This document shows, piece by piece, positions 1-64,000 of a DNA stretch of 64,000 nt. A model generated the notes under the pieces. The model saw only the letters and a list, made by a program, of their open reading frames with translations. It was not told the DNA's origin and ran no database searches. Numbering within the stretch: the first letter of the stretch is position 1; each line of letters begins with the position of its first letter. The translations under genes were made by a program, and so were the position numbers. Location of the stretch: NCBI GenBank assembly GCA_016793095.1, contig JAEUJQ010000056.1, positions 62,001-126,000 on the forward strand, written 5' to 3'. Source of the stretch: Myxococcaceae bacterium. GTDB lineage: Bacteria; Myxococcota; Myxococcia; Myxococcales; Myxococcaceae.

Positions 1-535
1 GCTGCCCAGCGGGCGTGCCGGGGGGCTGCAGCGCCTCGGCCAGCGCGCGAGAGGCCTCGGGCGGGAGGGTCTGCGGATCCGGCCGGAGCTCGAGCGGACG
101 AACCGCGACGAAGCTCGGCGCCGGCGCAGGAGGAGGTGCGGGCCGCGGCACCTCGACGACGAGCGCCTCGGGCACCTCGAGCCACGCCGAGGGGTCGAGC
201 TCGTGCGCGGGCTCAGCCACGACGACGAGCTGCCCGCCGCGCGCGACCACCACGCTCCCCCGCGGGGGATGGAGCGCCTCGAGCGCGCGGGGGCTCGCGG
301 GAGCGCCGACCAGCACGCCCTGCCAGTCGATCAACGCCTCGCCACGCATCGCCTCGCAGTCGAGCTCCAGCGCCGCCGGCAGCCGCACCACCAGGCCTTC
401 GCGACACAGGCTCACGCGGGCGCCGGGACGCCACCAGGCCAGCACCTGCTCGCGGCCCCTGGCGGTGTCTGGCAACAGGACGCCCGAGACGAGGCGGCGC
501 CCTTCGAAGACCAGCCGCCGGCGCGCGACGCTCAT
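1..535 (-). CDS. MoxR-vWA-beta-propeller operon component (partial, C-terminus outside window)
   Basis: Start codon ATG overlaps the stop of the upstream vWA-propeller gene by 4 nt (ATGA), which fixes the start. About 178 residues are visible before the window edge. The product begins MSVARRRLVFEGRR, is rich in short beta-strand-like stretches (LVVRLPAAL, GVLVGAP, SVVVARGGQLVVVAEP), and then has a Pro/Ala linker (PRPAPPPAPAP) near residue 130. No catalytic motif, signal peptide or membrane segment is seen. Position as the fourth gene of a MoxR/vWA/propeller operon suggests it is one of the accessory (bpX-type) proteins of the MoxR-vWA-beta-propeller ternary system; I cannot assign the exact bpX family. 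Reading frame and start are clear, the function is inferred from context only. Confidence 0.75.
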   Translation of the reverse strand, partial: MSVARRRLVFEGRRLVSGVLLPDTARGREQVLAWWRPGARVSLCREGLVVRLPAALELDCEAMRGEALIDWQGVLVGAPASPRALEALHPPRGSVVVARGGQLVVVAEPAHELDPSAWLEVPEALVVEVPRPAPPPAPAPSFVAVRPLELRPDPQTLPPEASRALAEALQPPGTPAGQ

Positions 536-2331
536 CGGCGGTACTCCGTGAAGTGCATCAACCGCCGGCCGTTTCCGTCCGGCAGCCCGATGAGGAGCTT
601 CTTCGTGTTGGCCGCGTCGAAGACCCCGATGCCGCCGTTCGCGTCGAGCCAGGCGACGCGTGGAAACTCGAAGTCGGGCGTGACCTCGATGATGGGGCTG
701 TCGCTCTCGACGATCTGCTGCAGCCCCTGCGCGCTCACGTGCTGCAGACGCTTCCTGTCCGCGGTCAGCACCAGGAGCCCTGCGACCCACTCCGCTGGCC
801 CGGTGACGCCCACCACCGTTGTTCCGGTCGGCACGTCGAGGCCGATGCTCGGCCGCGTGGCGTCGATCAGCGTCCACCGAGGGCTCGTCGCCAGCTCGCC
901 GAGCCCGAGCAGCGGCAGCGGGTACCGCATGCCACCCGCGAAGTGGGCGCGCGTCGTCCCCAGCCCCTCGAGCAGGGTGGTGGTCTCGGTGCCGTTGGAG
1001 AAGGTCGTCCGCACCGCGCGGCGCAGCTCCTCGTCGATGGTGAGCAGCAGCATCCGCTCGCTCCGCTGGGTGTGCGCGAGCACGCGGTAGGGCGACTGCC
1101 TGACGAGCCCGTCCATGAGCATGTACGCGCGCTCGTTCACCACGAGCACGAGCCGCCGCTTCCCGGCGAACGTGAGGGTGGCGAGGTCGCTGAGCGCGTC
1201 GTCGGGCAGGGGCGCCGTGCTCAGCGCCTCGGGGACCTCGAAGGTGGCCGGGTCGCCCTTTCGTTCGCCGCGCTTGGTGAGCGGCCACGCGACGAAGCGC
1301 AGCACCCGGCCGCTCGAGTCGAAGCGGGCGGTGACCGCGACGAGCCCCTTGTGCCAGCCGGCGGCGATGACGCGCTCGAGCGGCGGGGGCTGGAAGACGA
1401 TGCGCTTCGAGGTGCCGGAGGTGCCGTAGGGCAACACCAGGGAGATGAGCTCGCCGTCGGCGCCGCGGGTGAAGAGCCGGTTGCCGCTCGCGCTGAAGAC
1501 GAGGCCGCGCGTGGGGCTCGACGTCACCGGCTTCGGCTTCGGCCGCTCGACGGTGAACGGCGCGCGCAGCAGCGAGGTGCACACCGCCGCTGAGGGAAGC
1601 TCGAGCCGCACCGTCTGACGGACGCGCCCGGCGCGACGCACGGTCGCCTCGAGTCGCCGCGCCCCCGGCGTCATCACCTCGTCGAGCTCGACCTGCTGGA
1701 CCCGCGAGGACGTCGCGGACGTGACGAGCCCGGGGCTGCCCACCACCCAGACGTCGTCCGCCTCGTCGCCGATGGAGACGAGCCACCCATCGAGATCCGC
1801 CGAGCTCGCCGGTCGGGTCGTCCGGGAGCGCAGCAACGTCTCGGCCTCGGTCTTGCTGAAGCCCTCCCTCAGGTTCACCGGGGGCGTCTGGAGCACGCCC
1901 CAGCGCAGCCTCGCGTGCGCCGCCTCGCACCGGGACGCGAAGACGATGAAGGCCGCCAGGTGCGCGATGCGGGGCGCCCCGAGCTGAGCGGGGCCCGAGT
2001 CGAACAGCACGAGGCACTGACGGGCGCGGTGCGGCTCCCGGACCGCCAGCCGGGAGAACAAGTGCTCGCCTTCGGCGGCGCGGCGCAGGAACTCCTCCGG
2101 CGCCTCGTCGGCGTACAGCCACTCGGTCATCAGCAGCCGCTCGTAGGGGCCCTTGCGCGCCACGCCGTCGTAGCCGTCCGGAGCGCCCGTCGGGCGGGCC
2201 TGCGCGTCAGACAAGGGGCCGATGCTCAACGACAGTCGTTGGATCCACGGGGCGAGCGCGAGGGCCAGCTCGCGCTGAAGCAGCCCGAGCTGCGCGGCCC
2301 ACGGCTTGAGCGGCGCCGGCAGCACGCTCAT
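532..2331 (-). CDS. vWA-like / beta-propeller fusion protein of MoxR ternary system
   Basis: 599-residue cytoplasmic protein with no signal peptide. Residues about 90-250 look like a von Willebrand factor A fold: the strand LVLFDSGPAQLG sits where the MIDAS DxSxS motif belongs but reads D-S-G-P-A, so metal binding may be degenerate. From about residue 270 to the end there are repeated four-strand blocks (GLVFSASGNRLFTRGADGELISL, ATLTFAGKRRLVLVVNERAYML, VAWLDANGGIGVFDA) typical of a beta-propeller. The start at 2331 is set by ATGA overlap with the preceding small gene, and the stop overlaps the next gene the same way, so all four genes are translationally coupled. In the known ternary systems the MoxR ATPase is thought to remodel targets chosen by the vWA and propeller parts. 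Here the vWA and propeller are on one chain. Substrate unknown. Confidence 0.8.
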   Translation of the reverse strand: MSVLPAPLKPWAAQLGLLQRELALALAPWIQRLSLSIGPLSDAQARPTGAPDGYDGVARKGPYERLLMTEWLYADEAPEEFLRRAAEGEHLFSRLAVREPHRARQCLVLFDSGPAQLGAPRIAHLAAFIVFASRCEAAHARLRWGVLQTPPVNLREGFSKTEAETLLRSRTTRPASSADLDGWLVSIGDEADDVWVVGSPGLVTSATSSRVQQVELDEVMTPGARRLEATVRRAGRVRQTVRLELPSAAVCTSLLRAPFTVERPKPKPVTSSPTRGLVFSASGNRLFTRGADGELISLVLPYGTSGTSKRIVFQPPPLERVIAAGWHKGLVAVTARFDSSGRVLRFVAWPLTKRGERKGDPATFEVPEALSTAPLPDDALSDLATLTFAGKRRLVLVVNERAYMLMDGLVRQSPYRVLAHTQRSERMLLLTIDEELRRAVRTTFSNGTETTTLLEGLGTTRAHFAGGMRYPLPLLGLGELATSPRWTLIDATRPSIGLDVPTGTTVVGVTGPAEWVAGLLVLTADRKRLQHVSAQGLQQIVESDSPIIEVTPDFEFPRVAWLDANGGIGVFDAANTKKLLIGLPDGNGRRLMHFTEYRR

Positions 2332-2747
2332 CGGTCGGGCTCCCCGAGCTGCCCGGCGAGCGCGGCGCGGGAGATGGGCGTGGCCCTCGCGAGCGGGACG
2401 AGGGTCGAGAGTGACAAGACGGCGAACGGACCCTCGGGCAGCGCGTGGGCGCGTCGCAGCGCGCGCTCGACCAGCGGCGCGGCAGGCTCGGTCTCGCTCA
2501 GCGTGGGGATCAACATGCCGGGCGCGTGCGGCTCTGCGCCGAGGTACCGCGCGCCATCGACCCACGGCAGCGCGTCTTCGGGGCCCACCGCGATGACGAG
2601 CTGGTCCACCGAGACGACGCGGAGCTGTCGCCGCTGCGGCTCGGGCAGGACGAGCAGCCGCGCCGCGAGGGTCTTCGCGACCACCCCCTGCCCGACGACC
2701 GCGCGGGGCGCCAGGGCGTCGTGGCGTGCGCGCAAGAGAGCTCTCAT
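2328..2747 (-). CDS. Small protein between MoxR and vWA-propeller genes
   Basis: 139 residues beginning MRALLRARHDALAPRAVV. The start overlaps the MoxR stop by 4 nt and the stop overlaps the next start by 4 nt, so it is clearly part of the operon. Predicted mixed alpha/beta, with hydrophobic strands (RLLVLPEP, LRVVSVDQLVIAVG, GPFAVLSLSTLVPL) and no signal peptide, membrane segment or Cys cluster. I do not recognise a general family. Small accessory proteins in this position exist in MoxR-vWA-beta-propeller ternary systems (Pfam bpX series) and this is probably one of them; which one is not determinable by eye. A role as adaptor between the ATPase and the propeller protein is a guess. Confidence 0.75.
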   Translation of the reverse strand: MRALLRARHDALAPRAVVGQGVVAKTLAARLLVLPEPQRRQLRVVSVDQLVIAVGPEDALPWVDGARYLGAEPHAPGMLIPTLSETEPAAPLVERALRRAHALPEGPFAVLSLSTLVPLARATPISRAALAGQLGEPDR

Positions 2748-3886
2748 CGCGGCCGCAGCAGCTCGGTGAGCCTCGCGCGCACCGGAACCAGCTCGGCCGG
2801 CAGGGCGGTGGGGTCGAAGGAGGCGTCGATCTCTCTCGCGACGCCCTCGAGCTTGAGCAGCCAGCGCTCGGTGGCGCTCCCGTCGTCAGCCGCCGGCGCC
2901 TGGGTGAAGAGGCCCGTCGCGGTCTCGGCGATGCGCGCAGCCCGCACGCCCGGTGCGTTCGACGCCGCCTCTGCCGCGGCGATGAGCGCCGAGCTCTGGG
3001 AGTGCTTGAGCACGTCCTTCAGGACGTCCTGCGCGAGGCGCTGGCCGTCGAGCGTCGGCACCGCGTAGACGATCGGCCAGAGATCGGCGTCGGTGGGCTC
3101 GGTGCGGCCCCCCATCACGGCCGCGGCGCAGGCGAGGCGCTGCACCTTCACCACGCGGCGGTCCGACAGCTCCACGCCGGCCTTCCGCAAGAGCCGCACG
3201 GCATGGGCGAGCGGATCTCTCAGCCGCGCGGTGTTCGCCTGCTTCGCCGCCACCGACAGCACGTCGAGGTGCTCGAGCGACGCGCGCTGCGTCAGCTCGA
3301 GCCGCGCCAGCGCCGCGCCTCCGTCGAGCAGGGCCTCGAGCTTCGCGTCGGCGATGGGCTCGACGAAGACGCGCACGAGGAAGCGGTCGGCAAACGCCGC
3401 CAGCGACGGCTCCTCGGGGATGGCGTTCGACGCGCCGATGCACACCCGCAGCGGGCACTTCACCAGCGTGTGGCCCCGGCGGAAGACCCGCTCGTTCAAG
3501 AGCCCGAGCAGCGTGTTCAAGATGGCGGTGGAGCCGAGGAACACCTCGTCCAGGAAGGCGATCTCGGCCTCTGGCAGCATGCCCGCCGTCTGGGTCTCGA
3601 CGAGGCCGTCCTTCAGCTTCTTGAGATCGACGGGACCGAACACCTCGGACGGCTCGGTGAAGCGGCCCAGCAGGTACTCGAAGTACCGGCCCCCGAAGGT
3701 GCGGGCGACCCGGCGCACGGCCTCGCTCTTCGCGGTGCCGGGCGGGCCGATGACGAGCAGGTGCTCCTGGGCGATGGCCGTCAAGGCGATGAGATCGACG
3801 AGCTGCTCACGCTCGACGAGGCCGCGGCTTGCGTCGGTGAGCGCGTCGCGGATGGCGAGGGAGGCTTCTGTCAGGGTCGGGGCCAT
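2744..3886 (-). CDS. moxR: MoxR-family AAA+ ATPase
   Basis: 380 residues. Walker A GPPGTAKS at about residues 47-54, Walker B IAFLDEVF at about 109-116, and a sensor-1 stretch IGASNAIPEE near 150, the standard MoxR/RavA arrangement; residues after about 210 form the helical lid and a family-variable C-terminus. MoxR ATPases act as chaperones with vWA-domain partners, and the next gene but one is a vWA-propeller fusion. It is the first gene of a four-gene minus-strand operon joined by ATGA overlaps. ATG start at 3886; only about 140 bp separate it from the next gene upstream, so the operon promoter should lie in 3887-4022. Catalytic motifs look intact. The cellular target is unknown. Confidence 0.92.
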   Translation of the reverse strand: MAPTLTEASLAIRDALTDASRGLVEREQLVDLIALTAIAQEHLLVIGPPGTAKSEAVRRVARTFGGRYFEYLLGRFTEPSEVFGPVDLKKLKDGLVETQTAGMLPEAEIAFLDEVFLGSTAILNTLLGLLNERVFRRGHTLVKCPLRVCIGASNAIPEEPSLAAFADRFLVRVFVEPIADAKLEALLDGGAALARLELTQRASLEHLDVLSVAAKQANTARLRDPLAHAVRLLRKAGVELSDRRVVKVQRLACAAAVMGGRTEPTDADLWPIVYAVPTLDGQRLAQDVLKDVLKHSQSSALIAAAEAASNAPGVRAARIAETATGLFTQAPAADDGSATERWLLKLEGVAREIDASFDPTALPAELVPVRARLTELLRPR

Positions 3887-3912
3887 GAGGTCGCAAGACT
3901 ACTCTTGCCCGG

Positions 3913-4074
3913 GTGCTGACGGAGCGTGCCGCGAACCATGACGGGTGGGCGCTGCCTTCGGAGCGCCTGAGCTCCCTCGGACCGCTCGACCGTGACGAGC
4001 TGAGCCTCGTGCGCCGCGTGGGTCAACGCGCCTCGCCGCCTGCGCCCGGCGACCCGACCTCGGAGCGCTCGTAG
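3913..4074 (+). CDS. Possible short ORF or gene remnant divergent from moxR
   Basis: A GTG-initiated frame of 53 residues starting VLTERAANHDGWALP with the protein-like stretch ERLSSLGPLDRDELSLVRRV. It diverges from moxR and its last 50 bp overlap the 3' end of the convergent DHFR-family gene. No strong ribosome binding site is visible. It could be the 5' remnant of a gene cut short by rearrangement, a real small protein, or chance in GC-rich DNA. Low confidence. Confidence 0.2.
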   Translation: MLTERAANHDGWALPSERLSSLGPLDRDELSLVRRVGQRASPPAPGDPTSERS

Positions 4075-4586
4075 CGGAGCTGGACGAGGCCCGACGGAAA
4101 GGCCTCGGCGCCGAGCAGCCTCAAGCCGAGCTCGGGCCCCCCGCGCTCGAAGAGCGGGCGTCCGCTGCCGAGGAGGTGAGGCACGATCGAGAGGGTCAAC
4201 GCGTCCACCACGGCTTCGCGCAGGCCCTGGCGTACGAGCGCTCCGCCGTCGAGGTAGACGTGCCGTGCGCCGAGCGCGAACAACGCCTCGAGGGCTGGCG
4301 CGAGGGCGCCCTCGGCCTGCTCGACGCCGGGGCGCGGGGCGATGGGCCGGTGCGAGAACACGACGACCCGCTTCCCTTCCCAGGGCCAGCGGTCGAACCC
4401 CAGCACCGTGTCGTACGTCGCGCGTCCGATCACCAGGGTGTCGATCGTCGAGAAGAACGCGGCGTAGCCGTAGTCGCCGCCGGCCGGGTCGTGGAAGCGC
4501 TCGAGCCAGTCGAGCCGGCCGTCTTCGCGCGCGATGAGGAGATCGACGCTGACGCCGAGGTACACGGACACACGGGGACGCGGCAT
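4023..4586 (-). CDS. Dihydrofolate reductase / RibD C-terminal family protein
   Basis: 187 residues starting MPRPRVSVYLGVSVDLLIAR. Matches the RibD-C/DHFR-like fold: N-terminal strand plus loop, the GRATYDTVLGF segment after the first crossover, VVVFSHRPI, a Gly-rich nucleotide-binding stretch VYLDGGALVRQGLREAVVD near residue 125, and the terminal LTLSIVPHLLGSGRPLF block. Such stand-alone proteins are probable NAD(P)H-dependent reductases of unknown substrate; this is not a canonical folate-pathway DHFR. The in-frame sequence upstream of 4586 has non-coding character, so the ATG at 4586 is chosen. Divergent from the aldehyde dehydrogenase gene with a 108-bp shared promoter region. Confidence 0.88.
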   Translation of the reverse strand: MPRPRVSVYLGVSVDLLIAREDGRLDWLERFHDPAGGDYGYAAFFSTIDTLVIGRATYDTVLGFDRWPWEGKRVVVFSHRPIAPRPGVEQAEGALAPALEALFALGARHVYLDGGALVRQGLREAVVDALTLSIVPHLLGSGRPLFERGGPELGLRLLGAEAFPSGLVQLRYERSEVGSPGAGGEAR

Positions 4587-4694
4587 GGGGTGAGTGTATC
4601 GCTTCGCCAGCGTGGCGTGACCCCGCTGCGGTCGCCGGACGTGCGGTGCCCGAAATGCGACGCGGCCACCCGGTCCCGTGGCACAGTCGAGCGC

Positions 4695-6326
4695 ATGAGC
4701 GCCTGGAACGACGACGCCTTCATCTCGATGTTCCCCGAAGCCCAGGCGGTCCCCGCGGGAGTCCGGGTCGATCCCGCGGCGCACGGCGCGCGCTGGCTCG
4801 TCGACGGCGAGGTCCGCACGTCCGGCGGGCCCACGCGTGAGGTGCGGTCGCGCGTCGCCACTCGTCAGGGCACGACGCTCTCGACGACGCTGCTCGGCCA
4901 CGAAGCGCAGCTCACCGCCGACGACGCGAAGCTGGCGGTGGCCGCGGCTCAGCGAGCGTGGAACGACGGTGAAGGGGAGTGGCCCTCGGCCCACGTGGAG
5001 GCGCGCATCGCCGCGGTGAAGCGCTTCGCCGCCGCCGTGGAGGCGAAGGCGGACGAGATCGCCACGCTGCTCATGTGGGAGATCGGCAAGCCCCGGGCTT
5101 CGTCGCGCGACGAGGTGACCCGCAGCGTCGACTACATCCGCAACACCATCGTCGAGCTCGAGCGCCTGCGCGAGGCCGATCTCGGCGTGCAGACCGGGAC
5201 GGCTGGCGGGAAGCACCACTTCGCGCGCACGCACCGGCGCGCCCTCGGCGTCGTGCTCTGCGTGGCGCCCTTCAACTACCCGGTGAACGAGTTCCTCACG
5301 ACCGTCATCCCCGCCCTGCTGATGGGCAACGTCGTCATCGCGAAGACGCCCCGCTTCGGCGTGCTGGCGAACCTCGTGCTGCTCGAGGCGTTCCGCGACG
5401 CGTTCCCGAAGGGCGTGGTGAGCCTCCTGCCCGGTGACGGCCGCGTCGTGATTCCCGCGGTCATGTCGGCGACCGAGCAGGACGTCGCAGGCAACCCCAC
5501 CGGCGTCGTCCACGTGCTCGCCTTCATCGGGAGCGAGGGCGCCGCGAACGCCATCATGCGCTCGCACCCCACGCCCATCACCCTGCACAAGATCCTCGGG
5601 CTCGGGGCCAAGAACGCCGCCGTCGTCCTCCCCGACGCTGACCTCGACGCGGCGGCCGCGGCCCTCGTGAAGGGCAGCCTGGGCTTCAACGGCCAGCGCT
5701 GCACCGCGGAGAAGATCGTCTTCGCGCACCGGAGCGTGTTCGACGCGCTCGCCGCGAAGATGGTCGCCAGGGTGGACGCGCTCGTGCTGGGCATGCCGTG
5801 GGAGGACGGCGTCAACATCTCGCCGCTCCCCGAGGAGCCCAAGCTCGACTGGATGCGGGCGTTGGTGGACGACGCGGTGGGGAAGGGTGCGAAGGTGCTC
5901 AACGCCGGCGGCGGGCGGGGCGCGTTCTCGATCATGCGGCCGGCCGTGGTGGGCGAGGTGAAGGCGGGCATGAAGCTGTTCCACGAAGAGCAGTTCGGCC
6001 CGGTGGTGCCCCTCGCCGCCTTCGACGACGCCGAAGAGGTGGTGCGCTGGCAACGCCGCTCGCCCTTCGGCCAGCAGGCCGCGGTGTGGGGCCAGCCTCA
6101 GAACGCGAGGGCCCTCGTCCGCCGCTTCACCCGCTTCGTCGCCCGGGTGAACCTGAACGACGTGTGCCAGCGCGGCCCAGACTCGTTCGGCTTCTCGGCC
6201 GCGGACAAGTCGGGGTTCGGCACCTTGTCGCTCAAGGAGGCGCTGCTCGCCTTCAGCCGCCCGGTGCTGGTGCAGGCGAGAGAGCAGGCCGTGCTCGACG
6301 CCTTCCTGTCACGGCCGACCACCTGA
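4695..6326 (+). CDS. Aldehyde dehydrogenase family (GAPN-like)
   Basis: 543 residues. Cofactor-binding segment VAPFNYPVNEF, AKTPRFG, the FIGSEGAA Rossmann turn, and the catalytic cysteine in FNGQRCTAEK match the ALDH superfamily. The GQRCTA context is the one found in NADP-dependent non-phosphorylating glyceraldehyde-3-phosphate dehydrogenases, so that is the closest guess. The usual general-base motif (ELGGK) is replaced by GLGAK (codons near 5595-5610), so the catalytic Glu appears to be missing. The C-terminus (PDSFGFSAADKSGFGTLSLKEAL) is the standard oligomerisation end. The start at 4695 gives the full N-terminal extension seen in larger ALDHs; no secretion signal. Substrate uncertain. 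Confidence 0.88.
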   Translation: MSAWNDDAFISMFPEAQAVPAGVRVDPAAHGARWLVDGEVRTSGGPTREVRSRVATRQGTTLSTTLLGHEAQLTADDAKLAVAAAQRAWNDGEGEWPSAHVEARIAAVKRFAAAVEAKADEIATLLMWEIGKPRASSRDEVTRSVDYIRNTIVELERLREADLGVQTGTAGGKHHFARTHRRALGVVLCVAPFNYPVNEFLTTVIPALLMGNVVIAKTPRFGVLANLVLLEAFRDAFPKGVVSLLPGDGRVVIPAVMSATEQDVAGNPTGVVHVLAFIGSEGAANAIMRSHPTPITLHKILGLGAKNAAVVLPDADLDAAAAALVKGSLGFNGQRCTAEKIVFAHRSVFDALAAKMVARVDALVLGMPWEDGVNISPLPEEPKLDWMRALVDDAVGKGAKVLNAGGGRGAFSIMRPAVVGEVKAGMKLFHEEQFGPVVPLAAFDDAEEVVRWQRRSPFGQQAAVWGQPQNARALVRRFTRFVARVNLNDVCQRGPDSFGFSAADKSGFGTLSLKEALLAFSRPVLVQAREQAVLDAFLSRPTT

Positions 6327-6365
6327 CGTCAGCCCGACGTGACGACGCCGTCTTCGGGGGCCATC

Positions 6366-7733
6366 ATGGCGCCCTCCCTCTCCGCTGAGCTGAAGGCCCT
6401 CTGGCGCCTCGCGTTGCCGCTCGCGCTCGCGCAGGCAGGGCAGGCGCTGATGGGGCTGGTGGACACCGCGGTCGTCGGCAGGCTCTCGGAGGTCGCGCAG
6501 GCCTCGGCTGGCCTCGGCAACTCGCTCACCTTCACCATCATGTTCTTCGGCATTGGCGTGATGATGGCGCTCGATCCGCTCGTGTCGCAGGCCATCGGCG
6601 CGAGGCAACCGGCCGAGGCGCGCACCCACTACTGGACCGGCGTCTGGCTCGCGCTCTTCACCTCGGTGGTGCTGCTGGTGCCGCTGTTCTCGACCGGCGC
6701 GGTGCTGCGGCTCGTCGGCGTTCAGCCTGAGGTCGCGGCGGGCGCCGTCGACTACATCGAGCTGCGCTTCCCCGGAGTCTTCGGCCAGCTGCTCTTCGTG
6801 GGCGCGCGCTCGTACCTGCAGGGGAACGGCCGCACCCGCGCGATCGTCGTCGCGATGGTCGCCGCCAACGTGCTCAACCTCGTGCTCGACGTCGGCCTCG
6901 TCTTCGGCGTGGGGCCGGTGCCCGCCCTCGGCATCCGGGGCGCGTCCATCGCCACCACCGCCTGCACCTGGGTCCAGTTCCTGCTGCTGGTGCCCGCGCT
7001 CGGACCGCGGTCGCCCCAGGTTCGCCGCCGCCTCGACGTCCCCGCGCTCGTCCGCGCGTTGCGCGTCGGCCTGCCGGTCGGGCTGCACCTGCTCGCGGAA
7101 GGAGGCGTCTTCGGGCTCGCGGGGCTGCTGGCCGGGCGCCTGGGCGCGTCGAGCAGCGCCGCGCATCAGGTGGCGCTCACCTGGGCGAGCCTCACGTTCT
7201 GCGTCGCGCTCGGCATTGGCAGCGCCGGGAGCGTGCGCGTCGGGTGGGGCGTCGGGGCGGGCGATCGCCGGGCCGCGCGGCGCTCGGGCCTCGTCGCGTT
7301 CGGGAGCGGCGCCGCCTTCATGGCCTGCACCGCGCTCATGTTCGTCCTGATGCCCGCGCCGCTGGCCCGGCTGCTGTCTCCGAATGACGGCGTGGTGCTG
7401 GTCGCGACCTCGCTGTTCGCGGTCACCGCCGTCTTCCAGGTGTTCGACGGGGTGCAGGGCGTGGGCGCGGGGGTGCTGCGGGGCTACGCCGACACCCGCT
7501 TCACCTTCGTCGTCAACGTCGTCGCCCACTGGCTCATCGGCCTGCCGCTCTCGTACTGGCTCGGCGTGCGGGGCAGCCTCGGCGTGGTGGGCCTGTGGTG
7601 GGGGCTGTCGGCGGGCCTCATCGTCGTCGCGCTGGCCGTCTTCGCGCGCTTCGAGTGGCTGAGCCGCCAGGAGGTCCGCCCCCTCTCAGTTCACGCGGCG
7701 GCCGAGGGCGCGCTGGAGCGGGCGGGGCAGTGA
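6366..7733 (+). CDS. MATE family efflux transporter
   Basis: 455 residues and about 12 hydrophobic segments in two related halves. Family marks include LPLALAQAGQALMGLVDTAVVGRL at the first helix, ALDPLVSQAIGA in helix 2, and the NVLNLVLDVGLVFG stretch at helix 5-6; the second half repeats the pattern (AAHQVALTWASLTF, GVQGVGAGVLRGYADTRF). These export drugs or metabolites against Na+ or H+. I chose ATG 6366, 5 nt after a GGGGG stretch, over an alternative GTG at 6339. The 3' end overlaps the convergent SDR gene by 48 bp. Substrate cannot be read from the sequence. Confidence 0.93.
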   Translation: MAPSLSAELKALWRLALPLALAQAGQALMGLVDTAVVGRLSEVAQASAGLGNSLTFTIMFFGIGVMMALDPLVSQAIGARQPAEARTHYWTGVWLALFTSVVLLVPLFSTGAVLRLVGVQPEVAAGAVDYIELRFPGVFGQLLFVGARSYLQGNGRTRAIVVAMVAANVLNLVLDVGLVFGVGPVPALGIRGASIATTACTWVQFLLLVPALGPRSPQVRRRLDVPALVRALRVGLPVGLHLLAEGGVFGLAGLLAGRLGASSSAAHQVALTWASLTFCVALGIGSAGSVRVGWGVGAGDRRAARRSGLVAFGSGAAFMACTALMFVLMPAPLARLLSPNDGVVLVATSLFAVTAVFQVFDGVQGVGAGVLRGYADTRFTFVVNVVAHWLIGLPLSYWLGVRGSLGVVGLWWGLSAGLIVVALAVFARFEWLSRQEVRPLSVHAAAEGALERAGQ

Positions 7734-8438
7734 GCTGGCGAGGCCCACGACGAGCGAGGTGGGCAGCGGGTAGCTGAACATCTTCGTGCGCTTGAGAATG
7801 GCCCGGCCCATGCGCTCGGCCGCGTCATCGGCGTCGATGATGAAGGGCATGGGGTGCTTGTTCTTCGCCGTCATCTCGGTACGGACGAAGCCGGGGTGAA
7901 TCGTCGTCACCGCCACCCCGTGCCCCTCGACGTCGAGGCGCACGCTCTCGAGCCACGCCGTGAGGTACGTCTTCGAGGCGTTGTAGGCGGCCGTCTTGGG
8001 CAGCGAGAGGAAGGCGGCCAGCGAGCTGATGCCGACGAGGTGGCCCCGCCCGCGCTCGAGCATGCCGGGCAGCGCGCCGCACAGCGTGGCCGTCGCGCCC
8101 ATCACGTTCACGTCCAGCACCTTGCGCACGCGCCGCCACTCGATGGACTTCGCCGACATGGAGTCTCCCACGCCCGCGTTCGCGATGACGAGGTCGAGGC
8201 CGCCGCTCGTCCGGTCGAGCTCCTTCACGGCGTCATGGGCCGCGTCCGCGTCGGCGACGTCGAGCGTGAACGGGCGAATCCGCTCGGGCGCCGAGGCCGC
8301 GAGCGACTCGAGCTGCTCCAGCCGCCTGCCGGCCGCGTAGACGGTCAAGTCCTTCTTCGCGAGCCAGAGCGCGAGCGCCCGGCCCAGGCCGCTGGAGGCG
8401 CCGGTGATGAGGACACGCTGAGGGTTCGGTGCGTTCAT
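7686..8438 (-). CDS. Short-chain dehydrogenase/reductase
   Basis: 250 residues, classical SDR. TGASSGLG cofactor motif at the N-terminus, VIANAGVG (NAG motif), catalytic Ser in GISSLAAF and YNASK (YxxxK) near residue 155, then HPGFVRTEM. The Arg residues after the first strand (AGRRLEQ) suggest NADP preference. The start overlaps the stop of the upstream lipoprotein gene by 4 nt (ATGA), so the two are coupled. Substrate unknown; the family includes many oxidoreductases of lipids, sugars and steroids. Confidence 0.92.
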   Translation of the reverse strand: MNAPNPQRVLITGASSGLGRALALWLAKKDLTVYAAGRRLEQLESLAASAPERIRPFTLDVADADAAHDAVKELDRTSGGLDLVIANAGVGDSMSAKSIEWRRVRKVLDVNVMGATATLCGALPGMLERGRGHLVGISSLAAFLSLPKTAAYNASKTYLTAWLESVRLDVEGHGVAVTTIHPGFVRTEMTAKNKHPMPFIIDADDAAERMGRAILKRTKMFSYPLPTSLVVGLASSLPRPLQRALGRRVN

Positions 8439-8827
8439 TTGATCTCTCCGCACGACACGTAGAGCGAGAAGTCCCGGGCGTCGTGCACGTTGATGGCGAA
8501 CTCCGCCCGCTGGAGCTCAGCGAGGCCGACCGCGACCTCCGTCGAGGAGGTGAAGCGCCCCTGCTTCGCCGCGTCAGGCTTGAGCTCCGTGAGGCCTGCC
8601 TTGACGGGGCCGATCTGCCCGCACCGGCCCTCGTGCACGTGCGCCGCCTGCGGGCGGCTGTCGTTGCTGGGCGCGATGTCGACCTCCACCCGTGTCCTGG
8701 CCGCCCCGAGCGGGGTGAGGGTGGCGAAGCCCGCCTGCCCCGAGTTGTTCTCCGCGTTCATCACCACGCGGACGGACTGCGGGCCGCACGCGGTCAAGCC
8801 GAGGACCATCAGGACGCTCAGACGCAT
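8435..8827 (-). CDS. CHRD-like lipoprotein
   Basis: 130 residues. MRLSVLMVLGLTACG is a lipoprotein signal with lipobox LTAC; the frame extends a little upstream (to 8854) but the start at 8827 gives a normal signal peptide. The mature part has AHVHEGRCGQIGP and the late FAINVHDARDFSLYVSCGEIK, a pattern like CHRD or superoxide-dismutase-like domains, with two Cys (GRCG and SCGE) that could form a disulfide. Coupled by ATGA overlap to the SDR gene. Function in the envelope is unknown; the SDR link may be only transcriptional. Confidence 0.8.
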   Translation of the reverse strand: MRLSVLMVLGLTACGPQSVRVVMNAENNSGQAGFATLTPLGAARTRVEVDIAPSNDSRPQAAHVHEGRCGQIGPVKAGLTELKPDAAKQGRFTSSTEVAVGLAELQRAEFAINVHDARDFSLYVSCGEIK

Positions 8828-8855
8828 GAGCCCGTCATAACGCGAAGCGCTCACC

Positions 8856-10466
8856 TCACCACCCGAGGTTCAGCTCGATGCGTTGGGCGCTGGGCTTGTC
8901 CCACCGGGCCTCGATGGGCAGGCGGTAGAAGGCCTGGACGAGCGACCGCAGCACGCCGATGTAGACCTGAATGGGCAGCGCCTCTTCCTTGAAGACGACG
9001 ACGGCTGTCCCGGGTCCGAGCGAGGCGACGAGCCGCTGCCCGGGGCCGATCATCGGGTTCAGGGTGGCGATGAGGGGCTTGACGATGGACTCCGGCGAGC
9101 GCTCCTTCTGTCCCTCGAGCGCCCGGCCGAAGGGCGAGCGCAGCAGCGCGTCCATCACCGAAGCGCCGAGCAGCTCGAAGGCCTCATCGACGTTGCGCGC
9201 CTTCGGCATCACCTGTTCGACGGCCTTCCAGAGCATGCGCAGGAACTCGCTCGTCGGGTACGAGAGCTGATCGACGAAGGGCTTCGGCTCGGCCGCGGCC
9301 TTGCGCACCTTCTGGTCGGCCACCGGCCCCGCGAGCTTCAGCACCGCGGCTGTCAGCGCGTTGAAGAAGAGCCCGCGCATCGTCCCCGCGCCGGCCGACG
9401 CGATGCGCTGCTCGAGCTCGGCGACGTCGAGCACCCGGGACCGCGGCAGCTTCGGGTTCTCGAGCGCCGGCTTGAGGACCGGCGACGAGCGCTCGCCCGG
9501 GTTCGACGGCTCGGGGTGCGACGGGAGCGGCGCGCGGGCCTCTTCGGGGAAGAGCCTCTGCATCCACGCGGCCAGGTGCGCGCGCGTCGCGGGCAGGCGC
9601 TGCTTCGTGAGGAACGACTCGAGCGCCTTCTTGAACTCCGCGCCGGTCTGGAAGCGGGCGTCGAGCTCTCGCTCCAGCGCCTTGAGGACGATGGCGTCGA
9701 GCGCCCTGGGCACGGTGGCTTCCTTCCGGGACGGCGGCTCGATCTCGGCGCCCACGACCGCGCGGAGGGTGGCGGTGTCGTTCTCGCGCTTGAAGAGCCG
9801 CTCGAGCGCCAGCACCTCCCAGAGCACGATGCCGAGGCCGAACAGGTCGCTGCGGCCGTCGAGGTCCTTCCCCCACGCCTGCTCCGGCGACATGTACGCG
9901 TACTTGCCCTTGATGATGCCGGTGGCAGTGCGGGTCAGCTTGTTGGCCGCGCGGGCGACCCCGAAGTCGATGAGCTTCACCGAGCCGTCGAAGGCCACCA
10001 TGATGTTCTGCGGAGACACGTCGCGGTGAATCAGCTCGAGGGGCACGCCGGCCTCGGTCTTCGCCTGGTGCGCCGCGTCGAGGGCGGCCGCCGCCTCGGC
10101 CACCACCCGGCACTTGAGGGCCACGGGCATGTCGGTGCCGGCGTCGAGGGCGGCGTTCACCACGTCGCCGAAGCTCATGCCGTGCACGAACTCCATGGTG
10201 ATGAAGTAGTCGCCGCTCACCTCGCCGAGGTCTTCGATGCGGGCGATGTTCGGGTGGTTCAAGGCCGCGGCGATGCGGGCCTCGTCGAAGAACATGTTGA
10301 CGAACTCCTGGTCCTCCTTGAGGTGTGGCAGCAGCCGCTTCACCACCACCGGAGCCTGTTCGTCCGAGTCTCCATGCACCCGCGCCAGCCACACCTCGCC
10401 CATGCCGCCGACGGCGAGCTTCTTGAGCAGGTGGTAGCGGCCGAAACGGATGGGCGAGTCGCTCAC
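8856..10466 (-). CDS. Ser/Thr protein kinase with C-terminal DUF2378-like domain
   Basis: 536 residues from a GTG at 10466 (no in-frame ATG lies closer to the domain; the next Met is inside the glycine loop). Kinase domain about residues 10-290: glycine loop LAVGGMGEVW, VVVKRLL lysine, catalytic loop HRDVSPQN, DFG as LIDFGVA, YMSPEQA, all intact. Residues about 360-530 (MRGLFFNALTAAV, LSYPTSEFLRMLW, SPFGRALEGQ, GIGVLRSL-like end) resemble the Myxococcales-restricted TIGR02265/DUF2378 domain. No transmembrane segment, so it is a soluble kinase. Divergent from thiL, 58 bp apart. Likely a signalling kinase whose C-terminal domain serves partner binding. Confidence 0.92.
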   Translation of the reverse strand: MSDSPIRFGRYHLLKKLAVGGMGEVWLARVHGDSDEQAPVVVKRLLPHLKEDQEFVNMFFDEARIAAALNHPNIARIEDLGEVSGDYFITMEFVHGMSFGDVVNAALDAGTDMPVALKCRVVAEAAAALDAAHQAKTEAGVPLELIHRDVSPQNIMVAFDGSVKLIDFGVARAANKLTRTATGIIKGKYAYMSPEQAWGKDLDGRSDLFGLGIVLWEVLALERLFKRENDTATLRAVVGAEIEPPSRKEATVPRALDAIVLKALERELDARFQTGAEFKKALESFLTKQRLPATRAHLAAWMQRLFPEEARAPLPSHPEPSNPGERSSPVLKPALENPKLPRSRVLDVAELEQRIASAGAGTMRGLFFNALTAAVLKLAGPVADQKVRKAAAEPKPFVDQLSYPTSEFLRMLWKAVEQVMPKARNVDEAFELLGASVMDALLRSPFGRALEGQKERSPESIVKPLIATLNPMIGPGQRLVASLGPGTAVVVFKEEALPIQVYIGVLRSLVQAFYRLPIEARWDKPSAQRIELNLGW

Positions 10467-10524
10467 GACACTGGCAGCATGCCTCACTCCGGCCGGCGGG
10501 GACGGAAGAAGTAAGGAGCCAGCC

Positions 10525-11520
10525 ATGAACGAGTTCGAGCTCATCGACGTCTTCCTCGAGGCCTTCGCGCTGAGGCCGCCGCCGGCAGGGCCCGGTGACG
10601 ACGCCGCGGTGCTGCCGCCCACCCCACGCGCGCAGGTCGTCACCACCGACGCGGTCGTCGAGGGCGTGCACTTCTCGCGTCGCACCTTCAGCCTCGGCGA
10701 TGTCGGACACAAGGCGCTGGCGGTGAACCTGTCGGACGTGGCGGCCATGGGCGCCCGACCGACATGGGCGCTGTGCGCGCTGCAGCTCCCCGTCGGCGTC
10801 ACGGCGAGCGAGGTGCGCGCGCTGTCGGCCGGCATGGCGGCGCTCGCGGCGGCGCACGGCGTGTCGCTGGTGGGCGGGAACGTGACGCGCGGGCGGGAGC
10901 TGTCGGTGACGGTGACGGTGGCTGGCGAAGTGCCCTCGGGGCGGCGGCCGCTCACCCGGAAGGGCGCTCGACCGGGACACCGGGTCTACGTCTCGGGTCC
11001 GCTGGGGAGCGCGGCAGCCGGCGTCGAGGTGCTCTCGGCCGCGGCCGCGCGTGGGCCCGGCCCCGTGAAGGTCGAGCGCGCGTGGGACGCGCTGGTCGCG
11101 GCGCAGCGTCGGCCCTCACCGCACGTCCGCTGGGGGCTCGAGGCCTCGCGCTTCGCCTCGTCTTCCATCGACGTGAGCGACGGCCTCGTGCAGGACCTCT
11201 CGCACGTCTGTGACGCGTCGGGCGTGGGCGTGGCGCTCACCAGCGGGGCGCTGCCGGTGCTCGAGGCGCTGCTGCTGTGGTGCGAGTCGGAGCGAGACGT
11301 GTTGCGCGCGGCCCTCACCGGCGGAGAGGACTACGTGCTGGCCGTCACCGTGCCTCCGTCACGCTGCCGCGCGTTCGAACGACGGCTCTCACGGCTGGGG
11401 TTCGGCGCGTTCCCCATCGGCGTCGTCACCAAAGCCCGCGGCCTCACCGTCGACGGGCGGCGCTTCGAGGGTCGCTCCGGCTTTCAGCACTTCGGTGAGG
11501 GCAGCGCGAGGCGACGCTGA
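10525..11520 (+). CDS. thiL: Thiamine-monophosphate kinase
   Basis: 331 residues. Phosphorylates thiamine monophosphate to the diphosphate, the last step of thiamine cofactor synthesis. Family marks in order: PGDDAAVLPP near residue 22, TTDAVVEGVHF, ALAVNLSDVAAMGARP near 72, GGNVTRG, SSIDVSDGLVQDL near 215 and TGGEDYVL near 265. The start at 10525 follows an AAGGAG site with 9-nt spacing. Stands alone, divergent from a Ser/Thr kinase; other thi biosynthesis genes are not adjacent. A YjbQ-family gene, sometimes linked to thiamine phosphate formation, lies 48 kb away in this window. Confidence 0.95.
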   Translation: MNEFELIDVFLEAFALRPPPAGPGDDAAVLPPTPRAQVVTTDAVVEGVHFSRRTFSLGDVGHKALAVNLSDVAAMGARPTWALCALQLPVGVTASEVRALSAGMAALAAAHGVSLVGGNVTRGRELSVTVTVAGEVPSGRRPLTRKGARPGHRVYVSGPLGSAAAGVEVLSAAAARGPGPVKVERAWDALVAAQRRPSPHVRWGLEASRFASSSIDVSDGLVQDLSHVCDASGVGVALTSGALPVLEALLLWCESERDVLRAALTGGEDYVLAVTVPPSRCRAFERRLSRLGFGAFPIGVVTKARGLTVDGRRFEGRSGFQHFGEGSARRR

Positions 11521-11526
11521 GAGGCG

Positions 11527-11694
11527 TCAGTGCACCGCGGCCGGTCGCGGCGCCAGCACCAGGGCGAGCGCGCGAGCCTGGCCCTCGGTGGCGCAGCGGT
11601 ACTCCTGCACCTTGCCGTTCCGCTCCAGGCGTACGAGCCACACCCCATCGACGTGCTGAAGAGTAGGGAAGACGGTCGGCAGCGACGGCTCCAT
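11527..11694 (-). CDS. Small hypothetical protein, 55 aa
   Basis: Short frame starting MEPSLPTVFPTLQHVDGVWLV and continuing as a compact beta/alpha pattern (RLERNGKVQEYRCATEGQARALALVL). Convergent with thiL, 6 bp between stop codons. An upstream in-frame start at 11715 would add 7 residues. The amino-acid pattern looks like a genuine small domain rather than a shadow. No function recognised. No strong ribosome binding site. Confidence 0.5.
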   Translation of the reverse strand: MEPSLPTVFPTLQHVDGVWLVRLERNGKVQEYRCATEGQARALALVLAPRPAAVH

Positions 11695-11819
11695 GCCCGT
11701 GGGGGCACAGCACATCGCATGCCGGGGTGGGCGTCTCCGGTTTCCAACTGGTTGTCACCGGCCTCGCAGCGGCTGCAGAGCCTGTGGCAGGGCGCTCTGC
11801 ATCTCGTGCACAGCGCTCG

Positions 11820-13904
11820 TCAGTGTTTGCACCACTGGGTGGGCATCATCGGCTGGGTCCCGGCGGCGCCGCCCTGTGTCGTCGGGTTGTCGATGAAGCG
11901 GCGGGTGGTGAAGCTGTACTGGTTGGGCGCGGGCGTCTGGTTCATCCGCGAGTCCACACAGAAGCCGTTGCCCGCGCCCGGCATCGAGACGGGGCCGTCG
12001 CGCGTCGGGTCCGCGTGCCGTGATGGAATGGGCGTCACGTCGCAGGTCAGCACGCCGGCCATCACGTTCGCCTTCACGGTGGCCACCGTCCAGAAGTCGC
12101 CGTTGTCGTCGCCGCCCTGCGTGCGGAGCAGCGGCCACTGCTGGTTCGTCGCCGGGTTGTAGCCGAACGACACCACCCGGCGGCCGTTGCAGTACACGTT
12201 GACGTGCGGCCTGGCGTTCGAGGTCCCACCCTGGTTGCCGTAGTGGTTGACGCCGATGACGAAGGTGTCGCCGTTGTTCGGGTTGTCGAGGTTGATGTTC
12301 TCGGGGCCGCAGAAGCTGCTCGACGTCGGGTTCTGCTCGTTCCGGTTGCAGTCGATGTTGTCGCGATCGAGCCGTGGGTTGGTGCAGCCCTGCAGGCCAG
12401 CCTGGCGGCGGCTCGACCAGCCCAGGCACGCCGAGGCCGCCGAGTCGGCATAGCCCCAGCGCGGTCCACTCGAGCTGCCGTCCCGGCAGCCGCTCTCGCC
12501 GAGGTAGTAGCAGTCCTGCACCGGGCCCGTGCTGCCGCCCGTCTGGCACAGCAGGTTCCAGCCCTGGCTGGTGGTGCAGGTGCCCTGGAGCCGCGCGAAG
12601 TGCAGGTCGATGTCGTTGCCGCCGCCCGAGAAGAGGTTGCCCACCGTGTCCCAGCAGAGCTCGGCGCGAATGCCCGGCGCGCGCACCTCGACGCGCTGGG
12701 TGCAGACGTAGCTCTTGCCGTCGAGCGTGAACTCGCCCTGGACGAGGTAGTCACCAGACAGGCCGAACGCCGGGTGCACCACGCCCGCGCCGGGCATGTT
12801 CCCCCGCGAGGCCTGGATCGCGATGAGGGGTTGGCCAGTCGCCGCCACGTAGCGGTTGGGCGTCGCCAGGTTGTCGAAGCGCACCGGCGTTCGCTGGCCG
12901 ATGCGCGCGCCCGCCGCGCCCGAGTTCGCCTGGCTGTAGAGCGCGAAGGTTGGCCAGGGCAGCACGTTGTCGCAGTCCCCGCCCAGGACCGTCCATGTCC
13001 AGCCCGTCGCCATGCCTCGCTTGGCGACGTCCTTGATCCACAGGATGCCGTCGATCTGCGGCAGCGTGGAGGGGTTCGGGTACGGCGCGAGGACGAGGGG
13101 CGTGGTGGGGCACTCGACGGACGTAGGGCAGTTGCACCCCGCGGTCTGGTTGTTCCCGGACAGCCCGTCGCAGTCGAAGTCTCCCGGCTGGCACGAGTCG
13201 TAGACCTGCGGACGCTGCGCGCCGCGACACACGCCGGACCAGGTGGTGATCTCGGTGCCAGAGCAGTCGACCGAGCCCTTCGCGTTGGCCGTGCACCAGC
13301 CCACCGGCTGGCGCGTGTTCGGATCGACCTGCGTCGCCGGCACCAGCCAGCAGTCCTTCGTGGTGCCGCCCTGCAGGCAGAGGCAGCCTTCGTCCACCAG
13401 CCCGTCGCAGTCGTCGTCGAAGCCGTTGCCCTGGCCGCCGTTGAGCTGAGCGGCTCCCACCCCGCGCGAGGTGAGGAAGGTGTCGGCAGACCCACCGCAC
13501 TCGTTGGTCGTTCCAGGCGCGCACTGCCGGGGGTAGGGCGGGTTGCCCGCCATGATGGGGCCGCAGCCGCCGTCGTAGTCGATGACGCCGCCGTCGACCT
13601 GGCCTGCGTCTTCTTCGAAGGGGTCGCCACCGCCCGCGCCTCCGAAGCCGCCTGCGACGCCGCCGCCGGTGACCGAGCCGCCGCCCGTGCTCAGGCCGCC
13701 CGCGGCGCCCCCGCCCGTGCCGCTGAGCCCTCCGCCCGTGCCGCTCAACCCACCGCCGGTGGAGCCGGCGCGGCACTGGCCGCCGACGCAGACCTGCCCC
13801 GGCCCGCACTCGGCCGTCGCCGTGCAGGGGCGAGAGGTGGGACCACACTGGCACCCGGCGAGGACGGCGAGCGCGACGAAGGAGACGGAGGCGGGCAGAC
13901 GCAT
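11820..13904 (-). CDS. Large Asp/Cys-rich outer-surface lipoprotein (MopE-like repeats)
   Basis: 694 residues. Signal peptide with lipobox LAGC (MRLPASVSFVALAVLAGC); the start at 13904 is preferred over one four codons upstream. Follows: a Cys-rich knot (CGPTSRPCTATAECGPGQVC), a flexible Gly/Ser/Thr linker with repeated GGGLSGT units (about residues 50-100), then Asp-rich motifs GNGFDDDCDGLVDEGC and QPGDFDCDGLSGNN typical of MopE-type metal-binding repeats found in myxobacterial surface proteins. The C-terminal half (NDIDLHFARLQG, DTFVIGVNHYG, VNVYCNGRRVVSFG) resembles a secreted beta-sandwich with many cysteines. Probably a cell-surface protein with calcium-binding repeats. Specific function unknown. 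Confidence 0.88.
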   Translation of the reverse strand: MRLPASVSFVALAVLAGCQCGPTSRPCTATAECGPGQVCVGGQCRAGSTGGGLSGTGGGLSGTGGGAAGGLSTGGGSVTGGGVAGGFGGAGGGDPFEEDAGQVDGGVIDYDGGCGPIMAGNPPYPRQCAPGTTNECGGSADTFLTSRGVGAAQLNGGQGNGFDDDCDGLVDEGCLCLQGGTTKDCWLVPATQVDPNTRQPVGWCTANAKGSVDCSGTEITTWSGVCRGAQRPQVYDSCQPGDFDCDGLSGNNQTAGCNCPTSVECPTTPLVLAPYPNPSTLPQIDGILWIKDVAKRGMATGWTWTVLGGDCDNVLPWPTFALYSQANSGAAGARIGQRTPVRFDNLATPNRYVAATGQPLIAIQASRGNMPGAGVVHPAFGLSGDYLVQGEFTLDGKSYVCTQRVEVRAPGIRAELCWDTVGNLFSGGGNDIDLHFARLQGTCTTSQGWNLLCQTGGSTGPVQDCYYLGESGCRDGSSSGPRWGYADSAASACLGWSSRRQAGLQGCTNPRLDRDNIDCNRNEQNPTSSSFCGPENINLDNPNNGDTFVIGVNHYGNQGGTSNARPHVNVYCNGRRVVSFGYNPATNQQWPLLRTQGGDDNGDFWTVATVKANVMAGVLTCDVTPIPSRHADPTRDGPVSMPGAGNGFCVDSRMNQTPAPNQYSFTTRRFIDNPTTQGGAAGTQPMMPTQWCKH
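13660..13765 (-). repeat. Gly/Ser/Thr linker repeat inside lipoprotein gene
   Basis: Imperfect short repeats coding for GGGLSGT and GGGxxxGG units in the lipoprotein linker. A low-complexity spacer between the lipidated N-terminus and the folded domains. Likely variable in copy number between strains. Confidence 0.7.
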
Positions 13905-13955
13905 GCGGGCGCGCACCCTACAGCATCGGACCTCGCGGGTGGGAGCCTCCCGCCC

Positions 13956-15896
13956 TCAAGACATGGGACCAGGCTCGAAGGCCGTCCACTCCCAGGCGGA
14001 GCGGTAGCCGCTCTGCGCCTGCGCCTCCTCGATGAAGCGCGTGTAGAAGGGGTGGCCGGTGAGCGTCGCGGAGTCGCCCACGACGAAGAGGTGCCGGCGC
14101 GCGCGGGTGATGGCGACGTTCATGCGCCGCAGGTCCTCGAGGAAGCCGACCTGCTGCTCGCCGTTCGAGCGCACGAGCGAGAGCAGCACCGCTTCCTTCT
14201 CCCGCCCCTGGAAGGCGTCGATGGTGTCGACCTCGACGAGCGGCGCCGGCGCCAGGCGCTCGCGCAGCAACGACGCCTGGGCGCTGTACGGCGTGATGAC
14301 CGCGATGGCCTGCGGGGGCAGCCCGGCGGCGAGCAGCTCGTGGGCGCGCGAGACGACGAGGCCGGCCTCTCCCTCGTTCCGCAACGACTCGGTGCCCGGC
14401 TCTTTCGACTCGTCGAAGCCCTTCCCGGCGGTGTCGAGGAAGAGCAGGGGCGGCGCGTCGACGGTCGCACCCGCGGCCAGCAGCTCACCGAGCGTGTGCC
14501 GCGCCACCGAGGGGTGCGCGCGCAGCTCGCCGCCATACACCTCGCGGGACGGGAAGCGCATGAGCAGCTCGTGCATGCGGTGCTGCTCCTTGAGCATCTG
14601 CTTCACGTCCTCGCCGAAGTCGCGCAGCACGCGCTCGAACAGCGAGGTGCCCAGGCCGTTCTTCTTCGCCTCCATCGAGATGACGGTGGCGGCGAGCTGC
14701 TTCGGGTCGCCCGCGAGCACCACCGTCGGCGCCTTGAGGAACGCGCCGAGCGCGAGCGGCTCGAGCGCCTGCGTGGCCTCGTCGACCAGCGCGAGGTCCC
14801 AGGTCCGACCCGAGAGGATCTGCCCCTCGAGCATCGACAGGGTGGCGCAGATGACGTCGGCGCGGCCCAGCACCGCCTCGACGGCCCTTCGCTCGAGCAC
14901 GCGGGCCTCGTCCATCAGCGAGTACGCGTCGCTCTTCGCGGCGCGCGCGTTGGCGAAGCGCTGCCGGCTGCGGCCCTGCTCCCGTTGCTTCCTCGCGTAG
15001 CCGAGCAGCTCGAAGGCCTCGTCGAAGAGCTCACGCGCGGTCCGCCGGTCGTCGTGCTCCTCGACCAGCAGATCGAGCGTGTGGCCCTGCAGGTGGGGCA
15101 GCACCCGGGCCGGGTGACCGACGCGCAAGGCGCGCAGCCCGGCGTCGAGGCAGAGCTCGAGCAGGTGATCGACCGCCGCGTTGCTCGCCGCCGTGCAGAG
15201 CAGCCGCTGTCCGCGCTTCACGCTCTGCACGGCGATCTCGGCGAGCACCGTGGACTTGCCCGTGCCGGGAGGCCCGTGCACGAGCGCGACGTCGCGGGCC
15301 GACAGCGCGAGCTGCACCGCCGCGAGCTGCTCGGGGTTGAGCGGGCGGCTGGGCGTCAGCGGCGCGCGCCGGTCGAAGCGGGGCGTGAAGGCGCCCAGCA
15401 CCAGTTGCTGACGATCGCGCGCGAGCCCGTGCGTCATCTCGGCGAGCTTCTTCAAGACGCCGCGGGCGCGGTCGAAGGTGACGTCGTTCGCGACGAGATC
15501 GATGCGCAGCCGGCCCTCACCGATGAAGGGCGGTGGATGGCGATCGAAGGCGAGCTCGAGCTGGGCGCGGCTGGCGCGGGTGACGATGGCGCCTGGTGGC
15601 GCGTCGACGGGCGCCTTGCGGGGGCTGACCGTCACCACGTCGCCCACGTTGAGGCGCGAGCGCAGCGGGCGTTTGTCCTCGCGCGCGAAGGTGACGAGCG
15701 TGCGGCCGCCGAGGCCGATGGACTCCTCGACGGACTCGACGTCGAGCACGACGAGCCCACGAGCCTCGAGCTCGGTGAGAGGGAGCGCGGCCTTCTCGGT
15801 GGCGAGGCGCGCCCGCTCGGCGCGGCGCTCGAGCTCGAGCAGGTGAGCCAACGCCTCGAAGTGGGTCACGTCACGGGCCACGCGGCCGCGCATCAT
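13956..15896 (-). CDS. SF1B superfamily DNA/RNA helicase (AAA_11/AAA_12, IGHMBP2/Dna2-like)
   Basis: 646 residues. N-terminal OB-like region (about 1-170), then motif I HGPPGTGKST near residue 208, motif Ia LLCTAASNAAVDHL, motif II LALVDEATQALEP, motif III VVLAGDPKQLAATV, motif IV KEQHRMHELLMRFPS, and the helicase C part with VEVDTIDAFQGREKEAVLLSLVRS (motif V) and RRMNVAITRARRHLFVVGD (motif VI). This is the Upf1-like architecture. Such bacterial proteins are probable ATP-dependent RNA or DNA helicases of unclear role. All motifs look active. Divergent from an NlpC/P60 gene with a 142-bp intergenic region. Confidence 0.93.
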   Translation of the reverse strand: MMRGRVARDVTHFEALAHLLELERRAERARLATEKAALPLTELEARGLVVLDVESVEESIGLGGRTLVTFAREDKRPLRSRLNVGDVVTVSPRKAPVDAPPGAIVTRASRAQLELAFDRHPPPFIGEGRLRIDLVANDVTFDRARGVLKKLAEMTHGLARDRQQLVLGAFTPRFDRRAPLTPSRPLNPEQLAAVQLALSARDVALVHGPPGTGKSTVLAEIAVQSVKRGQRLLCTAASNAAVDHLLELCLDAGLRALRVGHPARVLPHLQGHTLDLLVEEHDDRRTARELFDEAFELLGYARKQREQGRSRQRFANARAAKSDAYSLMDEARVLERRAVEAVLGRADVICATLSMLEGQILSGRTWDLALVDEATQALEPLALGAFLKAPTVVLAGDPKQLAATVISMEAKKNGLGTSLFERVLRDFGEDVKQMLKEQHRMHELLMRFPSREVYGGELRAHPSVARHTLGELLAAGATVDAPPLLFLDTAGKGFDESKEPGTESLRNEGEAGLVVSRAHELLAAGLPPQAIAVITPYSAQASLLRERLAPAPLVEVDTIDAFQGREKEAVLLSLVRSNGEQQVGFLEDLRRMNVAITRARRHLFVVGDSATLTGHPFYTRFIEEAQAQSGYRSAWEWTAFEPGPMS

Positions 15897-16038
15897 GCAG
15901 CAAAGCGCGTGGCGCCGTCGGAAATGGCGCGGGAAATGGAGGTGGAAAACCCCGCCGGATCGTCAGCGCCCTTGCCAGCGCACCTCAGGGACCGGGAACC
16001 CACGTGCTGCGACAACCAGGCATCACCAGGAGGCACGC
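15897..16038. promoter_or_regulatory. Divergent intergenic region, helicase / NlpC-P60
   Basis: 142 bp between two divergent starts must hold both promoters. It is a little richer in A (GGAAATGG and GGTGGAAAACC stretches around 15920-15955). A strong CCAGGAGG ribosome binding site precedes the ATG at 16039. No clear sigma-factor consensus seen. Confidence 0.4.
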
Positions 16039-16710
16039 ATGTTGTCCATCGGCACCCGCGGCTCTGACGTCACCAGGCTCCAGAAGCACCTCAAGGCGGC
16101 TGGCTTCAACCCGGGCGGTGTCGACGGCGTCTTCGGCAGCAGGACGAAGGCCGCGGTCCTCAGCTTCCAGCGCGCGAAGGGCCTGAGCGCCGACGGCGTG
16201 GTCGGCCCCAACACCAGCCAGCGCCTCTTCGGGTCCCGTGACTCGAAGTACTGGGACGGGAAGAGCGACTTCTCGTCTGCGCCGGTGAACCCGGGCGGCG
16301 GCGGCAATACGCCAGCGAAGGTGCAGCGCTTCATCAACACCGCGGTCGCGCAGACGGGGAAGCCCTACGTCTTCGGCGCCGAAGGCCCGCGGGCGTTCGA
16401 CTGCTCCGGCCTCATCAACTACGCGCTCCGGCAGGCGGGGGTGAACGACAGCCGCACCACCGCGGCCGGCTACCAGGCGCGCTTCGCGGGCTCGCGGGTG
16501 TCCCGGGAGAACCTGAAGCCTGGCGACCTGCTCTTCATCTGGTACCCGAACAGCCGGGGCATTCCGCGTGGCACCGCGTCGCACATCGAGATCTACCTCG
16601 GCAACGGACGGTCGATGGGCACGGACAACCCGAGCGAGGGTGCGCGCGCCGAGCCGGTGGACTGGAGCGCCGTGGTGAACGCGTCGCGAGTGCCGCAGCT
16701 GTACCGCTGA
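16039..16710 (+). CDS. Peptidoglycan-binding NlpC/P60 hydrolase
   Basis: 223 residues. Residues about 3-62 are a PG_binding_1 domain (GTRGSDVTRLQKHLKAAGF, GVDGVFGSRTKAAVLSFQ, DGVVGPNT). Residues about 95-223 are an NlpC/P60 domain with catalytic Cys in AFDCSGLINYAL and His in TASHIEIYLG. Predicted to cleave stem peptides of cell-wall peptidoglycan. No classical signal peptide is present, which is common for this domain pair in myxobacteria and in proteins delivered by other routes. Strong ribosome binding site (CCAGGAGG) at 8-nt spacing supports the start. Confidence 0.92.
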   Translation: MLSIGTRGSDVTRLQKHLKAAGFNPGGVDGVFGSRTKAAVLSFQRAKGLSADGVVGPNTSQRLFGSRDSKYWDGKSDFSSAPVNPGGGGNTPAKVQRFINTAVAQTGKPYVFGAEGPRAFDCSGLINYALRQAGVNDSRTTAAGYQARFAGSRVSRENLKPGDLLFIWYPNSRGIPRGTASHIEIYLGNGRSMGTDNPSEGARAEPVDWSAVVNASRVPQLYR

Positions 16711-17847
16711 TCAGTCGCTCCCGGCGACGACGAAGGCGCCGTCATCGGTGCGCACCAGCAGACCCCGCTCCACGAGCACCTGGGCGACGTCCAGCACCGG
16801 CGGCGCGCCGCGCCCGAGGTCGAGCTGCTCGAGCGTCTCGAGCGCGATGGGCTGCGGCAGGGCTCCGAGTCGTCGCAGCGCCTCCTTCTCCCAGACCGTG
16901 AGGGGGCCCGTCGAGGCGCGCGAGGGCTGGGGAAGCCGGGGCGCAGGTGCGGGGCCGGCAGCCACCGGCGTGGGCGTCTGCGCCTCCGTCGCCCGCTGCG
17001 TGAGGCCACCCAGCTCGGCGCGCACGTCACCAACGCGGCTGGACGACAACCACCGCTCGAGCCCCTCGGCGACGTCCTGACAGCGTGGAAAGCGCGCGGC
17101 CGGATCGCGCGCGAGCATGCGCATGACGAGGGCGTCGAGCTCGGGTGGAACTGCCGGGTTCACCTGTCGTGGCGGCGTCACCCTGCAGGCCACCACCTGG
17201 TCGAGGGTCAACGTGTCGGTGTCTCCCGCGAAGAGCCGGCGGCCGGTCAGCAGCTCCCACGCGACGACGCCGAGCGAGAACTGATCGGTGCGCTCGTCGG
17301 TCGTGCCCTCGAGCGCGTGCTCCGGCGCGAGGTATTCCCAGGTGCCGCCGGCCGAGTCCTCGTCGCGGTTCGCTCGAACCTTCGCGAGGCCGAAGTCGAT
17401 GAGCCGCGTGACGCCGTCGGCGCTGACGAGCAGGTTCTTCGGCGTCACGTCTCCGTGCACGACGCCGAGCGGGCGGCCAGCGGTGTCACGCGCCGAGTGG
17501 GCCGCCTCGAGCGCCCGCGCCGCGTCGGCGACGATCTGCGCCGCCACCGGGACCGGGAGCGGGCCCAGCGCGCGCACGTCGCAGCCCTCGACGTACTCCA
17601 TGGTGAAGAAGAAGCCTCCGCTCGCCTCGCCCAGCTCGAGCACGCGCGCGATGTTGGGGTGTGAGAGCCGGGCCGCCACGCCCGCCTCGCGCAGGAACGC
17701 TTCGCCCAGGACGCGGTCATGGGCGAGGTGAGGCAACAGCCGCTTGAGCACGACCTGACGGTCGCCGTCGCGCGCGAGGAAGACCTCTCCCATGCCGCCC
17801 CGGCCGAGGCGCCGCACCAGCTCGAAGCGGCCGATCGTCGGCTTCAC
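16711..17847 (-). CDS. Ser/Thr protein kinase with HGD catalytic loop
   Basis: 378 residues. Kinase domain about 6-270: glycine loop LGRGGMGEVFLA, VVLKRLL lysine, DFG as LIDFGLA and YLAPEHA. The catalytic loop is HGDVTPKN instead of HRD, so this is a non-RD kinase; catalytic Asp and Asn are kept, so activity is still likely without activation-loop phosphorylation. A Pro/Ala linker (about 290-320) precedes a small C-terminal winged-helix-like domain (ALRRLGALPQPI, LDVAQVLVERGLLVRTDDGAFVV). Starts 1 bp after the stop of the transglutaminase gene, so the two are one operon. Stop abuts the NlpC/P60 stop on the other strand. Confidence 0.92.
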   Translation of the reverse strand: MKPTIGRFELVRRLGRGGMGEVFLARDGDRQVVLKRLLPHLAHDRVLGEAFLREAGVAARLSHPNIARVLELGEASGGFFFTMEYVEGCDVRALGPLPVPVAAQIVADAARALEAAHSARDTAGRPLGVVHGDVTPKNLLVSADGVTRLIDFGLAKVRANRDEDSAGGTWEYLAPEHALEGTTDERTDQFSLGVVAWELLTGRRLFAGDTDTLTLDQVVACRVTPPRQVNPAVPPELDALVMRMLARDPAARFPRCQDVAEGLERWLSSSRVGDVRAELGGLTQRATEAQTPTPVAAGPAPAPRLPQPSRASTGPLTVWEKEALRRLGALPQPIALETLEQLDLGRGAPPVLDVAQVLVERGLLVRTDDGAFVVAGSD

Positions 17848-17848
17848 G

Positions 17849-19291
17849 TCAGCGCACGTCGTGCACGACGAGGCTGCCGATGAGGGGGGTGATCTCGGCG
17901 CTGCCTTCTTCCCCGACCTTGAAGTGCGTCGCGTCGGCCACGTCCTGGCCGAAGGTGGGGTCGAGCTGCGTCCACTCGCCGACGTAGGCCTCGACCCACT
18001 CGTGCCAGTAGAGCGCCGGCACCTGGTCTTCGTTCATCAGGTACACGACGCCATCGACCCGTCGCGAGGGAATGCCGACGGCGCGCAGCAGCGCCACGGT
18101 GAGGAGCGAGTGCTCGGTGCAGTCGCCGCGCATCGTCTTGAGCACGTCGGTCGCCCGATCCGACGACGCGCCGTAGTCCTTCGTGAGGTGCTCGTTCACC
18201 CAACGCCCGACCTTCTTCGTGGCGGCCCACGCGTCCTTCTCGTTCCCGACGATCTGCTTCGCCTGCTTGACGATCTCGGGCGCGGCCGCCTCGACGGCGA
18301 GATCGTTCTCGAGGTTCTTCCCGCCGTTCGGGTCCGCGAGCGGGCGCAGCTGCTTCGTCTTCGGTGGCGCGGCCGACAGCGTCACCGCGACCCGCTGCTC
18401 GTCGAGCTTCTCGAACCGCTGCCGGTAGGTCTGCACGTGAAACCGCTCCGGCAGGTTGCTCATCACCATCGTCATCTGGCCGGGCACGCGGCGCACCTCG
18501 GGCGGGGGCGGCTTCGGGAGCTGCACGCGCGTGAGGGCGAAGACCTCGACGAGGTCGAACCGCTTCGCCTGGTCTTCGGGCTCGCGCATCGCGGCCATGG
18601 TCGGCCCGAAGCGCACCTCGAGCATGCGGCCCTGCTCGTCCACCCACGCCTCGGTCGGCACCTTCTCCTTCTCGGAGATCGTGATCGCCTTCTTCAGCTT
18701 CACCTTCACGCCGCGGATCGTGCGGGTCTCGCCTTCTCCCACCGTCGTGCGCACGGGGTACTGCTTGAGATCGGTGGAGTCGGTGATCACGCCCTCGACC
18801 GACGCGTTGCGCTTGAGGGCCACGCGCGCCTGGTCAGCGTCTTCGATGACCTCCTTCGGCATGGGCAGCACCAGCGTCTCGTCCTTTCGGCCCGGGCGGG
18901 TGCGGATGATCTTGAGCCCTTCCTTCGTCACCAGGCCGTCGAGCACCTGGTCGCCGCCGTCGCCCTGCTGCTCGAGCCTCAGGGACAGGAGCCGCCCGCC
19001 CGGCTTCACCTCGAACACCTTCGTCTCCTTCATCACGCGCTCGCTCACGCGGGTGCCCACCTTCGCGCGGAAGTGCAGCTCGTTGACGCTGACGGCGTTG
19101 TCGCCCGCGGCGTTCAGGGTGATCCTGGTGAACATCCACCCGACCTTCTGGTTCGACAGGTAGACGCCGAAGAACTCGCCCTCCTTCGGGCGCGACACCG
19201 TCAGGGCGTCGGAGAGCTGTGGCTGCGGAGCCTTCTGCGCGAAGGCCGAGGCGGCGAAGACGAGGAGGACGAGCGGGAGCGCGCGGCGCAT
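17849..19291 (-). CDS. Exported transglutaminase-like protein
   Basis: 480 residues. Signal peptide MRRALPLVLLVFAASAFAQ. A large N-terminal beta-rich region (about 30-340) is followed by a transglutaminase-like papain fold with Cys in RGDCTEHSLLTVALLRA near 390, His in YWHEWVEAYV near 430 and Asp in QLDPTFGQD near 446: a complete triad. Such periplasmic proteins are probable cysteine proteases or amide-modifying enzymes. Followed 1 bp later by the HGD Ser/Thr kinase gene, suggesting joint expression. Start chosen at the Met giving a clean signal peptide. Confidence 0.9.
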   Translation of the reverse strand: MRRALPLVLLVFAASAFAQKAPQPQLSDALTVSRPKEGEFFGVYLSNQKVGWMFTRITLNAAGDNAVSVNELHFRAKVGTRVSERVMKETKVFEVKPGGRLLSLRLEQQGDGGDQVLDGLVTKEGLKIIRTRPGRKDETLVLPMPKEVIEDADQARVALKRNASVEGVITDSTDLKQYPVRTTVGEGETRTIRGVKVKLKKAITISEKEKVPTEAWVDEQGRMLEVRFGPTMAAMREPEDQAKRFDLVEVFALTRVQLPKPPPPEVRRVPGQMTMVMSNLPERFHVQTYRQRFEKLDEQRVAVTLSAAPPKTKQLRPLADPNGGKNLENDLAVEAAAPEIVKQAKQIVGNEKDAWAATKKVGRWVNEHLTKDYGASSDRATDVLKTMRGDCTEHSLLTVALLRAVGIPSRRVDGVVYLMNEDQVPALYWHEWVEAYVGEWTQLDPTFGQDVADATHFKVGEEGSAEITPLIGSLVVHDVR

Positions 19292-19375
19292 GAGAGCAGT
19301 CAGGCTACCATGCCGGCACGCCGGGGCCGTCGAAGCGAAGCGCACGCTGGCAGGACGGGTGGCTCGAGGTCGAAT

Positions 19376-19843
19376 TCACATGCGCTTGGCGAGGACGATG
19401 AGGTCTTCGCCGGGCTTGTAGAAGTCGCGAAAGCGGGACTCTTCCTTGTACTGCATGGCCGCGTAGAAGCCGCGCGTGGGGCCGTAGGCTTCCATCGCGC
19501 TCGTCTCGACCCTGATCAGGCGGCCCTTGCGGCGGCGAATGTCGCCTTCCATCGCGCTCACCAGCGCGGCGCCGACGCCCTGACCGCGCACCATCGGATC
19601 CGAGGCGATCCAGTAGAGATCGAAGGTGCCGTCGGTCATCGGCGTGGGCCCGTAGCAGACGTAGCCGACGATCTTCCCGTCGCGCAGGGCGACGAGCACC
19701 TGGTAGTCCTTGCTATTCTGCTGGACGGCGGCGTCGATCAGCTCGAGCGCGCATTCCACCTCGTCGGCCGTGAAGGTCTCGATGTGGCGCAGCAGCCCTT
19801 CGAGCTGCGTCCGGTCCTGCGAGACGACGGGTCTGATGTCCAT
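19376..19843 (-). CDS. GNAT N-acetyltransferase
   Basis: 155 residues covering a whole GNAT fold. The acetyl-CoA loop is VRGQGVGAALVSAME, preceded by YWIASDPM. The C-terminus ends GFYAAMQYKEESRFRDFYKPGEDLIVLAKRM, the usual beta6-beta7 end. The 5' end overlaps the upstream ATP-grasp gene frame by 131 bp in another frame; the N-terminal residues (MDIRPVVSQDRTQLEGLLRHIETF) are typical for the family, so the start is real. Probably acts on a small molecule made or used with the ATP-grasp enzyme. Confidence 0.88.
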   Translation of the reverse strand: MDIRPVVSQDRTQLEGLLRHIETFTADEVECALELIDAAVQQNSKDYQVLVALRDGKIVGYVCYGPTPMTDGTFDLYWIASDPMVRGQGVGAALVSAMEGDIRRRKGRLIRVETSAMEAYGPTRGFYAAMQYKEESRFRDFYKPGEDLIVLAKRM

Positions 19844-20828
19844 GGTGGCGTTCCTGGGCGAGCTCGACGAGGTGCAGCGCGAGATCGTCGTACGAGAGGC
19901 CCGCGGCGAGCGCTGAGCGGGCGAAGCCGGCCTGCGGGTGCAGGTCGCAGTTGGGGTTGATGTCGATGACCCAGGGCTCGTTCTTCGCGTCGAGCCTCAG
20001 GTCCACGCGGCCGTAGTCGCGGCACTCGAGCGCCTCGAAGGCGGCGAGGGCGACCTCCACGCAGCGCGCGCGCAGCCGCTCAGGGAGCTCGACGAGCTGC
20101 GACGAGCTGTCGATGCACTCGGGCGACGTCACGTCCCACTTGGCGCCGTAGGAGAGGATGCGCGGCTTGTCGGCGAAGGCCGCGCCGAACTGGATCTCGG
20201 TGAGGGGCAACGCTCGCCGCCCGGCGTTCCCCAGCAGCGGGACGTAGATCTCACGGCCGTCGATGTACTGCTCGACGAGCGCCGGCTGGTGGAACGTGCG
20301 CAGCACGCGCGTGACGGCGTGCCCCAGGCTCGCGCGATCGTGCACCACCGAGTCGAAGTCGATGCCGATCGACGCGTCTTCGCGTGACGGCTTCACGATG
20401 AGGGGGAACGGCAGCTCGACCCCGACCAGCCCTTCGGTCCGATCGATCACCAGCGCGGCCGGCGTGGGGACACCCCGCGCGCGCAGGATCTCCTTCGCCT
20501 TGTTCTTGTGCAGCGAGAGCGCGAGCGCGAACGAGGTCGAGCCGGTGAAGCAGACGTTGGCGAGCTCGAGCATCGCCGGCACCAGCGCCTCGCCGCGGCT
20601 GTCAGCGCCGAGCGATTCGCACAGGTTCACCACCACCTCCGGTGCCCCTGCCAGCACGTCGGCCACCGCGCTCACGTCGTCAACGGCCTTCACCTCGACG
20701 CGGCGCCTGCCGCCCGCGAGCGCGTCGGCCATCGCCGCCGCCACGTTCAGCACGTCGGCCCGCGCCGCCCTGCCAGGATCGTCCTCGAGCAACGAGTGAT
20801 CGTGGTTGTGGAGAATGGTGACGAACAT
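19713..20828 (-). CDS. D-alanine-D-alanine ligase-like ATP-grasp protein
   Basis: 371 residues as read to the first stop. Family marks: VVNLCESLGADSRGEALVPAMLEL, FTGSTSFALALSLHKNKAKEILRARGVPTP, VKPSREDASIGI (ATP-grasp lysine and loop), YIDGREIYV, CRDYGRVDLRL and DINPNCDLHP (metal-binding Asp/Asn), so the active site is complete. The last 40 or so residues are Arg/His-rich and lie out of frame over the GNAT 5' end, so either the overlap is real or the natural end is near 19840. Start at 20828 (MFVTILHNHDHS) fits the family; a GTG 7 codons upstream is possible. Likely joins amino acids or makes a small dipeptide-type product, not necessarily for the cell wall. Confidence 0.86.
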   Translation of the reverse strand: MFVTILHNHDHSLLEDDPGRAARADVLNVAAAMADALAGGRRRVEVKAVDDVSAVADVLAGAPEVVVNLCESLGADSRGEALVPAMLELANVCFTGSTSFALALSLHKNKAKEILRARGVPTPAALVIDRTEGLVGVELPFPLIVKPSREDASIGIDFDSVVHDRASLGHAVTRVLRTFHQPALVEQYIDGREIYVPLLGNAGRRALPLTEIQFGAAFADKPRILSYGAKWDVTSPECIDSSSQLVELPERLRARCVEVALAAFEALECRDYGRVDLRLDAKNEPWVIDINPNCDLHPQAGFARSALAAGLSYDDLALHLVELAQERHHGHQTRRLAGPDAARRAAAPHRDLHGRRGGMRARADRRRRPAE

Positions 20829-20885
20829 CGGGTTCGGCGTGAGTAGCACACGCGCGCGAACTGCCGGAAGCGAAAGGCACGCGCT

Positions 20886-22028
20886 TCACGGCGCTGCGGC
20901 GCGCTCGAGCACGTCGAGGCACGCGGCGGCGAGCGTTCTCGACGAGCCCCCGACGGTCGTGAAGGCCGCCACACCGACGCCGCGTGTCGGGCTCCACAGC
21001 AGCATCGACGAGAAGCCTGCCTGCTCCCCGCTCTTCGACGCGAGCGCGAGCCCGCGAAGGGTGACGCGGTCGAACCCCCACGCGTGCGACGGTGGAGCCA
21101 GCGGCGTGATGGCGAGGTCGATCGCCGGCTGGAGCGCGCTGCCTCTCCGCACCAGCGCGCGCAGCACGACGCGCAGGTCGTCGGCGGTCGAGAAGAGCTC
21201 ACCGGCTGGCGCCAGCACGCCCATCGTCGCGGGCGGAACGCGCAGCCCTGCCTGCGTCCTGCCCATCGGCCAGCGCGAGCTGTCGCTGAGGGCGGCGGTG
21301 TGCGTGTCGTGGAGGCCGAGCGGCGCGGCGATCCGTCGCTGCACCAGCTGCTCGAACGACTCGTCGCGTGCGTCCTCGAGGGCGACGCCGAGCAGCCCCA
21401 GGCCGAGGTTCGAGTACAGGTACTGACCGCGCACCGCCGGGCCCACCGCGCACTGGGGGTCTGCGAGGCAGGCGGCGAGCTGCCCGCGGCTGTACCCGGC
21501 CGCTGGGCTGGTCGGCATGGTGGCGAAGGCGAGGTTGCGGGGGAAGACGCCGAAGCCAGCGGTGTGGGTCAGCACCTCGGCCACGGTGCGATCGCCCACC
21601 AGCGGCGCGAGGTCGGGCTTCAGCAGGGACGACAGGCGGCTCGTCGGCCTCAGCGTCCCGTCAACGGCGTCGCGCGCGGCCAGCAACCCGGTGAAGGCCT
21701 TCGTCACGCTGCTCAGCGGGAACACGGTGCGGCCGTCGAACGCGGGCTCTCCAATCGACGACCGTGAGAGCACCCCGTCGAAGCCGTCGCTCACCACCGC
21801 CATCACCACCACAGGCAGCTGCGGAGCGGACTCGGGAGGCCCGCCGAGGGTGAAGGTGACTGAGCCGGCGCCAACGTAGCGGCTCGCGAGCACGTCGAGC
21901 TCGTCACCTGGCACGCCGGCGTCGGCGGTGCCCGCGTCGGCCTCGACCCGGCCCGTGTCGTCGTGCAGCGAGCGCGCCGGCCCGAGGCACCCACAGCCGA
22001 CCGCCAGCCAGACGAGCAGCACTCGCAC
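20886..22028 (-). CDS. Serine beta-lactamase-fold hydrolase, lipoprotein
   Basis: 380 residues from a GTG at 22028. N-terminus VRVLLVWLAVGCGCLG gives a lipobox-like AVGC. Class C beta-lactamase/DD-peptidase fold: SxxK nucleophile motif in LSSVTKAFTGLLAA, YSN in YLYSNLGLGLLGVAL, and KSGEQAGFS in place of the usual HTG or KTG third motif. It may be an esterase or DD-peptidase-like enzyme rather than an antibiotic resistance enzyme. First in a run of five minus-strand genes (with the ATP-grasp, GNAT, transglutaminase and kinase genes). 76 bp separates it from the divergent HD gene. Confidence 0.87.
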   Translation of the reverse strand: MRVLLVWLAVGCGCLGPARSLHDDTGRVEADAGTADAGVPGDELDVLASRYVGAGSVTFTLGGPPESAPQLPVVVMAVVSDGFDGVLSRSSIGEPAFDGRTVFPLSSVTKAFTGLLAARDAVDGTLRPTSRLSSLLKPDLAPLVGDRTVAEVLTHTAGFGVFPRNLAFATMPTSPAAGYSRGQLAACLADPQCAVGPAVRGQYLYSNLGLGLLGVALEDARDESFEQLVQRRIAAPLGLHDTHTAALSDSSRWPMGRTQAGLRVPPATMGVLAPAGELFSTADDLRVVLRALVRRGSALQPAIDLAITPLAPPSHAWGFDRVTLRGLALASKSGEQAGFSSMLLWSPTRGVGVAAFTTVGGSSRTLAAACLDVLERAAAP

Positions 22029-22104
22029 GGCAGGGGAACACCGCGGCGCGAGGAAGGTCAAACGAGTGCGACCCCGCGCCCCGTTTGTTGCTATCGCTCG
22101 TGGC

Positions 22105-23394
22105 GTGAGAATCCGCGACCCCATTCACGGCACCATCACCGTCTCGGACGACGAGAAGCCCGTCATCGACAGCCGCTTCTACCAGCGGCTTCGCAACGTG
22201 CGGCAGCTCGGCTTCGGCGACCTCGCGTTTCCCGGCGCGACGCACACGCGCCACGCGCACTCCCTGGGCGCGATGCACGTCGCCTCCCGGCTCTTCGACG
22301 CGGTGGCGAGCCGCTCGCCCCTGTCCGAGGCTGCGAAGGAGCGGTTCCGCGCCGCCGTTCGCCTCGCGGTGCTCTGTCACGACCTCGGTCACATGCCGCT
22401 GTCGCACGCCTCGGAGTCCATCGCCCCGCCCCGCGCGGCCCTCGGGCTCCCGGCGTGGACGGGTGACGAGGCCGGCCAGGCCACCCACGAGGACTTCACC
22501 GCGAAGCTGCTGCTCGACAGCTCGCTCACGCCGCTCATCGCGAAGACGTACGCCCGGCACGGCATCACGCCCGAGCTGATCGCCGGCCTCGTCATCGGTC
22601 GCCTGCCCTCGGGCGTCGAGGGCTTCCGCGACGGTGGGCTCGACTGGACCCCGCTGCTGCGCGCCCTCGTCTCGGGAGAGCTCGACGCCGATCGCATGGA
22701 CTACCTGCAGCGCGACTCGTTCTACACGGGCGTGAACTACGGCCGGTACGACGTCGATTGGATCCTGCAGAACCTCACCTGCGCCGAGCGTGACGGCCGG
22801 GCGGTGCTGGCGCTCTCGAAGGCCGCCGTGTTCGCCTTCGAGGACTTCCTGCTCAGCCGCTACCACATGTTCCTGTCCGTCTATTACCACCACACCTCGG
22901 TGGCCTTCGATTGGATGCTGCGGCGCTACTACGAGGAGTCGCCTGGCGAGTTCGAGGTGCCGCCCGACCCCGAGGCCTTCCTGGGCTGTGACGACGTGGC
23001 GTTGTGGTGGACGCTGCGGCGCTCGAAGAACGAGTGGGCGCAGCGCATCGTCTCGCGGCGCGGGTACCGCCGCGTCGCCCAGTTCACCGAGCGTGACACC
23101 GGCTACGACCTCTCGGCCATCTCGAAGGTGCTCACCGGGGCGGGCGTTCAGCACTTCACGCTCGAGAGCCGCGGCGTGCTGTCGCGCTACACCGACGAGG
23201 GCGAGTCGCCGTCCCTGTACGTGCTGGACTCGGCGAGCGGTCGCCTCACCGAGGTGTCCAGCTACACGCCGCTCTACCAGCGCTTCGCGGGCGCGGTGTT
23301 GCTGACGCGGGTCTTCGTCCGCCCCGACCAGCTCGACGTGGCCCGGCCGCTGATGGCCCGGCTCGCCGTCGCCACGAGGTCGGGCGATGAGTGA
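22105..23394 (+). CDS. HD-domain phosphohydrolase (dNTPase-like)
   Basis: 429 residues from a GTG at 22105, which gives the conserved N-terminus RIRDPIHGTITVSD. HD-domain metal ligands in HTRHAHSLG, AVLCHDLGHMPLSHASE and a later D in ELDADRMDYLQRDS (the second helix motif of the COG1078 family). C-terminal helical region to the end. Family members hydrolyse nucleotides such as dNTPs; substrate here not fixed. Overlaps the next gene (Nudix-MBL) by 8 nt, so the two are coupled, which suggests joint work on nucleotide or CoA-type substrates. Confidence 0.92.
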   Translation: MRIRDPIHGTITVSDDEKPVIDSRFYQRLRNVRQLGFGDLAFPGATHTRHAHSLGAMHVASRLFDAVASRSPLSEAAKERFRAAVRLAVLCHDLGHMPLSHASESIAPPRAALGLPAWTGDEAGQATHEDFTAKLLLDSSLTPLIAKTYARHGITPELIAGLVIGRLPSGVEGFRDGGLDWTPLLRALVSGELDADRMDYLQRDSFYTGVNYGRYDVDWILQNLTCAERDGRAVLALSKAAVFAFEDFLLSRYHMFLSVYYHHTSVAFDWMLRRYYEESPGEFEVPPDPEAFLGCDDVALWWTLRRSKNEWAQRIVSRRGYRRVAQFTERDTGYDLSAISKVLTGAGVQHFTLESRGVLSRYTDEGESPSLYVLDSASGRLTEVSSYTPLYQRFAGAVLLTRVFVRPDQLDVARPLMARLAVATRSGDE

Positions 23395-24922
23395 GGCCAT
23401 CGCCGGGTTGCCCCCGCCGCCGCCGGGCAAGCCACCACGCGACGCGAGCGCCGTCATCGTCTGGAGGCGCACGTGGCGGGGCGTCGAGGTCTTCTGGCTC
23501 GAGCGCGAGCAGCGGCTCTCGTTCGCGGGCGGCTTCTTCGCCTTCCCGGGCGGCAAGGTGGACGCCGCCGACGATCTGGTGCCGGTGCGGGGCGCGTCCG
23601 GCGACGCGGCGAAGCTCGTCGCGACCGCGGCCAGGGAGCTCTTCGAGGAGACCGGGCTGCTGGTCGCGCGCGGGCCACGGCTCGAGCCGGACGGGCCCCG
23701 CCTCGAGCAGGAGGCCCTCGACGGGCTGCGAAAGCAGGTGCTCGACGGCGCCTCGTTCGCCGAGGTGCTCCAGGCCCACGGGCTCGAGTTGTTCGCGAGC
23801 GACTTCCGGCCTGCGGGCCGCTGGCTCACCCCGCCGTACCTGCCGGTGCGCTTCGACGCGCGCTTCTTCCTCGTCGAGGCGCCGGAGGGCCAGGTCGCTT
23901 CGGTCTGGCCGGGCGAGCTCGCGAGCGGCGAGTGGATCCGGCCGTCGGACGCTCTGGTGCGGTGGGAGGCTGGCAGCGCGCTGCTGCACCCGCCGAACCT
24001 GCACGCGCTGTCCGTGATGAACGGCTTCACGAGCGTGGACGAGGCCGTCGCGGCCCTCTCGGCGCCGCCCTGGTGTGAAGACTTCATCTCACGGCGCCTG
24101 GAGTTCCAGCGCGGCGTGCACGTGGTGCCGCTCGAGACGCCGACGCTGCCGCCCGCGACGCACACCAACGCCTACGTGTTGGGGACCAGGGAGCTGCTCC
24201 TGGTGGACCCCGGCGCGCCGGACGAGGCTGAGGCGCGGAAGCTCGTCACGCTCGTGAAAGAGCTCGAGGCCGCAGGGTGTGAAGCGAAGGCCGTCGTGCT
24301 CACGCACCACCACGGAGATCACACCGGCGGCGCCCAGCTCGTCGCCGCGGCGCTGGGCCTGCCGGTGTGGGCCCACGCGCAGACCGCCGCCCGGGTCCAG
24401 GTGCCGGTGGTCCGGCTGCTCGAGGACGGCGAGGTGCTCGCGCTCGACGGTCCGTTGCCGATGCGTTGGCGGGTGCTGCACACGCCCGGTCACGCGCCGG
24501 GGCACGTGTGCCTGTTCGACGAGCGCTCGCACGCCGGCGTCGTGGGCGACATGGTGTCCACGGTGAGCACCATCATCATCGACCCGCCCGAGGGCGACAT
24601 GAAGGTGTACCTCGAGCAGCTCGAGCGGCTGCGGGTGTTGCCGCTGGGCGCGCTCTACCCCGCGCACGGGCCGGTCGTGGCGCACGGCGTGGCGAAGCTC
24701 GAGGAGTACCTGGAGCACCGCGCGTGGCGCGAGGCGAAGGTGCTCGAGGCGGTGCGATCTTTCGCGCTGCCAGCGGGGCTCGAGCAGGTCGTCCCACGCG
24801 CCTACGACGACGTGGGCTCGTTCATCTGGCCCATCGCCGAGCGGAACACCGTCGCCATTCTCCAGAAGCTCGTCGCCGAGCACCGCGTGCTGGTCGCCGA
24901 CGGAAAGTACCGCGCGGCCTGA
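23387..24922 (+). CDS. Nudix hydrolase / metallo-beta-lactamase fusion
   Basis: 511 residues. Residues about 18-230 are a Nudix domain with GGKVDAAD, then AARELFEETGLL, the core of the Nudix box (with a longer insert than the classical spacing). Residues about 235-500 are a metallo-beta-lactamase (LACTB2/glyoxalase-II-like) with THHHGDHTGG near residue 305, TPGHAPGHVC, and GDMVS for the remaining ligands. The fusion suggests sequential hydrolysis of one substrate. Overlaps the HD phosphohydrolase gene upstream. Soluble. The exact substrate is unknown; the joint chain is seen directly. Confidence 0.9.
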   Translation: MSEAIAGLPPPPPGKPPRDASAVIVWRRTWRGVEVFWLEREQRLSFAGGFFAFPGGKVDAADDLVPVRGASGDAAKLVATAARELFEETGLLVARGPRLEPDGPRLEQEALDGLRKQVLDGASFAEVLQAHGLELFASDFRPAGRWLTPPYLPVRFDARFFLVEAPEGQVASVWPGELASGEWIRPSDALVRWEAGSALLHPPNLHALSVMNGFTSVDEAVAALSAPPWCEDFISRRLEFQRGVHVVPLETPTLPPATHTNAYVLGTRELLLVDPGAPDEAEARKLVTLVKELEAAGCEAKAVVLTHHHGDHTGGAQLVAAALGLPVWAHAQTAARVQVPVVRLLEDGEVLALDGPLPMRWRVLHTPGHAPGHVCLFDERSHAGVVGDMVSTVSTIIIDPPEGDMKVYLEQLERLRVLPLGALYPAHGPVVAHGVAKLEEYLEHRAWREAKVLEAVRSFALPAGLEQVVPRAYDDVGSFIWPIAERNTVAILQKLVAEHRVLVADGKYRAA

Positions 24923-24994
24923 GGTCACGACGCACCGCACGAGCCACGCCAGAAGGGCAGGGCAGCACTCTCGGGGACGTGTTCTCTTTCGGGC

Positions 24995-25735
24995 GTGGAG
25001 CAGGAGCTGACCCGGCAGTCCGATGGCGAGGGCGGTCTGCAGTCGCCGGATGAGGCGGCGGGCCTCGGGCGCGTGCGCAGCCTGCTCATCGAGCTGGAGC
25101 GGACGCCGGCCGACCCCGTGATCGCCCTGGCCTTCAACCGGGCCGTCAGCGCGCTCGCGAAGCAGCCCAGCGCCGAGGTCTTCGGCTTCCTGCGCGAGCT
25201 GAACGAGCTGCCGGTGCTGCGGCAGGCGAAGGACTCGAACGGCTACCCGTGCCGCGCGGCCGTGCTCGCTGCGTGGGTCGAGCTCGGCTACCCGTGGGCG
25301 CTCGAGCTGGCGCCCGAGGATCACGCGTGGCTGCGTGCTCAGACGCCGGGCGCGGGCGCTGGCTGGCTCTCAGTGACGTTCGTGCTCGCGGTGCTCTCGG
25401 CGATCTTCAACGTCGGCGTGAGCGGGCTCCTCGCGTTCGAGTTCCTGTCGCGACCGAGCTGGGTCGAGTGGCTGGTGGTGGTGCCCTTCGCGGCGATGGG
25501 CGCCCACGGCATCGCCACCCTCGCGGCTGCGCAGGCGGGCCTCGACGGCGGACCAGCAGCCGCCGGTCGCCTCAGGGCGCTCGGGTACGCAGGGCTCGTC
25601 GCGCCGGCGGCGGCCCTGGTGCCCGCGGTCATCTCGCTCGAGCTGGGCCTCTGCGTGCTGCTGCTGGGCCTGCCCTTCACGGCGTCGGCCCTCACCGCGT
25701 GGTGGGCGAGCCGGGCGCTCAGTCAGGGCCGGTGA
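24995..25735 (+). CDS. Membrane protein of unknown function
   Basis: 246 residues from a GTG at 24995. Residues 1-110 are soluble (helical; SLLIELERTPADPVIALAFNRAV). The rest has about four hydrophobic segments (WLSVTFVLAVLSAIFNVGVSGLLAF, VEWLVVVPFAAMGAHGIATL, LVAPAAALVPAVISLELGLCVLLLGLPFT) ending AWWASRALSQGR. No recognised family. The last ~130 bp of the gene are repeated in tandem downstream, so its 3' end is copy 1 of an array. Confidence 0.7.
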   Translation: MEQELTRQSDGEGGLQSPDEAAGLGRVRSLLIELERTPADPVIALAFNRAVSALAKQPSAEVFGFLRELNELPVLRQAKDSNGYPCRAAVLAAWVELGYPWALELAPEDHAWLRAQTPGAGAGWLSVTFVLAVLSAIFNVGVSGLLAFEFLSRPSWVEWLVVVPFAAMGAHGIATLAAAQAGLDGGPAAAGRLRALGYAGLVAPAAALVPAVISLELGLCVLLLGLPFTASALTAWWASRALSQGR

Positions 25736-26131
25736 GGAGCTGGTGGCCCTGGTGCCCGCGGGCTTCTCTCTCGAGCTGGGCCGCTGATGCGTGCTGCTGG
25801 GCCGGCCCTTCACGGCGTCGGCCCTCACCGCGTGGTGGGCGAGCCGGGCGCTCAGTCAGCGCCGGTGAGGTGGTGGCGGCCCTGGTGCCCGCGGCCTTCT
25901 CTCTCGAGCTGGGCCGCTGCTGCGTGCTGCTGGGCCGGCCCTTCACGGCGTTGGCCCTCACCGACTGGTGGGTGAGCCAGGCGCCGAGTCAGCGCCGGTG
26001 AGGAGCTGGTGGCCCTGGTGCCCGCGGCCTTCTCGCTCGAGCCGGGCCTCTGCGCGCTGCTGGGCCTGCCCTTCACGGCGTCGGCCCTCACCGCGTGGTG
26101 GGCGAGCCGGGCGCTCAGTCAGCGCTGGTGA
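25603..26131 (+). repeat. Tandem array of gene 3'-end copies (4 x ~133 bp)
   Basis: Copy 1 is the coding 3' end of the membrane-protein gene (stop at 25733-25735). Three more copies follow, each ending in the same CAGCGCCGGTGA-like stop, with stops at 25866-25868, 25999-26001 and 26129-26131, that is periods 133, 133 and 130 bp. Because 133 is not a multiple of 3, each copy lies in a shifted frame and cannot extend the protein. Sequence identity between copies is high (for example TCACGGCGTCGGCCCTCACC is shared by copies 1, 2 and 4). Confidence 0.85.
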
Positions 26132-26146
26132 GGTGAGACTGCGTTC

Positions 26147-26211
26147 GCGCAGCCGTCTCGACGCTCCCACGCGCCGTTCGCCTCGGGACCGCAGGCTGCG
26201 CCGCGAGACGG
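26147..26211. terminator. Structured inverted repeats between convergent genes
   Basis: Two perfect 8-bp pairs: GCGCAGCC (26147) with GGCTGCGC (26194), and CCGTCTCG (26153) with CGAGACGG (26204). The pairs overlap at their 5' arms and are not nested, so they are alternatives or a pseudoknot. Lies between the repeat array and the stop of the convergent DUF5916 gene. No U-tract. Probably a transcription end or stability element. Confidence 0.35.
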
Positions 26212-26217
26212 ACGATG

Positions 26218-28398
26218 TCAGGGACGGAACGTCCACGTGGCCTTGACGACGAGGCGCTGCTCCGAGGGCGGCGCGCCGGGCACCTGGAACGCTGTGCGGG
26301 TGTCGGTGAAGACGACGTACAGGAACGACAGCGGCAGGAACTCCCAGGCGAGGCGCGCGTTCGTCAGCCCCACGTTGCCGGCGGTGTCGCGCTGGTAGCT
26401 GCCGATGAGCTGCAGCCTGGGCGTCAGGGCGAGCCGCCCCTCGAGCTGCAGCAGGTGCGTCGACACGCCGCCCGGCCGCACCCCTGCGCCGTCGAAGCGG
26501 TTGAACTCGTAGTTGAGGAACAGGCCGATGTGGGGCAGCGGCGAGAAGCCCACCTGCCCCTGCGCGCGCACGAAGTCGGCGAGGAAGTAGCGCCCGACGC
26601 CGACGTTGCCGCCCGCGGAGAAGAGCCGGCTGTGCTCGCTGTAGGCCGCGACGCCGATGCGGTCGTACGTCGTGCTCCCCGCGGGGAAGGACACGCCCGG
26701 CACCGGCGCGAACGGCGCGTCGAGGACCTGCCAGGTGCGCTGCCCGTACACCCAGCCGCGGTCGCCACCCTCGAGCGTCACCCAGAGGGCCTCGAGGTAC
26801 ACGTTGGCCTCCTGGAAGCGGCCGTCGCGGGCGCTCCACACGGCGCTGGTGTCGAGGAACTGCTGGATCGTGCGCACCCACTTCGGCAGCCACGCCGGCC
26901 GCCAGTCGAGGTACCAGGAGCCGGCGAGGTACAGCGCCTCCTCTCTCGAGACGAAGCCCGAGCGCGAGCGATAGCCCGGTGACAACCCCGAGCCCACCAC
27001 GCCCAATCGGCCCCACGTCCCCTGGAGCGAGGCGCTCACGGAGCCCGCGATGCCGGTGGTGGCTGGGGTGCCGTCATGCCGTTGATCGACGCTGCCCGTC
27101 ACCATCGCGTTGAGCGACACCGGGCCCTTGCGCACGAGCGCGTCGATCACCGGCACCACGTTCGTCGCTCCCGCAGAGGTGCCGTCGAAGTCATGGCGGG
27201 CCACCAGCATGCCGCCCGCGCGGCTCTCACCGAGCAGGTGGTGCGAGTAGCGCGCGACGCCGAAGAGGCTCGACTGTTGCCGGTCCGTCGGCAGCGCGTG
27301 CACCACCATCGCGCCCATGCTGCGCTCAGCCGAGCGGTACACGAAGCGGCCGCCCGCCGAGAGCGGCTGAGGCTGCCCGTTCGACAGGCCGATGGCCCGG
27401 CTGAAGAACGGCTGCACCAACCCGGACGTCATCGTGAAGAGCCCCGCGTTCTCGAGGAAGAACTGCCGCCGCTCGGGGAACAGCACCGAGAAGCGCGAGA
27501 GGTTCACCACCCGTCGATCGACGTCGGTCTCGGCGAAGTCGGTGTTTCCGGTGACGTCGATGATGGCGTTCTCGGTCGGCGCCCACGACACGTCCCCTCC
27601 GGCGTTGGGCCGCACCCCGATGGCGCCGTCACCCACGCGATCGAGGCGCACGATGCCGTAGGGGCGAAGCTGCAGGTTGAGGCCGGCGCGGCTCGTCGGC
27701 GGCTCGGTGAAGGCGAGCTGGCCGGCGTACGGCATGCGGAACGGGCTGAAGTTGCGCGGGAAGGGGCTCCACGCGCTGCGCTCCATGGTGCGGCGGGTCG
27801 CGCGCATGGCGTTGAAGCCCCACACGAGCCGGTCGGGCTCGGTGCGCAGGCTCTTCCACGGGATCAGCAGCTCGACGGTGAAGCCCCGCTCGTCACGCGT
27901 GACCGCCGAGCGCCACACCGTGTCCCACTGGGTCTCCGAGATCTCGTCGTCGATGACCTGCACGTCGTGCTGGCTGCCCCACGGGGTGACGAAGAAGCCG
28001 AAGGCGTTGCGGGCGTCGCCGAGCGGGTCGAGCACCACGCCGAACCAGTCGAAGCCTCGCGAGAGCGAGAAGTCACGCCGCAGATCGGTCTGCTGGATGC
28101 CTCGCGGCCCCGCGTCATCGTCACAGCGCGCGCCCACCGCCAGGCCCTCGGTGGTCGCGATGACCCGCACCCGCGTCGCCAGCACCGCGGGCTTCAGCTG
28201 CTCGGGCTCGACCTGCGTGAACGCTCCCAGGACGGCGGCGCTCGTCCACAGCGGCTCGTCGAGCTGGCCATCGACGACCACGGCAGCGTCGGCACGCGGC
28301 ACGGTCAGCCTCGAGCGCTCTGCCGGAGGCGGGAACGTCTGGGCAGGCGCGCTCGTGCACCACAGGGCGAGCAGGGCGGCGGCGGCGCGGGAGGACAC
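26218..28398 (-). CDS. DUF5916-type outer-membrane protein with N-terminal CBM9-like domain
   Basis: 726 residues from a GTG at 28398 (VSSRAAAALLALWCTSAPAQ, a signal peptide). Residues about 35-220 match a CBM9-like beta-sandwich (DGQLDEPLWTSAAVLGAFTQVEP, TRVRVIATTEGLAVGARCDD, WGFNAMRATRR). The rest is a long beta-barrel of aromatic amphipathic strands (LYLAGSWYLDWRPAWL, LFLNYEFNRFDGAG) ending TWTFRP, as in DUF5916 proteins, which are predicted outer-membrane barrels. Function unknown. The 5' end (start region) is copy 1 of a repeat array that continues upstream. Confidence 0.88.
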   Translation of the reverse strand: MSSRAAAALLALWCTSAPAQTFPPPAERSRLTVPRADAAVVVDGQLDEPLWTSAAVLGAFTQVEPEQLKPAVLATRVRVIATTEGLAVGARCDDDAGPRGIQQTDLRRDFSLSRGFDWFGVVLDPLGDARNAFGFFVTPWGSQHDVQVIDDEISETQWDTVWRSAVTRDERGFTVELLIPWKSLRTEPDRLVWGFNAMRATRRTMERSAWSPFPRNFSPFRMPYAGQLAFTEPPTSRAGLNLQLRPYGIVRLDRVGDGAIGVRPNAGGDVSWAPTENAIIDVTGNTDFAETDVDRRVVNLSRFSVLFPERRQFFLENAGLFTMTSGLVQPFFSRAIGLSNGQPQPLSAGGRFVYRSAERSMGAMVVHALPTDRQQSSLFGVARYSHHLLGESRAGGMLVARHDFDGTSAGATNVVPVIDALVRKGPVSLNAMVTGSVDQRHDGTPATTGIAGSVSASLQGTWGRLGVVGSGLSPGYRSRSGFVSREEALYLAGSWYLDWRPAWLPKWVRTIQQFLDTSAVWSARDGRFQEANVYLEALWVTLEGGDRGWVYGQRTWQVLDAPFAPVPGVSFPAGSTTYDRIGVAAYSEHSRLFSAGGNVGVGRYFLADFVRAQGQVGFSPLPHIGLFLNYEFNRFDGAGVRPGGVSTHLLQLEGRLALTPRLQLIGSYQRDTAGNVGLTNARLAWEFLPLSFLYVVFTDTRTAFQVPGAPPSEQRLVVKATWTFRP

Positions 28399-28873
28399 GG
28401 GCACCGCTGGATAGCGGGCTGCGGCCTCGAACGCACCGACCGAGTCCGCGAACGCACCTCGGGCCGGCGTCGCGGGAGGGCACGGGCACCGCTGAAGAGC
28501 GGGCTGCGGCCTCGAACGCACCGACCGGGTCCGTGAACGCACCTCGGGCCGGCGTCGCGGGGGGCACGGGCACCGCTGAAGAGCGGGCTGCGGCCTCGAA
28601 CGCACCGACCGGGTCCGCGAACGCTCCGGCCGGCGGCGCGGGAGGACACGGGCACCGCTGGAGAGCGGGCTGCGGCCTCGAACGCACCGACCGGGTCCGC
28701 GAACGCACCTCGGGCCGGCGGCGCGGGAGGACACGGGCACCGCTGAAGAGCGGGCTGCGGCCTCGAACGCACCTCGGGCCGACGGCGCGGGAGGGCACGG
28801 GCACCGCTGGAGAGCGGGCTGCGGCCTCGAACGCACCGACCGGGTCCGCGAACGCACCTCGGGCCGACGGTGC
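28389..28873. repeat. Tandem array covering the 5' end of the DUF5916 gene (6 copies, ~84 bp)
   Basis: The shared core GCGGGCTGCGGCCTCGAACG starts at 28414, 28499, 28583, 28665, 28750 and 28814, giving periods 85, 84, 82, 85 and 64 bp (the last unit is shortened). Copy 1 contains the GTG start and first codons of the DUF5916 gene plus its upstream region; the other five carry similar GTG-TCC-TCC-like start copies. No spacers, so not CRISPR. The promoter of the gene must lie in or beyond this array. Confidence 0.85.
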
Positions 28874-29008
28874 GGAGTCTGGGCCCACGACGCGGGCGAG
28901 CGCCGGGCGGCCGCGTGGAGCCGGGGCGCTCTCGAGGCCTGCCGCACCCTGAACGCCGACGACGTCTTCGTGACGCAGGGGTGGCGCCGCGTTCGGCGCG
29001 TCGAAGCC
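28874..29008. other. Intergenic, no gene seen
   Basis: 135 bp between the repeat array and the stop of the UvrD-like helicase gene. Upstream sequence of the DUF5916 gene on the minus strand. I see no convincing gene or signal here. Confidence 0.4.
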
Positions 29009-30877
29009 TCACTCGAGCAATGGGCTCTTCGCGCCAGCCCAGGCGAGCACCAGCCGATGGGACGCGCGGGTCATCGCCGTGTACAGGCCCCGGCGCGCGT
29101 CCTGCGTCAGCCCCCAGGTGCTGGCCGCGGCGTCGGGCAGCACCACCACGTCGAACTCGAGGCCCTTGATCTCCTGCACGCAGGTGACGACCACGCCCGG
29201 CCTGAAGGGGAAGTCGCCGTCGAGCGCCAGCGTGGTGGTGACGCCGCGCAGCCGCTGCTGAACCCGCCTGGCCACTTCGGGCGTGCGGCAGATGACGGCC
29301 ACGCTCGCCGAGCCGTCGTCTCCCACCAGCCCGCGCAGCGCATCGCTGAGCCACACGGAGAGGTGAAATGGCGCGGCGAAGCCAGCCCAGGTGATGGACG
29401 GCGTCGAGGGGACCGCCACGGCGGGGTCGAGCACGTGCCGCGCGAGGTTCGTGACGTCGGGCGGGCACCGGTAGTTCACCCCGAGCCGCACCGTGCGCGC
29501 GCCTGGCACGCCGAGCTCGCGCAGCACGCCGTCCCACCCGGTGAAGACGGCCGTCGCGTCGACCTGCTGGGCCGCGTCGCCAGCGACGATGAAGACGCCG
29601 CCCCGCCGGAGCGCGCGCGCCATCACGGCCAGCTCGATGGGCGCGAACTCCTGCGCCTCGTCGATGAAGACGACGTCATAGGCGCCGAGCGGCATGGGCG
29701 GCTTGTGCTGGGCGTTCGACCGCAACTGCTCGAGCGCGAACAGCACCGCGTGGTCTTCCGCGTCGGCGGAGTTCGCGTCCTCGAGCGGCGTGCCCTCGTC
29801 CAGCCCGCGGCCGTCCACGGCGGTGCGCGCCTCTGCGTCGACGTGCGCGTACTTCAGCTCGGCGGGATCGAGGAACTGCACCTTCGTGTGCTGGGCGATC
29901 GCCTCGATGACGGAGGCGAAGAGGGCGCCGCCCGAGCGTTCGACCACCGGCGTCGTCCAGGCCCGATCGCCGAAGAGGTGCTCCAGGTCCGCGCGGGAGG
30001 CGAGGGCGTGGCCACGCCTCGGGCGATCGTCGTCCTCCAGCGGCTTCGGGTGAGCGCGCACGAAGTCCGCGAGGGAGGGGCGAAGCGCGGGGTGGCGCTT
30101 GAGCTGCACCACCGCCGACGGCGTGTTCTCGCTCTGCCGTCGTGGCAGATCCTTGAAGGCCCGGCGCGCCTCGTCGCTCACCCACTCGTCGTAGGTCCAC
30201 ACGTCGACGTCGCGCACGTCGCGGCGCTCGAGCATGAGGCTGGTGAGCCGGCGGAGGCCGACGGTGGGCACCAGCACCGCGCCCCGGAACCGGCGGTGTG
30301 AGGTCGTCAGCAGCCGCTCGCGCAGGGCGAGCAGCCGGTGCAGCGCGACCGTCGTCTTGCCGAAGCCGGCCTCACCCAGCAGCAGCAGGTGCTCCTGCGA
30401 CGGCAGGTCGACCGCGGCCTGCTGCGCGGGGTCGAGCGTCACCTCGAGCGGTGAGCGGAACGCGTGCCGCGCGTGCCTCGGCCTGCCGGGGATCGACGGA
30501 GGTGGCTCGCCGCTGGTCCAGCCGCCGCCCGTCCGCACGAAGACGCGGTCAGGCGCTTCGACCTTCGACAGCACCCCGCCCTCGAAGGTGAGCAGGTGCT
30601 TCTCGAGCAGCCTGCCCGAGACCGGCCGGCCGTCGACCTCGACCTCGTAGACGTTGCCCTCGTCGGTGGTGAAGAAGACCTCGGCGAGCGGCGCGGCCTC
30701 GGCGTCGACGATGGAGACGTACGCGTCGACCTGGGTCGCGTCCCCGAGGAAGACGTCGGTCACCCGCCTCGACGTCTCGAGCTTGAGGTGGCCGGAGAGC
30801 CTGCGACCGGGCGCGGCCTGGCTCGCGCGTCGAACGGCGTCCTCGAGGCCACGCAGTCGTTCCGTCCACCCGTCCAT
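29009..30877 (-). CDS. UvrD-like superfamily 1 helicase
   Basis: 622 residues. N-terminal region of about 170 residues without a known motif, then motif I GEAGFGKTTVALHRL near residue 195, motif II VVFIDEAQEFAPIEL near 395, motif III VAGDAAQQVD, motif IV-like LGVNYRCPP, motif V EIKGLEFDVVVLPDA and motif VI LYTAMTRASHRLVLAW. This is a UvrD/Rep-type ATPase; the N-terminal part may be a regulatory or substrate-binding domain as in RecD2/HelD-like proteins. ATG at 30877 is preceded by AGGAGAAGGGAG at suitable spacing and is preferred over a longer start at 30913. Confidence 0.88.
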   Translation of the reverse strand: MDGWTERLRGLEDAVRRASQAAPGRRLSGHLKLETSRRVTDVFLGDATQVDAYVSIVDAEAAPLAEVFFTTDEGNVYEVEVDGRPVSGRLLEKHLLTFEGGVLSKVEAPDRVFVRTGGGWTSGEPPPSIPGRPRHARHAFRSPLEVTLDPAQQAAVDLPSQEHLLLLGEAGFGKTTVALHRLLALRERLLTTSHRRFRGAVLVPTVGLRRLTSLMLERRDVRDVDVWTYDEWVSDEARRAFKDLPRRQSENTPSAVVQLKRHPALRPSLADFVRAHPKPLEDDDRPRRGHALASRADLEHLFGDRAWTTPVVERSGGALFASVIEAIAQHTKVQFLDPAELKYAHVDAEARTAVDGRGLDEGTPLEDANSADAEDHAVLFALEQLRSNAQHKPPMPLGAYDVVFIDEAQEFAPIELAVMARALRRGGVFIVAGDAAQQVDATAVFTGWDGVLRELGVPGARTVRLGVNYRCPPDVTNLARHVLDPAVAVPSTPSITWAGFAAPFHLSVWLSDALRGLVGDDGSASVAVICRTPEVARRVQQRLRGVTTTLALDGDFPFRPGVVVTCVQEIKGLEFDVVVLPDAAASTWGLTQDARRGLYTAMTRASHRLVLAWAGAKSPLLE

Positions 30878-30993
30878 CGAAGCGCGACTCCCTTCTCCTG
30901 AGGGCGCCGTCATAGCGGGCCCGGGCGCCTGAGGCCTGCGTGATGATGCCCGGCCGCGCCAGTCGACCCGGCGTGCCGTATGGTGAACAGCCC

Positions 30994-32298
30994 GTGACGT
31001 CTCGACTCGACCAGTTCCTGACGGGCTCACCCTGGCGGCAGTACGTCTACGGCTACCCGCACAAGACGGCGTACCGCGCGTTCGCCGAGCCGAGGCCGCT
31101 CGAGGCCGTGTGGGCGAACGAGCGCCCCGACACCCGCTTCCTCTACGTGCACGTGCCCTTCTGCGAGCTGCGCTGCGGCTTCTGCAACCTCTTCACCACG
31201 GCGAACCCGGCGGACGACGTGGTGGAGCGCTTCCTCGCGCAGCTCCTGGTCGAGGCGAAGGAGACGGCCGCGGTCGTGGGCACGCGGCGCTACACGCGCG
31301 CGGCCATCGGCGGGGGCACGCCGACGTACCTGAGCGCGGGTCAGCTCGAGCGGCTGCTGGGCGTGCTGCGCGAGGTGATGGGGTTCGGGGCGGCGCCGCT
31401 GTCGGTGGAGCTCTCTCCGGCGACGCTGACGCGCGAGAAGCTCGCGGTGTTGAGCGTGGCCACGCGGCTGTCGCTCGGCGTGCAGAGCTTCGTCGAGCCC
31501 GAGCTCGCCAGCCTGAGACGCCCCCAGGCCACGCGCGACGTGCTGGGCGCGCTCGAGCTCATCCGTGAGCACTCGCGGGCGCACCTCAACATCGACCTCA
31601 TCTACGGCATGGAGGGGCAGACGCCTGCGTCGCTCGTCGGCAGCCTCGAGGCGGCGCTGCGATGGAGGCCCGAAGAGCTCTACCTGTACCCGCTCTACGT
31701 GCGGCCGCTCACCTTCCTCGGCAAACACGCGGCGTGGGACGACCACCGCTTGACCCTCTACCGCGTGGCTCGGGACTGGCTGGGCTCACGCGGCTACCGG
31801 CAGCGCTCCCTGCGCGTCTTCGTGAGAGCCGACGTCGGCGAGGTGGAGCTGCCCGAGTACCACGCCGAAGACGACGGCATGGTGGGCCTGGGCGTGGGCG
31901 CGCGCTCGTACACGAAGGCCCTGCACTACGCGCACGACTTCGCGGTGGCCCCGGGCGCGGTGCGCAGCATCATCGACGACTACCTCGCTCGCCCAGCGGC
32001 CTCGTTCCAGGTCGCGCGCTCGGGCTTCGAGCTCGACGTCGCGGAGCAGCAGCGCCGTTGGGTGCTGCTCTCGTTGCTCGGTCCGGGGAGCGACGGCGGC
32101 GCGTTCGCCAGCCGCTTCGGGGTGCCCCTGCTCGAGGCGCTGCCCCAGCTTCGGCAGCTGGTGAGCGAAGAGCTCGCCGCGTGGCAGGGCGAGACCCTGG
32201 CGCTCACGCCGCGTGGGCTCGAGTGGAGCGACGCGCTGGGCCCCTGGCTCTTCTCGTCAGAGGTCGAGGCCCGCATGAGCGCCTGGGAGGCCCGGTGA
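30994..32298 (+). CDS. STM4012-family radical SAM protein
   Basis: 434 residues from a GTG at 30994. Radical SAM motif CELRCGFC (CxxxCxxC) in HVPFCELRCGFCNLF near residue 58, then GGGTPTYLS, and SLGVQSFVEPELASLRRPQ plus HLNIDLIYGMEGQT, the arrangement of coproporphyrinogen-III-oxidase (HemN)-like proteins. N-terminal YVYGYPHKTAYR is the mark of the STM4012 family, named from Salmonella. Reaction unknown. The stop overlaps the next gene start by 4 nt (GTGA), so it is coupled to the STM4011-family radical SAM gene. Cytoplasmic. Confidence 0.88.
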   Translation: MTSRLDQFLTGSPWRQYVYGYPHKTAYRAFAEPRPLEAVWANERPDTRFLYVHVPFCELRCGFCNLFTTANPADDVVERFLAQLLVEAKETAAVVGTRRYTRAAIGGGTPTYLSAGQLERLLGVLREVMGFGAAPLSVELSPATLTREKLAVLSVATRLSLGVQSFVEPELASLRRPQATRDVLGALELIREHSRAHLNIDLIYGMEGQTPASLVGSLEAALRWRPEELYLYPLYVRPLTFLGKHAAWDDHRLTLYRVARDWLGSRGYRQRSLRVFVRADVGEVELPEYHAEDDGMVGLGVGARSYTKALHYAHDFAVAPGAVRSIIDDYLARPAASFQVARSGFELDVAEQQRRWVLLSLLGPGSDGGAFASRFGVPLLEALPQLRQLVSEELAAWQGETLALTPRGLEWSDALGPWLFSSEVEARMSAWEAR

Positions 32299-33218
32299 CG
32301 GCGCTCACCATCCTGTACCGGGGGCCGCTGTCGTCCTGCAACTACGGGTGTGCGTACTGCCCCTTCGCGAAACGTCACGAGACGGCCGAGGCGCACGCCG
32401 CCGATGCCCGCGCGCTCGACCGCTTCCTCTCGTGGTGCGAGCGGCGCGCGCAGCCCCTGAACGTCTTCTTCACGCCGTGGGGCGAGGCGCTCACCCAGCG
32501 CCGCTACCAGGACGCGCTCACGCGCCTGTCGCACCTGCCGCACGTGGTGAAGGTGGCCGTGCAGACGAACCTCTCGGCGCGCCTCGACTTCCTCGACGCC
32601 TGTGCGCCGTCGAAGGTGGGCGTGTGGGCGACGTTCCACCCCGAGTGGGCGGACGAGGGGCGCTTCCTCGAGCAGTGTGCGCGGCTCGAGGCGCGTGGTG
32701 TCTCGTACTCGGTGGGGGTCGTCGGCTTCCCGCGTTTCCGGCCAGCCCTCGAGGCGTTGCGCGCCCGGCTGCCCCCGCACGTCTACGTCTGGGTCAACGC
32801 GGTGAAGTCGAGCGACGCGGGCGTCACCGCTGACGATCGGGCCCACTTCGTCCGCGTCGACCCGTTGTTCCCGCTCAACGAGGCGCACCACGAGAGCCTC
32901 GGGCGGCCGTGCGGTGGAGGGCACACCGTCATCTCGGTGGACGGGGAGGGCGTCATGCGCTCGTGTCACTTCATCAAGGAGCCGCTCGGGAACCTGTACG
33001 ACGAGCGCTTCGACGAGCTGCTGGCCCCACGCCCCTGTCGCGCCCGCACCTGTGGCTGTCACATCGGTTACGTGCACCTCGAGCACCTGCGGCTGGGGCC
33101 TCTCTTCGGCGGCGGACTGCTCGAGCGGGCGCTGCCCGTTGAAAAGCTGCACCTGCTCCGCCAGACCGGGGTCTCGCCGTCGAAGTCCCACCCATCACCA
33201 GAGGAACCCCCTTCATGA
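32295..33218 (+). CDS. STM4011-family radical SAM protein
   Basis: 307 residues from a GTG that overlaps the preceding stop. Radical SAM Cys triad in YRGPLSSCNYGCAYCPFAK (CxxxCxxC) near residue 14, and FFTPWGEALTQRRYQ. The C-terminal part has further cysteines (PCGGG, RSCHF, PCRARTCGCH) that could hold an auxiliary Fe-S cluster as in SPASM-type enzymes. The partner of STM4012 in Salmonella-type loci. The stop overlaps the next small gene by 4 nt (ATGA), so three genes are chained. Substrate unknown. Confidence 0.88.
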   Translation: MTALTILYRGPLSSCNYGCAYCPFAKRHETAEAHAADARALDRFLSWCERRAQPLNVFFTPWGEALTQRRYQDALTRLSHLPHVVKVAVQTNLSARLDFLDACAPSKVGVWATFHPEWADEGRFLEQCARLEARGVSYSVGVVGFPRFRPALEALRARLPPHVYVWVNAVKSSDAGVTADDRAHFVRVDPLFPLNEAHHESLGRPCGGGHTVISVDGEGVMRSCHFIKEPLGNLYDERFDELLAPRPCRARTCGCHIGYVHLEHLRLGPLFGGGLLERALPVEKLHLLRQTGVSPSKSHPSPEEPPS

Positions 33219-33568
33219 AGACGCTGCTCGTCGCCGTCATCGCCGCCGTCGCTGTCCCCGCCTTCGCCGCCGACTACCGCTGCACCAGCGGCCGCGTGGA
33301 GAAGAGCGGCAGCACCCAGTACACGTACAAGGAGTCGTCGTCGGAGATCGTCATCGAGAAGGGCGGCTCGACGAAGGGCAAGGCCGTGAAGCGCGGCTCG
33401 AAGTGGTACGTCGAGATCGGCGGCAGCACCCAGGCCACCTTCGAGAACGGGAAGATCGAGAAGGGCGGCTCGTCGTGGGCCTCGGTGAGCGACGCGCAGC
33501 GCACGTATGACTGCAGCGCCGACGTCGCGGCGACGCTGTGGGTGCTGGCCCAGAAGGGCGCGCTCTGA
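33215..33568 (+). CDS. Small exported protein coupled to radical SAM gene
   Basis: 117 residues with a clear signal peptide MKTLLVAVIAAVAVPAFAA. Mature part is about 98 residues with two Cys (YRCTSG and YDCSAD), probably a disulfide, and four spaced xGGS/T or xSGST repeats (KSGST, KGGST, IGGST, KGGSS). ATG overlaps the STM4011 stop. No family recognised. The tight coupling invites the idea that it is a substrate or sensor of this locus, but a Sec signal is unusual for a radical-SAM-modified precursor. Convergent with the histidine kinase gene. Confidence 0.7.
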   Translation: MKTLLVAVIAAVAVPAFAADYRCTSGRVEKSGSTQYTYKESSSEIVIEKGGSTKGKAVKRGSKWYVEIGGSTQATFENGKIEKGGSSWASVSDAQRTYDCSADVAATLWVLAQKGAL

Positions 33569-33576
33569 CGCAGGTG

Positions 33577-33616
33577 CTGCTCCTCGGGTGAGTCGAGCAG
33601 CGAGGCCCGCCCGAGG
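33577..33616. terminator. Candidate bidirectional hairpin between convergent genes
   Basis: Arms CTGCTC (33577) / GAGCAG (33595) and CCTCGGG (33582) / CCCGAGG (33610) can form alternative stems between the small exported gene (stop 33568) and the histidine kinase stop (33617). No U-tract is present. Weak support. Confidence 0.3.
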
Positions 33617-35347
33617 TCAGTTGCGCGGCGTCGAGTTCCCCGCCACCAGCACCAGCCGCTCCAGGATCGCCCGCAACGACGAGAGCTGCAGCGGCTTGGT
33701 GAGGCACGCGTCCATGCCGGCGGCGAGGCAGGCCTCGAGCTCGCTCGGCAGCGCGCTCGCCGTCAGCGCGACCACCGGCGTGTGCACGGTCGCGTCGCCT
33801 TCGCGCTCACGCAGCCTGCGCGTCGCCTCGAAGCCGTCCATCACCGGCATCTGGCAGTCCATCAAGACGAGGTCGAAGTGCTGGGTCGCGAGCCGCTCGA
33901 GGGCCTGGGCGCCGTCGGGCACGGCCTCGGCGCCAAGTCCCAGTCGGCTGAGCATCGCCAGCGCGACCTGCGCGTTGATGAGGTTGTCGTCCACCACCAG
34001 CACGCGCCCTCCTTGCAGGCGCACGAGGTCGATGCCGCGGGCCGGCGTGGTGAGGGTCTGGTCCTGGGCGACCGCGCACGGCAGCTCGAGGACGAACTCA
34101 CTGCCCATGTCGTCGCTGTGCCGAAGTCGAAGCTGGCCTCCCTGCTGCTGCGCGATGAGCTTCGAGATGGCGAGGCCCAGCCCGGTGCCCTGCTGCTGAT
34201 CGGCGGTCTTCAGCTGCGAGAAGGGCTGGAACAGGCGCTCCCGGTCCTCTGGGCGGATTCCGCGCCCGGAGTCACGCACGGAGATCTGCAGCACCACCCG
34301 GCCATCAGGGAGCGGCGAGCTGCCCGCCCACACGTGAATGTTCCCCCGCTCGGTGAACTTGAGCGCGTTGCCGACGAGGTTGTGCAGCACCTGGCACAAG
34401 CGCACGGGGTCGAGCAGGAGCCGCCGCTCGGCCTCCGCCTCGAAGGCCGAGGTGAGGGACAGGCCACGCGCCTTGACGGTCGGCTCATGCAGGGACAGCA
34501 CCTGCTCGATGAGCTTCTTCGGCACTGCCGGTCGCATGACGAACTCGAGCTTCCCGGCCTCGGCGCGCGAGAGGTCGAGCAGGTCGTTGATGAGCGCGAG
34601 CAGCAGCTCTCCGGAACGGTGGATCGTCTCGACGCGCCCGCGCACAGCGGGCTCCTGGGTCTCGGCGAGGAGCAGCTCGGCGACCCCGAGCACGCCGTTG
34701 AGGGGCGTGCGGATCTCGTGCGAGATGCTGGCGAGGAACTTCGTCTTCGACTGGTTCGCGGCCTCGGCTGCCGCCCGCGCCTCTTCGAGCACCGCGATGG
34801 TGCGCTCACGGCCCCGCTGCAGAATGCCCCCGATGATGCCGATGAGCGGCACCAGTGCCCAGGCCCGGGCGGCGCTCGCGTGAGGCTTGATGTCTGGCGT
34901 CACCAGGTGAGCCTCGAGGCAGAGCACCGAGGCAGCGGCCACGAGCGCGGAGCCAATCGCCCAGGCGTAGCCTGCCCGGGAGCCCGCGAGCGCAGCGACC
35001 AGCACCGGTGGCAGCGCCATCCACGCGACGAAGACGAGGTCACCGGTCGCGAGCACGCCGATCAGGAACCCGACGAGCTGCACCGCGGCGGCGAAGTGGC
35101 CCAGATCTGCGAAGCGGCCCGTGCGCCGGAACAGCAGCACACCGCCCACCGAGACGACGATCGACGACATCGAGACCGAGAGATCCGACCACGCGTCGGC
35201 CGCGAGGTAGAGGACGGAGAAGACGACGCTGATGACGGCCCCGACGGCGCCGACCCAGCCGATGAAGCGCGCGCGGCTTCGATCCTCCTCGGACCCGAAG
35301 CGCTCGATCCGGACGAACTGCTCGATGAGGGCACGGAGGCGTCGCAT
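33617..35347 (-). CDS. Hybrid sensor histidine kinase
   Basis: 576 residues. About six hydrophobic segments in residues 25-185 (FIGWVGAVGAVISVVFSVLYLA, VGFLIGVLATG, WALVPLIGIIGGIL) make an integral-membrane sensor. Then HisKA with SHEIRTPLNGVLG near residue 225, HATPase with NALKFTERG, DSGRGIRPEDRERLF and GTGLGLAISK, then a receiver domain with phospho-accepting Asp in FDLVLMDCQMPVMDGFEATR and Lys in CLTKPLQ. A complete phosphorelay of the ArcB/BarA type without an Hpt domain on the chain, so phosphate must go to a separate Hpt or response regulator. Lies opposite to, and between, the STM4011-STM4013 genes. Confidence 0.92.
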   Translation of the reverse strand: MRRLRALIEQFVRIERFGSEEDRSRARFIGWVGAVGAVISVVFSVLYLAADAWSDLSVSMSSIVVSVGGVLLFRRTGRFADLGHFAAAVQLVGFLIGVLATGDLVFVAWMALPPVLVAALAGSRAGYAWAIGSALVAAASVLCLEAHLVTPDIKPHASAARAWALVPLIGIIGGILQRGRERTIAVLEEARAAAEAANQSKTKFLASISHEIRTPLNGVLGVAELLLAETQEPAVRGRVETIHRSGELLLALINDLLDLSRAEAGKLEFVMRPAVPKKLIEQVLSLHEPTVKARGLSLTSAFEAEAERRLLLDPVRLCQVLHNLVGNALKFTERGNIHVWAGSSPLPDGRVVLQISVRDSGRGIRPEDRERLFQPFSQLKTADQQQGTGLGLAISKLIAQQQGGQLRLRHSDDMGSEFVLELPCAVAQDQTLTTPARGIDLVRLQGGRVLVVDDNLINAQVALAMLSRLGLGAEAVPDGAQALERLATQHFDLVLMDCQMPVMDGFEATRRLREREGDATVHTPVVALTASALPSELEACLAAGMDACLTKPLQLSSLRAILERLVLVAGNSTPRN

Positions 35348-35487
35348 CGTGGAAATGTGTAGCGGGGCTGTTCGCGGCGCGCGCCGGGTCTTGTCAGACC
35401 GTACGCGAGCCGGCTGACCCTGCGCGACCCTGCGCGCGTGTGAGCGTGCATCGACGCGAAGGAGCAGCGGAGTAGGGTGCGGCGGTC
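35348..35487. promoter_or_regulatory. Divergent promoter region, histidine kinase / PAPS synthase
   Basis: 140 bp between the divergent histidine kinase and ATP sulfurylase genes. Contains two GACCCTGCGCG-like direct repeats (around 35418-35440) that may be part of a regulatory site. No core promoter motif recognised. Confidence 0.4.
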
Positions 35488-37155
35488 ATGGTTGACCCTC
35501 ACGGCGGTGTCCTGCAGGAGCGCCTCGTCTCGCAACAGGCGTTCGACGAGAAGGCACGAGGACTTGCGCGAGTCCGCGTCGACGCACGGGTGGTGAACGA
35601 CCTCGAGTTGTTCGCAGTGGGTGCGCTGTCGCCCCTGACGGGCTTCCTCGACGAAGAGGCGTGGAGCTCGGTCGTCGAGCGGCTCCGCCTGCCCGACGGG
35701 ACGGTGTGGCCGCTGCCAGTGACGCTCGCGCTCGAGCACCCACCGCGACCGGGTGAGGCGGTGGTGCTGACGGACGAGGCCGGCCGCGAGCGCGCCATCG
35801 TCACCATCACCTCGCGCTTCGAGCGAGAGCCGCTGCACGAGGCGCAGCAGGTCTACGGCACGCAGGATCACGCGCACCCCGGTGTCGCCGCGCTGCTCTC
35901 CGCTCCGAGGACGCTCGTGGGAGGCCCGGTTGAAGTCGCCCCGCTGCCCCCGGGGCCGTTCGAGGCCTTCCGCCTGACACCGCGCGCGCTGCGCGACGAG
36001 CTGGCCCACCGGGGATGGACGACGGTGGCGGGCTTCCAGACTCGCAACCCGATCCACCGTGCGCACGAGGCGCTGACGAAGGTGGCGCTCGAGGTGTGCG
36101 ACGGCCTGGTGCTGCACCCGCTGGTAGGGGAGACGAAGAAGGACGACGTACCCGCCGCCGCGCGCTTCGAGAGCTACCAGGCCCTCGTGCGTGGCTACTA
36201 CCCACCCTCGCGCACCGTGCTCGCGGCGTTCCCGGCGGCCATGCGCTACGCCGGCCCGAGGGAAGCGCTCTTCCACGTGCTGGTGCGGAAGAACTACGGC
36301 ATCACCCACCTCATCATCGGGCGCGACCACGCGGGCGTCGGCTCGTACTACCCACCCCTCGCCGCGCAGCAGTTGGTGAAGCGGTTCACCTTCGCCGAGC
36401 TTGGCGTGACGCCGCTCACCTTCGACCCGACCTTCTATTGTCGCGCCTGCGGGGCGGTCGCTTCGGAGCGCACCTGCCCGCACCCATCGTCGGCCCACCT
36501 GGCGCTCTCGGGGACCCAGCTGCGAGAGCTCCTCCAGACCGGCCGGCCGATTCCGCCCGAGGTGACGCGACCGGAGATCGCCGCCATCCTGCGAAAGCAC
36601 GTCAACGCCCCTCCGGCTCCGCAGCGGGGCGTGCTGCTCTGGTTCACCGGGCTGTCAGGCGCCGGCAAGTCCACGCTGGCGAAGATGGTCGAGGCCGCGC
36701 TGAAGACCCACCATCGGGTCGAGGTGCTCGACGGCGACGAGATCCGCGCGACGCTCTCGAAGGGCCTGGGCTTCTCGAGAGAGGACCGCGACACGAACAT
36801 CCGACGCATCGGCATGGTGGGGCGCCTGCTGGCGCGCAACGGCGTGGTGGCGATCGGCGCAGCCATCAGCCCGTACGCCGCGACGAGGGACGAGGTGCGG
36901 GCGGCGGCTGCTGCCGACGGCGTGGCCTTCGTCGAGGTGCACCTGCACGCGCCGATGGAGGCGCTCCTCGCGCGCGACGAGAAGGGGCTGTACCGCAGAG
37001 CCCTCGCCGGTGAGCTCGCGCACTTCACCGGGGTGAGTGATCCCTACGAGGCGCCGGTGTCACCAGAGCTGTCGCTCGACACCGCCCGGGACGACGCCGC
37101 GACGTGCGCGCGCCGCATCCTCGAGGTCCTCGCCCGCTTCGGGGTCGTCCCGTGA
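35488..37155 (+). CDS. sat-cysC: Bifunctional ATP sulfurylase / APS kinase (PAPS synthase)
   Basis: 555 residues. N-terminal ATP sulfurylase (about 1-375): PUA-like part, then the nucleotide motif [12 protein letters not shown] near residue 184, [13 protein letters not shown], and Cys/His residues CRAC...CPHP near 320 that may bind zinc. C-terminal APS kinase (about 385-545): P-loop [32 protein letters not shown], and [14 protein letters not shown]. Both active sites look complete, so the enzyme makes PAPS from sulfate. The stop overlaps the STM4013-family gene start (GTGA), suggesting PAPS supply is coupled to that pathway. No sulfotransferase or reductive sulfur gene is adjacent. Confidence 0.93.
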
Positions 37156-37946
37156 ACATGAACGAGGTGGTGGGCTCGCACGACGTGCTGTTCCTGGTGC
37201 TCGATACGCTCCGCTACGACGTCGCCGTCGAGGAGTGGAGCGCGGGGCGGACGCCGAACCTCGCGCGCGCCCTGCCCCCGACCGGGTGGGAGAAGCGCCA
37301 TACGCCGGGCAGCTTCACCCTGGCCGCGCACCAGGCGTTCTTCGCGGGCTTCCTGCCGACGCCTGCCAGCCCGGGCCGGCACCCGCGGCCCTTCGCGATC
37401 CGCTTCGGCGGCAGCGAGACGACGACGCCCGAGACGTGTGTGTTCGACGCGCCCGACCTCGTCCGGGGCTTCGCGTCGCGTGGGTACCGCACCGTCTGCA
37501 TCGGCGGGGTGGGCTTCTTCAACCCCGAGAACCCGCTGGGGCGCGTCCTGCCCGGGTACTTCGACGAGGCGCACTACCGCGTCGAGACCGGCGTCATAGA
37601 CGCGCGCTCGACCGAGCACCAGGTGCGGCTCGCGTGCGAGCGCCTCGCCGCGGTGAAGGAGCGGGTGTTCCTCTTCATCAACGTCTCGGCGCTGCACCAG
37701 CCCAATCGGCACTACCTGCCCGGTGCGACGGAGGACTCGAGAGCGAGCCACGCCGCAGCCTTGAGGTACGTCGACTCACAGCTCCCGCCGCTCTTCTCGG
37801 CGCTCGCAGCGCGCGGCCCCACCTTCGCGCTCCTCGGGTCCGATCACGGCACCTGCTACGGCGATGACGGGTACGTCGGGCACCGCCTCGCCCACCCGGC
37901 CGTGTGGACGGTGCCCTGGGCCGAGGTGCTGCTCCCGGCCGCGTGA
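37152..37946 (+). CDS. STM4013-family hydrolase (alkaline phosphatase superfamily)
   Basis: 264 residues from a GTG overlapping the PAPS synthase stop (an ATG two codons on is the alternative). Superfamily metal ligands and nucleophile: LDTLRYDVA near residue 20, Thr nucleophile in [17 protein letters not shown], and [18 protein letters not shown] at the end. The sulfatase formylglycine motif (C/SxPxR) is absent; the Thr nucleophile is rather like phosphatases or phosphotransferases. STM4013/SEN3800-type proteins normally accompany STM4011 and STM4012, here located 4 kb upstream, so this is a rearranged version of that locus. No signal peptide. Confidence 0.87.
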
Positions 37947-37947
37947 G

Positions 37948-38184
37948 TCACTTCGAGGTCGGCTTCGGCGTCTTCGTGGTGCCGCTGCCCCGCGTGCCGA
38001 GCGTGCCCGTACCGAGGCCACCCGTGCCGACGCTCCCGACGGTCCCGAGGGTTCCGCTGCCGGTGCCGCGCACGACCGTGGCGGACTTCGGCTGGTCCTT
38101 CGGTGCGGACGTCGGCTGGGGCGTTGGCGCTCCGGCGAAGGTGACGAACGAGACGGCGCAGAGGACGGCAGACAATCGCTTCAT
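37948..38184 (-). CDS. Small exported Thr/Gly-repeat protein
   Basis: 78 residues: [19 protein letters not shown] signal peptide, a Pro/Lys stretch, then [28 protein letters not shown], a low-complexity Gly/Thr region, ending TPKPTSK. GGGAG ribosome binding site before the ATG supports the start. No family recognised; likely surface or matrix-associated. Stops 1 bp from the STM4013 stop on the other strand. Confidence 0.7.
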
Positions 38185-38559
38185 GTGAGGCTCCCTGTGG
38201 GTGTGAGCCCGCGCGGAAGTGCGGGGCCGGACTGGTCCAGCGTGCCCCGTGCCAACGCCGGCACGCCTCGCAGCCGCGCGGGATGTGAGGCCCGCTTCGC
38301 GAGCGCCAGGGCCGGCCACGTGGCGAGACGGCGACGAGGCGAGCACTCCGGGTCACGTGGCGCTCGGACCTCGTGGCGCGGGAGCCGGGACTGCGTCGAG
38401 CTCCAGACCACCGTGCGCCCGACGGCGACGGGCGTTCAGGCAGCGACCCTGACGCGCCGCTCGAAGACGGAGCGCTCCACGAGACGGAGAAGGCAGAGCG
38501 CGCACTCGCGCAGGACGCGGCGCGCTCCGTCGGACCGTGGTCGCAGGTCGTCAGGAGGT
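38185..38559. other. 375-bp intergenic region
   Basis: Between the small Thr/Gly protein start and the acyl-CoA dehydrogenase stop. Holds the promoter of the small gene. A CGTGCC-N6-GGCACG inverted repeat lies at 38248-38265 and could be an operator or hairpin. No convincing gene seen. Confidence 0.4.
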
Positions 38560-40332
<1,773 letters not shown>

Positions 40333-40411
40333 GACGGCCCCCGCGTAGCAGCTTCCCCCGCCGACGTGGCAGGGTGGCGACGGTGACCGCGTGCCCTGGA
40401 TCATCGACCGC

Positions 40412-41254
40412 ATGAGAACGGTCCTCGCCCTCGTGGTGGTGACCGCGTGCGCTCCGTCGGCGCGCGTGCGCGAGGTGAGCGGCCAGGCCAGCGCGTCGAG
40501 CTGCACGGCCGCCAGCGACAGCGTCACGTGCACCCACCGCACCTTCCAGCTCCCGGTCGCGGCGGTCGGGCAGTCGCGGGTCGTGCACGTGGGGCTCCCG
40601 GGCGGAGACCCGCCGGCGAGCGGGTGGCCCTGTGTCGTCCTCTTCCAGGGGTCGCTCTTCAGCGCGGAGCGCACCTGGAGCGCGACGCGGGCCGACGCCT
40701 TCGGGGCCTTCTGGCAGACGGCGACGGTCGCGGCCCTGCTCGACGCGGGCTTCGCGGTGGTGACGCCCGAGGTGCGCCTCTTCGGCACCACCGCCTGGGA
40801 CACGAACCTGCCGCAGTGGTCGGCGAGGTGGAGCGAGGCGCCGGATCGTCACCTGCTGGTGGCCCTGCTCGACGCCGTCGGCGCGGGCGAGCTGGGGCCG
40901 CTCGACCCGCGGCGCATGTACGCGGGCGGCCTCTCGAGCGGCGGCTACATGACGAGCCGCATGGCGCTGTCGTACCCTGGCCGGTTCAGGGCGCTGGCCA
41001 TCCACTCGGCGTCGTGGGCGACCTGCGGTGGCCCGCTGTGCGTGCTGCCTGATGCGCTGCCGGCCGATCACCCCCCGACGCTGTTCCTCCACGGCGAGCG
41101 GGACGCGGTGGTGCCCATCGGCACCATGCGCGTGTACGAGGAGCGGCTCCGAGGCCAGGGCGTGGACGTCGACGTGGTGACCGCGCCGGACAAGGGACAC
41201 GAGTGGCTGGAGGCAGCGGCGGGCGCGATGCCGTCGTTCTTCCGCGCGCGGTGA
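40412..41254 (+). CDS. Esterase / PHB-depolymerase-like lipoprotein
   Basis: 280 residues. MRTVLALVVVTACAP is a lipoprotein signal (lipobox VTAC). Alpha/beta-hydrolase with nucleophile GLSSGGYMTSRM near residue 180, Asp in LHGERDAVVPIG and His in KGHEWLEAA: a complete triad. Resembles polyhydroxybutyrate-depolymerase / dienelactone-hydrolase relatives that cut esters of polymers or side chains. ATG 40412 is preferred because it gives the signal; a Met 7 codons upstream would also be in frame. Secreted to the envelope. Confidence 0.85.
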   Translation: MRTVLALVVVTACAPSARVREVSGQASASSCTAASDSVTCTHRTFQLPVAAVGQSRVVHVGLPGGDPPASGWPCVVLFQGSLFSAERTWSATRADAFGAFWQTATVAALLDAGFAVVTPEVRLFGTTAWDTNLPQWSARWSEAPDRHLLVALLDAVGAGELGPLDPRRMYAGGLSSGGYMTSRMALSYPGRFRALAIHSASWATCGGPLCVLPDALPADHPPTLFLHGERDAVVPIGTMRVYEERLRGQGVDVDVVTAPDKGHEWLEAAAGAMPSFFRAR

Positions 41255-41281
41255 GCGGCTGCGTGCGATGACGAAGAGCGG

Positions 41282-42085
41282 ATGAGTGTTCGCGCGATCC
41301 CCACGCTGCTGAAGGTCGGCTTCGCCGAGGCCGCGGCCTATCGCGCCGAGATGGTGGTGTGGGTGCTGTCCACCACCATGCCCCTGGTGATGATGCTGCT
41401 GTGGACCAGCATCGCCGAGGTCTCGCCGGTGCAGGGAGCGGCGGGGGCTCAGTGGGGCAGCAGCGCCTTCGTCGGCTACTTCCTGTGTGTCTTCATCGTG
41501 CGTCAGCTCGTGTCGGCCTGGGCGGCGTGGGAGATCAACTACGAGGTGCGGCAGGGCACGCTCGCGCTGAGGCTGCTGCGCCCGCTGCACCCGCTCATCC
41601 ACTACGCCTGCTCGAACCTCGCCTACCTGCCGCTGCGCACGCTGGTGACGCTGCCGGTCGCCATCTTCCTCGTCGTGACGCACCGCGAGGCCCTCTCAGG
41701 TGACTGGCGCCACTGGCTGCTGTTCCCCGTCGCCGTGCTGGGCGCGTGGCTCATCAACTTCCTCGTGAACGTCTCGGCTGGTGCGCTCGCGTTCACCGTC
41801 GAGAGCTCGCTGCGGGTGATGGACCTCTGGCTCGCCCTCTTCTTCGTCTTCTCCGGGTACCTCGTGCCGCTCGAGTTCTTCCCGGCGTGGCTGCGCGAGG
41901 TGGCCGACTGGCTGCCGTGGCGGTACGTGCTGGCGCTGCCCGTCGAGCTGATGACCGGGCGGGCGCCCTTCGAGGTCGCGCTGGGGCTCCTCGCGCGGCA
42001 GCTCGCGTGGGTGCTGGGGCTGGGGACGGTGGCCGCGGTGCTCTGGGGTCGCGGGGTGACGAAGTTCCAGGCGTTCGGTGGGTGA
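41282..42085 (+). CDS. ABC-2 type permease (COG4587-like)
   Basis: 267 residues with about six transmembrane segments and the conserved WEINYEVRQGTLALRLLRPLHPLIHY cytoplasmic block and NFLVNVSAGALAFTVESSLRV, typical for ABC-2 permeases of the NatB-like type. Overlaps or abuts the next permease gene, so the two make a heteromeric channel. The ATPase subunit is not in the adjacent genes, which is unusual. Substrate unknown. Confidence 0.88.
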   Translation: MSVRAIPTLLKVGFAEAAAYRAEMVVWVLSTTMPLVMMLLWTSIAEVSPVQGAAGAQWGSSAFVGYFLCVFIVRQLVSAWAAWEINYEVRQGTLALRLLRPLHPLIHYACSNLAYLPLRTLVTLPVAIFLVVTHREALSGDWRHWLLFPVAVLGAWLINFLVNVSAGALAFTVESSLRVMDLWLALFFVFSGYLVPLEFFPAWLREVADWLPWRYVLALPVELMTGRAPFEVALGLLARQLAWVLGLGTVAAVLWGRGVTKFQAFGG

Positions 42086-42089
42086 GGCG

Positions 42090-42884
42090 ATGCGTCGCGC
42101 GTGGGAGCTCCTGAAGGTGCAGCTCAAGGCCTCAGCGCTGCTCGCGCTGCAGTACCGCCTCGACTTCGCGCTCGATCTCGTCATCGGCCTCTTCTGGACC
42201 GTGTCGGCGGTGCTGCCGCTCTTCATCGTGTACGGCGGCACCGCGAAGCAGGGCGTGCCGGGCTGGGCCTTCGGCGAGACCCTGGTCGTGGTGGCGTGCT
42301 TCATCACCCTGCAGGCGGTCATCGACGGGGCCATCTCTCCGTCGCTCACGTCGGTGCTCGACCACGTGCGGAAGGGCACCTTCGACTTCGTGTTGCTGAA
42401 GCCCCATGACGCGCAGCTGCTCGTCTCGACGGCGCGGTTCCAGTTCTGGCGGGCGGCGGGACTCGTACACGCGGCGATCGTCTTCGGCCTGGCGTTCCGC
42501 GAGCTGGGGCGGGGCCCCACGACCACGGGCGTCGTGACGGCGGCGGTCCTGCTGCTGATGGCGACCGCGCTGCTGTACTCGCTGTGGCTCCTCATCGTCA
42601 GCGTCAGCTTCTTCGCGGTGAAGGTGGACAACCTGAGCAACCTCTTCGCCAGCCTCTTCGACGCCGCGCGGTGGCCGAAGACCGTCTTCCGGGGCGTCTT
42701 CCGCGTCGTCTTCACCTTCGTCATTCCGCTGGTGGTGATGACGACGTTCCCGGCCGAGGCGCTGCTGGGCCGGCTGTCCTGGGCCTCGTTGCTGGGTGCG
42801 ATCGCGGGCACCCTGGCGTTCGTGCTGGCCGCGCGGCTCGTCTGGCTCCTCAGCCTGCGACGCTACACCTCGGCGGGCGGCTGA
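42090..42884 (+). CDS. ABC-2 type permease (COG3694-like)
   Basis: 264 residues with about six transmembrane helices and the motif HVRKGTFDFVLLKPHDAQLLVS. Partner of the preceding permease. A GTG at 42078 (8-nt overlap with the upstream stop) is the alternative start; ATG 42090 follows GGTGAGG closely. No ATPase gene is adjacent. Nineteen bp separates the stop from the convergent DsbD-like gene. Confidence 0.86.
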   Translation: MRRAWELLKVQLKASALLALQYRLDFALDLVIGLFWTVSAVLPLFIVYGGTAKQGVPGWAFGETLVVVACFITLQAVIDGAISPSLTSVLDHVRKGTFDFVLLKPHDAQLLVSTARFQFWRAAGLVHAAIVFGLAFRELGRGPTTTGVVTAAVLLLMATALLYSLWLLIVSVSFFAVKVDNLSNLFASLFDAARWPKTVFRGVFRVVFTFVIPLVVMTTFPAEALLGRLSWASLLGAIAGTLAFVLAARLVWLLSLRRYTSAGG

Positions 42885-42902
42885 CGTGCCGGTGCAGTGG
42901 CT

Positions 42903-44090
42903 TCACCCGAGCACCGCGAGCCACCCCGGCTTGAAGAGCAGCACCAGCGCCAGCGCGAGCATGACGATCCCCGAGATGAGCTTGAGCCAGCGGCCCTCGC
43001 GCTCCTGCAGCCTCCGCCGGCTGAGCGTCGCGACCGCGATGCCCACCATGAGGCTGTCGTCCACGATGTAGGCGAGGTTGTAGAGCGCGAGGTACCCGTA
43101 GTTCTGCCACGCCGGCAGGTGCTGTGAGGTGAGCACGTGGCTGTAGACGGCCGGGAAGCCAGCGGTGCACAGCAGCTCGACGAAGTTCACCAGCACCGCG
43201 AGCACGGCCGCTCCCGCGAGCGCGGCGAGCAGCCCCGGCGCGTGGAGGATGTCTCTCACCCTCGCCGCGATGCCCGCCTGCGCGCGCTCGGAGATGGTGA
43301 GGGAGGGACCCCGCTTGAAGGCGACGAACTCCTTCACGTTGAGCGCTCCCATCACCACCGCGAGTCCACCCAACACCAGCTGCACCGCGCGCGACAGGCC
43401 GACGAGGAGGAAGACGTTCAGCCAGGCAGCCATGAAGGCGAAGTACACCACGCCGCTCACCAGCACGAAGACGCCCGCCACCAACGCCATGCGTGACCGG
43501 CTCTTCAGGTTGACCAGCAACGACAGCAGGAACAGCAGCACCCACATCGCGCACGGGTTGAAGCCGTCGAGCAGGCCCACCACGATCGTGAAGAGCGGCA
43601 ACCCGAAGTCCTTCACCCGCACGGCGCCGAGCACGGGCAGGCTGACGGTGTCGCCCTCACACGCGGCCTGCGCTTCGGGCTGGCAGAGGGGCGTGGCGTC
43701 GGCCCCGGCGGTCGGAGCGCCGTCGAGCAGCTGGCGAAGGCGCGCGCCCGTCGTCTCGGCGCGGTCAAAGCCGAAGAGCAGGGTGCCCTGGCGTTCATCT
43801 CCCACGAGAATCGCCGGGACGCCCGCCACGCTGACACTCCGCGCCGCTGCGAGCGCCTGGAGTCGATCGCGCGCGGTGGCGTCCTCGTCGATGGCCCACT
43901 CCTGAACGACGAGGGCAGGACGCTCCTGACGAAGCTGCGTCACGAAGGCGTGCGCGTCGAGACAGTGCGGGCAACCAGCGCGTCCGAACAGCTCGAGATC
44001 AGCTGCGAGCGCTCGGCTCGGCTGAGCCAGTACCCCGACCAGGACGCAGCCGACGAGCCCGCCTCGCATGGCTCGACTCGTAGCAACCAT
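42903..44090 (-). CDS. Glutaredoxin / DsbD-like membrane oxidoreductase
   Basis: 395 residues. Signal peptide (GGLVGCVLVGVLAQPSRALAA) then a periplasmic thioredoxin-fold domain with redox motif CPHC in LFGRAGCPHCLDAH. From about residue 165 there are seven or eight transmembrane segments with FNPCAMWVLLFLLSLL and a second Cys in VELLCTAGFPAVYSHV, the two membrane cysteines expected for a DsbD/CcdA-type thiol electron carrier. It may move electrons across the membrane to periplasmic thiols, for example for cytochrome c maturation. AGGAAGG before the ATG at 44090 fixes the start. Confidence 0.88.
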   Translation of the reverse strand: MVATSRAMRGGLVGCVLVGVLAQPSRALAADLELFGRAGCPHCLDAHAFVTQLRQERPALVVQEWAIDEDATARDRLQALAAARSVSVAGVPAILVGDERQGTLLFGFDRAETTGARLRQLLDGAPTAGADATPLCQPEAQAACEGDTVSLPVLGAVRVKDFGLPLFTIVVGLLDGFNPCAMWVLLFLLSLLVNLKSRSRMALVAGVFVLVSGVVYFAFMAAWLNVFLLVGLSRAVQLVLGGLAVVMGALNVKEFVAFKRGPSLTISERAQAGIAARVRDILHAPGLLAALAGAAVLAVLVNFVELLCTAGFPAVYSHVLTSQHLPAWQNYGYLALYNLAYIVDDSLMVGIAVATLSRRRLQEREGRWLKLISGIVMLALALVLLFKPGWLAVLG

Positions 44091-44179
44091 CGTGCCTTCC
44101 TGGTCTCCGGCGAGACGCGCGAGGCACGCGTGCAAAGTCTTCGCGGTGAGGGCGACCGGGCGATGGCTGCTCGGCCGCC

Positions 44180-44400
44180 GTCACAAGCGTTGAGCTCGAG
44201 CGAGAAGTCGGCAGGCCGGCCAGGCAGCCCGGCTCCTCGGCGTCAGAAGCGTTGAGCTCGAGCCAGAAGCCACCACGTGACGGCGGAGCCGCCCGGCTCC
44301 CCGGCGTCAGAGGCGTTGAGCTCGAGCCCGAAGTCAGCGCGTGACGTCGGAGCCGCGCGGCTCGCCGGTGTCACCTCAGAAGCCGGCGCTGAGCTCGAGC
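44180..44400. repeat. Tandem copies of the TonB receptor 3' end (4 copies, ~62-73 bp)
   Basis: The core TGAGCTCGAG occurs at 44191, 44253, 44317 and 44390 (the last, with CTGAGCTCGAGCCAGAA, is the coding 3' end of the receptor). Read on the minus strand the copies look like the terminal codons FWLEL plus a stop-like TTCTGA, with small deletions that break frame. A non-coding array behind the gene stop. Confidence 0.8.
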
Positions 44401-47219
44401 CAGAAGGTGCGGCCGTACTGCGGAAGCAGGTTCGCGCTCACCTCGCTCTGCACTGGCAGCAGGACGCGCGAGTCGAGGAGGTTCTGAACGCCGGCGAAGT
44501 AGCGCACCGGCCCGTAATCGCCCGACAGCCCGAAGTTGAGGAGCAGCGCCTCGCCAGTGGCCGTGGCCGTTGCCGAGGTCCGTCGCCCTGACTGGTACGT
44601 CGCCTGGCTCGACAGCCGCACGAGGCCTTCCTTCAGGGGGATCATCGCGCGTGCCGAGGCGAGGTGCTGCGGGTAGGGCGGCGCGTCGCTCCCGCCGGGT
44701 CCGCCGAGCATCACGAACGAGTACGTGCCCTCGACGAGCGTGAAGCGCCCCGGCTGCCATCGCAGCTGCGCCTCAGCGCCCAGCGCCGTCAGGCCTCGCG
44801 TGGTGTTCGAGTAGACGAAGCACTGCCGGGCGCCGCCCGCGCAGGCTGGCGGGTCGGACTCTTCCTGGTTGAGCACCACGAGCCGGTCGATGAGGTTGTA
44901 GTAGCCGCCGAGCGAGGCGCGGAGCTCGGGCGTGAAGTTGTGAGAGTGCTCGAGCTCGAAGGTGGTGATGTACTCGGGCGTGAGCGTTCCCGGCAGCGGC
45001 GCCCGCTGCGTCGCGAGCCCGTCGCTGAACGACAGCTCGTAGACGGTCGGCGCGCGGAAGGCGCGGCCCGCCACCAGCTTGGTGACGCCCGACTCGTACA
45101 GCCGCGCGACCACCGCGCCACGCGGCGAGAGCGCGAACTCCCCGACGTCGTTGTACTTGTCCACGCGCACGCCGGCCTGGAGGAAGAGCCGGTTGTTCCA
45201 CAGCTGCCACTCGTCCATCAGCGTGCCGGAGAAGAAGAAGCGGGTGGTGTTCTGGGGCGCCTGAAAGCCCTCTGGCTGCTGGTACGCGAGCTGGGCCTGG
45301 CCCTCGACGCCCAGCGTCAGCCGGTTGCCGTCGAAGAGGAAGAGGCCGCCGCGGACCTCGGCCGAGAACCAGTCACCGCCGCCGATGTCGGTGGTGCGAA
45401 ACGACCCGCCGTCGTCCCCGACCTTCGCGTAGTAGCCGCGGTATCGGCTCGCGTCGTAGGCGGCCCGCGCGGTGAGCGTGAAGCGCGAGGCGAACTCCTG
45501 CTCGAAGCGAAGCTCGGCGAAGCCGCGCGCGTCGGTGTACTCCGTGCCCGGAACGCCGAAGGCAGCGCCGAGCGGCGCGGTGGGCACCTGCTTCTTGCGC
45601 TGGTTCCACTTCGCGGTGAGCGACAGGCCCTTCCACCTGGCCTTGGCGTTCGCGCCGATCGACCGTTCGTCGTCGAGGCCCCGCACCACGCCAGCCGTCC
45701 CCAGGTCGGTGAGCTCTGCGCCCGTCGCCGTGAACCCCGCGACCGAGAGGATGGCGGACGCCTCGTCGTTTCCCAGCGAGCCGGTGACGCGCGCCTTCAC
45801 GCCGCCCACGCCGCCGGCCCCCACCACGCCCTCGACGTTGCGGTTCGTGAGGCGAGCGCGTGGCACCACGTTGATGACGCCGAAGAAGCCACCGCTGCCG
45901 AAGAGCAGCGAGGCCGGGCCCCGCACCACCTCGATGCGATCGACCTCGGCCAGGTCGACGTCGAAGTCCCTCGCCGAGAAGCCCTGACCCGCCCACACGT
46001 CGTTCACCGGGTGCCCATCGAAGAGGATGAGGATGCGTGTGTTGAGGTCGCCCGGCGGCGTGAAGCCGCGAATGCCGATGTACGTGTAGATGCGATCGTC
46101 GGTGAAGAAGAGCCCGCGCACCGCCCGCAGCGCCTCGGGCAGGGTCTGGTAGCCGAAGGCCTGGATCTCCTCGCGCGTGATGACGGTGATCGACGCTGGC
46201 GCCTGGTCGACCGAGAGCAGCTGCTTGCTGGCGGCGGTCACCTTCGGCGGCGCGTAGCGGAGGTCGGCGGCGATGCGCAGCTCCTGATCCGCGGTGACCT
46301 CGACCGTCTGCAGGAAAGGCGCGACGTCGGTCGCGGTGATCTCGAGCTGGTGCTTGCCCTCGGTGAGGTTCAGCACCACCGGCGTGAAGCCCGAGTCCTT
46401 GCCGTCGACGCGCACCACCGCCGCGTCGCGGTTGGCGGTGACGATCACCTTGCCGGTGGGCTTCGGCTTCTCGGGCAGCGACACCTTCGCGCTCACCTGG
46501 GCGTCGGCTCTCACGTCGACGAGCACCTGCTGCGGCAGGTACCCCGGCGCCTGCACGAGGAAGAGGCGCTGGCCGGGCGGCAGGGTCAGCGTCGCGGGCA
46601 GCCTGCCCAGCTCGGGTCCATCGGCCGTCTCGCGCACCACTGCCCCCGCGGGCGTGCCGGTCAGCTCGACGGCGCCGACGATGCGCGACAGCTCGACCGT
46701 CACCTTCGCCTCGCGGCCCTTCACGGCCGTCACCTTCGCCTGCGCCGGTCGGAAGCCCTCGGCCTTCACCAGCACCGTGTGCGCGCCGGGCTTCACCGCC
46801 ACCGTCTGCGGCGTCTTCCCGCGGCTGCCGAGGTCTTCGCGATCGACGAACAGCTCGCCCTCGGTGGGCGTGGCCGTCACCGTCACCAGCGCGACCTGCG
46901 GCGAGAGCCGGGCGAGCGCGGCCTTCACGTCCTTGCGGTCGTCGGCGGGCAGGGTGGGGTCGACGAAGAGATCGTGCCAGTAGCGGTACGCCTCGTCGGG
47001 CCGGTCGAGCGCCTCGTAGCAGCGCGCGATGTTGAACAGCACGTTGCGGTTCGGCACCAGCCGGTACGAGAGGAAGTAGCTCGACAGCGCGGCCTCGTAG
47101 TCGCGCTTCGTGTACGCCTGCACGCCGCGCGAGAAGGCGATGTCGGCCTCGTCAGCGGTGTTGTCGGCCAGCACCGGGGCCGTGAAGAGCAGCACCACCG
47201 AGACCGAGAGCGCGCGCAC
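44376..47219 (-). CDS. TonB-dependent receptor with TPR and PEGA domains
   Basis: 947 residues. Signal peptide MRALSVSVVLLFTAPVLA. Residues about 25-100 are TPR-like (YTKRDYEAALSSYFLSYRLVPNRNVLFNIARCYEALDR). Three PEGA-type beta-sandwich repeats follow (GELFVDREDLGSRGKTPQTV; GTPAGAVVRETADG; NRDAAVVRVDGKDSGFTPVVLNL). The plug domain starts near 330 (APASITVITREEIQAFGYQTLPEALRAVRG) with VDRIEVVRGPASLLFGSGGFFGVINVV, then a long barrel ending with aromatic FWLELSAGF. Energised uptake across the outer membrane, substrate unknown. Divergent from the cytochrome/oxidoreductase genes, 167 bp apart. Confidence 0.93.
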   Translation of the reverse strand: MRALSVSVVLLFTAPVLADNTADEADIAFSRGVQAYTKRDYEAALSSYFLSYRLVPNRNVLFNIARCYEALDRPDEAYRYWHDLFVDPTLPADDRKDVKAALARLSPQVALVTVTATPTEGELFVDREDLGSRGKTPQTVAVKPGAHTVLVKAEGFRPAQAKVTAVKGREAKVTVELSRIVGAVELTGTPAGAVVRETADGPELGRLPATLTLPPGQRLFLVQAPGYLPQQVLVDVRADAQVSAKVSLPEKPKPTGKVIVTANRDAAVVRVDGKDSGFTPVVLNLTEGKHQLEITATDVAPFLQTVEVTADQELRIAADLRYAPPKVTAASKQLLSVDQAPASITVITREEIQAFGYQTLPEALRAVRGLFFTDDRIYTYIGIRGFTPPGDLNTRILILFDGHPVNDVWAGQGFSARDFDVDLAEVDRIEVVRGPASLLFGSGGFFGVINVVPRARLTNRNVEGVVGAGGVGGVKARVTGSLGNDEASAILSVAGFTATGAELTDLGTAGVVRGLDDERSIGANAKARWKGLSLTAKWNQRKKQVPTAPLGAAFGVPGTEYTDARGFAELRFEQEFASRFTLTARAAYDASRYRGYYAKVGDDGGSFRTTDIGGGDWFSAEVRGGLFLFDGNRLTLGVEGQAQLAYQQPEGFQAPQNTTRFFFSGTLMDEWQLWNNRLFLQAGVRVDKYNDVGEFALSPRGAVVARLYESGVTKLVAGRAFRAPTVYELSFSDGLATQRAPLPGTLTPEYITTFELEHSHNFTPELRASLGGYYNLIDRLVVLNQEESDPPACAGGARQCFVYSNTTRGLTALGAEAQLRWQPGRFTLVEGTYSFVMLGGPGGSDAPPYPQHLASARAMIPLKEGLVRLSSQATYQSGRRTSATATATGEALLLNFGLSGDYGPVRYFAGVQNLLDSRVLLPVQSEVSANLLPQYGRTFWLELSAGF

Positions 47220-47296
47220 AGCGCCACACTACCCGCGCGGCCGGAGGCCTCAACTTCCGCGGAGTTCCGATGCACCGCGGCCTGTGGCCGATCAAG

Positions 47297-47314
47297 TGTC
47301 AGCGGGGTCTGACA
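47297..47314. promoter_or_regulatory. TGTCAG-N6-CTGACA inverted repeat in a divergent promoter region
   Basis: Perfect 6-bp arms separated by CGGGGT, located between the TonB receptor gene (start 47219) and the oxidoreductase gene (start 47387). Placed to control one or both of them. It may be an operator for a dimeric regulator; alternatively a remnant of a dispersed palindromic repeat. Confidence 0.35.
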
Positions 47315-47386
47315 GTGCTTTGAGGAAGGTGGCTCCAGTGGGATTGTCCCTACCGCTGCGGTCGCGACGAGAGGTTGCGCGTCTTC

Positions 47387-49600
47387 ATGGTGCTTGACGT
47401 TCTGGTCCTCGGGGGACTGCTGGCCATCGGGCTGGGCCTCGGGCTCTTCATGCTGCGCCGCCGGGCCAGGCGCGAGGCCGCCGACTCGGCCGTGCTGGCC
47501 ACCGCGGTGAAGGAAGGCCGTGCCGAGGCGATGACGCTGCACCCCGTCATCGATCCTGATCGGTGCATCGGCAGCCTCTCGTGCCTGTCCGTGTGCCCCG
47601 AGGGCGACATCCTCGGCGTGGTGGACGGCAAGGCCGCGCTGGTGAACCCGAGCGCCTGCATCGGCCACGGCAAGTGCGCGCTCGAGTGCCCGGTCAACGC
47701 CATCACCCTCGTCTTCGGCTCCGAGAAGCGCGGCGTCGATCTGCCCGAGGTCGACGAGTTCTTCGAGACCAGCAGGAAGGGCCTGCACATCGTCGGCGAG
47801 CTCGGCGGCATGGGCCTCATCAAGAACGCCATCACCCAGGGCCTGCAGCTCGCGCGACACCTCGGACCGAAGCTGAAGCCCACCAGCACGAAGGACCTGG
47901 CTGACGTCATCATCGTGGGCGCCGGGCCATCGGGGCTCGCCACGGCGCTGGGCCTCAAGGAGCTGGGCCTCTCGTTCCACGTGCTCGACCAGGACACGCT
48001 CGGCGGCACCATCGCCCACTACCCGCGGCAGAAGGTGGTGATGACCGAGCGCATCGATCTTCCCTTCTTCGGACGGTTCGGCGCCCCGCTCATCTCGAAG
48101 GAGCAGCTGCTCGAGAGCTGGCAGGCCGCGGTCAAGAAGGCCGGCTTCAAGGTGCACACGGGCGTGAAGGTCGACCGCATCGAAGGCGAAGACGGCGCGT
48201 TCGTGGTGCAGACCTCGAAGGGCCCGGTGAAGGGGCGCAAGGTGGTGCTGGCCATCGGCCGGCGTGGCACTCCCCGCAAGCTGGGCGTCGCCGGCGAAGA
48301 GGACTTCAGCAAGGTCACCTACCGGCTCGTCGACGCGCGCCAGTACGAGACGGGCCGGGTGCTCGTGGTCGGCGGAGGCGACGCGGCGCTCGAGGCGGCC
48401 ATTCAGCTCGCCCAGGAGACCGACGCCGAGGTCTCGCTCAGCTACCGGCAGGCCGAGCTCGGCAAGGCGCGCGAGGCGAACAAGAAGCGCTTCAAGGAGC
48501 TCGTCGACCAGGGCCGCATCTTCTCGTTCATGCCGTCGACGGTGAAGGCCGTGAAGCAGAGCTCGCTCACCCTCGAGTACGACGGCAAGCAGCTCGACCT
48601 GCCCAACGACTACGTCATCGCCTGCCTCGGCGGTGAGCTGCCCACCGAGTTTCTCGCGAAGTCGGGCGTCACCATGACGCGCCTGCACGGCGAGGCCCTG
48701 GGAGCGAAGGCGAAGCGCGGCAGCGCGCTGAAAGACCAGAACGAGCGGCGCCACCGGCGCCTGTCCTTCGGGCTCTTCCTCGTCGGAGCGCTCATCGTGG
48801 CGACGCTCTTCGTGGTGGGGCAGGACTACTACCGGCTGCCGCTGGCCGCCCGCGCTGCGCACCCGGGTCACGCGTTCTTGAAGCCCGCGGGGCCCTGGGG
48901 CCACGGCGTCGGCATCGTCGCCACCGTCGTGATGCTGTCGAACTTCCTCTACGCCGTGCGCAAGCGCTGGGAGCGGCTCAAGGGGTTCAGCACCATCCGC
49001 ACCTGGCTCACCTTCCACCAGTTCGTCGGCTTCTTGAGCCCGCTCGTCATCGTCTTCCACGCGGCGTTCCAGACGAAGAACCAGCTCGCGACGCTGACGG
49101 GGGTGTGGATGACGGTGGTGGTGATCACCGGCGTCATCGGCCGCTTCCTGTACCAGCTGGTGCCGACCGACGCGAAGAGCGATGACCTCGCGTCGATCTC
49201 CCGTCGGTGGAAGCAGACCGGCGACGAGCTGGAGGAGGAGGTGACGAGGCTCGAGCTGCCGCAGTCGGTGCGCTCGCTGCTCGACGTCGCCGAGCACCGC
49301 CCCTCCGAGGACTCGCTGCTCCGCTTCTTCACACAGCTACCGAGGCAGTACGCCTCGGACTGGCGGCGGCTGCGCGAGGTGTGGCACCTCTTCCCCACGC
49401 CGGCGCATGGCCGCGAGTTCCGCAAGGACTTCTTCCAGCTCCGCAAGCTGCAGAGCCAGGTCGCCTTCTTCAAGTCGCTCAAGCGGGTGATGAGCGTCTG
49501 GCGCGTCTTCCACGTGGTGCTCGCGATCCTCCTCGTGCTCCTCATCGCCGCGCACATCGGGCTGTCGCTCTTCCTCGGCTACCGGTGGATCTTGAAGTGA
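47387..49600 (+). CDS. Membrane NAD(P)/FAD-Fe-S-heme b oxidoreductase fusion
   Basis: 737 residues. N-terminal transmembrane helix (VLGGLLAIGLGLGLFMLRR), two 4Fe-4S ferredoxin-type motifs (CIGSLSCLSVCPEG near 60 and CIGHGKCALECP near 91), then an FAD/NAD(P)-binding domain (VIIVGAGPSGLATALGL near 175; VLVVGGGDAALEAA near 320). The C-terminal part has four or five helices with paired histidines (LTFHQFVGF, IVFHAAFQ, VFHVVLAI, IAAHIGLS), consistent with two b-type hemes as in ferric-reductase/cytochrome b561-like modules. Likely passes electrons from NAD(P)H through Fe-S to membrane heme. The next gene (20-heme cytochrome) starts in a 4-nt overlap, so it is the electron entry point of the cytochrome cluster. 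Confidence 0.88.
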   Translation: MVLDVLVLGGLLAIGLGLGLFMLRRRARREAADSAVLATAVKEGRAEAMTLHPVIDPDRCIGSLSCLSVCPEGDILGVVDGKAALVNPSACIGHGKCALECPVNAITLVFGSEKRGVDLPEVDEFFETSRKGLHIVGELGGMGLIKNAITQGLQLARHLGPKLKPTSTKDLADVIIVGAGPSGLATALGLKELGLSFHVLDQDTLGGTIAHYPRQKVVMTERIDLPFFGRFGAPLISKEQLLESWQAAVKKAGFKVHTGVKVDRIEGEDGAFVVQTSKGPVKGRKVVLAIGRRGTPRKLGVAGEEDFSKVTYRLVDARQYETGRVLVVGGGDAALEAAIQLAQETDAEVSLSYRQAELGKAREANKKRFKELVDQGRIFSFMPSTVKAVKQSSLTLEYDGKQLDLPNDYVIACLGGELPTEFLAKSGVTMTRLHGEALGAKAKRGSALKDQNERRHRRLSFGLFLVGALIVATLFVVGQDYYRLPLAARAAHPGHAFLKPAGPWGHGVGIVATVVMLSNFLYAVRKRWERLKGFSTIRTWLTFHQFVGFLSPLVIVFHAAFQTKNQLATLTGVWMTVVVITGVIGRFLYQLVPTDAKSDDLASISRRWKQTGDELEEEVTRLELPQSVRSLLDVAEHRPSEDSLLRFFTQLPRQYASDWRRLREVWHLFPTPAHGREFRKDFFQLRKLQSQVAFFKSLKRVMSVWRVFHVVLAILLVLLIAAHIGLSLFLGYRWILK

Positions 49601-51363
49601 GCGTGCGCGTGGCGGTGCTCGGCCTGTCCCTCGTGGCGCTCGAGGCGCGCGCCGACCTCTTCTCCCCAGGCGAACTCGCGAGGGCGCACCAGAGCCTCTC
49701 GGGCCTGGGCAACTGCACGAAGTGCCACCCGGCTGGAGGTCAGTTGAGCCAGGAGTCGTGCCTCGAGTGCCACAGCGAGCTGACGCCCCGCATCGGCAAG
49801 GGCGCCGGCCTGCACGGCCGCATTCCCACCGACAAGCGAAACTGTGAGGGCTGCCACCGCGAGCACCAGGGCGAGGCGCACCAGCTCATCGACTGGGGGC
49901 CGCAAGGAGAGAAGAGCTTCAACCACCAGCGCACCGGCTGGGCCCTCAAGGGCGCGCACGCCCCCGCGAAGTGCACCGCCTGCCACGAGCCGCGCCTCGT
50001 GCAGTCCGCGCCCGTCCGCGCGCTGATGGACAAGCGCCCGCACACCCGCCTCGGCCTCTCGACCGCCTGCACCGCCTGCCACTTCGACGAGCACCGCGGC
50101 CAGCAGCAGGAGGATTGCGAGTTCTGCCACGTCGAGAAGGCGTGGAAACCGGCGCCAGGCTTCAACCACAACGAGACGAAGTACCCGCTGCGCGGCAAGC
50201 ACGCGAAGGTGAAGTGCACCGGCTGCCACGACGCCGAGAAGGACGCCGAAGCCCACGGCTTCCCCGTGCCGAAGAGCGAGACCTTCCTTCGCTTTGCGCC
50301 GCTCGAGTACCGGGCCTGCACCGACTGCCACAAGGACCCGCATGGAGGCGCCTTCGGCCAGCGCTGCCAGAGCTGCCACGTGCCCGACGGGTGGATGGTG
50401 CTGCGCAACGTGACCGGCGAGCGGGCCTTTCACGAGAAGACGGACTTCCCGCTGAAGGGCGCCCACCTCGACGTCGACTGCAAGACGTGCCACGGCCCGT
50501 TCCCGGGCGTGAAGGCGAAGTTCAAGGACCTCGAGCACAAGACCTGCGCCACCTGCCACCCCGATGCGCACGCGGGCCAGCTCGGCTCGGGGAAGGACAC
50601 GCCCGACTGCAAGGCCTGCCACTCGGAGCAGGGCTTCTCGCCCGTCAGCTACCCCCTCGAGGCGCACGCGAAGACGCGCTACCCGCTCGAGGGCGCGCAC
50701 CAGTCGGTGGCCTGCAACGCCTGTCACGAGCAGAACCCGGCGCTCAAGGCGAAGGTGCCGAAGGCCACCCTCGTCGACCTCAAGCGCCGCGGCCGCCAGG
50801 AGCTCTTCAGCTTCGCCGTGTTCGACGTGACGAAGCCGCTCGATGCCTGCGAGACGTGCCACGCCGACGCGCACAAGGGGCAGTTCAAGGACGTCGCGAA
50901 GGGCTGCGTGGCCTGCCACGACACCAGCAGCTTCCGGCACCTCACCTTCGACCACGACAAGGCCTCGCGGTTCCCGCTCGAGGGCGCGCACGAGAAGGTG
51001 GCCTGCGGGAAGTGCCACGCGCCGGCGGGGCCCTCGCTGCCGCTGCGCTACAAGCCCCTCGAGCAGGCCTGCCGCGCCTGCCACGCCGACGAGCACGCCG
51101 GGCAGTTCTCGAAGAAAGAGCCCGCCGCCTGCGAGCGCTGCCACGGCGAGAAGGCCTTCAAGCCGTCGAAGTTCCGCCACGAGCCGCCGTTCACCGACTT
51201 CCTGCTCGACGGCCAGCACGCGCAGGCGAAGTGCGAGGCGTGCCATCGCAAGGTGACGGTCGCGTCGGGCGTCACCACGGCTCAGTACCGGCCGCTGCCG
51301 CGCACGTGTGAGGGCTGCCACGCCGACTACCACGAGGGCGCGTTCAAGGGGTTCGAGCCATGA
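49597..51363 (+). CDS. 20-heme exported cytochrome c
   Basis: 588 residues from a GTG overlapping the previous stop. Signal peptide (VAVLGLSLVALEARA) then twenty CXXCH heme-binding motifs spread along the whole chain, for example NCTKCH, NCEGCH, DCEFCH, GCVACH and TCEGCH, with repeated FNHQRTGWALKGAHAPAKC / FPLEGAHEKVACGKC blocks of roughly 70-90 residues that look like internal duplications. Predicted periplasmic multiheme wire (cytochrome c3-like / decaheme-repeat). ATGA overlap with the next cytochrome gene shows they are made together. Heme attachment needs a Ccm system, not seen here. Confidence 0.92.
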   Translation: MSVRVAVLGLSLVALEARADLFSPGELARAHQSLSGLGNCTKCHPAGGQLSQESCLECHSELTPRIGKGAGLHGRIPTDKRNCEGCHREHQGEAHQLIDWGPQGEKSFNHQRTGWALKGAHAPAKCTACHEPRLVQSAPVRALMDKRPHTRLGLSTACTACHFDEHRGQQQEDCEFCHVEKAWKPAPGFNHNETKYPLRGKHAKVKCTGCHDAEKDAEAHGFPVPKSETFLRFAPLEYRACTDCHKDPHGGAFGQRCQSCHVPDGWMVLRNVTGERAFHEKTDFPLKGAHLDVDCKTCHGPFPGVKAKFKDLEHKTCATCHPDAHAGQLGSGKDTPDCKACHSEQGFSPVSYPLEAHAKTRYPLEGAHQSVACNACHEQNPALKAKVPKATLVDLKRRGRQELFSFAVFDVTKPLDACETCHADAHKGQFKDVAKGCVACHDTSSFRHLTFDHDKASRFPLEGAHEKVACGKCHAPAGPSLPLRYKPLEQACRACHADEHAGQFSKKEPAACERCHGEKAFKPSKFRHEPPFTDFLLDGQHAQAKCEACHRKVTVASGVTTAQYRPLPRTCEGCHADYHEGAFKGFEP

Positions 51364-52244
51364 CGGGCCTCGTGCTGCTCGTGCTGGTGGCGGCGCCGCT
51401 CGACGGCGGCCTGGGTTCGCCAGACGCCGGGCGCGCGTTCTCGATTCCTTCGCTCGCGGTCGCCCTCGGCAAGCCGCAGGCCGGGCACGGCGAGACCGCC
51501 TGCGCCGCGTGCCACTCGACCTCCTCGTGGCTGGACGTGCGCTTCAACCACGACCGCACCGGCTTCCCCCTCACCGGGCGACACCAGCGCACCTCGTGCA
51601 AGGGCTGCCACCAGAAGGACTTCAAGACCCCGCTCACCCGCGGCTGCGCGGGCTGCCACCGCGACGTCCACGCCGGCGACCTCGGCGTGCGCTGCGAGGG
51701 CTGCCACGACACGTCTGACTGGCGCTCGCGCTTCGACGCCGACGCGCACCGGCGCACCAACTTCCCCCTCCTTGGCGCGCACGCCGGGCTGCCGTGCGTC
51801 GAGTGCCACGTCGAGGCCCGCGAGCGCCGCTTCACCCGCGCCACCGTCGACTGCCTCTCGTGCCACCAGGGCGACGCGGCGCGCACGCGGGGCACCGCCG
51901 TCGACCACGCGGCCCTGGGCTTCGACGCGCGCGAGTGCCGGCAGTGTCACGGGCCGCTGCGCTTCTCGCCAGCGCTCTTGCCCGATCACGATCGCTGCTT
52001 CCCCATCAACGGCGGGGCGCACGCGGGCATCGGCTGCCAGGCCTGCCACACGTCGCTGCGCGCCGCCTCGTCGGCGGGCACCTGCCGCACCGGCACCGCG
52101 GCCTGCACCTCGTGCCACGAGCACCAGTGCACGCCAGGCGCCCCCTCGACCGAGACCGACCGGCAGCACGCCAACGTCGCCGGCTACGCCTGCCAGAGCC
52201 AGCGCTGCTACGGCTGCCACCAGCCGGCGGGGGTGCAGCCATGA
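51360..52244 (+). CDS. 10-heme exported cytochrome c
   Basis: 294 residues. Signal-like N-terminus MTGLVLLVLVAAP. Ten CXXCH motifs (ACAACH, SCKGCH, GCAGCH, RCEGCH, PCVECH, DCLSCH, ECRQCH, GCQACH, ACTSCH and RCYGCH). Same GAHAGLPCVECH-type repeat as the preceding 20-heme protein, so the two share a common origin. Translationally coupled to the upstream gene by ATGA overlap. Likely periplasmic, carrying electrons from the 20-heme protein to the outer-membrane complex. Confidence 0.92.
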   Translation: MTGLVLLVLVAAPLDGGLGSPDAGRAFSIPSLAVALGKPQAGHGETACAACHSTSSWLDVRFNHDRTGFPLTGRHQRTSCKGCHQKDFKTPLTRGCAGCHRDVHAGDLGVRCEGCHDTSDWRSRFDADAHRRTNFPLLGAHAGLPCVECHVEARERRFTRATVDCLSCHQGDAARTRGTAVDHAALGFDARECRQCHGPLRFSPALLPDHDRCFPINGGAHAGIGCQACHTSLRAASSAGTCRTGTAACTSCHEHQCTPGAPSTETDRQHANVAGYACQSQRCYGCHQPAGVQP

Positions 52245-52366
52245 CGAGATGGCTCGGCTCCCTCTCCCGGCGACCGCGGCCGAACACGCCCGGAGCAGCC
52301 GTGACGCCGCGCCTCCATGAGCGCGCCACGGCCTCGCTGCACACACGCACAGGAGAGCGGCCATGA
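52241..52366 (+). CDS. Tiny Arg-rich ORF bridging two genes (41 aa)
   Basis: Its ATG overlaps the stop of the 10-heme gene and its stop TGA overlaps the ATG of the barrel gene. The product begins MTRWLGSLSRRPRPN and is Arg/Thr-rich, with no recognised domain. The first 10 nt of the ORF and of the next gene are nearly the same (ATGACGAGA / ATGACGAGG), so it could also be a duplicated leader region rather than a protein. Could couple translation across the 118-bp gap. Confidence 0.35.
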   Translation: MTRWLGSLSRRPRPNTPGAAVTPRLHERATASLHTRTGERP

Positions 52367-54036
52367 CGAGGCGCTTCGTGCTCGTGACGCTGGCGCTGGC
52401 GGTGGTGGCGCAGGCAGGTCCCCGGCGCCCACCGAAGGCCCCGCGCGTGAGGGCCCCGCCCGCGAAGGCCCCGCCCGCGAAGAAGCTCGTGAAGTCGGCG
52501 GGCGAGGTGACCTGGGTGGGCGTCGAGTTCGCCTACGTCGACCGGGGCAGCGCCGAAGGCGTCGAGGTGGGCAAGCCGCTCATCCTCTCGCGCGGAGGAC
52601 GCGCTGCGGGCACCTGCACCGTGCAGTCCGTCGCCGAACACTCGGCGCGGTGCACCGGGCTCACCCTGCGCGTGGGCGATCGCTTCACCGTCTCGGCGGC
52701 GCCGGCGCCCCCGCCCGAGGGCCCGAAGCCGTTGCCCACCGAGCTCGAGCTGCGGCGCCGGGGCGCGCTCGTGGAGTCGACACCGTGGGTGCTGCGCCGC
52801 TTCGACTCGCCGGCCCTGACGCTCGGCGCGGGGCTGCACGCGAGCGCCGCGCTCTCGCACACCACCTTCTTCACTGCCGCGTCCCCCCGCCCGGCGTTCG
52901 GGCAGCAGCGGGTCGATGTCGTCGTGAGCGACCTCGAGCTGTGGAAGGGCTTGCGCGTGTCCGCCGACCTCTCGGTGCTGAACTTCAGCAGCCGGCCCGA
53001 GGTGACGCGCACCGTCTACACGCAGACGCCGGTGCTGCTCGTGCGGCAGCTGGAGCTGGGGTTCCGCCGCGCCGACCTGCCCCTCGCCGCGGGGCTGGGG
53101 CGCACCTGGCTCACCACCGGCCCGGGCCTGCTGGTGCTCGACGGCGCGCACACCTCGTTCCGCATCGGCGCCGCCGAGGTGGGCGTCTTCGCGGGGCTGC
53201 TGCCCGACGGCGCGCGGTTGACGCCCTCACTCTCGCAGTGGAGCACCGGCGCCTTCACCCGCCTGTCCTTCACCAGCGGCGAGGGCGCGAGCGCCGCGGT
53301 GCTGCAGGTCGCCGGCAGGGCAGGGTACGCGCTGCGCGACGGCATCGGCTCGAGGTTCGAAGCGGCGGTGGGCGCAGGCTACTGGGCGGGCAGCGCCTTC
53401 GACGCGCACGCCTCGGTCGAGGTGGGCTACGGCTCCACGCAGGCCGCGGCGGGCATCGACGCGGCGCGGCTGGACCTGGGGTGGCGTCCGACGGAGCGAC
53501 TGCTGCTGCTCGCCTCGGGGCGCTACCGCGGCCTGCCCATCGCCGGCGTTCCCGAGGTGGGCCTCGTCTCGCCGGGCTTGAGCGCGCTGCACGGCGACCT
53601 CGCCGCGACCTGGCAGCTGACGCCGGCCCTCGTCGTCGGCCTGCGCGGCGGCGTCGCGCGCGACTTCACCTCGACCCTCACCCAGCTGCGCGCCGGGCCC
53701 GAGCTGTCGATGCCCGGGCTCTTCGGCGGCCCGGTGTCGCTGGGCCTCGGGTACGCCGAGGAGGTCGGCTGGCTGCGCGGCCGGTCGGGCTGGTTCAACC
53801 TGAGCGTCACCGCTGGCAGCTTCTTCCGTGTGCTGTCGCGCACGAGCTTCTTCCACCAGCAGCCGACCGCCGGGGCCGAGGGGCTCTTCGCCGCCGAGCT
53901 CGGCCAGTCGCTGTCGCTCGAGGTCACCCCGTGGCGCTTCGTGCGCGCGCGGCTCGTGCTCGTCGGCCGGCAGACCGCGGGTGAGGCCTTTGCGCCCATG
54001 GGGAGCGTCGGTGGGCAGGTGGCGGGCACCTTCTGA
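52363..54036 (+). CDS. Predicted outer-membrane beta-barrel (porin-like partner of cytochromes)
   Basis: 557 residues. Signal peptide MTRRFVLVTLALAVVAQAG then a Pro/Lys-rich stretch and a small domain with strand VTWVGVEFAYVDRGSAEGVEVG. From about residue 150 the chain alternates amphipathic strands with turns (ADLSVLNFSSRPEV, FSVTAGSFFRVLSRTSFFHQ-like, RARLVLVGRQTAGEAFA) ending VGGQVAGTF, consistent with an outer-membrane barrel. No motifs specific to MtrB. Its place between the periplasmic and the lipoprotein multiheme cytochromes supports a porin-sleeve role; that is inference from context. Confidence 0.75.
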   Translation: MTRRFVLVTLALAVVAQAGPRRPPKAPRVRAPPAKAPPAKKLVKSAGEVTWVGVEFAYVDRGSAEGVEVGKPLILSRGGRAAGTCTVQSVAEHSARCTGLTLRVGDRFTVSAAPAPPPEGPKPLPTELELRRRGALVESTPWVLRRFDSPALTLGAGLHASAALSHTTFFTAASPRPAFGQQRVDVVVSDLELWKGLRVSADLSVLNFSSRPEVTRTVYTQTPVLLVRQLELGFRRADLPLAAGLGRTWLTTGPGLLVLDGAHTSFRIGAAEVGVFAGLLPDGARLTPSLSQWSTGAFTRLSFTSGEGASAAVLQVAGRAGYALRDGIGSRFEAAVGAGYWAGSAFDAHASVEVGYGSTQAAAGIDAARLDLGWRPTERLLLLASGRYRGLPIAGVPEVGLVSPGLSALHGDLAATWQLTPALVVGLRGGVARDFTSTLTQLRAGPELSMPGLFGGPVSLGLGYAEEVGWLRGRSGWFNLSVTAGSFFRVLSRTSFFHQQPTAGAEGLFAAELGQSLSLEVTPWRFVRARLVLVGRQTAGEAFAPMGSVGGQVAGTF

Positions 54037-54103
54037 CGTGCGGGGGAGCTACGATGAGCGACGAGCTGGGGCTGGAGTGGCCGATCTGCCGGAGAGAGAG
54101 TCC

Positions 54104-57100
54104 ATGAGGGTCGGCTCGCGGGAGGCGCCTGTGGGGCGTTCGCAGCTCAGGGTGCTGGCCGCGCTCGCGGCCGTGCTGTTCGAGGCCTGCAGCGGCCAGG
54201 GACAGGTGCCGCCGCTCACCCGCGTCACCGAGGAGTCGCACCCCTGGTTCCCCATCAGCCCGGCGCGCGACGGCGGGCACGCCATCGGCCGTACGACGGT
54301 GCTCGACGGAGTCTTCACCTGCGCGTCCTGCCACCCGGCCGACCAGGCGTCCTTCAAGGACTTCACCTGCACCACCTGCCACACCCACGCCGTCGCCATC
54401 GACGTCCTGCTGCACCGGGGCGTGCCCGACGCGGGCATGACGAGCGCCGCCTGCTACGCCTGCCACCCGACCGACGAGGGCACCTCCTCGCACGCGGGCA
54501 TCGTCGCCGGCGAGTGCGCGACCTGCCACGACGTCCAGACCGCCTTCGCCCGGCTGCCGCGCCCGGGCTTCACGCACCGCGACGTGGGCGGGGCCGACTG
54601 TGGCGCCTGCCACGTCACCTCGTCGTGGAGCGAGGTCAGCGGCGCGCCCGACGGCGTGTTCGACCCGGTGAAGAACCTCACCGTGAACACCCTGCTGCCC
54701 ACCTTCGCCGGCACCACCATCGCCACCGTGCGGCCGAACGCCGAGGTGCTGCAGATGCCGATGCGGCACTCGACGCGGCAGGTCGACGGGGGGGTGATGT
54801 CGGCCTGCACGAGCTGCCACCTCGAGGCGAGCAGCAACGTCTACTACCCGGCGACGCTCCACTCGTCGCTGGCCAACCTCGGCGAGCCGCAGCCCGCCAC
54901 CTGTGGCGAGTGCCACGACAAGAACCCGAGCGCGTACGCGATGACCGACGCCGGCGCGGGCACCCGGCCCACCGGCTTCGTGGGGCCGTTCCCGGTGGCG
55001 CCGCCGCGGACCCCACCGAGCGGCGAGATGCGCCACGAGGCCGTCGTGTGGATGAACGGCGCGCCCACCCAGACGCCGCTCGTCACCGCCGACTGCAGCA
55101 CCTGCCACTTCGCCCCCGGCGTCACCGAGGCCTCGTGGCAGACGGGGCGTGATGGCGGCGTGCGCTTCCACGCCTCGCTCACGCTCGCCGGCCTGCCGCC
55201 GCCGTCCTCGTGCCTCGACTGCCACGCGAACACCCGCCCCACCGCGCTCCTCACCTCGATGAACGCCGCGGTGCCGCCAGGGCTGTCGTTCGACCACCAG
55301 GCGCCGCCGTTGATGGGGGACTGCGCGGGCTGCCACCCCAGCACCACCGTGTGGAGCGGCGCGAAGTTCCACCCCGTCGGCGCCCAGACGCCCAGCACCT
55401 GCCTGCCGTGTCACGAGCAGGAGCGGCCGACCTCCACCGCGAGCTGGATGGACCCGACCTGGCGCACGCCTCCGTTCGACTACGTCACCAATGACGCCGG
55501 CGTGCGGCACGGCGCCGGTGAGGACTGCGCCGTCTGCCACCGCGGGCCGGGCACGGGCGCCTGGGGCACGAACCAGAACTGGCAGGGCGGCAGCTTCCCC
55601 CACGGGCCCACCACCATCGCGGCCACCACCTGCCTCGCGTGCCACCTGTCGCAGCGGCCCGACCTCAACGGCCTCACCGTCGCGATGCTGGGGTTCGACC
55701 ACGCCCTCAACGGCACCGGAGAGTGCGGCGCCTGCCACCAGGCCACCGTCGTCGCGGGACGGTACCGCGACTACTTCGGCCCTGACGGCGGGCCGGGCGG
55801 CGACTGGCGCGGGGGCACCTCGTACCCCGGCGACTACCTCGTCACCTCGCCGAGCCGCTACGTCACGCTGACGACGCTGCGCCTGCAGCGGCCGAGCCCG
55901 ACCGCCCTCATCACCGGCATGACGAGCCAGTCGGTGACGCTGCCCAACGCGATGAAGCACACGTCGACCGCCATCCCCACGCAGGTGCACCCCGGGCCCG
56001 CCTCGATGCCCGACAACGCCACCTGCTGGCACTGCCACACGAACACGATGGGCACGGTGACGTCGTTCGCGAACGGCGTCTTCCACTCGGCGCTGACGAA
56101 CTACCGCGCGACGGTGGGCGGGCCGGTGATGGCCCTGCCGCAGCCGACCTCGAGCTGCCGCGACTGCCACGCGACGATGCTGCCGCCCGACATCGTGCAG
56201 CGCGGCGGCAACGCGCTCTTCTCGATGGACCACCGGGCGCGCTTCGTCTCGGCGGTGATGATCGGCGGCCAGAGCGTCAGCAGCGTCGACGCCATCGACT
56301 GCAGCCGCTGCCACGCCACCTCGGGCACGGCGTGGAGCGACGGCCGCTTCCACCCGAACATCGCCTCGGCCACCCCGCAGGACTGCTCCGCCTGCCACTA
56401 CCCGCTCATGGCGACCGCCCAGGCCGACGTCACCACCATGACGCGCTTCGTGATGCGCCACCGCTCGGGGCAGATGACGACCCAGGCCTGCCAGACGTGC
56501 CACACCTCGTCGCTCACGCGCGCGACGATGATGCCGACCGCGGCGTCGCTCTGGAGCCCGGGCCAGTACCACCCGGTCGCCGCCACCCAGCCGGCGCTCT
56601 GCCTCGACTGTCACTCCATCTCGGAGCCGGCCGCCGCGACGCAGGGCACCTCGACGTACGTCTTCACGAACGGCGGCGGGTCGCCGACGAACGGCGGGCA
56701 GTGGATGAGCCACACCATGTCCGCGGTGGTGGGCCGTGACTGCAGCGGCTGCCACGCGGCCGACGCGCGCCCCATGGGCAGCGTCTGGTCGAAGGGCACC
56801 GCCTTCCACGCGAACGCGCCCAACGTCACCCAGTGCTCCGTCTGCCACGGCTCCGCGAACGGCCGGGGCGGCGTGCCTGGCACCAACAACAACCTGCCGA
56901 ATGGGCCGACCACCACGGCGACGGTGACGGCCTCGACGGCCTCACCGGGGGTGCGCGCGCAGATGAGCCACGCCGACCTCAACGCCACCTCGCACGACTG
57001 CAACTTCTGCCACACCCAACAGGGGCGCTCGACGGCGCCGGGCGTGCAGGGCCGCGAGTGGGCCCAGGCGCGGTTCCATTCGCGCTTCACCGCGGCGTCG

Positions 57101-57838
57101 CCCCTGGTGATGAACGGCACCACCGCGCGCTGCAGCAACTGCCACCTCAACGAGAAGCCGGGCCCGACGTACCCCACGTTCGATCACGCCGCGTTCTCTG
57201 GCGCGACGACGACGCCCGACTGCGGCACCTGCCACAGCTACCCTGGCGTGGCGCAGGCGACGCCCCCGGTGCCGACGCCGAACTGGAAGGGCGCCGCTGC
57301 GATGCCCGCGTACATCTCGGTGGGAGGTTTCACGATTCCGAACCCGCCGGCGCCGACCGCGGGCCGCGTGCAGGGCGGCATCGCGAACCTGCCGCACCCG
57401 CCGGTCGCCACGGGCGTCGCCTGTACCCTGTGCCACGCGCAGGCCTCGGGTGGGCGGCGCGCCTTCGGCTACCCGCACGCCTCGAGCACGCTCATCAACA
57501 CCAACTGCAACGCGTGCCACGAGGCCGGCAGCGATCTCGTCGGCACGCCGTGGAACGGGGCCACCACCGTCGGCGCGGGCGCGGGCGACACGCGGCCCTT
57601 CACGCTCGCCTCCGTCATCCCCAGCTTCGACGGGCCGAACACGCGCGCCTGCCCGCAGCCGAACCACTTCTACCCGGTGGACTGCAAGGAGTGTCACCTC
57701 ATCCCCCCGGGGAACGGCTTCGTCACGACGGGCTCGGCGTACATCACCGCGTGGCGCATGCACCATGACCGGGCGAAGATGACGCGCCCGACGACGTGCA
57801 ACCTCTGTCACGCGGGCGTCTGCAACATCCCCGAGTGA
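54104..57838 (+). CDS. 29-heme lipoprotein cytochrome c
   Basis: 1244 residues. Start at 54104 after a GGAGAGAGAG site. Signal with lipobox-like FEAC (VLAALAAVLFEACSGQ), so probably anchored in the outer membrane. Twenty-nine CXXCH motifs by eye count, from TCASCH to TCNLCH, spaced irregularly with long Thr/Pro/Gly-rich stretches between, plus a final Cys in GVCNIPE. Very large for a c-type cytochrome. Last gene of the plus-strand cytochrome run; expected to be the surface-facing electron terminal, with partners the barrel and the 20- and 10-heme proteins. Confidence 0.92.
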   Translation: MRVGSREAPVGRSQLRVLAALAAVLFEACSGQGQVPPLTRVTEESHPWFPISPARDGGHAIGRTTVLDGVFTCASCHPADQASFKDFTCTTCHTHAVAIDVLLHRGVPDAGMTSAACYACHPTDEGTSSHAGIVAGECATCHDVQTAFARLPRPGFTHRDVGGADCGACHVTSSWSEVSGAPDGVFDPVKNLTVNTLLPTFAGTTIATVRPNAEVLQMPMRHSTRQVDGGVMSACTSCHLEASSNVYYPATLHSSLANLGEPQPATCGECHDKNPSAYAMTDAGAGTRPTGFVGPFPVAPPRTPPSGEMRHEAVVWMNGAPTQTPLVTADCSTCHFAPGVTEASWQTGRDGGVRFHASLTLAGLPPPSSCLDCHANTRPTALLTSMNAAVPPGLSFDHQAPPLMGDCAGCHPSTTVWSGAKFHPVGAQTPSTCLPCHEQERPTSTASWMDPTWRTPPFDYVTNDAGVRHGAGEDCAVCHRGPGTGAWGTNQNWQGGSFPHGPTTIAATTCLACHLSQRPDLNGLTVAMLGFDHALNGTGECGACHQATVVAGRYRDYFGPDGGPGGDWRGGTSYPGDYLVTSPSRYVTLTTLRLQRPSPTALITGMTSQSVTLPNAMKHTSTAIPTQVHPGPASMPDNATCWHCHTNTMGTVTSFANGVFHSALTNYRATVGGPVMALPQPTSSCRDCHATMLPPDIVQRGGNALFSMDHRARFVSAVMIGGQSVSSVDAIDCSRCHATSGTAWSDGRFHPNIASATPQDCSACHYPLMATAQADVTTMTRFVMRHRSGQMTTQACQTCHTSSLTRATMMPTAASLWSPGQYHPVAATQPALCLDCHSISEPAAATQGTSTYVFTNGGGSPTNGGQWMSHTMSAVVGRDCSGCHAADARPMGSVWSKGTAFHANAPNVTQCSVCHGSANGRGGVPGTNNNLPNGPTTTATVTASTASPGVRAQMSHADLNATSHDCNFCHTQQGRSTAPGVQGREWAQARFHSRFTAASPLVMNGTTARCSNCHLNEKPGPTYPTFDHAAFSGATTTPDCGTCHSYPGVAQATPPVPTPNWKGAAAMPAYISVGGFTIPNPPAPTAGRVQGGIANLPHPPVATGVACTLCHAQASGGRRAFGYPHASSTLINTNCNACHEAGSDLVGTPWNGATTVGAGAGDTRPFTLASVIPSFDGPNTRACPQPNHFYPVDCKECHLIPPGNGFVTTGSAYITAWRMHHDRAKMTRPTTCNLCHAGVCNIPE

Positions 57839-57989
57839 GCGGGACGGTGAGGACACGCCACGGCGAGTTGGCTTCCCCGAAGCTCGGCGCGGAGATGGTG
57901 GCGACGGCAACCAGGCGCTCGGCCGCGGCGGCGACGTTCGACCGCGCGCTCACTCCGACCAGCACGGGCCTGGAGAGGGCGCAATCAGT
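57839..57989. other. Intergenic, no gene seen
   Basis: About 150 bp after the 29-heme gene stop and before the hairpin. I found no convincing gene here. Confidence 0.4.
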
Positions 57990-58008
57990 CGGCCCGTACG
58001 TGGGGCCG
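57990..58008. terminator. Candidate terminator hairpin between convergent genes
   Basis: CGGCCC (57990) and GGGCCG (58003) form a 6-bp stem with a 7-nt loop, right before the stop of the convergent CPBP gene at 58010. It may end transcription of the cytochrome cluster and of the opposite operon. No U-tract. Confidence 0.4.
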
Positions 58009-58009
58009 G

Positions 58010-58675
58010 TCAGCCTGCGAGGGCCAGCAGCTTCGGCGTGAGCGAAGCGCCGAGGTGCACCACCGCCGGGACCCACAGCGTGCCGCGCCAAAGCCTCAGC
58101 GCCGAGGCGAGCAGCCCGAAGCCCAGGGCCCACGCCTTCGGCGGCCAGGTCGCTCCGGGAGCGAGCAACGCGTAGGCGAGCGACGTGGCCACCACGGCGC
58201 CGGCGACGCCGAGGCGCGCCTTCAGCAGCGTCAACGCATAGCCCCGGTAGACCGTCTCCTCGGCGACGACGGCGGCGCTGAACATCAGCACCGCGCCCAC
58301 GAGGGAGACGGTGCCCGCAGTGGCGTCGAACGACGGGTCGGCGCGCTGGACGAGCGGGAAGAGGACGAAGGTGTTGAGCGGCGCGAACACGAGGACAGCC
58401 GCGAGGGCAACCAGCGCCTCCTTCGGGCCCGGGCGGCTCCACCCGAGCGCGGCGAGCGTGAGGCCATCGGCCCGCGCGAACCACCGCGCCAGGACGAAGG
58501 CGAGCAGGAACCCCGCCGTCGCCGGCGCCACCGGTGACGCCTGCAACGTCGCGCCGACCGCCTCCGGGGTCGCCTTCCCCGTGGCGAGGAGAGCCACCGC
58601 CGCGAGCGCGAAGCACGCCGCCAGGCAGAGCGGGGCGATCACCAGCGACAGCCACGGACGCAGCCGCGCCATCAT
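58010..58675 (-). CDS. CPBP family intramembrane metalloprotease
   Basis: 221 residues with about seven hydrophobic segments. CPBP/CAAX-protease motifs: EETVYRG (EExxxR) near residue 140 after VGAVLMFSAAVVA, and a final His in PAVVHLGASLTP; the FxxxH motif is not obvious. The start overlaps the stop of the upstream thioesterase gene (ATGATG arrangement), so they are coupled. CPBP proteins are membrane proteases, often linked to bacteriocin immunity or prenyl processing; role here unknown. Confidence 0.85.
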   Translation of the reverse strand: MMARLRPWLSLVIAPLCLAACFALAAVALLATGKATPEAVGATLQASPVAPATAGFLLAFVLARWFARADGLTLAALGWSRPGPKEALVALAAVLVFAPLNTFVLFPLVQRADPSFDATAGTVSLVGAVLMFSAAVVAEETVYRGYALTLLKARLGVAGAVVATSLAYALLAPGATWPPKAWALGFGLLASALRLWRGTLWVPAVVHLGASLTPKLLALAG

Positions 58676-59160
58676 CGGCAGAAGCGCTCCCAGGCCTCGG
58701 GAATCGGGCCGCCCATCAGCTTCTCGGCTGACGCCTTGTCGAGCAGCACGAAGACGAAGTCGCCCGAGAAGCAGTCCTCGCCACCCTGGCGGAGCACCAC
58801 CGTCGACTTCACGACGCGCCGGTTCGCCGACACCACCTTCGCGCGCGCCTCGACCTCGACGCCGATGCGAATGGCCTTGTGCAGCCGCGCCTGAAACGAG
58901 GTGGTGAAGCCGAACTTCCCCGTCTCGGCGATGACGGCCCACGCCGCGGTCTCGTCGGCCACCGTCGACACAAGCCCGCCATGCATGATGCCGACCGGCC
59001 CCTGGTGCAGCGGCCCCGGCACCAGCCGCGTCACCACCTCGTCGCCCTCGCGCTCGTACTTCAAGCGGAAGCCGTGCGGGTGCGTGGGGCTGCAGCCGAA
59101 GCAGGGCTGGCCTTCGCCGAACAACCTCCCGTCCAGCACCTCGATGCGCTCGGCCGTCAT
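58672..59160 (-). CDS. PaaI/HotDog-type thioesterase
   Basis: 162 residues. HotDog fold with GIMHGGLVSTVADETAAWAV near residue 57, holding the catalytic Asp/Glu helix, and CFGCSPTHPHGFRLKYE at the N-terminus, a common head for this family. Hydrolyses acyl-CoA or related thioesters. ATG at 59160 is chosen because it lies 2 bp after the YjbQ stop. Between the CPBP and YjbQ genes on the same strand, so part of a three-gene operon. Confidence 0.9.
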   Translation of the reverse strand: MTAERIEVLDGRLFGEGQPCFGCSPTHPHGFRLKYEREGDEVVTRLVPGPLHQGPVGIMHGGLVSTVADETAAWAVIAETGKFGFTTSFQARLHKAIRIGVEVEARAKVVSANRRVVKSTVVLRQGGEDCFSGDFVFVLLDKASAEKLMGGPIPEAWERFCR

Positions 59161-59162
59161 CG

Positions 59163-59573
59163 TCAGTCCCCCAGCACCTTCACGATGACGCGCTTGCGGC
59201 GCTGGCCATCGAACTCTGCGTAGAAGATCTGCTGCCACGGCCCGAGGTCGAGCGCGCCCCTCGTGATCGGCACCAGCACCTGGTGGTGCACCAGCAGGGA
59301 CTTGAGGTGCGCGTCGCCGTTATCCTCACCGGTGCGGTGGTGACGGTAGTCCTTCTCGGGCGCCAGGTGCGCGAGCCACTCCCAGATGTCCTCCCAGAGG
59401 CCGGGCTCGTCGTCGTTCACGAACACGCCCGCGGTGATGTGCATCGCCGAGACGAGCACGAAGCCCTCCTGCACGCCGGACTGTTTCACCAGCTTCGCCA
59501 CGGTGTCGGTGACGCGCACCAGCTCGCGGCGCTGCTTCGTCTCGAACCAGAGGTACTCGGTGAGCGATTTCAT
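59163..59573 (-). CDS. yjbQ: YjbQ/UPF0047 family protein
   Basis: 136 residues, standard length for the family. Marks: [70 protein letters not shown]. Members have been linked to a secondary route of thiamine phosphate synthesis; the activity is not certain for this protein. First of the minus-strand operon with the thioesterase and CPBP genes. Divergent from the DUF2461 gene with a short shared region. Confidence 0.93.
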
Positions 59574-59609
59574 GGGCCCGACGCGTACCGTGCGGGCATG
59601 CTCGGGGCC

Positions 59610-60305
59610 ATGCCGAAGTTCACCGGGTTCCCGACGGGCGGCGTCGATTTCTTCCGCGTGCTGTCCGTGAAGCAGGACCGCGAGTGGTTTCACCAGCACA
59701 GGGCCGACTATCAGCAGTTGTGGGAAGCGCCGATGCGCGCCTTCCTCGCCGAGGTGCAGGCCGGGCTCGCGCGCCAGTTCCCGGAGGCGAAGAAGACCGA
59801 GCCGAAGGTGTTCCGCATCTACCGCGACACGCGCTTCTCGAAGGACAAGTCGCCCTTCAAGACGTCGATCAGCGGCCTCATTCCGCTGTACCGCGGCGGC
59901 ATGATGGAGCGCGTCGGCCTCTACTTCGAGCTCGGGCCCAGCCCCTTCGTCGCCTGCGGCCGGTGGCTGATGGAGCCGCCCGTGCTCAAGCGCTTCCGGC
60001 GCGCGGTCGCCGACGAGCGCACGGGCTCGCCGTTCGTGAAGGCGGTGGCGACGGCGGTGGCGCGCGGCTTCGCCGTGGAGTCCCACGAGCAGCTCGCCCG
60101 GGTGCCGAAGGGCTGGCCGAAGGACCACCCGCGCGGCGAGCTCCTCCGGCAGAAGGGCTTCGCGCTCACGTTCCCCACGCCGGCGTTCGCGGAGATCGAG
60201 TCGCCGCGGCTCGTGCGCTGGTCGCTCGACCACGTGAAGGCCATCGCGCCGGTGATGAAGTGGGTCGAGCGCGTCGCCCGCGGGCAGCGGGCGTCGTTCG
60301 ACTGA
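59610..60305 (+). CDS. DUF2461 family protein
   Basis: 231 residues ([19 protein letters not shown]). Marks of the family: [53 protein letters not shown] and [29 protein letters not shown]. Function not known; widespread in bacteria. A second in-frame Met four codons upstream (59598) is possible. Soluble protein, no signal peptide. Convergent with the coiled-coil gene, 10 bp apart. Confidence 0.92.
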
Positions 60306-60315
60306 AGCCGCCCGG

Positions 60316-61086
60316 TCAGACGAGCTTCATCAGCAGGCCCATCACCTGCTCGTGGTTGCGCGCCGCTGTCGTCCGGACCTCGACGCGGAGATCCTCGAAG
60401 TCCTGGCGCAGCGTCTTCACCTCCACCTTGAGCTCTGCCATGTCCGCCTCGAGCCGCCCCATGCGCGCCTCGAGCCGGTCCATGCGCGCCTCGACCCGGT
60501 CCATGCGCGCCTCGAGCCGGTCCATTCGTCCCTCGAGGTGCTCCTGACGGGTTTCGAGGCGTGCTTGCCGCTCGCCCATCGTCGAAAAGTGCAGGTCGTG
60601 CTGGTCAAGGCGCTGCGAGAGGTCGCCGCGAAGGTGCGCCACGCTCAGGTGCACCAGCTCGACCGATCGCCCGACCGCGCGCACCAGGCCGGGCAGCTCC
60701 TGAAGAGCTGCGACGTCACGCCTCAGCGGAGCGATCGCCTGGTCGAGCAGCGCGAGGCGCCCCGCCGTCTCCCGGTGCAGCGACTGCATGTCGAGCGCGA
60801 GCGCCAGCAGCCGGTCCTCCTGGCCCAGCGCGCGGTGTTCGAGCTGGCCGAGGCGATGCAGCGCCGCGGTGAGCCTCGCGCCGTTGCCTTCCTCGCGGTC
60901 GGCAGCCGCGATGGTGGTCCTCAGCGCGTCGACGCGCCGATAGAGCTCGAGGAGGTGCCCGCGCAGCTCGCCTTCGTTCACCTCCTCGCGCGTCTCGACG
61001 AAGGCGAGCAGCGCGTCGAGTTCGGACAGCGACGCTTCCACGCGCAGCCACGGGCTCGGGACGAGTTCTGACATGGGTTCGGCCAT
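60316..61086 (-). CDS. Long coiled-coil protein
   Basis: 256 residues. After a short N-terminal stretch ([29 protein letters not shown]) almost the whole chain is heptad-like, ending with repeated [14 protein letters not shown] units (about residues 190-220), then [38 protein letters not shown]. No membrane segment. GAGGAG before the ATG at 61086 supports the start. Downstream of, and same strand as, the C39-like peptidase gene (58 bp apart), so probably one operon; could be a partner, chaperone or scaffold. Confidence 0.8.
60440..60540 (-). repeat. Short coding repeats in coiled-coil gene (RMDRLEA units)
   Basis: Three to four near-identical 21-nt units code for RMDRLEA or RMDRVEA. In-frame heptad repeats, so they lengthen the coiled coil by steps of seven residues and could vary by slippage. 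Confidence 0.7.
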
Positions 61087-61144
61087 CGTAGGTCTCCTCG
61101 AGTTGGCGCGGCCAGCCCGTGCGGGCGGGCTGTGCGGGCGGGGA

Positions 61145-62275
61145 TCAGCCGAACAGCTTCGAGAGCGCCGAGAACGCGCCCTGCACCATGGCGCCCAGCG
61201 CGTTGCCGATGAAGCCGAGCGCATTGCCGACCGCGTTGGCGATCATGCCCGTGCCGCGCACCGCCATGCCGACCGCGCCCGCGACAGCCCCGCCGACCGC
61301 CGCGACGCCTCCCGCGCGCAGCCCCCGCTCTGCGACGTCGAGCAGCGCGTCCCCAGCCCGCGTGAGCGCCTCGCCCGGCACCGAGAGCACCGAGCCGGCC
61401 GCGCCGAGCACCGTCGTCGCCACCCCGCCCACGAGCCGCCCGAGCCCGGTCAGCACCTTCCCCCGCAGGAGCGCGTCGACGCCGCGCGCCGCCGTCTGCG
61501 CCCCGTCGCTCACCGCGAGCACCGCCTGCACGTCGTCGGCGGTGGTGGTGGGCAGCGGCTTCGCCTTCGCGCGATCGATGAGGATGTACGCGCGATCGTA
61601 ACCGGTCGGGATGCCGCCCAGGCGCTGGTCTCTCCAGAGCGCCTCGAACTGCTCGTACCGCAGCACCTCCCGGGTGCCCCACGGGTTCTCGTACTCGACC
61701 CAGCGCCGACGCGTGGAGTCTTCCCACGCGCGGGTCACCCGCATCCAGTGTGACTCGAAGTCACCGCGGCTGCCGGGCTGCATGTCGCCGTTCGGCGCGT
61801 CGTAGCCGCCCACGTCCGTCATCACCAGCACCGCGCGGCCGGCCTGCGTCTCGCGCTCGAGGTCGAAGAAGGTGCCGTGGTTGTACAGCTGCGCCTGCAG
61901 CCCACGCTCGCGGGCGCCGTCGAGGAGCACGCCGGGCGAGGTGCCCAGCCCCCACGGCCTCAGCTCGGCGTCCAGTTGCTCCCAGGTCTGCGTCGCGCGG
62001 CCGAACTGCCCCAGCGCCAGCCAGAGCGCGACCGGCCCGCAGGCGTTGGTGGGCCCCTGCGCCACGCCGAGGTCGTCGCTCGTCACCAGCGCGTGCCGCG
62101 TCTGCCGCACCGTGCCTGCGCGCGAGTCCGGCACGTCGCTGCCGGAAGCTTCGAACCGGTCCACCGTGTGCGCGCTCCGCACCGGCGCTACCCGGACGAC
62201 GCCTCGCGCCCGCACCGTCTCGTCTCCGGCCTCCGTCTGCGCCACCGCCACCACGCCCCGTCCGCTGATCCGCAT
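61145..62275 (-). CDS. C39-like cysteine peptidase with hydrophobic Gly/Ala-rich tail
   Basis: 376 residues. Middle domain: Gln/Cys site PTNACGPVALWLALGQFGR near residue 80, His in ESHWMRVTRAWED near 178 and Asn/Asp in VEYENPWGTRE near 196, matching the C39/papain-like triad. From about residue 275 the chain is Gly/Ala-rich and amphipathic to hydrophobic (GAAGSVLSVPG, GGAVAGAVGMAVRGTG, GNALGFIGNALGAM), a glycine-zipper-like tail that could enter membranes. No N-terminal signal peptide. Could be a toxin-like effector; not proven. Divergent from the TPR gene. Confidence 0.82.
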   Translation of the reverse strand: MRISGRGVVAVAQTEAGDETVRARGVVRVAPVRSAHTVDRFEASGSDVPDSRAGTVRQTRHALVTSDDLGVAQGPTNACGPVALWLALGQFGRATQTWEQLDAELRPWGLGTSPGVLLDGARERGLQAQLYNHGTFFDLERETQAGRAVLVMTDVGGYDAPNGDMQPGSRGDFESHWMRVTRAWEDSTRRRWVEYENPWGTREVLRYEQFEALWRDQRLGGIPTGYDRAYILIDRAKAKPLPTTTADDVQAVLAVSDGAQTAARGVDALLRGKVLTGLGRLVGGVATTVLGAAGSVLSVPGEALTRAGDALLDVAERGLRAGGVAAVGGAVAGAVGMAVRGTGMIANAVGNALGFIGNALGAMVQGAFSALSKLFG

Positions 62276-62490
62276 CGTGTGTTCCTCCGTGTGCTGCGAG
62301 TGATGGGGTGGGCGCAGAGCAGCGGCCGTGCCAGCAGGGTGATCGACGATCGCCCGCGCACTTGTCGCGCGGCGGTCCAGCGGCGCACCGCGCGCGCGTG
62401 GACTCCAGTCCCGTTCTCACGTCGTGAAAGTCGCGAAAAATTCCGTGCTTAGGGTCCGGGTGGTACGGTGCCCGTCCACGTCTTCCGGAA
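62276..62490. promoter_or_regulatory. Divergent intergenic region with AT-rich island
   Basis: 215 bp between the C39-like gene and the TPR gene. An AT-richer stretch GTCGCGAAAAATTCCGTGCT near 62432-62450 is the likeliest promoter zone for the plus-strand gene, but no consensus -10/-35 pair is certain. A GATCGACGATC near-palindrome occurs at 62340-62350. Confidence 0.35.
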
Positions 62491-64000
62491 ATGGCTGAGA
62501 GAGACTCCACCTCTGCGAGCGCCCGAACGCCCGGCCCCGAGCTGCGGCTGCTCGATCGACGCGCGTACGTCGGCTTCCCGCCGCTCGCCCTCGCGCCAGG
62601 CGTGGAGATCGTCGACTTCGCGCTCTCCATTCCCGACGTCACCTTTCCGCTGAACGTCTCGGGCGGCGCGGCGAAGTACCAGAAGAAGAAGCTGGACTTC
62701 GGCCTGCTCGAGCTCTCGGTGAGCGCCGACGTCGTTCAACGCGCGGTGCAGGCGGTCTCGAGCAGGCTGCCAGAGCTCGATGACGTGAAGCTGCACTTCC
62801 GCCCCGGCGCCCTCGAGGTGCAGGCGCGGCTGCGCGGGCCCGAACGTTCGCCCGTCACCTTCAAGGTGGCCTTCGACGGTGACGGCGATCAGCTCGCCGT
62901 CTACTTCTACGACGTCCGCTTCTACGCCTTCAGCACGACCCCCGCCGCCCGCGTGCCGGCGCTGGTGAGCGAGGCCATCAAGTCGCTGCTGCTGCTGCCC
63001 GACGTCGAGCGGCGCGGCGCGAACGGCTTCACGTCGCGCATTCTCCCCGGGCTGGTGGAGCAGGCGGCCGTGGGGCGCGGCTACAAGATGCCGACGCTCG
63101 ATCAAGCGCGGCTCTCGGAGGCGGTCGTCTCGTCGAAGGGCCTCCGGCTCCGGTTCTCGTCGGGCGGGTTGCCACCGCCCGCGGCCTTCGACGAGGAGCT
63201 GTTGCTCACCCTCGAGGGCGCGCGCGCCTTCGCCGACGCCGAGGAGCTGGTCGCCCAGGGCAAGCTCGCCGAGGCCCGGCAGGCCTACCTGCGCCTGGGC
63301 GACGCGACCGAGGCGCACCCGTTCGCGGTGGAGCGGCTGCTGACGCTCCTCGCTGCCGACCCGCAAGCGCACGAGCTGGCCCTCGACATCGCCGCCTCGC
63401 TGGCCCGCCGCCGCGACAAGAGCGCGACCGCCCTCTGGGCCGAGGCCGTGGTGCGTGAGAAGCGCGGCGAGTTCGCCCGTGCGTCCGAGCGCTACCTCGC
63501 GTTGTGCAACCTCGCCCGCCGCAACCAGGAAGAAGCCGCGGCCTTCTTCTCGGCCGAGGCCGCCGCCCGTTCGTCTCGTGACGCCGCGCCGCACATGGCC
63601 GTGCGCGCCCTGCACGAGATGCTGGGCCTCAAGCCCGATCATCTGCCGTCGCTCAAGGCGCTCGCCCGCGCGTCGGATCAGGCGAAGGACCGCGCCGGCG
63701 CCATTCGCGCCTACCGCCGCCTCGCCGCGCTCGCGAGGGAGCCCGCTGAGGCTGCCGACGCCCACGTGCAGCTCGCCCGCCTGTGCGCCGAGACGGAAGA
63801 CGACATCGCCGGCGCCCGGCTGCACTGCGAGGCCGCCTTGCGACTCGCGCCGGATCACCCCGAGGCGCTGCTCCAGCTCGGCGAGCTCTGCTTCCGTTCG
63901 GGCGAGCACCTGCGCGCCGTGAAGGCCCTCGATCGCCTGCGCGAGGTCGCGCTCGGCCGCCACGAGGTCGACCGCATCGGCCGCGCGAACCTGCTCGCCG
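62491..64000 (+). CDS. Large TPR-repeat protein (partial, C-terminus outside window)
   Basis: ATG at 62491 after a CCGGAA site. About 503 residues are visible. N-terminal region (1-230) is beta-rich (FALSIPDVTFPLNV, KLDFGLLELSVSADV, VTFKVAFDGDGDQLAVYFYDVRFYAFS). From about residue 235 there are TPR-like helical hairpins (EELVAQGKLAEARQAYLRLGDA, FARASERYLALCNLARRNQEEAAAF, AGAIRAYRRLAALAREPAEAADAHVQLARL, LRLAPDHPEALLQLGELCFRSGEHLRAVKAL). No signal peptide. Probably a scaffold or assembly protein; divergent from the C39-like peptidase. Confidence 0.85.
   Translation, partial: MAERDSTSASARTPGPELRLLDRRAYVGFPPLALAPGVEIVDFALSIPDVTFPLNVSGGAAKYQKKKLDFGLLELSVSADVVQRAVQAVSSRLPELDDVKLHFRPGALEVQARLRGPERSPVTFKVAFDGDGDQLAVYFYDVRFYAFSTTPAARVPALVSEAIKSLLLLPDVERRGANGFTSRILPGLVEQAAVGRGYKMPTLDQARLSEAVVSSKGLRLRFSSGGLPPPAAFDEELLLTLEGARAFADAEELVAQGKLAEARQAYLRLGDATEAHPFAVERLLTLLAADPQAHELALDIAASLARRRDKSATALWAEAVVREKRGEFARASERYLALCNLARRNQEEAAAFFSAEAAARSSRDAAPHMAVRALHEMLGLKPDHLPSLKALARASDQAKDRAGAIRAYRRLAALAREPAEAADAHVQLARLCAETEDDIAGARLHCEAALRLAPDHPEALLQLGELCFRSGEHLRAVKALDRLREVALGRHEVDRIGRANLLA

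Follow-up and report, generated by a model that had tools for sequence, protein, structure and literature searches.

Why is the start region of a gene, leader and initial codons together, repeated in tandem directly upstream of that gene, and does each copy act as a promoter? The question arises in the window, by which we mean the whole 64,000-nucleotide stretch of Myxococcaceae DNA that was analysed. Here, a tandem array of six unit copies is located on the minus strand, at approximately 28380–28865, upstream of a gene of the DUF5916 family.

Structure and conservation of the repeated start region

The DUF5916 gene (26218–28398, minus strand) matches Pfam PF19313 with an E value of 1.3e-11, in agreement with the initial annotation. 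We infer its start codon, GTG at 28398, from congeners. The upstream gene (29009–31030, minus strand) encodes a UvrD/HelD-like helicase (PF13538, E 6.5e-11); the HelD model scores 70 bits, below its cut-off of 419. An STM4012-family radical SAM gene is found at 30940–32298 (NF006067, 513 bits) and is followed by further ORFs.

Between the DUF5916 and helicase genes, TRF reports a repeat at 28380–28773 with a period of 85 bp, 4.7 copies, 93% matches and a score of 690. An overlapping TRF row has a period of 64 bp and reaches 28837. The best TRF score among 200 dinucleotide shuffles of positions 28300–28960 was 78. Using boundaries that are our own cut of the minus strand, copy 1 (28781–28865, 85 bp) is followed by copy 2 (28717–28780, 64 bp), copy 3 (28632–28716, 85 bp), copy 4 (28551–28631, 81 bp), copy 5 (28466–28550, 85 bp) and a gene-proximal copy (28380–28465) that is joined to the gene. 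The shortness of copy 2 reflects 21 bp missing between two GGTGCGTTCG words. Pairwise ungapped identity between the copies is 93–98%. All six contain GTG-CCC-GTG, and GTGCCCGTG occurs six times, with the first base of the second GTG at 28798, 28734, 28649, 28567, 28483 and 28398. Thus, the earlier description of six copies of about 84 bp, each with the gene start region, holds for all but the single 64-bp unit. As in a satellite, the copies are arranged head to tail and the unit exceeds 30 nt. The array lies outside coding sequence, upstream of the inferred start, and unit lengths of 85, 64 and 85 bp are not multiples of three (one, of 81 bp, is). The unrepeated remainder of the gap (28866–29008) extends to the helicase stop codon and contains no TA.

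The DUF5916 gene was found in all six congeners, with 75–81% identity. By synteny, the helicase neighbour is kept in three of these (G001, G003 and G005); G002, G004 and G006 have other genes beside it. The gap between the two genes is 610 bp here versus 41 bp (G001), 40 bp (G003) and 143 bp (G005), and this lengthening is the main effect of the array that can be stated with certainty. Each of the three congener gaps holds a single unit-like segment, consisting of GTGCGTTTCG (GTGCCTTTCG in G001), then CTATCC or CTATGG, and then GTG. Since one such segment is present in these gaps, the unit is most likely, judging from sequence, an ancestral promoter and start segment that was multiplied in this lineage.

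When the 8.81-Mb genome was searched with a 101-bp unit query, the only matches were the six places in the array, which rules out a dispersed or mobile repeat. The whole array was also used to search 60 genomes (this one and 59 relatives; E ≤ 0.001), with at most 10 candidates scored per genome. Matches came from this genome and 13 others. The matches in those 13 were pieces of 27–85 bases, none of them from the six congeners. No similar array was found among the matches listed for this query in the 59 relatives, the six congeners included.

Candidate promoter elements and start codons across the copies

The gene-proximal copy carries the leader, a likely −10 element (TATCCA) and GTG-CCC-GTG. 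TATCCA is positioned 15 nt before the GTG at 28398 and contributes the TA at 28412–28413, the only TA in the interval 28376–29008. At the same hexamer position, the distal copies have TCTCCA (copies 1 and 3) or TCTTCA (copies 2, 4 and 5). Promoter elements are thus not found in each copy; the inferred −10 TA is confined to the proximal one. The A-to-C change shared by the five distal copies may have arisen once and been inherited, and so argues only weakly that selection silenced them.

A TAT also precedes the inferred DUF5916 start in five congeners, by 15 nt (G002 and G004), 16 nt (G003 and G005) or 17 nt (G001); no TAT was present in G006. A scan of 28300–29050 for the σ70 consensus gave no sites, and a terminator scan also gave none. 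With the σ70 scan empty, and with the proximal TATCCA and all five congener hexamers lacking the final T of TANNNT, the probable promoter role of the proximal copy depends on conservation and position.

TA dinucleotides were counted upstream of 682 predicted genes of this genome, with the first start codon taken for each. There were 45 at −12, 17 at −13, 17 at −14 and 23 at −15, compared with a mean of 6.6 per position. In passages of PMC3160421, a TA peak upstream of start codons is read as a sign of leaderless genes. As in the bacterial genes described there, TA occurs some 12–15 nt before the start, both in the proximal copy and more generally across this genome; unlike the TANNNT of those genes, TATCCA does not end in T. 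The peak at 12–15 nt suggests that a sizeable share of genes in this myxobacterial genus is probably leaderless. The candidate −35 sequence GTGCGTT was not enriched before TA-led genes (GTGCG in 1 of 47, TGCGT in 0 of 47), and TTGAC preceded none of 47 TANNNT-led genes pooled from G000 and G005.

Counted outward from the gene, the second GTGs of the five distal copies fall in frames 1, 1, 2, 0 and 1 with respect to its reading frame. Because the frames differ (0 once, 1 three times and 2 once), these codons are not equivalent starts. The initial annotation proposed several candidate promoters or start sites. Leader, first codons and GTGs are indeed repeated; the promoter is probably not multiplied, with the −10 TA in the proximal copy only, and the distal GTGs are spread over all three frames. 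More than one promoter is not the reading that the sequence favours.

Arrays elsewhere in the genome

We sampled 1,185,512 bases of this genome, including the window, and 1,531,705 bases of nine other Myxococcales genomes, in stretches chosen by contig number and position and not at random. The nine comprise four congeners (G001, G003, G005 and G006) and five genomes from outside the genus (G012, G016, G028, G033 and G045). Arrays were counted if the TRF score was at least 100 and the period at least 40, keeping the best of any overlapping rows. Of 58 long-unit arrays in this genome, 16 have a period not divisible by three; three of the 16 come from the window, which was not randomly chosen, and the other 13 from 1.12 Mb. 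Conversely, none of the 27 long-unit arrays in the nine other genomes was of non-codon length, a result that includes congener assemblies whose fragmentation may hide arrays, although in-frame arrays were nonetheless detected in them. The count remained zero at score thresholds of 80, 150, 200 and 300. For 16 of 58 against 0 of 27, Fisher's p is 0.0019; by sequence length, p is 1.7e-6, and against the five non-congeners alone, with assemblies of 1–3 contigs each, it is 4e-4. If the sampled rate holds, 16 arrays in 1.19 Mb correspond to approximately 120 non-codon-length arrays across 8.81 Mb.

Fifteen of the 16 arrays, those scoring at least 150, were placed using our own ORF finder (the sixteenth, L174 11403, was left unplaced). 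Five are at gene 3′ ends, one is the 5′ end array described above, nine are intergenic and none is inside a gene. The script marks the six-copy array as within an ORF because an open frame passes through it. The arrays that touch or lap 3′ ends are at window 25612, window 44175, L057 16137, L170 2139 and L177 11663. A tandem duplication within a gene is removed unless it is in frame. Hence, arrays in gaps and at gene ends can be explained, since those at gene ends leave the gene whole. The unusual feature of this genome is the number of such arrays and not their location.

Two of the 3′ end arrays are in the window. That at 25612–26133 has a 133-bp unit repeated 3.9 times, in which the 3′ terminal codons of the gene at 24995–25735 (plus strand), stop codon included, are copied. 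No such array was seen at homologues of this gene in four congeners (L211–L214), which are 43–46% identical and may be other loci. The array at 44175–44373 comprises 3.1 copies of a 64-bp unit, and every copy holds, as read by eye, a degenerate version of the final codons and stop of a 947-aa gene at 44376–47219 (minus strand), the product of which we take to resemble a TonB-dependent receptor. No array was seen at this gene in the congener G005 (L106).

The 16 arrays have no common sequence, in that no 8- to 10-mers were shared beyond the level of random windows. Matches outside an array's own sequence formed two groups, L089 19415 with L170 4028 and L086 5 with L170. In the latter, the match is between L086 5 and the end of L170, and these two stretches adjoin on the contig. 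The arrays at L089 19415–19679 and L170 4028–4230 lie apart on a single contig; their units are 70–80% alike in inverted orientation, and they are perhaps a small dispersed family.

Profile matches place MutS and RecJ in this genome (35 genomes each, this one included). SbcD is below cut-off here and in five of the six congeners, and above it in 13 of 35 genomes. SbcC is below cut-off in all 35, with strong partial matches where SbcD is present and E 1e-4 here. SbcCD may have been lost in most of the genus: this genome and five of the six congeners combine SbcD below cut-off with SbcC at only E 1e-4, compared with clear matches in G002 and several other family members. We rejected repair-gene loss as the cause of the arrays. 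The congener G005 looks alike, yet has no non-codon arrays in 0.6 Mb, and the state of SbcCD therefore does not explain the difference.

Origin of the array and its significance

We favour, with moderate confidence, mainly non-adaptive local tandem duplication in a repeat-rich lineage, leaving a single working promoter; neutrality would be a feature of this process. A segment across the short helicase–DUF5916 gap, carrying the initial codons of DUF5916 and what is likely a leaderless promoter, would have been duplicated in tandem until six copies were reached, perhaps by slippage or unequal exchange. A duplication across one gene end would keep the gene intact and so be tolerated. Since the five distal copies have no −10 TA, the proximal copy alone probably drives DUF5916, from a transcript that would be leaderless or nearly so. 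The array would then be one case among the excess of mutually unrelated, non-codon-length arrays at gaps and gene ends in this species.

Alternatively, the array could be a promoter repeat, varying in copy number within the population and tuning DUF5916 expression, as at lpdA of M. tuberculosis. The initial annotation's idea resembles this type. According to passages of PMC12817950, repeats of this type differ in copy number, and four copies at lpdA give 12.5-fold the expression of one. The M. tuberculosis repeats (dop, lpdA and cysG) resemble the present array in unit size and also lie immediately before a gene, and the unit here likewise spans the region directly before the start together with the first codons. 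However, five of the six copies here are without the −10 TA and, as far as sequence can tell, do not look like promoters, and the copies have diverged by 2–7% and by indels, which argues that the array was not freshly expanded as a whole. We consider such tuning possible but unlikely. A regulator binding the GGTGCGTTCG words, as candidate sites gathering upstream of the promoter, appears more doubtful. The word has nine exact copies in the array, and GTGCGTTTCG precedes TAT in three congeners, exactly in G003 and G005 and with a single mismatch in G001. Beyond the array, the word was counted 10 times in 1.19 Mb, with three occurrences intergenic against a non-genic share of 0.185, giving little sign of a regulon, and by eye it is missing from G002 and G004.

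Tandem arrays are difficult to assemble and this genome is in 93 contigs, so the array could have been created or inflated in assembly; the private substitutions and indels in its copies are unlike a false expansion, which makes such an error very improbable, although the exact copy number could nonetheless be wrong. That the array is translated, as an in-frame N-terminal extension of a 909-aa protein starting at 28947, we find scarcely credible. A frame is open throughout the array, but units of 85, 81 and 64 bp shift the frame at nearly each copy, several frames carry ORFs here because the DNA is 78% GC, and the congener starts adjoin a signal-peptide-like segment.

The arrays of this genome have their closest counterpart in the satellites of M. 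ruminantium (Methanobrevibacter), which are also scattered and in part non-coding. In passages of PMC6749651, these are likewise many unrelated long-unit arrays across one genome, with a large non-codon share. Passages on M. ruminantium in that source do not mention arrays copying gene ends or promoters, unlike the situation here, and the present host is a myxobacterium whose nearest sampled relatives lack the non-codon class. Among titles and abstract openings in the literature, we recognised no account of gene-end arrays in myxobacteria. It is conceivable, albeit rather speculative, that this species has undergone a lineage-specific burst of local tandem duplication, perhaps from a changed DNA-maintenance function. 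The arrays would then go on reshaping gene ends, making gaps, promoters and terminators variable in copy number from one member of the population to another.

Repeated start regions should not simply be counted as repeated promoters, since a single base change may be enough to silence a copy. The genome is unusually rich in non-coding tandem arrays, of a class absent from the sampled relatives, and offers a natural case for studying what allows arrays to grow in dense genomes.

What the first reader, a model, noticed from the sequence alone, without database searches (positions are those of the whole stretch)
47387..57838. 59-heme electron-transfer cluster: oxidoreductase, 20-heme, 10-heme, barrel and 29-heme lipoprotein
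Five genes in one direction with start/stop overlaps encode a membrane flavin/Fe-S/heme-b enzyme, two exported cytochromes (20 and 10 CXXCH), a predicted outer-membrane barrel and a 29-CXXCH lipoprotein. The order matches an inner membrane to periplasm to outer membrane path, as in porin-cytochrome conduits of extracellular electron transfer, but with an unusual NAD(P)H-linked entry protein and a much larger heme count than the Shewanella MtrCAB (10+10) model. Myxobacteria are mostly seen as aerobes, so a full electron export path would be notable.
Basis: partly seen in the sequence, partly recalled or inferred. Interest (0 to 1): 0.85.

Follow-up and report, generated by a model that had tools for sequence, protein, structure and literature searches.

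The report
NADPH-linked electron conduit, PCC3-like, myxobacterial
Five neighbouring genes encode what looks like a molecular wire that takes electrons from NAD(P)H inside the cell, passes them through the inner membrane, about 30 hemes in the periplasm and an outer-membrane pore, and on to a 29-heme surface protein; relatives in many phyla show that a widespread but unexplained conduit (PCC3) has an overlooked NAD(P)H-binding partner.

Summary
In detail: 20, 10 and 29 CXXCH motifs, and no other frame in the 64 kb has more than one. All 59 motifs stay in the same columns in homologs 40-79% identical, with about one extra invariant histidine per heme. The cluster is not unique. A-B-C-D recurs with identical heme counts across Myxococcota, Anaeromyxobacter included, usually with E nearby. 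It belongs to the PCC3 kind of porin-cytochrome cluster (He et al. 2017), not reported there from Myxococcota. The last 290 residues of A are the PCC3 inner-membrane protein with its WX3HX13H motifs; B is the PCC3 periplasmic cytochrome; C and D have homologs in Ignavibacteria. D models as a 22-strand barrel. New here: the first 440 residues of A (two Fe-S motifs, FAD, NAD(P)H fold) are a separate gene beside PCC3 in Proteobacteria, Bacteroidota and others, and occur in 26 of 26 Gallionellaceae genomes with the PCC3 inner-membrane protein (2 of 34 without; p = 5e-15). Myxobacteria fuse the two. This suggests PCC3 exchanges electrons with NAD(P)H, not only quinones. Electron export is most likely on thermodynamic grounds, but direction and function are untested.

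The parts
47387..49600 (+). Gene A: inner-membrane NAD(P)H/FAD/Fe-S/di-heme-b oxidoreductase, 737 aa; a fusion of the AN flavo-Fe-S subunit and the PCC3 inner-membrane protein (IMP)
   Evidence: Pfam and NCBIfam, alignment A1, homologs found as two separate genes in other phyla
47540..47710 (+). Two ferredoxin-type motifs in A: CxxSxxCxxxCP and CxxHxxCxxxCP; the second Cys of each is replaced by Ser and His
   Evidence: Ser/His in all listed orthologs with the motif except paralog L065, which has Cys in motif 1; His in motif 2 of 80/80 wider homologs, motif 1 C 51, S 24, A 4, T 1
47903..48685 (+). YpdA/TrxR-like FAD + NAD(P)H domain of A, without a redox CXXC
   Evidence: Pyr_redox_3 1e-41, YpdA 2e-41 below its curated cut-off, PDB 7a76 5.6e-24
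48722..49597 (+). PCC3-IMP domain of A: 5 TM, W540x3H544x13H558, TG582xxG585, W705x3H709x13H723 (two b hemes predicted)
   Evidence: these residues invariant in 31 sequences from Myxococcota, Proteobacteria, Ignavibacteria, Zixibacteria and Nitrospirota, apart from W540 (90% or more) and the first residue of TGxxG, which varies; topology; AF2 pLDDT 88.2
49597..51363 (+). Gene B: exported 20-heme cytochrome, homolog of the PCC3 periplasmic MHC
   Evidence: 20 CXXCH; 20/20 hemes in the same column in 17 sequences; about 29-32% identity to 18-24-heme MHCs beside PCC3 IMPs in Proteobacteria
51360..52244 (+). Gene C: exported 10-heme cytochrome, homolog of the C-terminal part of the second MHC in Ignavibacteria/Bacteroidota clusters
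   Evidence: 10/10 hemes in the same column in 18 sequences; 35% identity over 271 columns to L127 MHC25; shared C-terminal CHxH...TDxxH...GY...CYxCH
52363..54036 (+). Gene D: outer-membrane beta-barrel, 22 strands predicted, with a small N-terminal beta domain
   Evidence: AF2 pLDDT 76.9, VIA Z 17.5 to OpdK and 15-17 to TonB receptors, hhalign to Ignavibacteria porin prob 95.9, E 5.8e-9, 420 columns
54104..57838 (+). Gene E: 29-heme predicted lipoprotein, probably the surface end of the conduit
   Evidence: 29/29 hemes in the same column in 9 sequences; lipobox conserved in homologs; near A-D in most Myxococcaceae, at varying places

Best explanation
A myxobacterial PCC3-type trans-envelope electron conduit whose inner-membrane cytochrome b is fused to its NAD(P)H dehydrogenase domain. 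NAD(P)H reduces FAD in the cytoplasm. Electrons pass by way of the two unusual Fe-S clusters and/or directly to two stacked b hemes (H544/H709 on the cytoplasmic side, H558/H723 on the periplasmic side), then to the 20-heme B across the periplasm, the 10-heme C within or at the mouth of the 22-strand barrel D, and the 29-heme lipoprotein E at the surface. Shown by computation: domains, motifs, conserved gene set, barrel, per-heme histidines, and strict partnership of the NAD(P)H subunit with PCC3 elsewhere. Inferred: the order of electron transfer, insertion of C in D, surface exposure of E, NAD(P)H as donor, and outward direction. Outward flow is favoured because NAD(P)H is about -0.32 V and the membrane potential also pulls electrons outward; it would serve as a redox outlet or for reduction of extracellular acceptors, without conserving energy at this step.
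For: A has Fe-S, FAD/NAD(P) and di-heme-b parts with cytoplasmic topology for the first two. The IMP motif of PCC3 (PMC5566968) is conserved from myxobacteria to Sideroxydans, Ignavibacteria, Zixibacteria and Nitrospirota; a Bacteroidota copy shows it too. The AN half is a separate gene beside IMP and MHC in 51 (IMP) and 49 (MHC) of 58 loci with enough flank, counting the few fused Myxococcota and Planctomycetota loci. In Gallionellaceae AN is in 26/26 genomes with IMP and 2/34 without, p = 5e-15. A-B-C-D synteny and heme counts are conserved. C and D have homologs in Ignavibacteria, and the Bacteroidota operon has MHC, MHC and porin in the same order. D models as a 22-strand barrel. Invariant His number about two per heme, so wire-like bis-His hemes. 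Assembly proteins present.
Against: No expression, heme or electrochemical data were found for any myxobacterial member. Sideroxydans ES-1 PCC3 genes are down-regulated on Fe(II) (PMC8788666). D shows no detectable homology to the Sideroxydans PCC3 porin. Fold comparison of the IMP domain with NADPH oxidases is not above the background for helical proteins. A quinone site in the cytochrome b is not excluded. Anaeromyxobacter-like clusters lack E at this locus and have an 8-11-heme protein instead.
Confidence: 0.6

Rival explanations
1. Quinone model of He et al.: the di-heme cytochrome b exchanges electrons with the quinone pool, and the flavin/Fe-S part is a secondary or regulatory branch.
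For: Proposed for PCC3 by analogy with cytochrome b of the bc1 complex and hydrogenase (PMC5566968). A sensory flavoprotein fused to a cytochrome is possible.
Against: The AN subunit co-occurs with IMP in 26/26 Gallionellaceae genomes and is fused in Myxococcota; it keeps FAD, NAD(P) and Fe-S motifs. The main text of the proposers' paper does not mention it.
Confidence: 0.2
2. Electron uptake: extracellular donors feed electrons inward, and A reduces NAD(P)+, driven by the proton motive force or by very low-potential donors.
For: PCC3 is common in iron oxidisers, and NADPH supply is their bottleneck.
Against: Uphill in both redox potential and membrane potential; no ion-pumping module in the cluster; most Myxococcota are heterotrophs with no shortage of NADPH (general knowledge).
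Confidence: 0.12
3. Periplasmic electron store or detoxification system: B, C and E act as a capacitor or as reductase of soluble oxidants, with no extracellular acceptor.
For: Capacitor roles are discussed for very large MHCs (PMC11495043; PMC10734462); no acceptor is known.
Against: A dedicated outer-membrane barrel goes with A wherever contigs are long enough to tell, and E carries a lipoprotein signal.
Confidence: 0.06

Closest known systems
PCC3 porin-cytochrome cluster (He et al. 2017, PMC5566968; Gallionellaceae, PMC10734462)
   Same: Di-heme-b inner-membrane protein with WX3HX13H twice, about 21-heme periplasmic MHC homologous to B, barrel gene, large second MHC, one cluster
   Different: The IMP is fused to the NAD(P)H flavo-Fe-S subunit, which the PCC3 papers read here do not list; the barrel is smaller (22 strands) and not detectably related to the Sideroxydans porin; cytochrome C has only 10 hemes; an additional 29-heme lipoprotein E; host phylum Myxococcota
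PCC3-like operons of Ignavibacteriales (L127) and Emticicia plasmid pEMTOL02 (L158), found here
   Same: AN, IMP, MHC of 20-23 hemes, second MHC of 25-40 hemes with the C-terminal signature of C, and a porin related to D
   Different: AN and IMP are separate genes; the second MHC is longer; no E; the Emticicia copy carries its own ccsA
Shewanella MtrCAB / Sideroxydans MtoAB
   Same: Works alike: periplasmic MHC, barrel, surface MHC
   Different: D has no Pfam hit, so none to MtrB_PioB; entry via quinol-oxidising CymA rather than a flavoprotein; 10+10 hemes
Anaeromyxobacter pcc pair (Shi et al. 2014, PMC4245776; Adeh_3392)
   Same: Same host group; porin plus MHC
   Different: Two genes only, a 12-14-heme MHC, no inner-membrane gene
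NADPH oxidases / ferric reductases (NOX, SpNOX, FRE)
   Same: Architecture: cytoplasmic NADPH and FAD feed two b hemes held by two HX13H motifs
   Different: The nucleotide domain is TrxR/YpdA-like, not FNR-like; has Fe-S motifs; partner is a multiheme cytochrome

Membership tests
PCC3 | IMP with 5 TM, two WX3HX13H motifs and SGXXG | tested here: met
   Residues 446-737 of A; histidines, second W and both G invariant in 31 sequences, first W in 90% or more; T in place of S in Myxococcota
PCC3 | Periplasmic MHC with about 21 hemes | tested here: met
   B, 20 hemes, about 30% identical to 18-24-heme MHCs beside IMPs
PCC3 | Outer-membrane barrel gene in the cluster | tested here: met
   D, 22 predicted strands, linked to A on the same contig in nearly all genomes with both
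PCC3 | Porin homologous to proteobacterial PCC3 porins | tested here: inconclusive
   No similarity to the Sideroxydans porin, but related to the Ignavibacteria PCC3-like porin
PCC3 | Extracellular MHC with many hemes | tested here: inconclusive
   C (10) and E (29) fill the slot; location not shown; C is related to MHC25 of Ignavibacteria
PCC3 | Extracellular electron transfer | not testable with these tools
   Functionally unverified even in Gallionellaceae (PMC12442390)
MtrCAB/MtoAB | MtrB/PioB-type barrel and MtrA/DmsE-type decaheme | tested here: not met
   D: no Pfam family at all; C hits only Cytochrome_C7, Cytochrom_CIII and Paired_CXXCH
NADPH oxidase / ferric reductase | FRD transmembrane domain with FNR-type NADPH domain | tested here: not met
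   HX13H motifs present, but the nucleotide domain is Pyr_redox_3/YpdA-like and there is no FRD Pfam hit
Thioredoxin/bacillithiol disulfide reductase | Redox CXXC (TrxR) or score above the YpdA cut-off | tested here: not met
   No CXXC in A; 141.8 bits against a cut-off of 339.9

The most novel reading that the evidence does not exclude
All PCC3-type conduits, from iron-oxidising Gallionellaceae to Bacteroidota and myxobacteria, are quinone-independent lines between the cytoplasmic NAD(P)H pool and the cell surface: a respiratory or redox-balancing outlet built like a NADPH oxidase whose acceptor is a chain of tens of c hemes reaching outside the cell.
Probability: 0.4. Interest if true: 0.8.

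Novelty: new variant of a known kind. Interest (0 to 1): 0.64.

Why it matters
PCC3 is widespread and has had no tested function and no known cytoplasmic partner since 2017. The myxobacterial gene fusion, with the 26-of-26 co-occurrence in Gallionellaceae, names that partner and turns the question 'what is PCC3 wired to?' into a simple biochemical assay. It also extends the system to Myxococcota, including relatives of the metal-reducing Anaeromyxobacter. If NAD(P)H is the donor, electron exchange with the outside could be independent of quinones, which changes how energy budgets of these bacteria are drawn.

Tried and rejected
PDB sequence search gave no useful relative for B, C or E. Foldseek and VIA of the IMP domain: SpNOX Z 7.5 (rmsd 3.3 over 125 residues) and STEAP1 Z 7.5 do not stand above unrelated helical proteins, so no fold claim is made. 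D against the Sideroxydans porin: nothing. Against a single Emticicia porin the hhalign probability is low (1.2, E 0.043), although that porin matches the Ignavibacteria one at E 3e-29, which in turn matches D. Promoter/terminator scan: nothing above shuffles. dN/dS was computed, but dS is capped by 72% GC codon bias, so only pN < pS is used. Single or double origin of the fusion (Myxococcota, Planctomycetota) is not resolved: the Myxococcota clade has support 1.0 but the branch grouping Planctomycetota with the non-fused forms has 0.15. Flavin-based electron bifurcation was considered because of Fe-S + FAD + NAD(P), but nothing supports it over simple transfer. A. dehalogenans proteomics data (Nissen 2012) were not found in the library.
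Full report
WHAT IS THERE. The window is bases 62001-126000 of contig C82 of an 8.8 Mb genome; close relatives in a named collection are 'Myxococcales bacterium' and 'uncultured Archangium' assemblies. Five same-strand genes lie at 47387-57838. A is 737 aa; B, C and E carry 20, 10 and 29 CXXCH; D has none. No other frame in the 64 kb has more than one CXXCH. A/B and B/C overlap by 4 nt; C-D and D-E are separated by 118 and 67 nt, E starting at ATG 54104 behind GGAGAGAGAG.

ARE THE HEMES REAL? In alignments of homologs 40-79% identical to the window proteins, all 20 motifs of B (17 sequences), all 10 of C (18) and all 29 of E (9) fall in the same columns. Invariant histidine columns number 41, 19 and 59, which is about one distal histidine for each heme. 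This is the pattern of bis-histidine wires, not of catalytic hemes. Residues per heme are 29, 29 and 43. Three matches to the cytochrome c assembly family PF01578 are in the genome. pN is below pS for all five genes against three relatives.

GENE A. Pfam finds ferredoxin and Pyr_redox_3 domains; the closest solved relatives of the flavin domain are YpdA/TrxR-like. There is no CXXC in A, so it is not a disulfide reductase. The second cysteine of each Fe-S motif is replaced, by Ser and by His; the His is present in 80 of 80 relatives from many phyla. Ferredoxins with such motifs bind [3Fe-4S] clusters, those with His at higher potential (PMC6237146). The first TM helix is followed by RRRARR and the second is preceded by basic residues, placing Fe-S and FAD domains in the cytoplasm. 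The membrane part has invariant H544, H558, H709 and H723, spaced as two HX13H motifs on helices 3 and 5 of that part.

CONSERVATION. A and D were sought in 60 related genomes: with few exceptions they occur together, on the same contig with similar spacing. In most of 20 loci examined, the order A-B(20)-C(10)-D is constant and the heme numbers identical; exceptions are frames that run off contigs, are broken or merge with a neighbour. E, where found, has 29 hemes in most (27 once, one 47-heme frame), but its position moves: downstream, divergent upstream, or upstream on the same strand. Anaeromyxobacter-like genomes lack E there and have an 8-11-heme cytochrome between C and D; a MAG named Anaeromyxobacter has A-B-C-D, its D cut by the contig end. 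The sizes of G045 and G057 match A. dehalogenans 2CP-1 and Anaeromyxobacter Fw109-5 as I remember them. In the phylum, 50 of 174 genomes at least 85% complete match the A profile.

WHAT KIND OF SYSTEM. A search with A in named genomes returned about 440-aa proteins covering only residues 20-440, in Gallionella, Sideroxydans, Bradyrhizobium, Chromatiales, Ignavibacteria and others. Next to most of them lie a 300-aa homolog of the second half of A and an 18-24-heme homolog of B. This is the PCC3 cluster of He et al. 2017, defined by a porin, an extracellular MHC (median 34 hemes), a periplasmic MHC (median 21) and an inner-membrane protein with 5 TM, two WX3HX13H and SGXXG. In a 31-sequence alignment the four His, the second W and the two G of that motif are invariant between myxobacterial A and the separate IMPs; the first W holds in 90% or more. 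He et al. noted the likeness to NADPH oxidase membrane domains but proposed quinone as partner, and their main text does not mention the flavoprotein.

THE OVERLOOKED PARTNER. Of 58 loci with at least 4 kb of upstream flank, 51 hold an IMP homolog and 49 a B-like MHC; most are divergent pairs, and a few are the fused Myxococcota and Planctomycetota forms. Of 16 genomes searched whole (15 without IMP near AN and one with it), 13 have an IMP somewhere. In 60 genomes of the Sideroxydans family, IMP is found in 26 and AN in 28; all 26 IMP genomes have AN, p = 5e-15, and I count 22 of the 26 as divergent pairs less than about 1.5 kb apart. Emticicia oligotrophica carries ccsA-IMP-AN-MHC(23)-MHC(40)-hypothetical (the last related to the Ignavibacteria porin) on a plasmid. 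In the AN tree the fused Myxococcota form one clade (support 1.0) within a branch that also holds Planctomycetota, Ignavibacteria, Zixibacteria, Bacteroidota and Nitrospirota. A gene fusion plus strict co-occurrence is strong evidence that the NAD(P)H flavo-Fe-S protein and the PCC3 cytochrome b act as one enzyme.

BARREL AND CYTOCHROME C. D has no Pfam family. AlphaFold2 with 17 sequences gives a small N-terminal beta domain and 22 further strands (pLDDT 76.9); the best structural matches are outer-membrane barrels (OpdK Z 17.5; TonB receptors 15-17). D is related to the Ignavibacteria porin over 420 columns, and C to the end of the second MHC there, sharing a C-terminal CHxH..TDxxH..GY..CYxCH signature that recurs, with small changes, in Bacteroidota and Zixibacteria. 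So A to D is an ancient set shared across phyla, and E is the myxobacterial addition.

MECHANISM. Electrons from NAD(P)H go to FAD, the Fe-S clusters, two b hemes, B, C in or at D, and E. Direction: from about -0.32 V, and with the membrane potential pulling electrons outward, export is downhill and import uphill (general bioenergetics). Export through this enzyme would not itself pump protons, so a redox outlet or reduction of extracellular oxidants fits best. None of this has been measured; PCC3 expression in Sideroxydans does not follow Fe(II) oxidation (PMC8788666, PMC12442390).

VERDICT. Observation confirmed. It is a new variant of a known kind, with one new general inference about PCC3.

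Noticed in passing
L075:2-6127: Beside its A-D cluster this myxobacterial genome has a 2042-aa frame with 47 CXXCH that is E-like.
   Followed up: no
L065 and L085 (G010:C534): Second copy of A in one genome whose first Fe-S motif is canonical CxxCxxC, suggesting that the Ser form is derived.
   Followed up: no
window 42903-44135 (-): Glutaredoxin-like domain fused to a CcdA/DsbD-like membrane domain (by eye, not searched), 3 kb from the cytochrome cluster; could serve heme-thiol chemistry.
   Followed up: no
window 44376-47219 (-): TonB-dependent receptor with PEGA-like repeats (by eye, not searched), divergent from A.
   Followed up: no
L158 (Emticicia oligotrophica plasmid pEMTOL02): A PCC3-like operon with its own ccsA is carried on a plasmid, so the conduit may be mobile.
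   Followed up: partly
G003:C91:56767-58907: A same-genus genome has a second, unfused, divergent AN + IMP-like pair besides the fused A.
   Followed up: no
L059:14598-15887 (-) / L078:8462-9751 (+): Frame with 3 CXXCH just upstream of A in one close relative, absent from the window.
   Followed up: no
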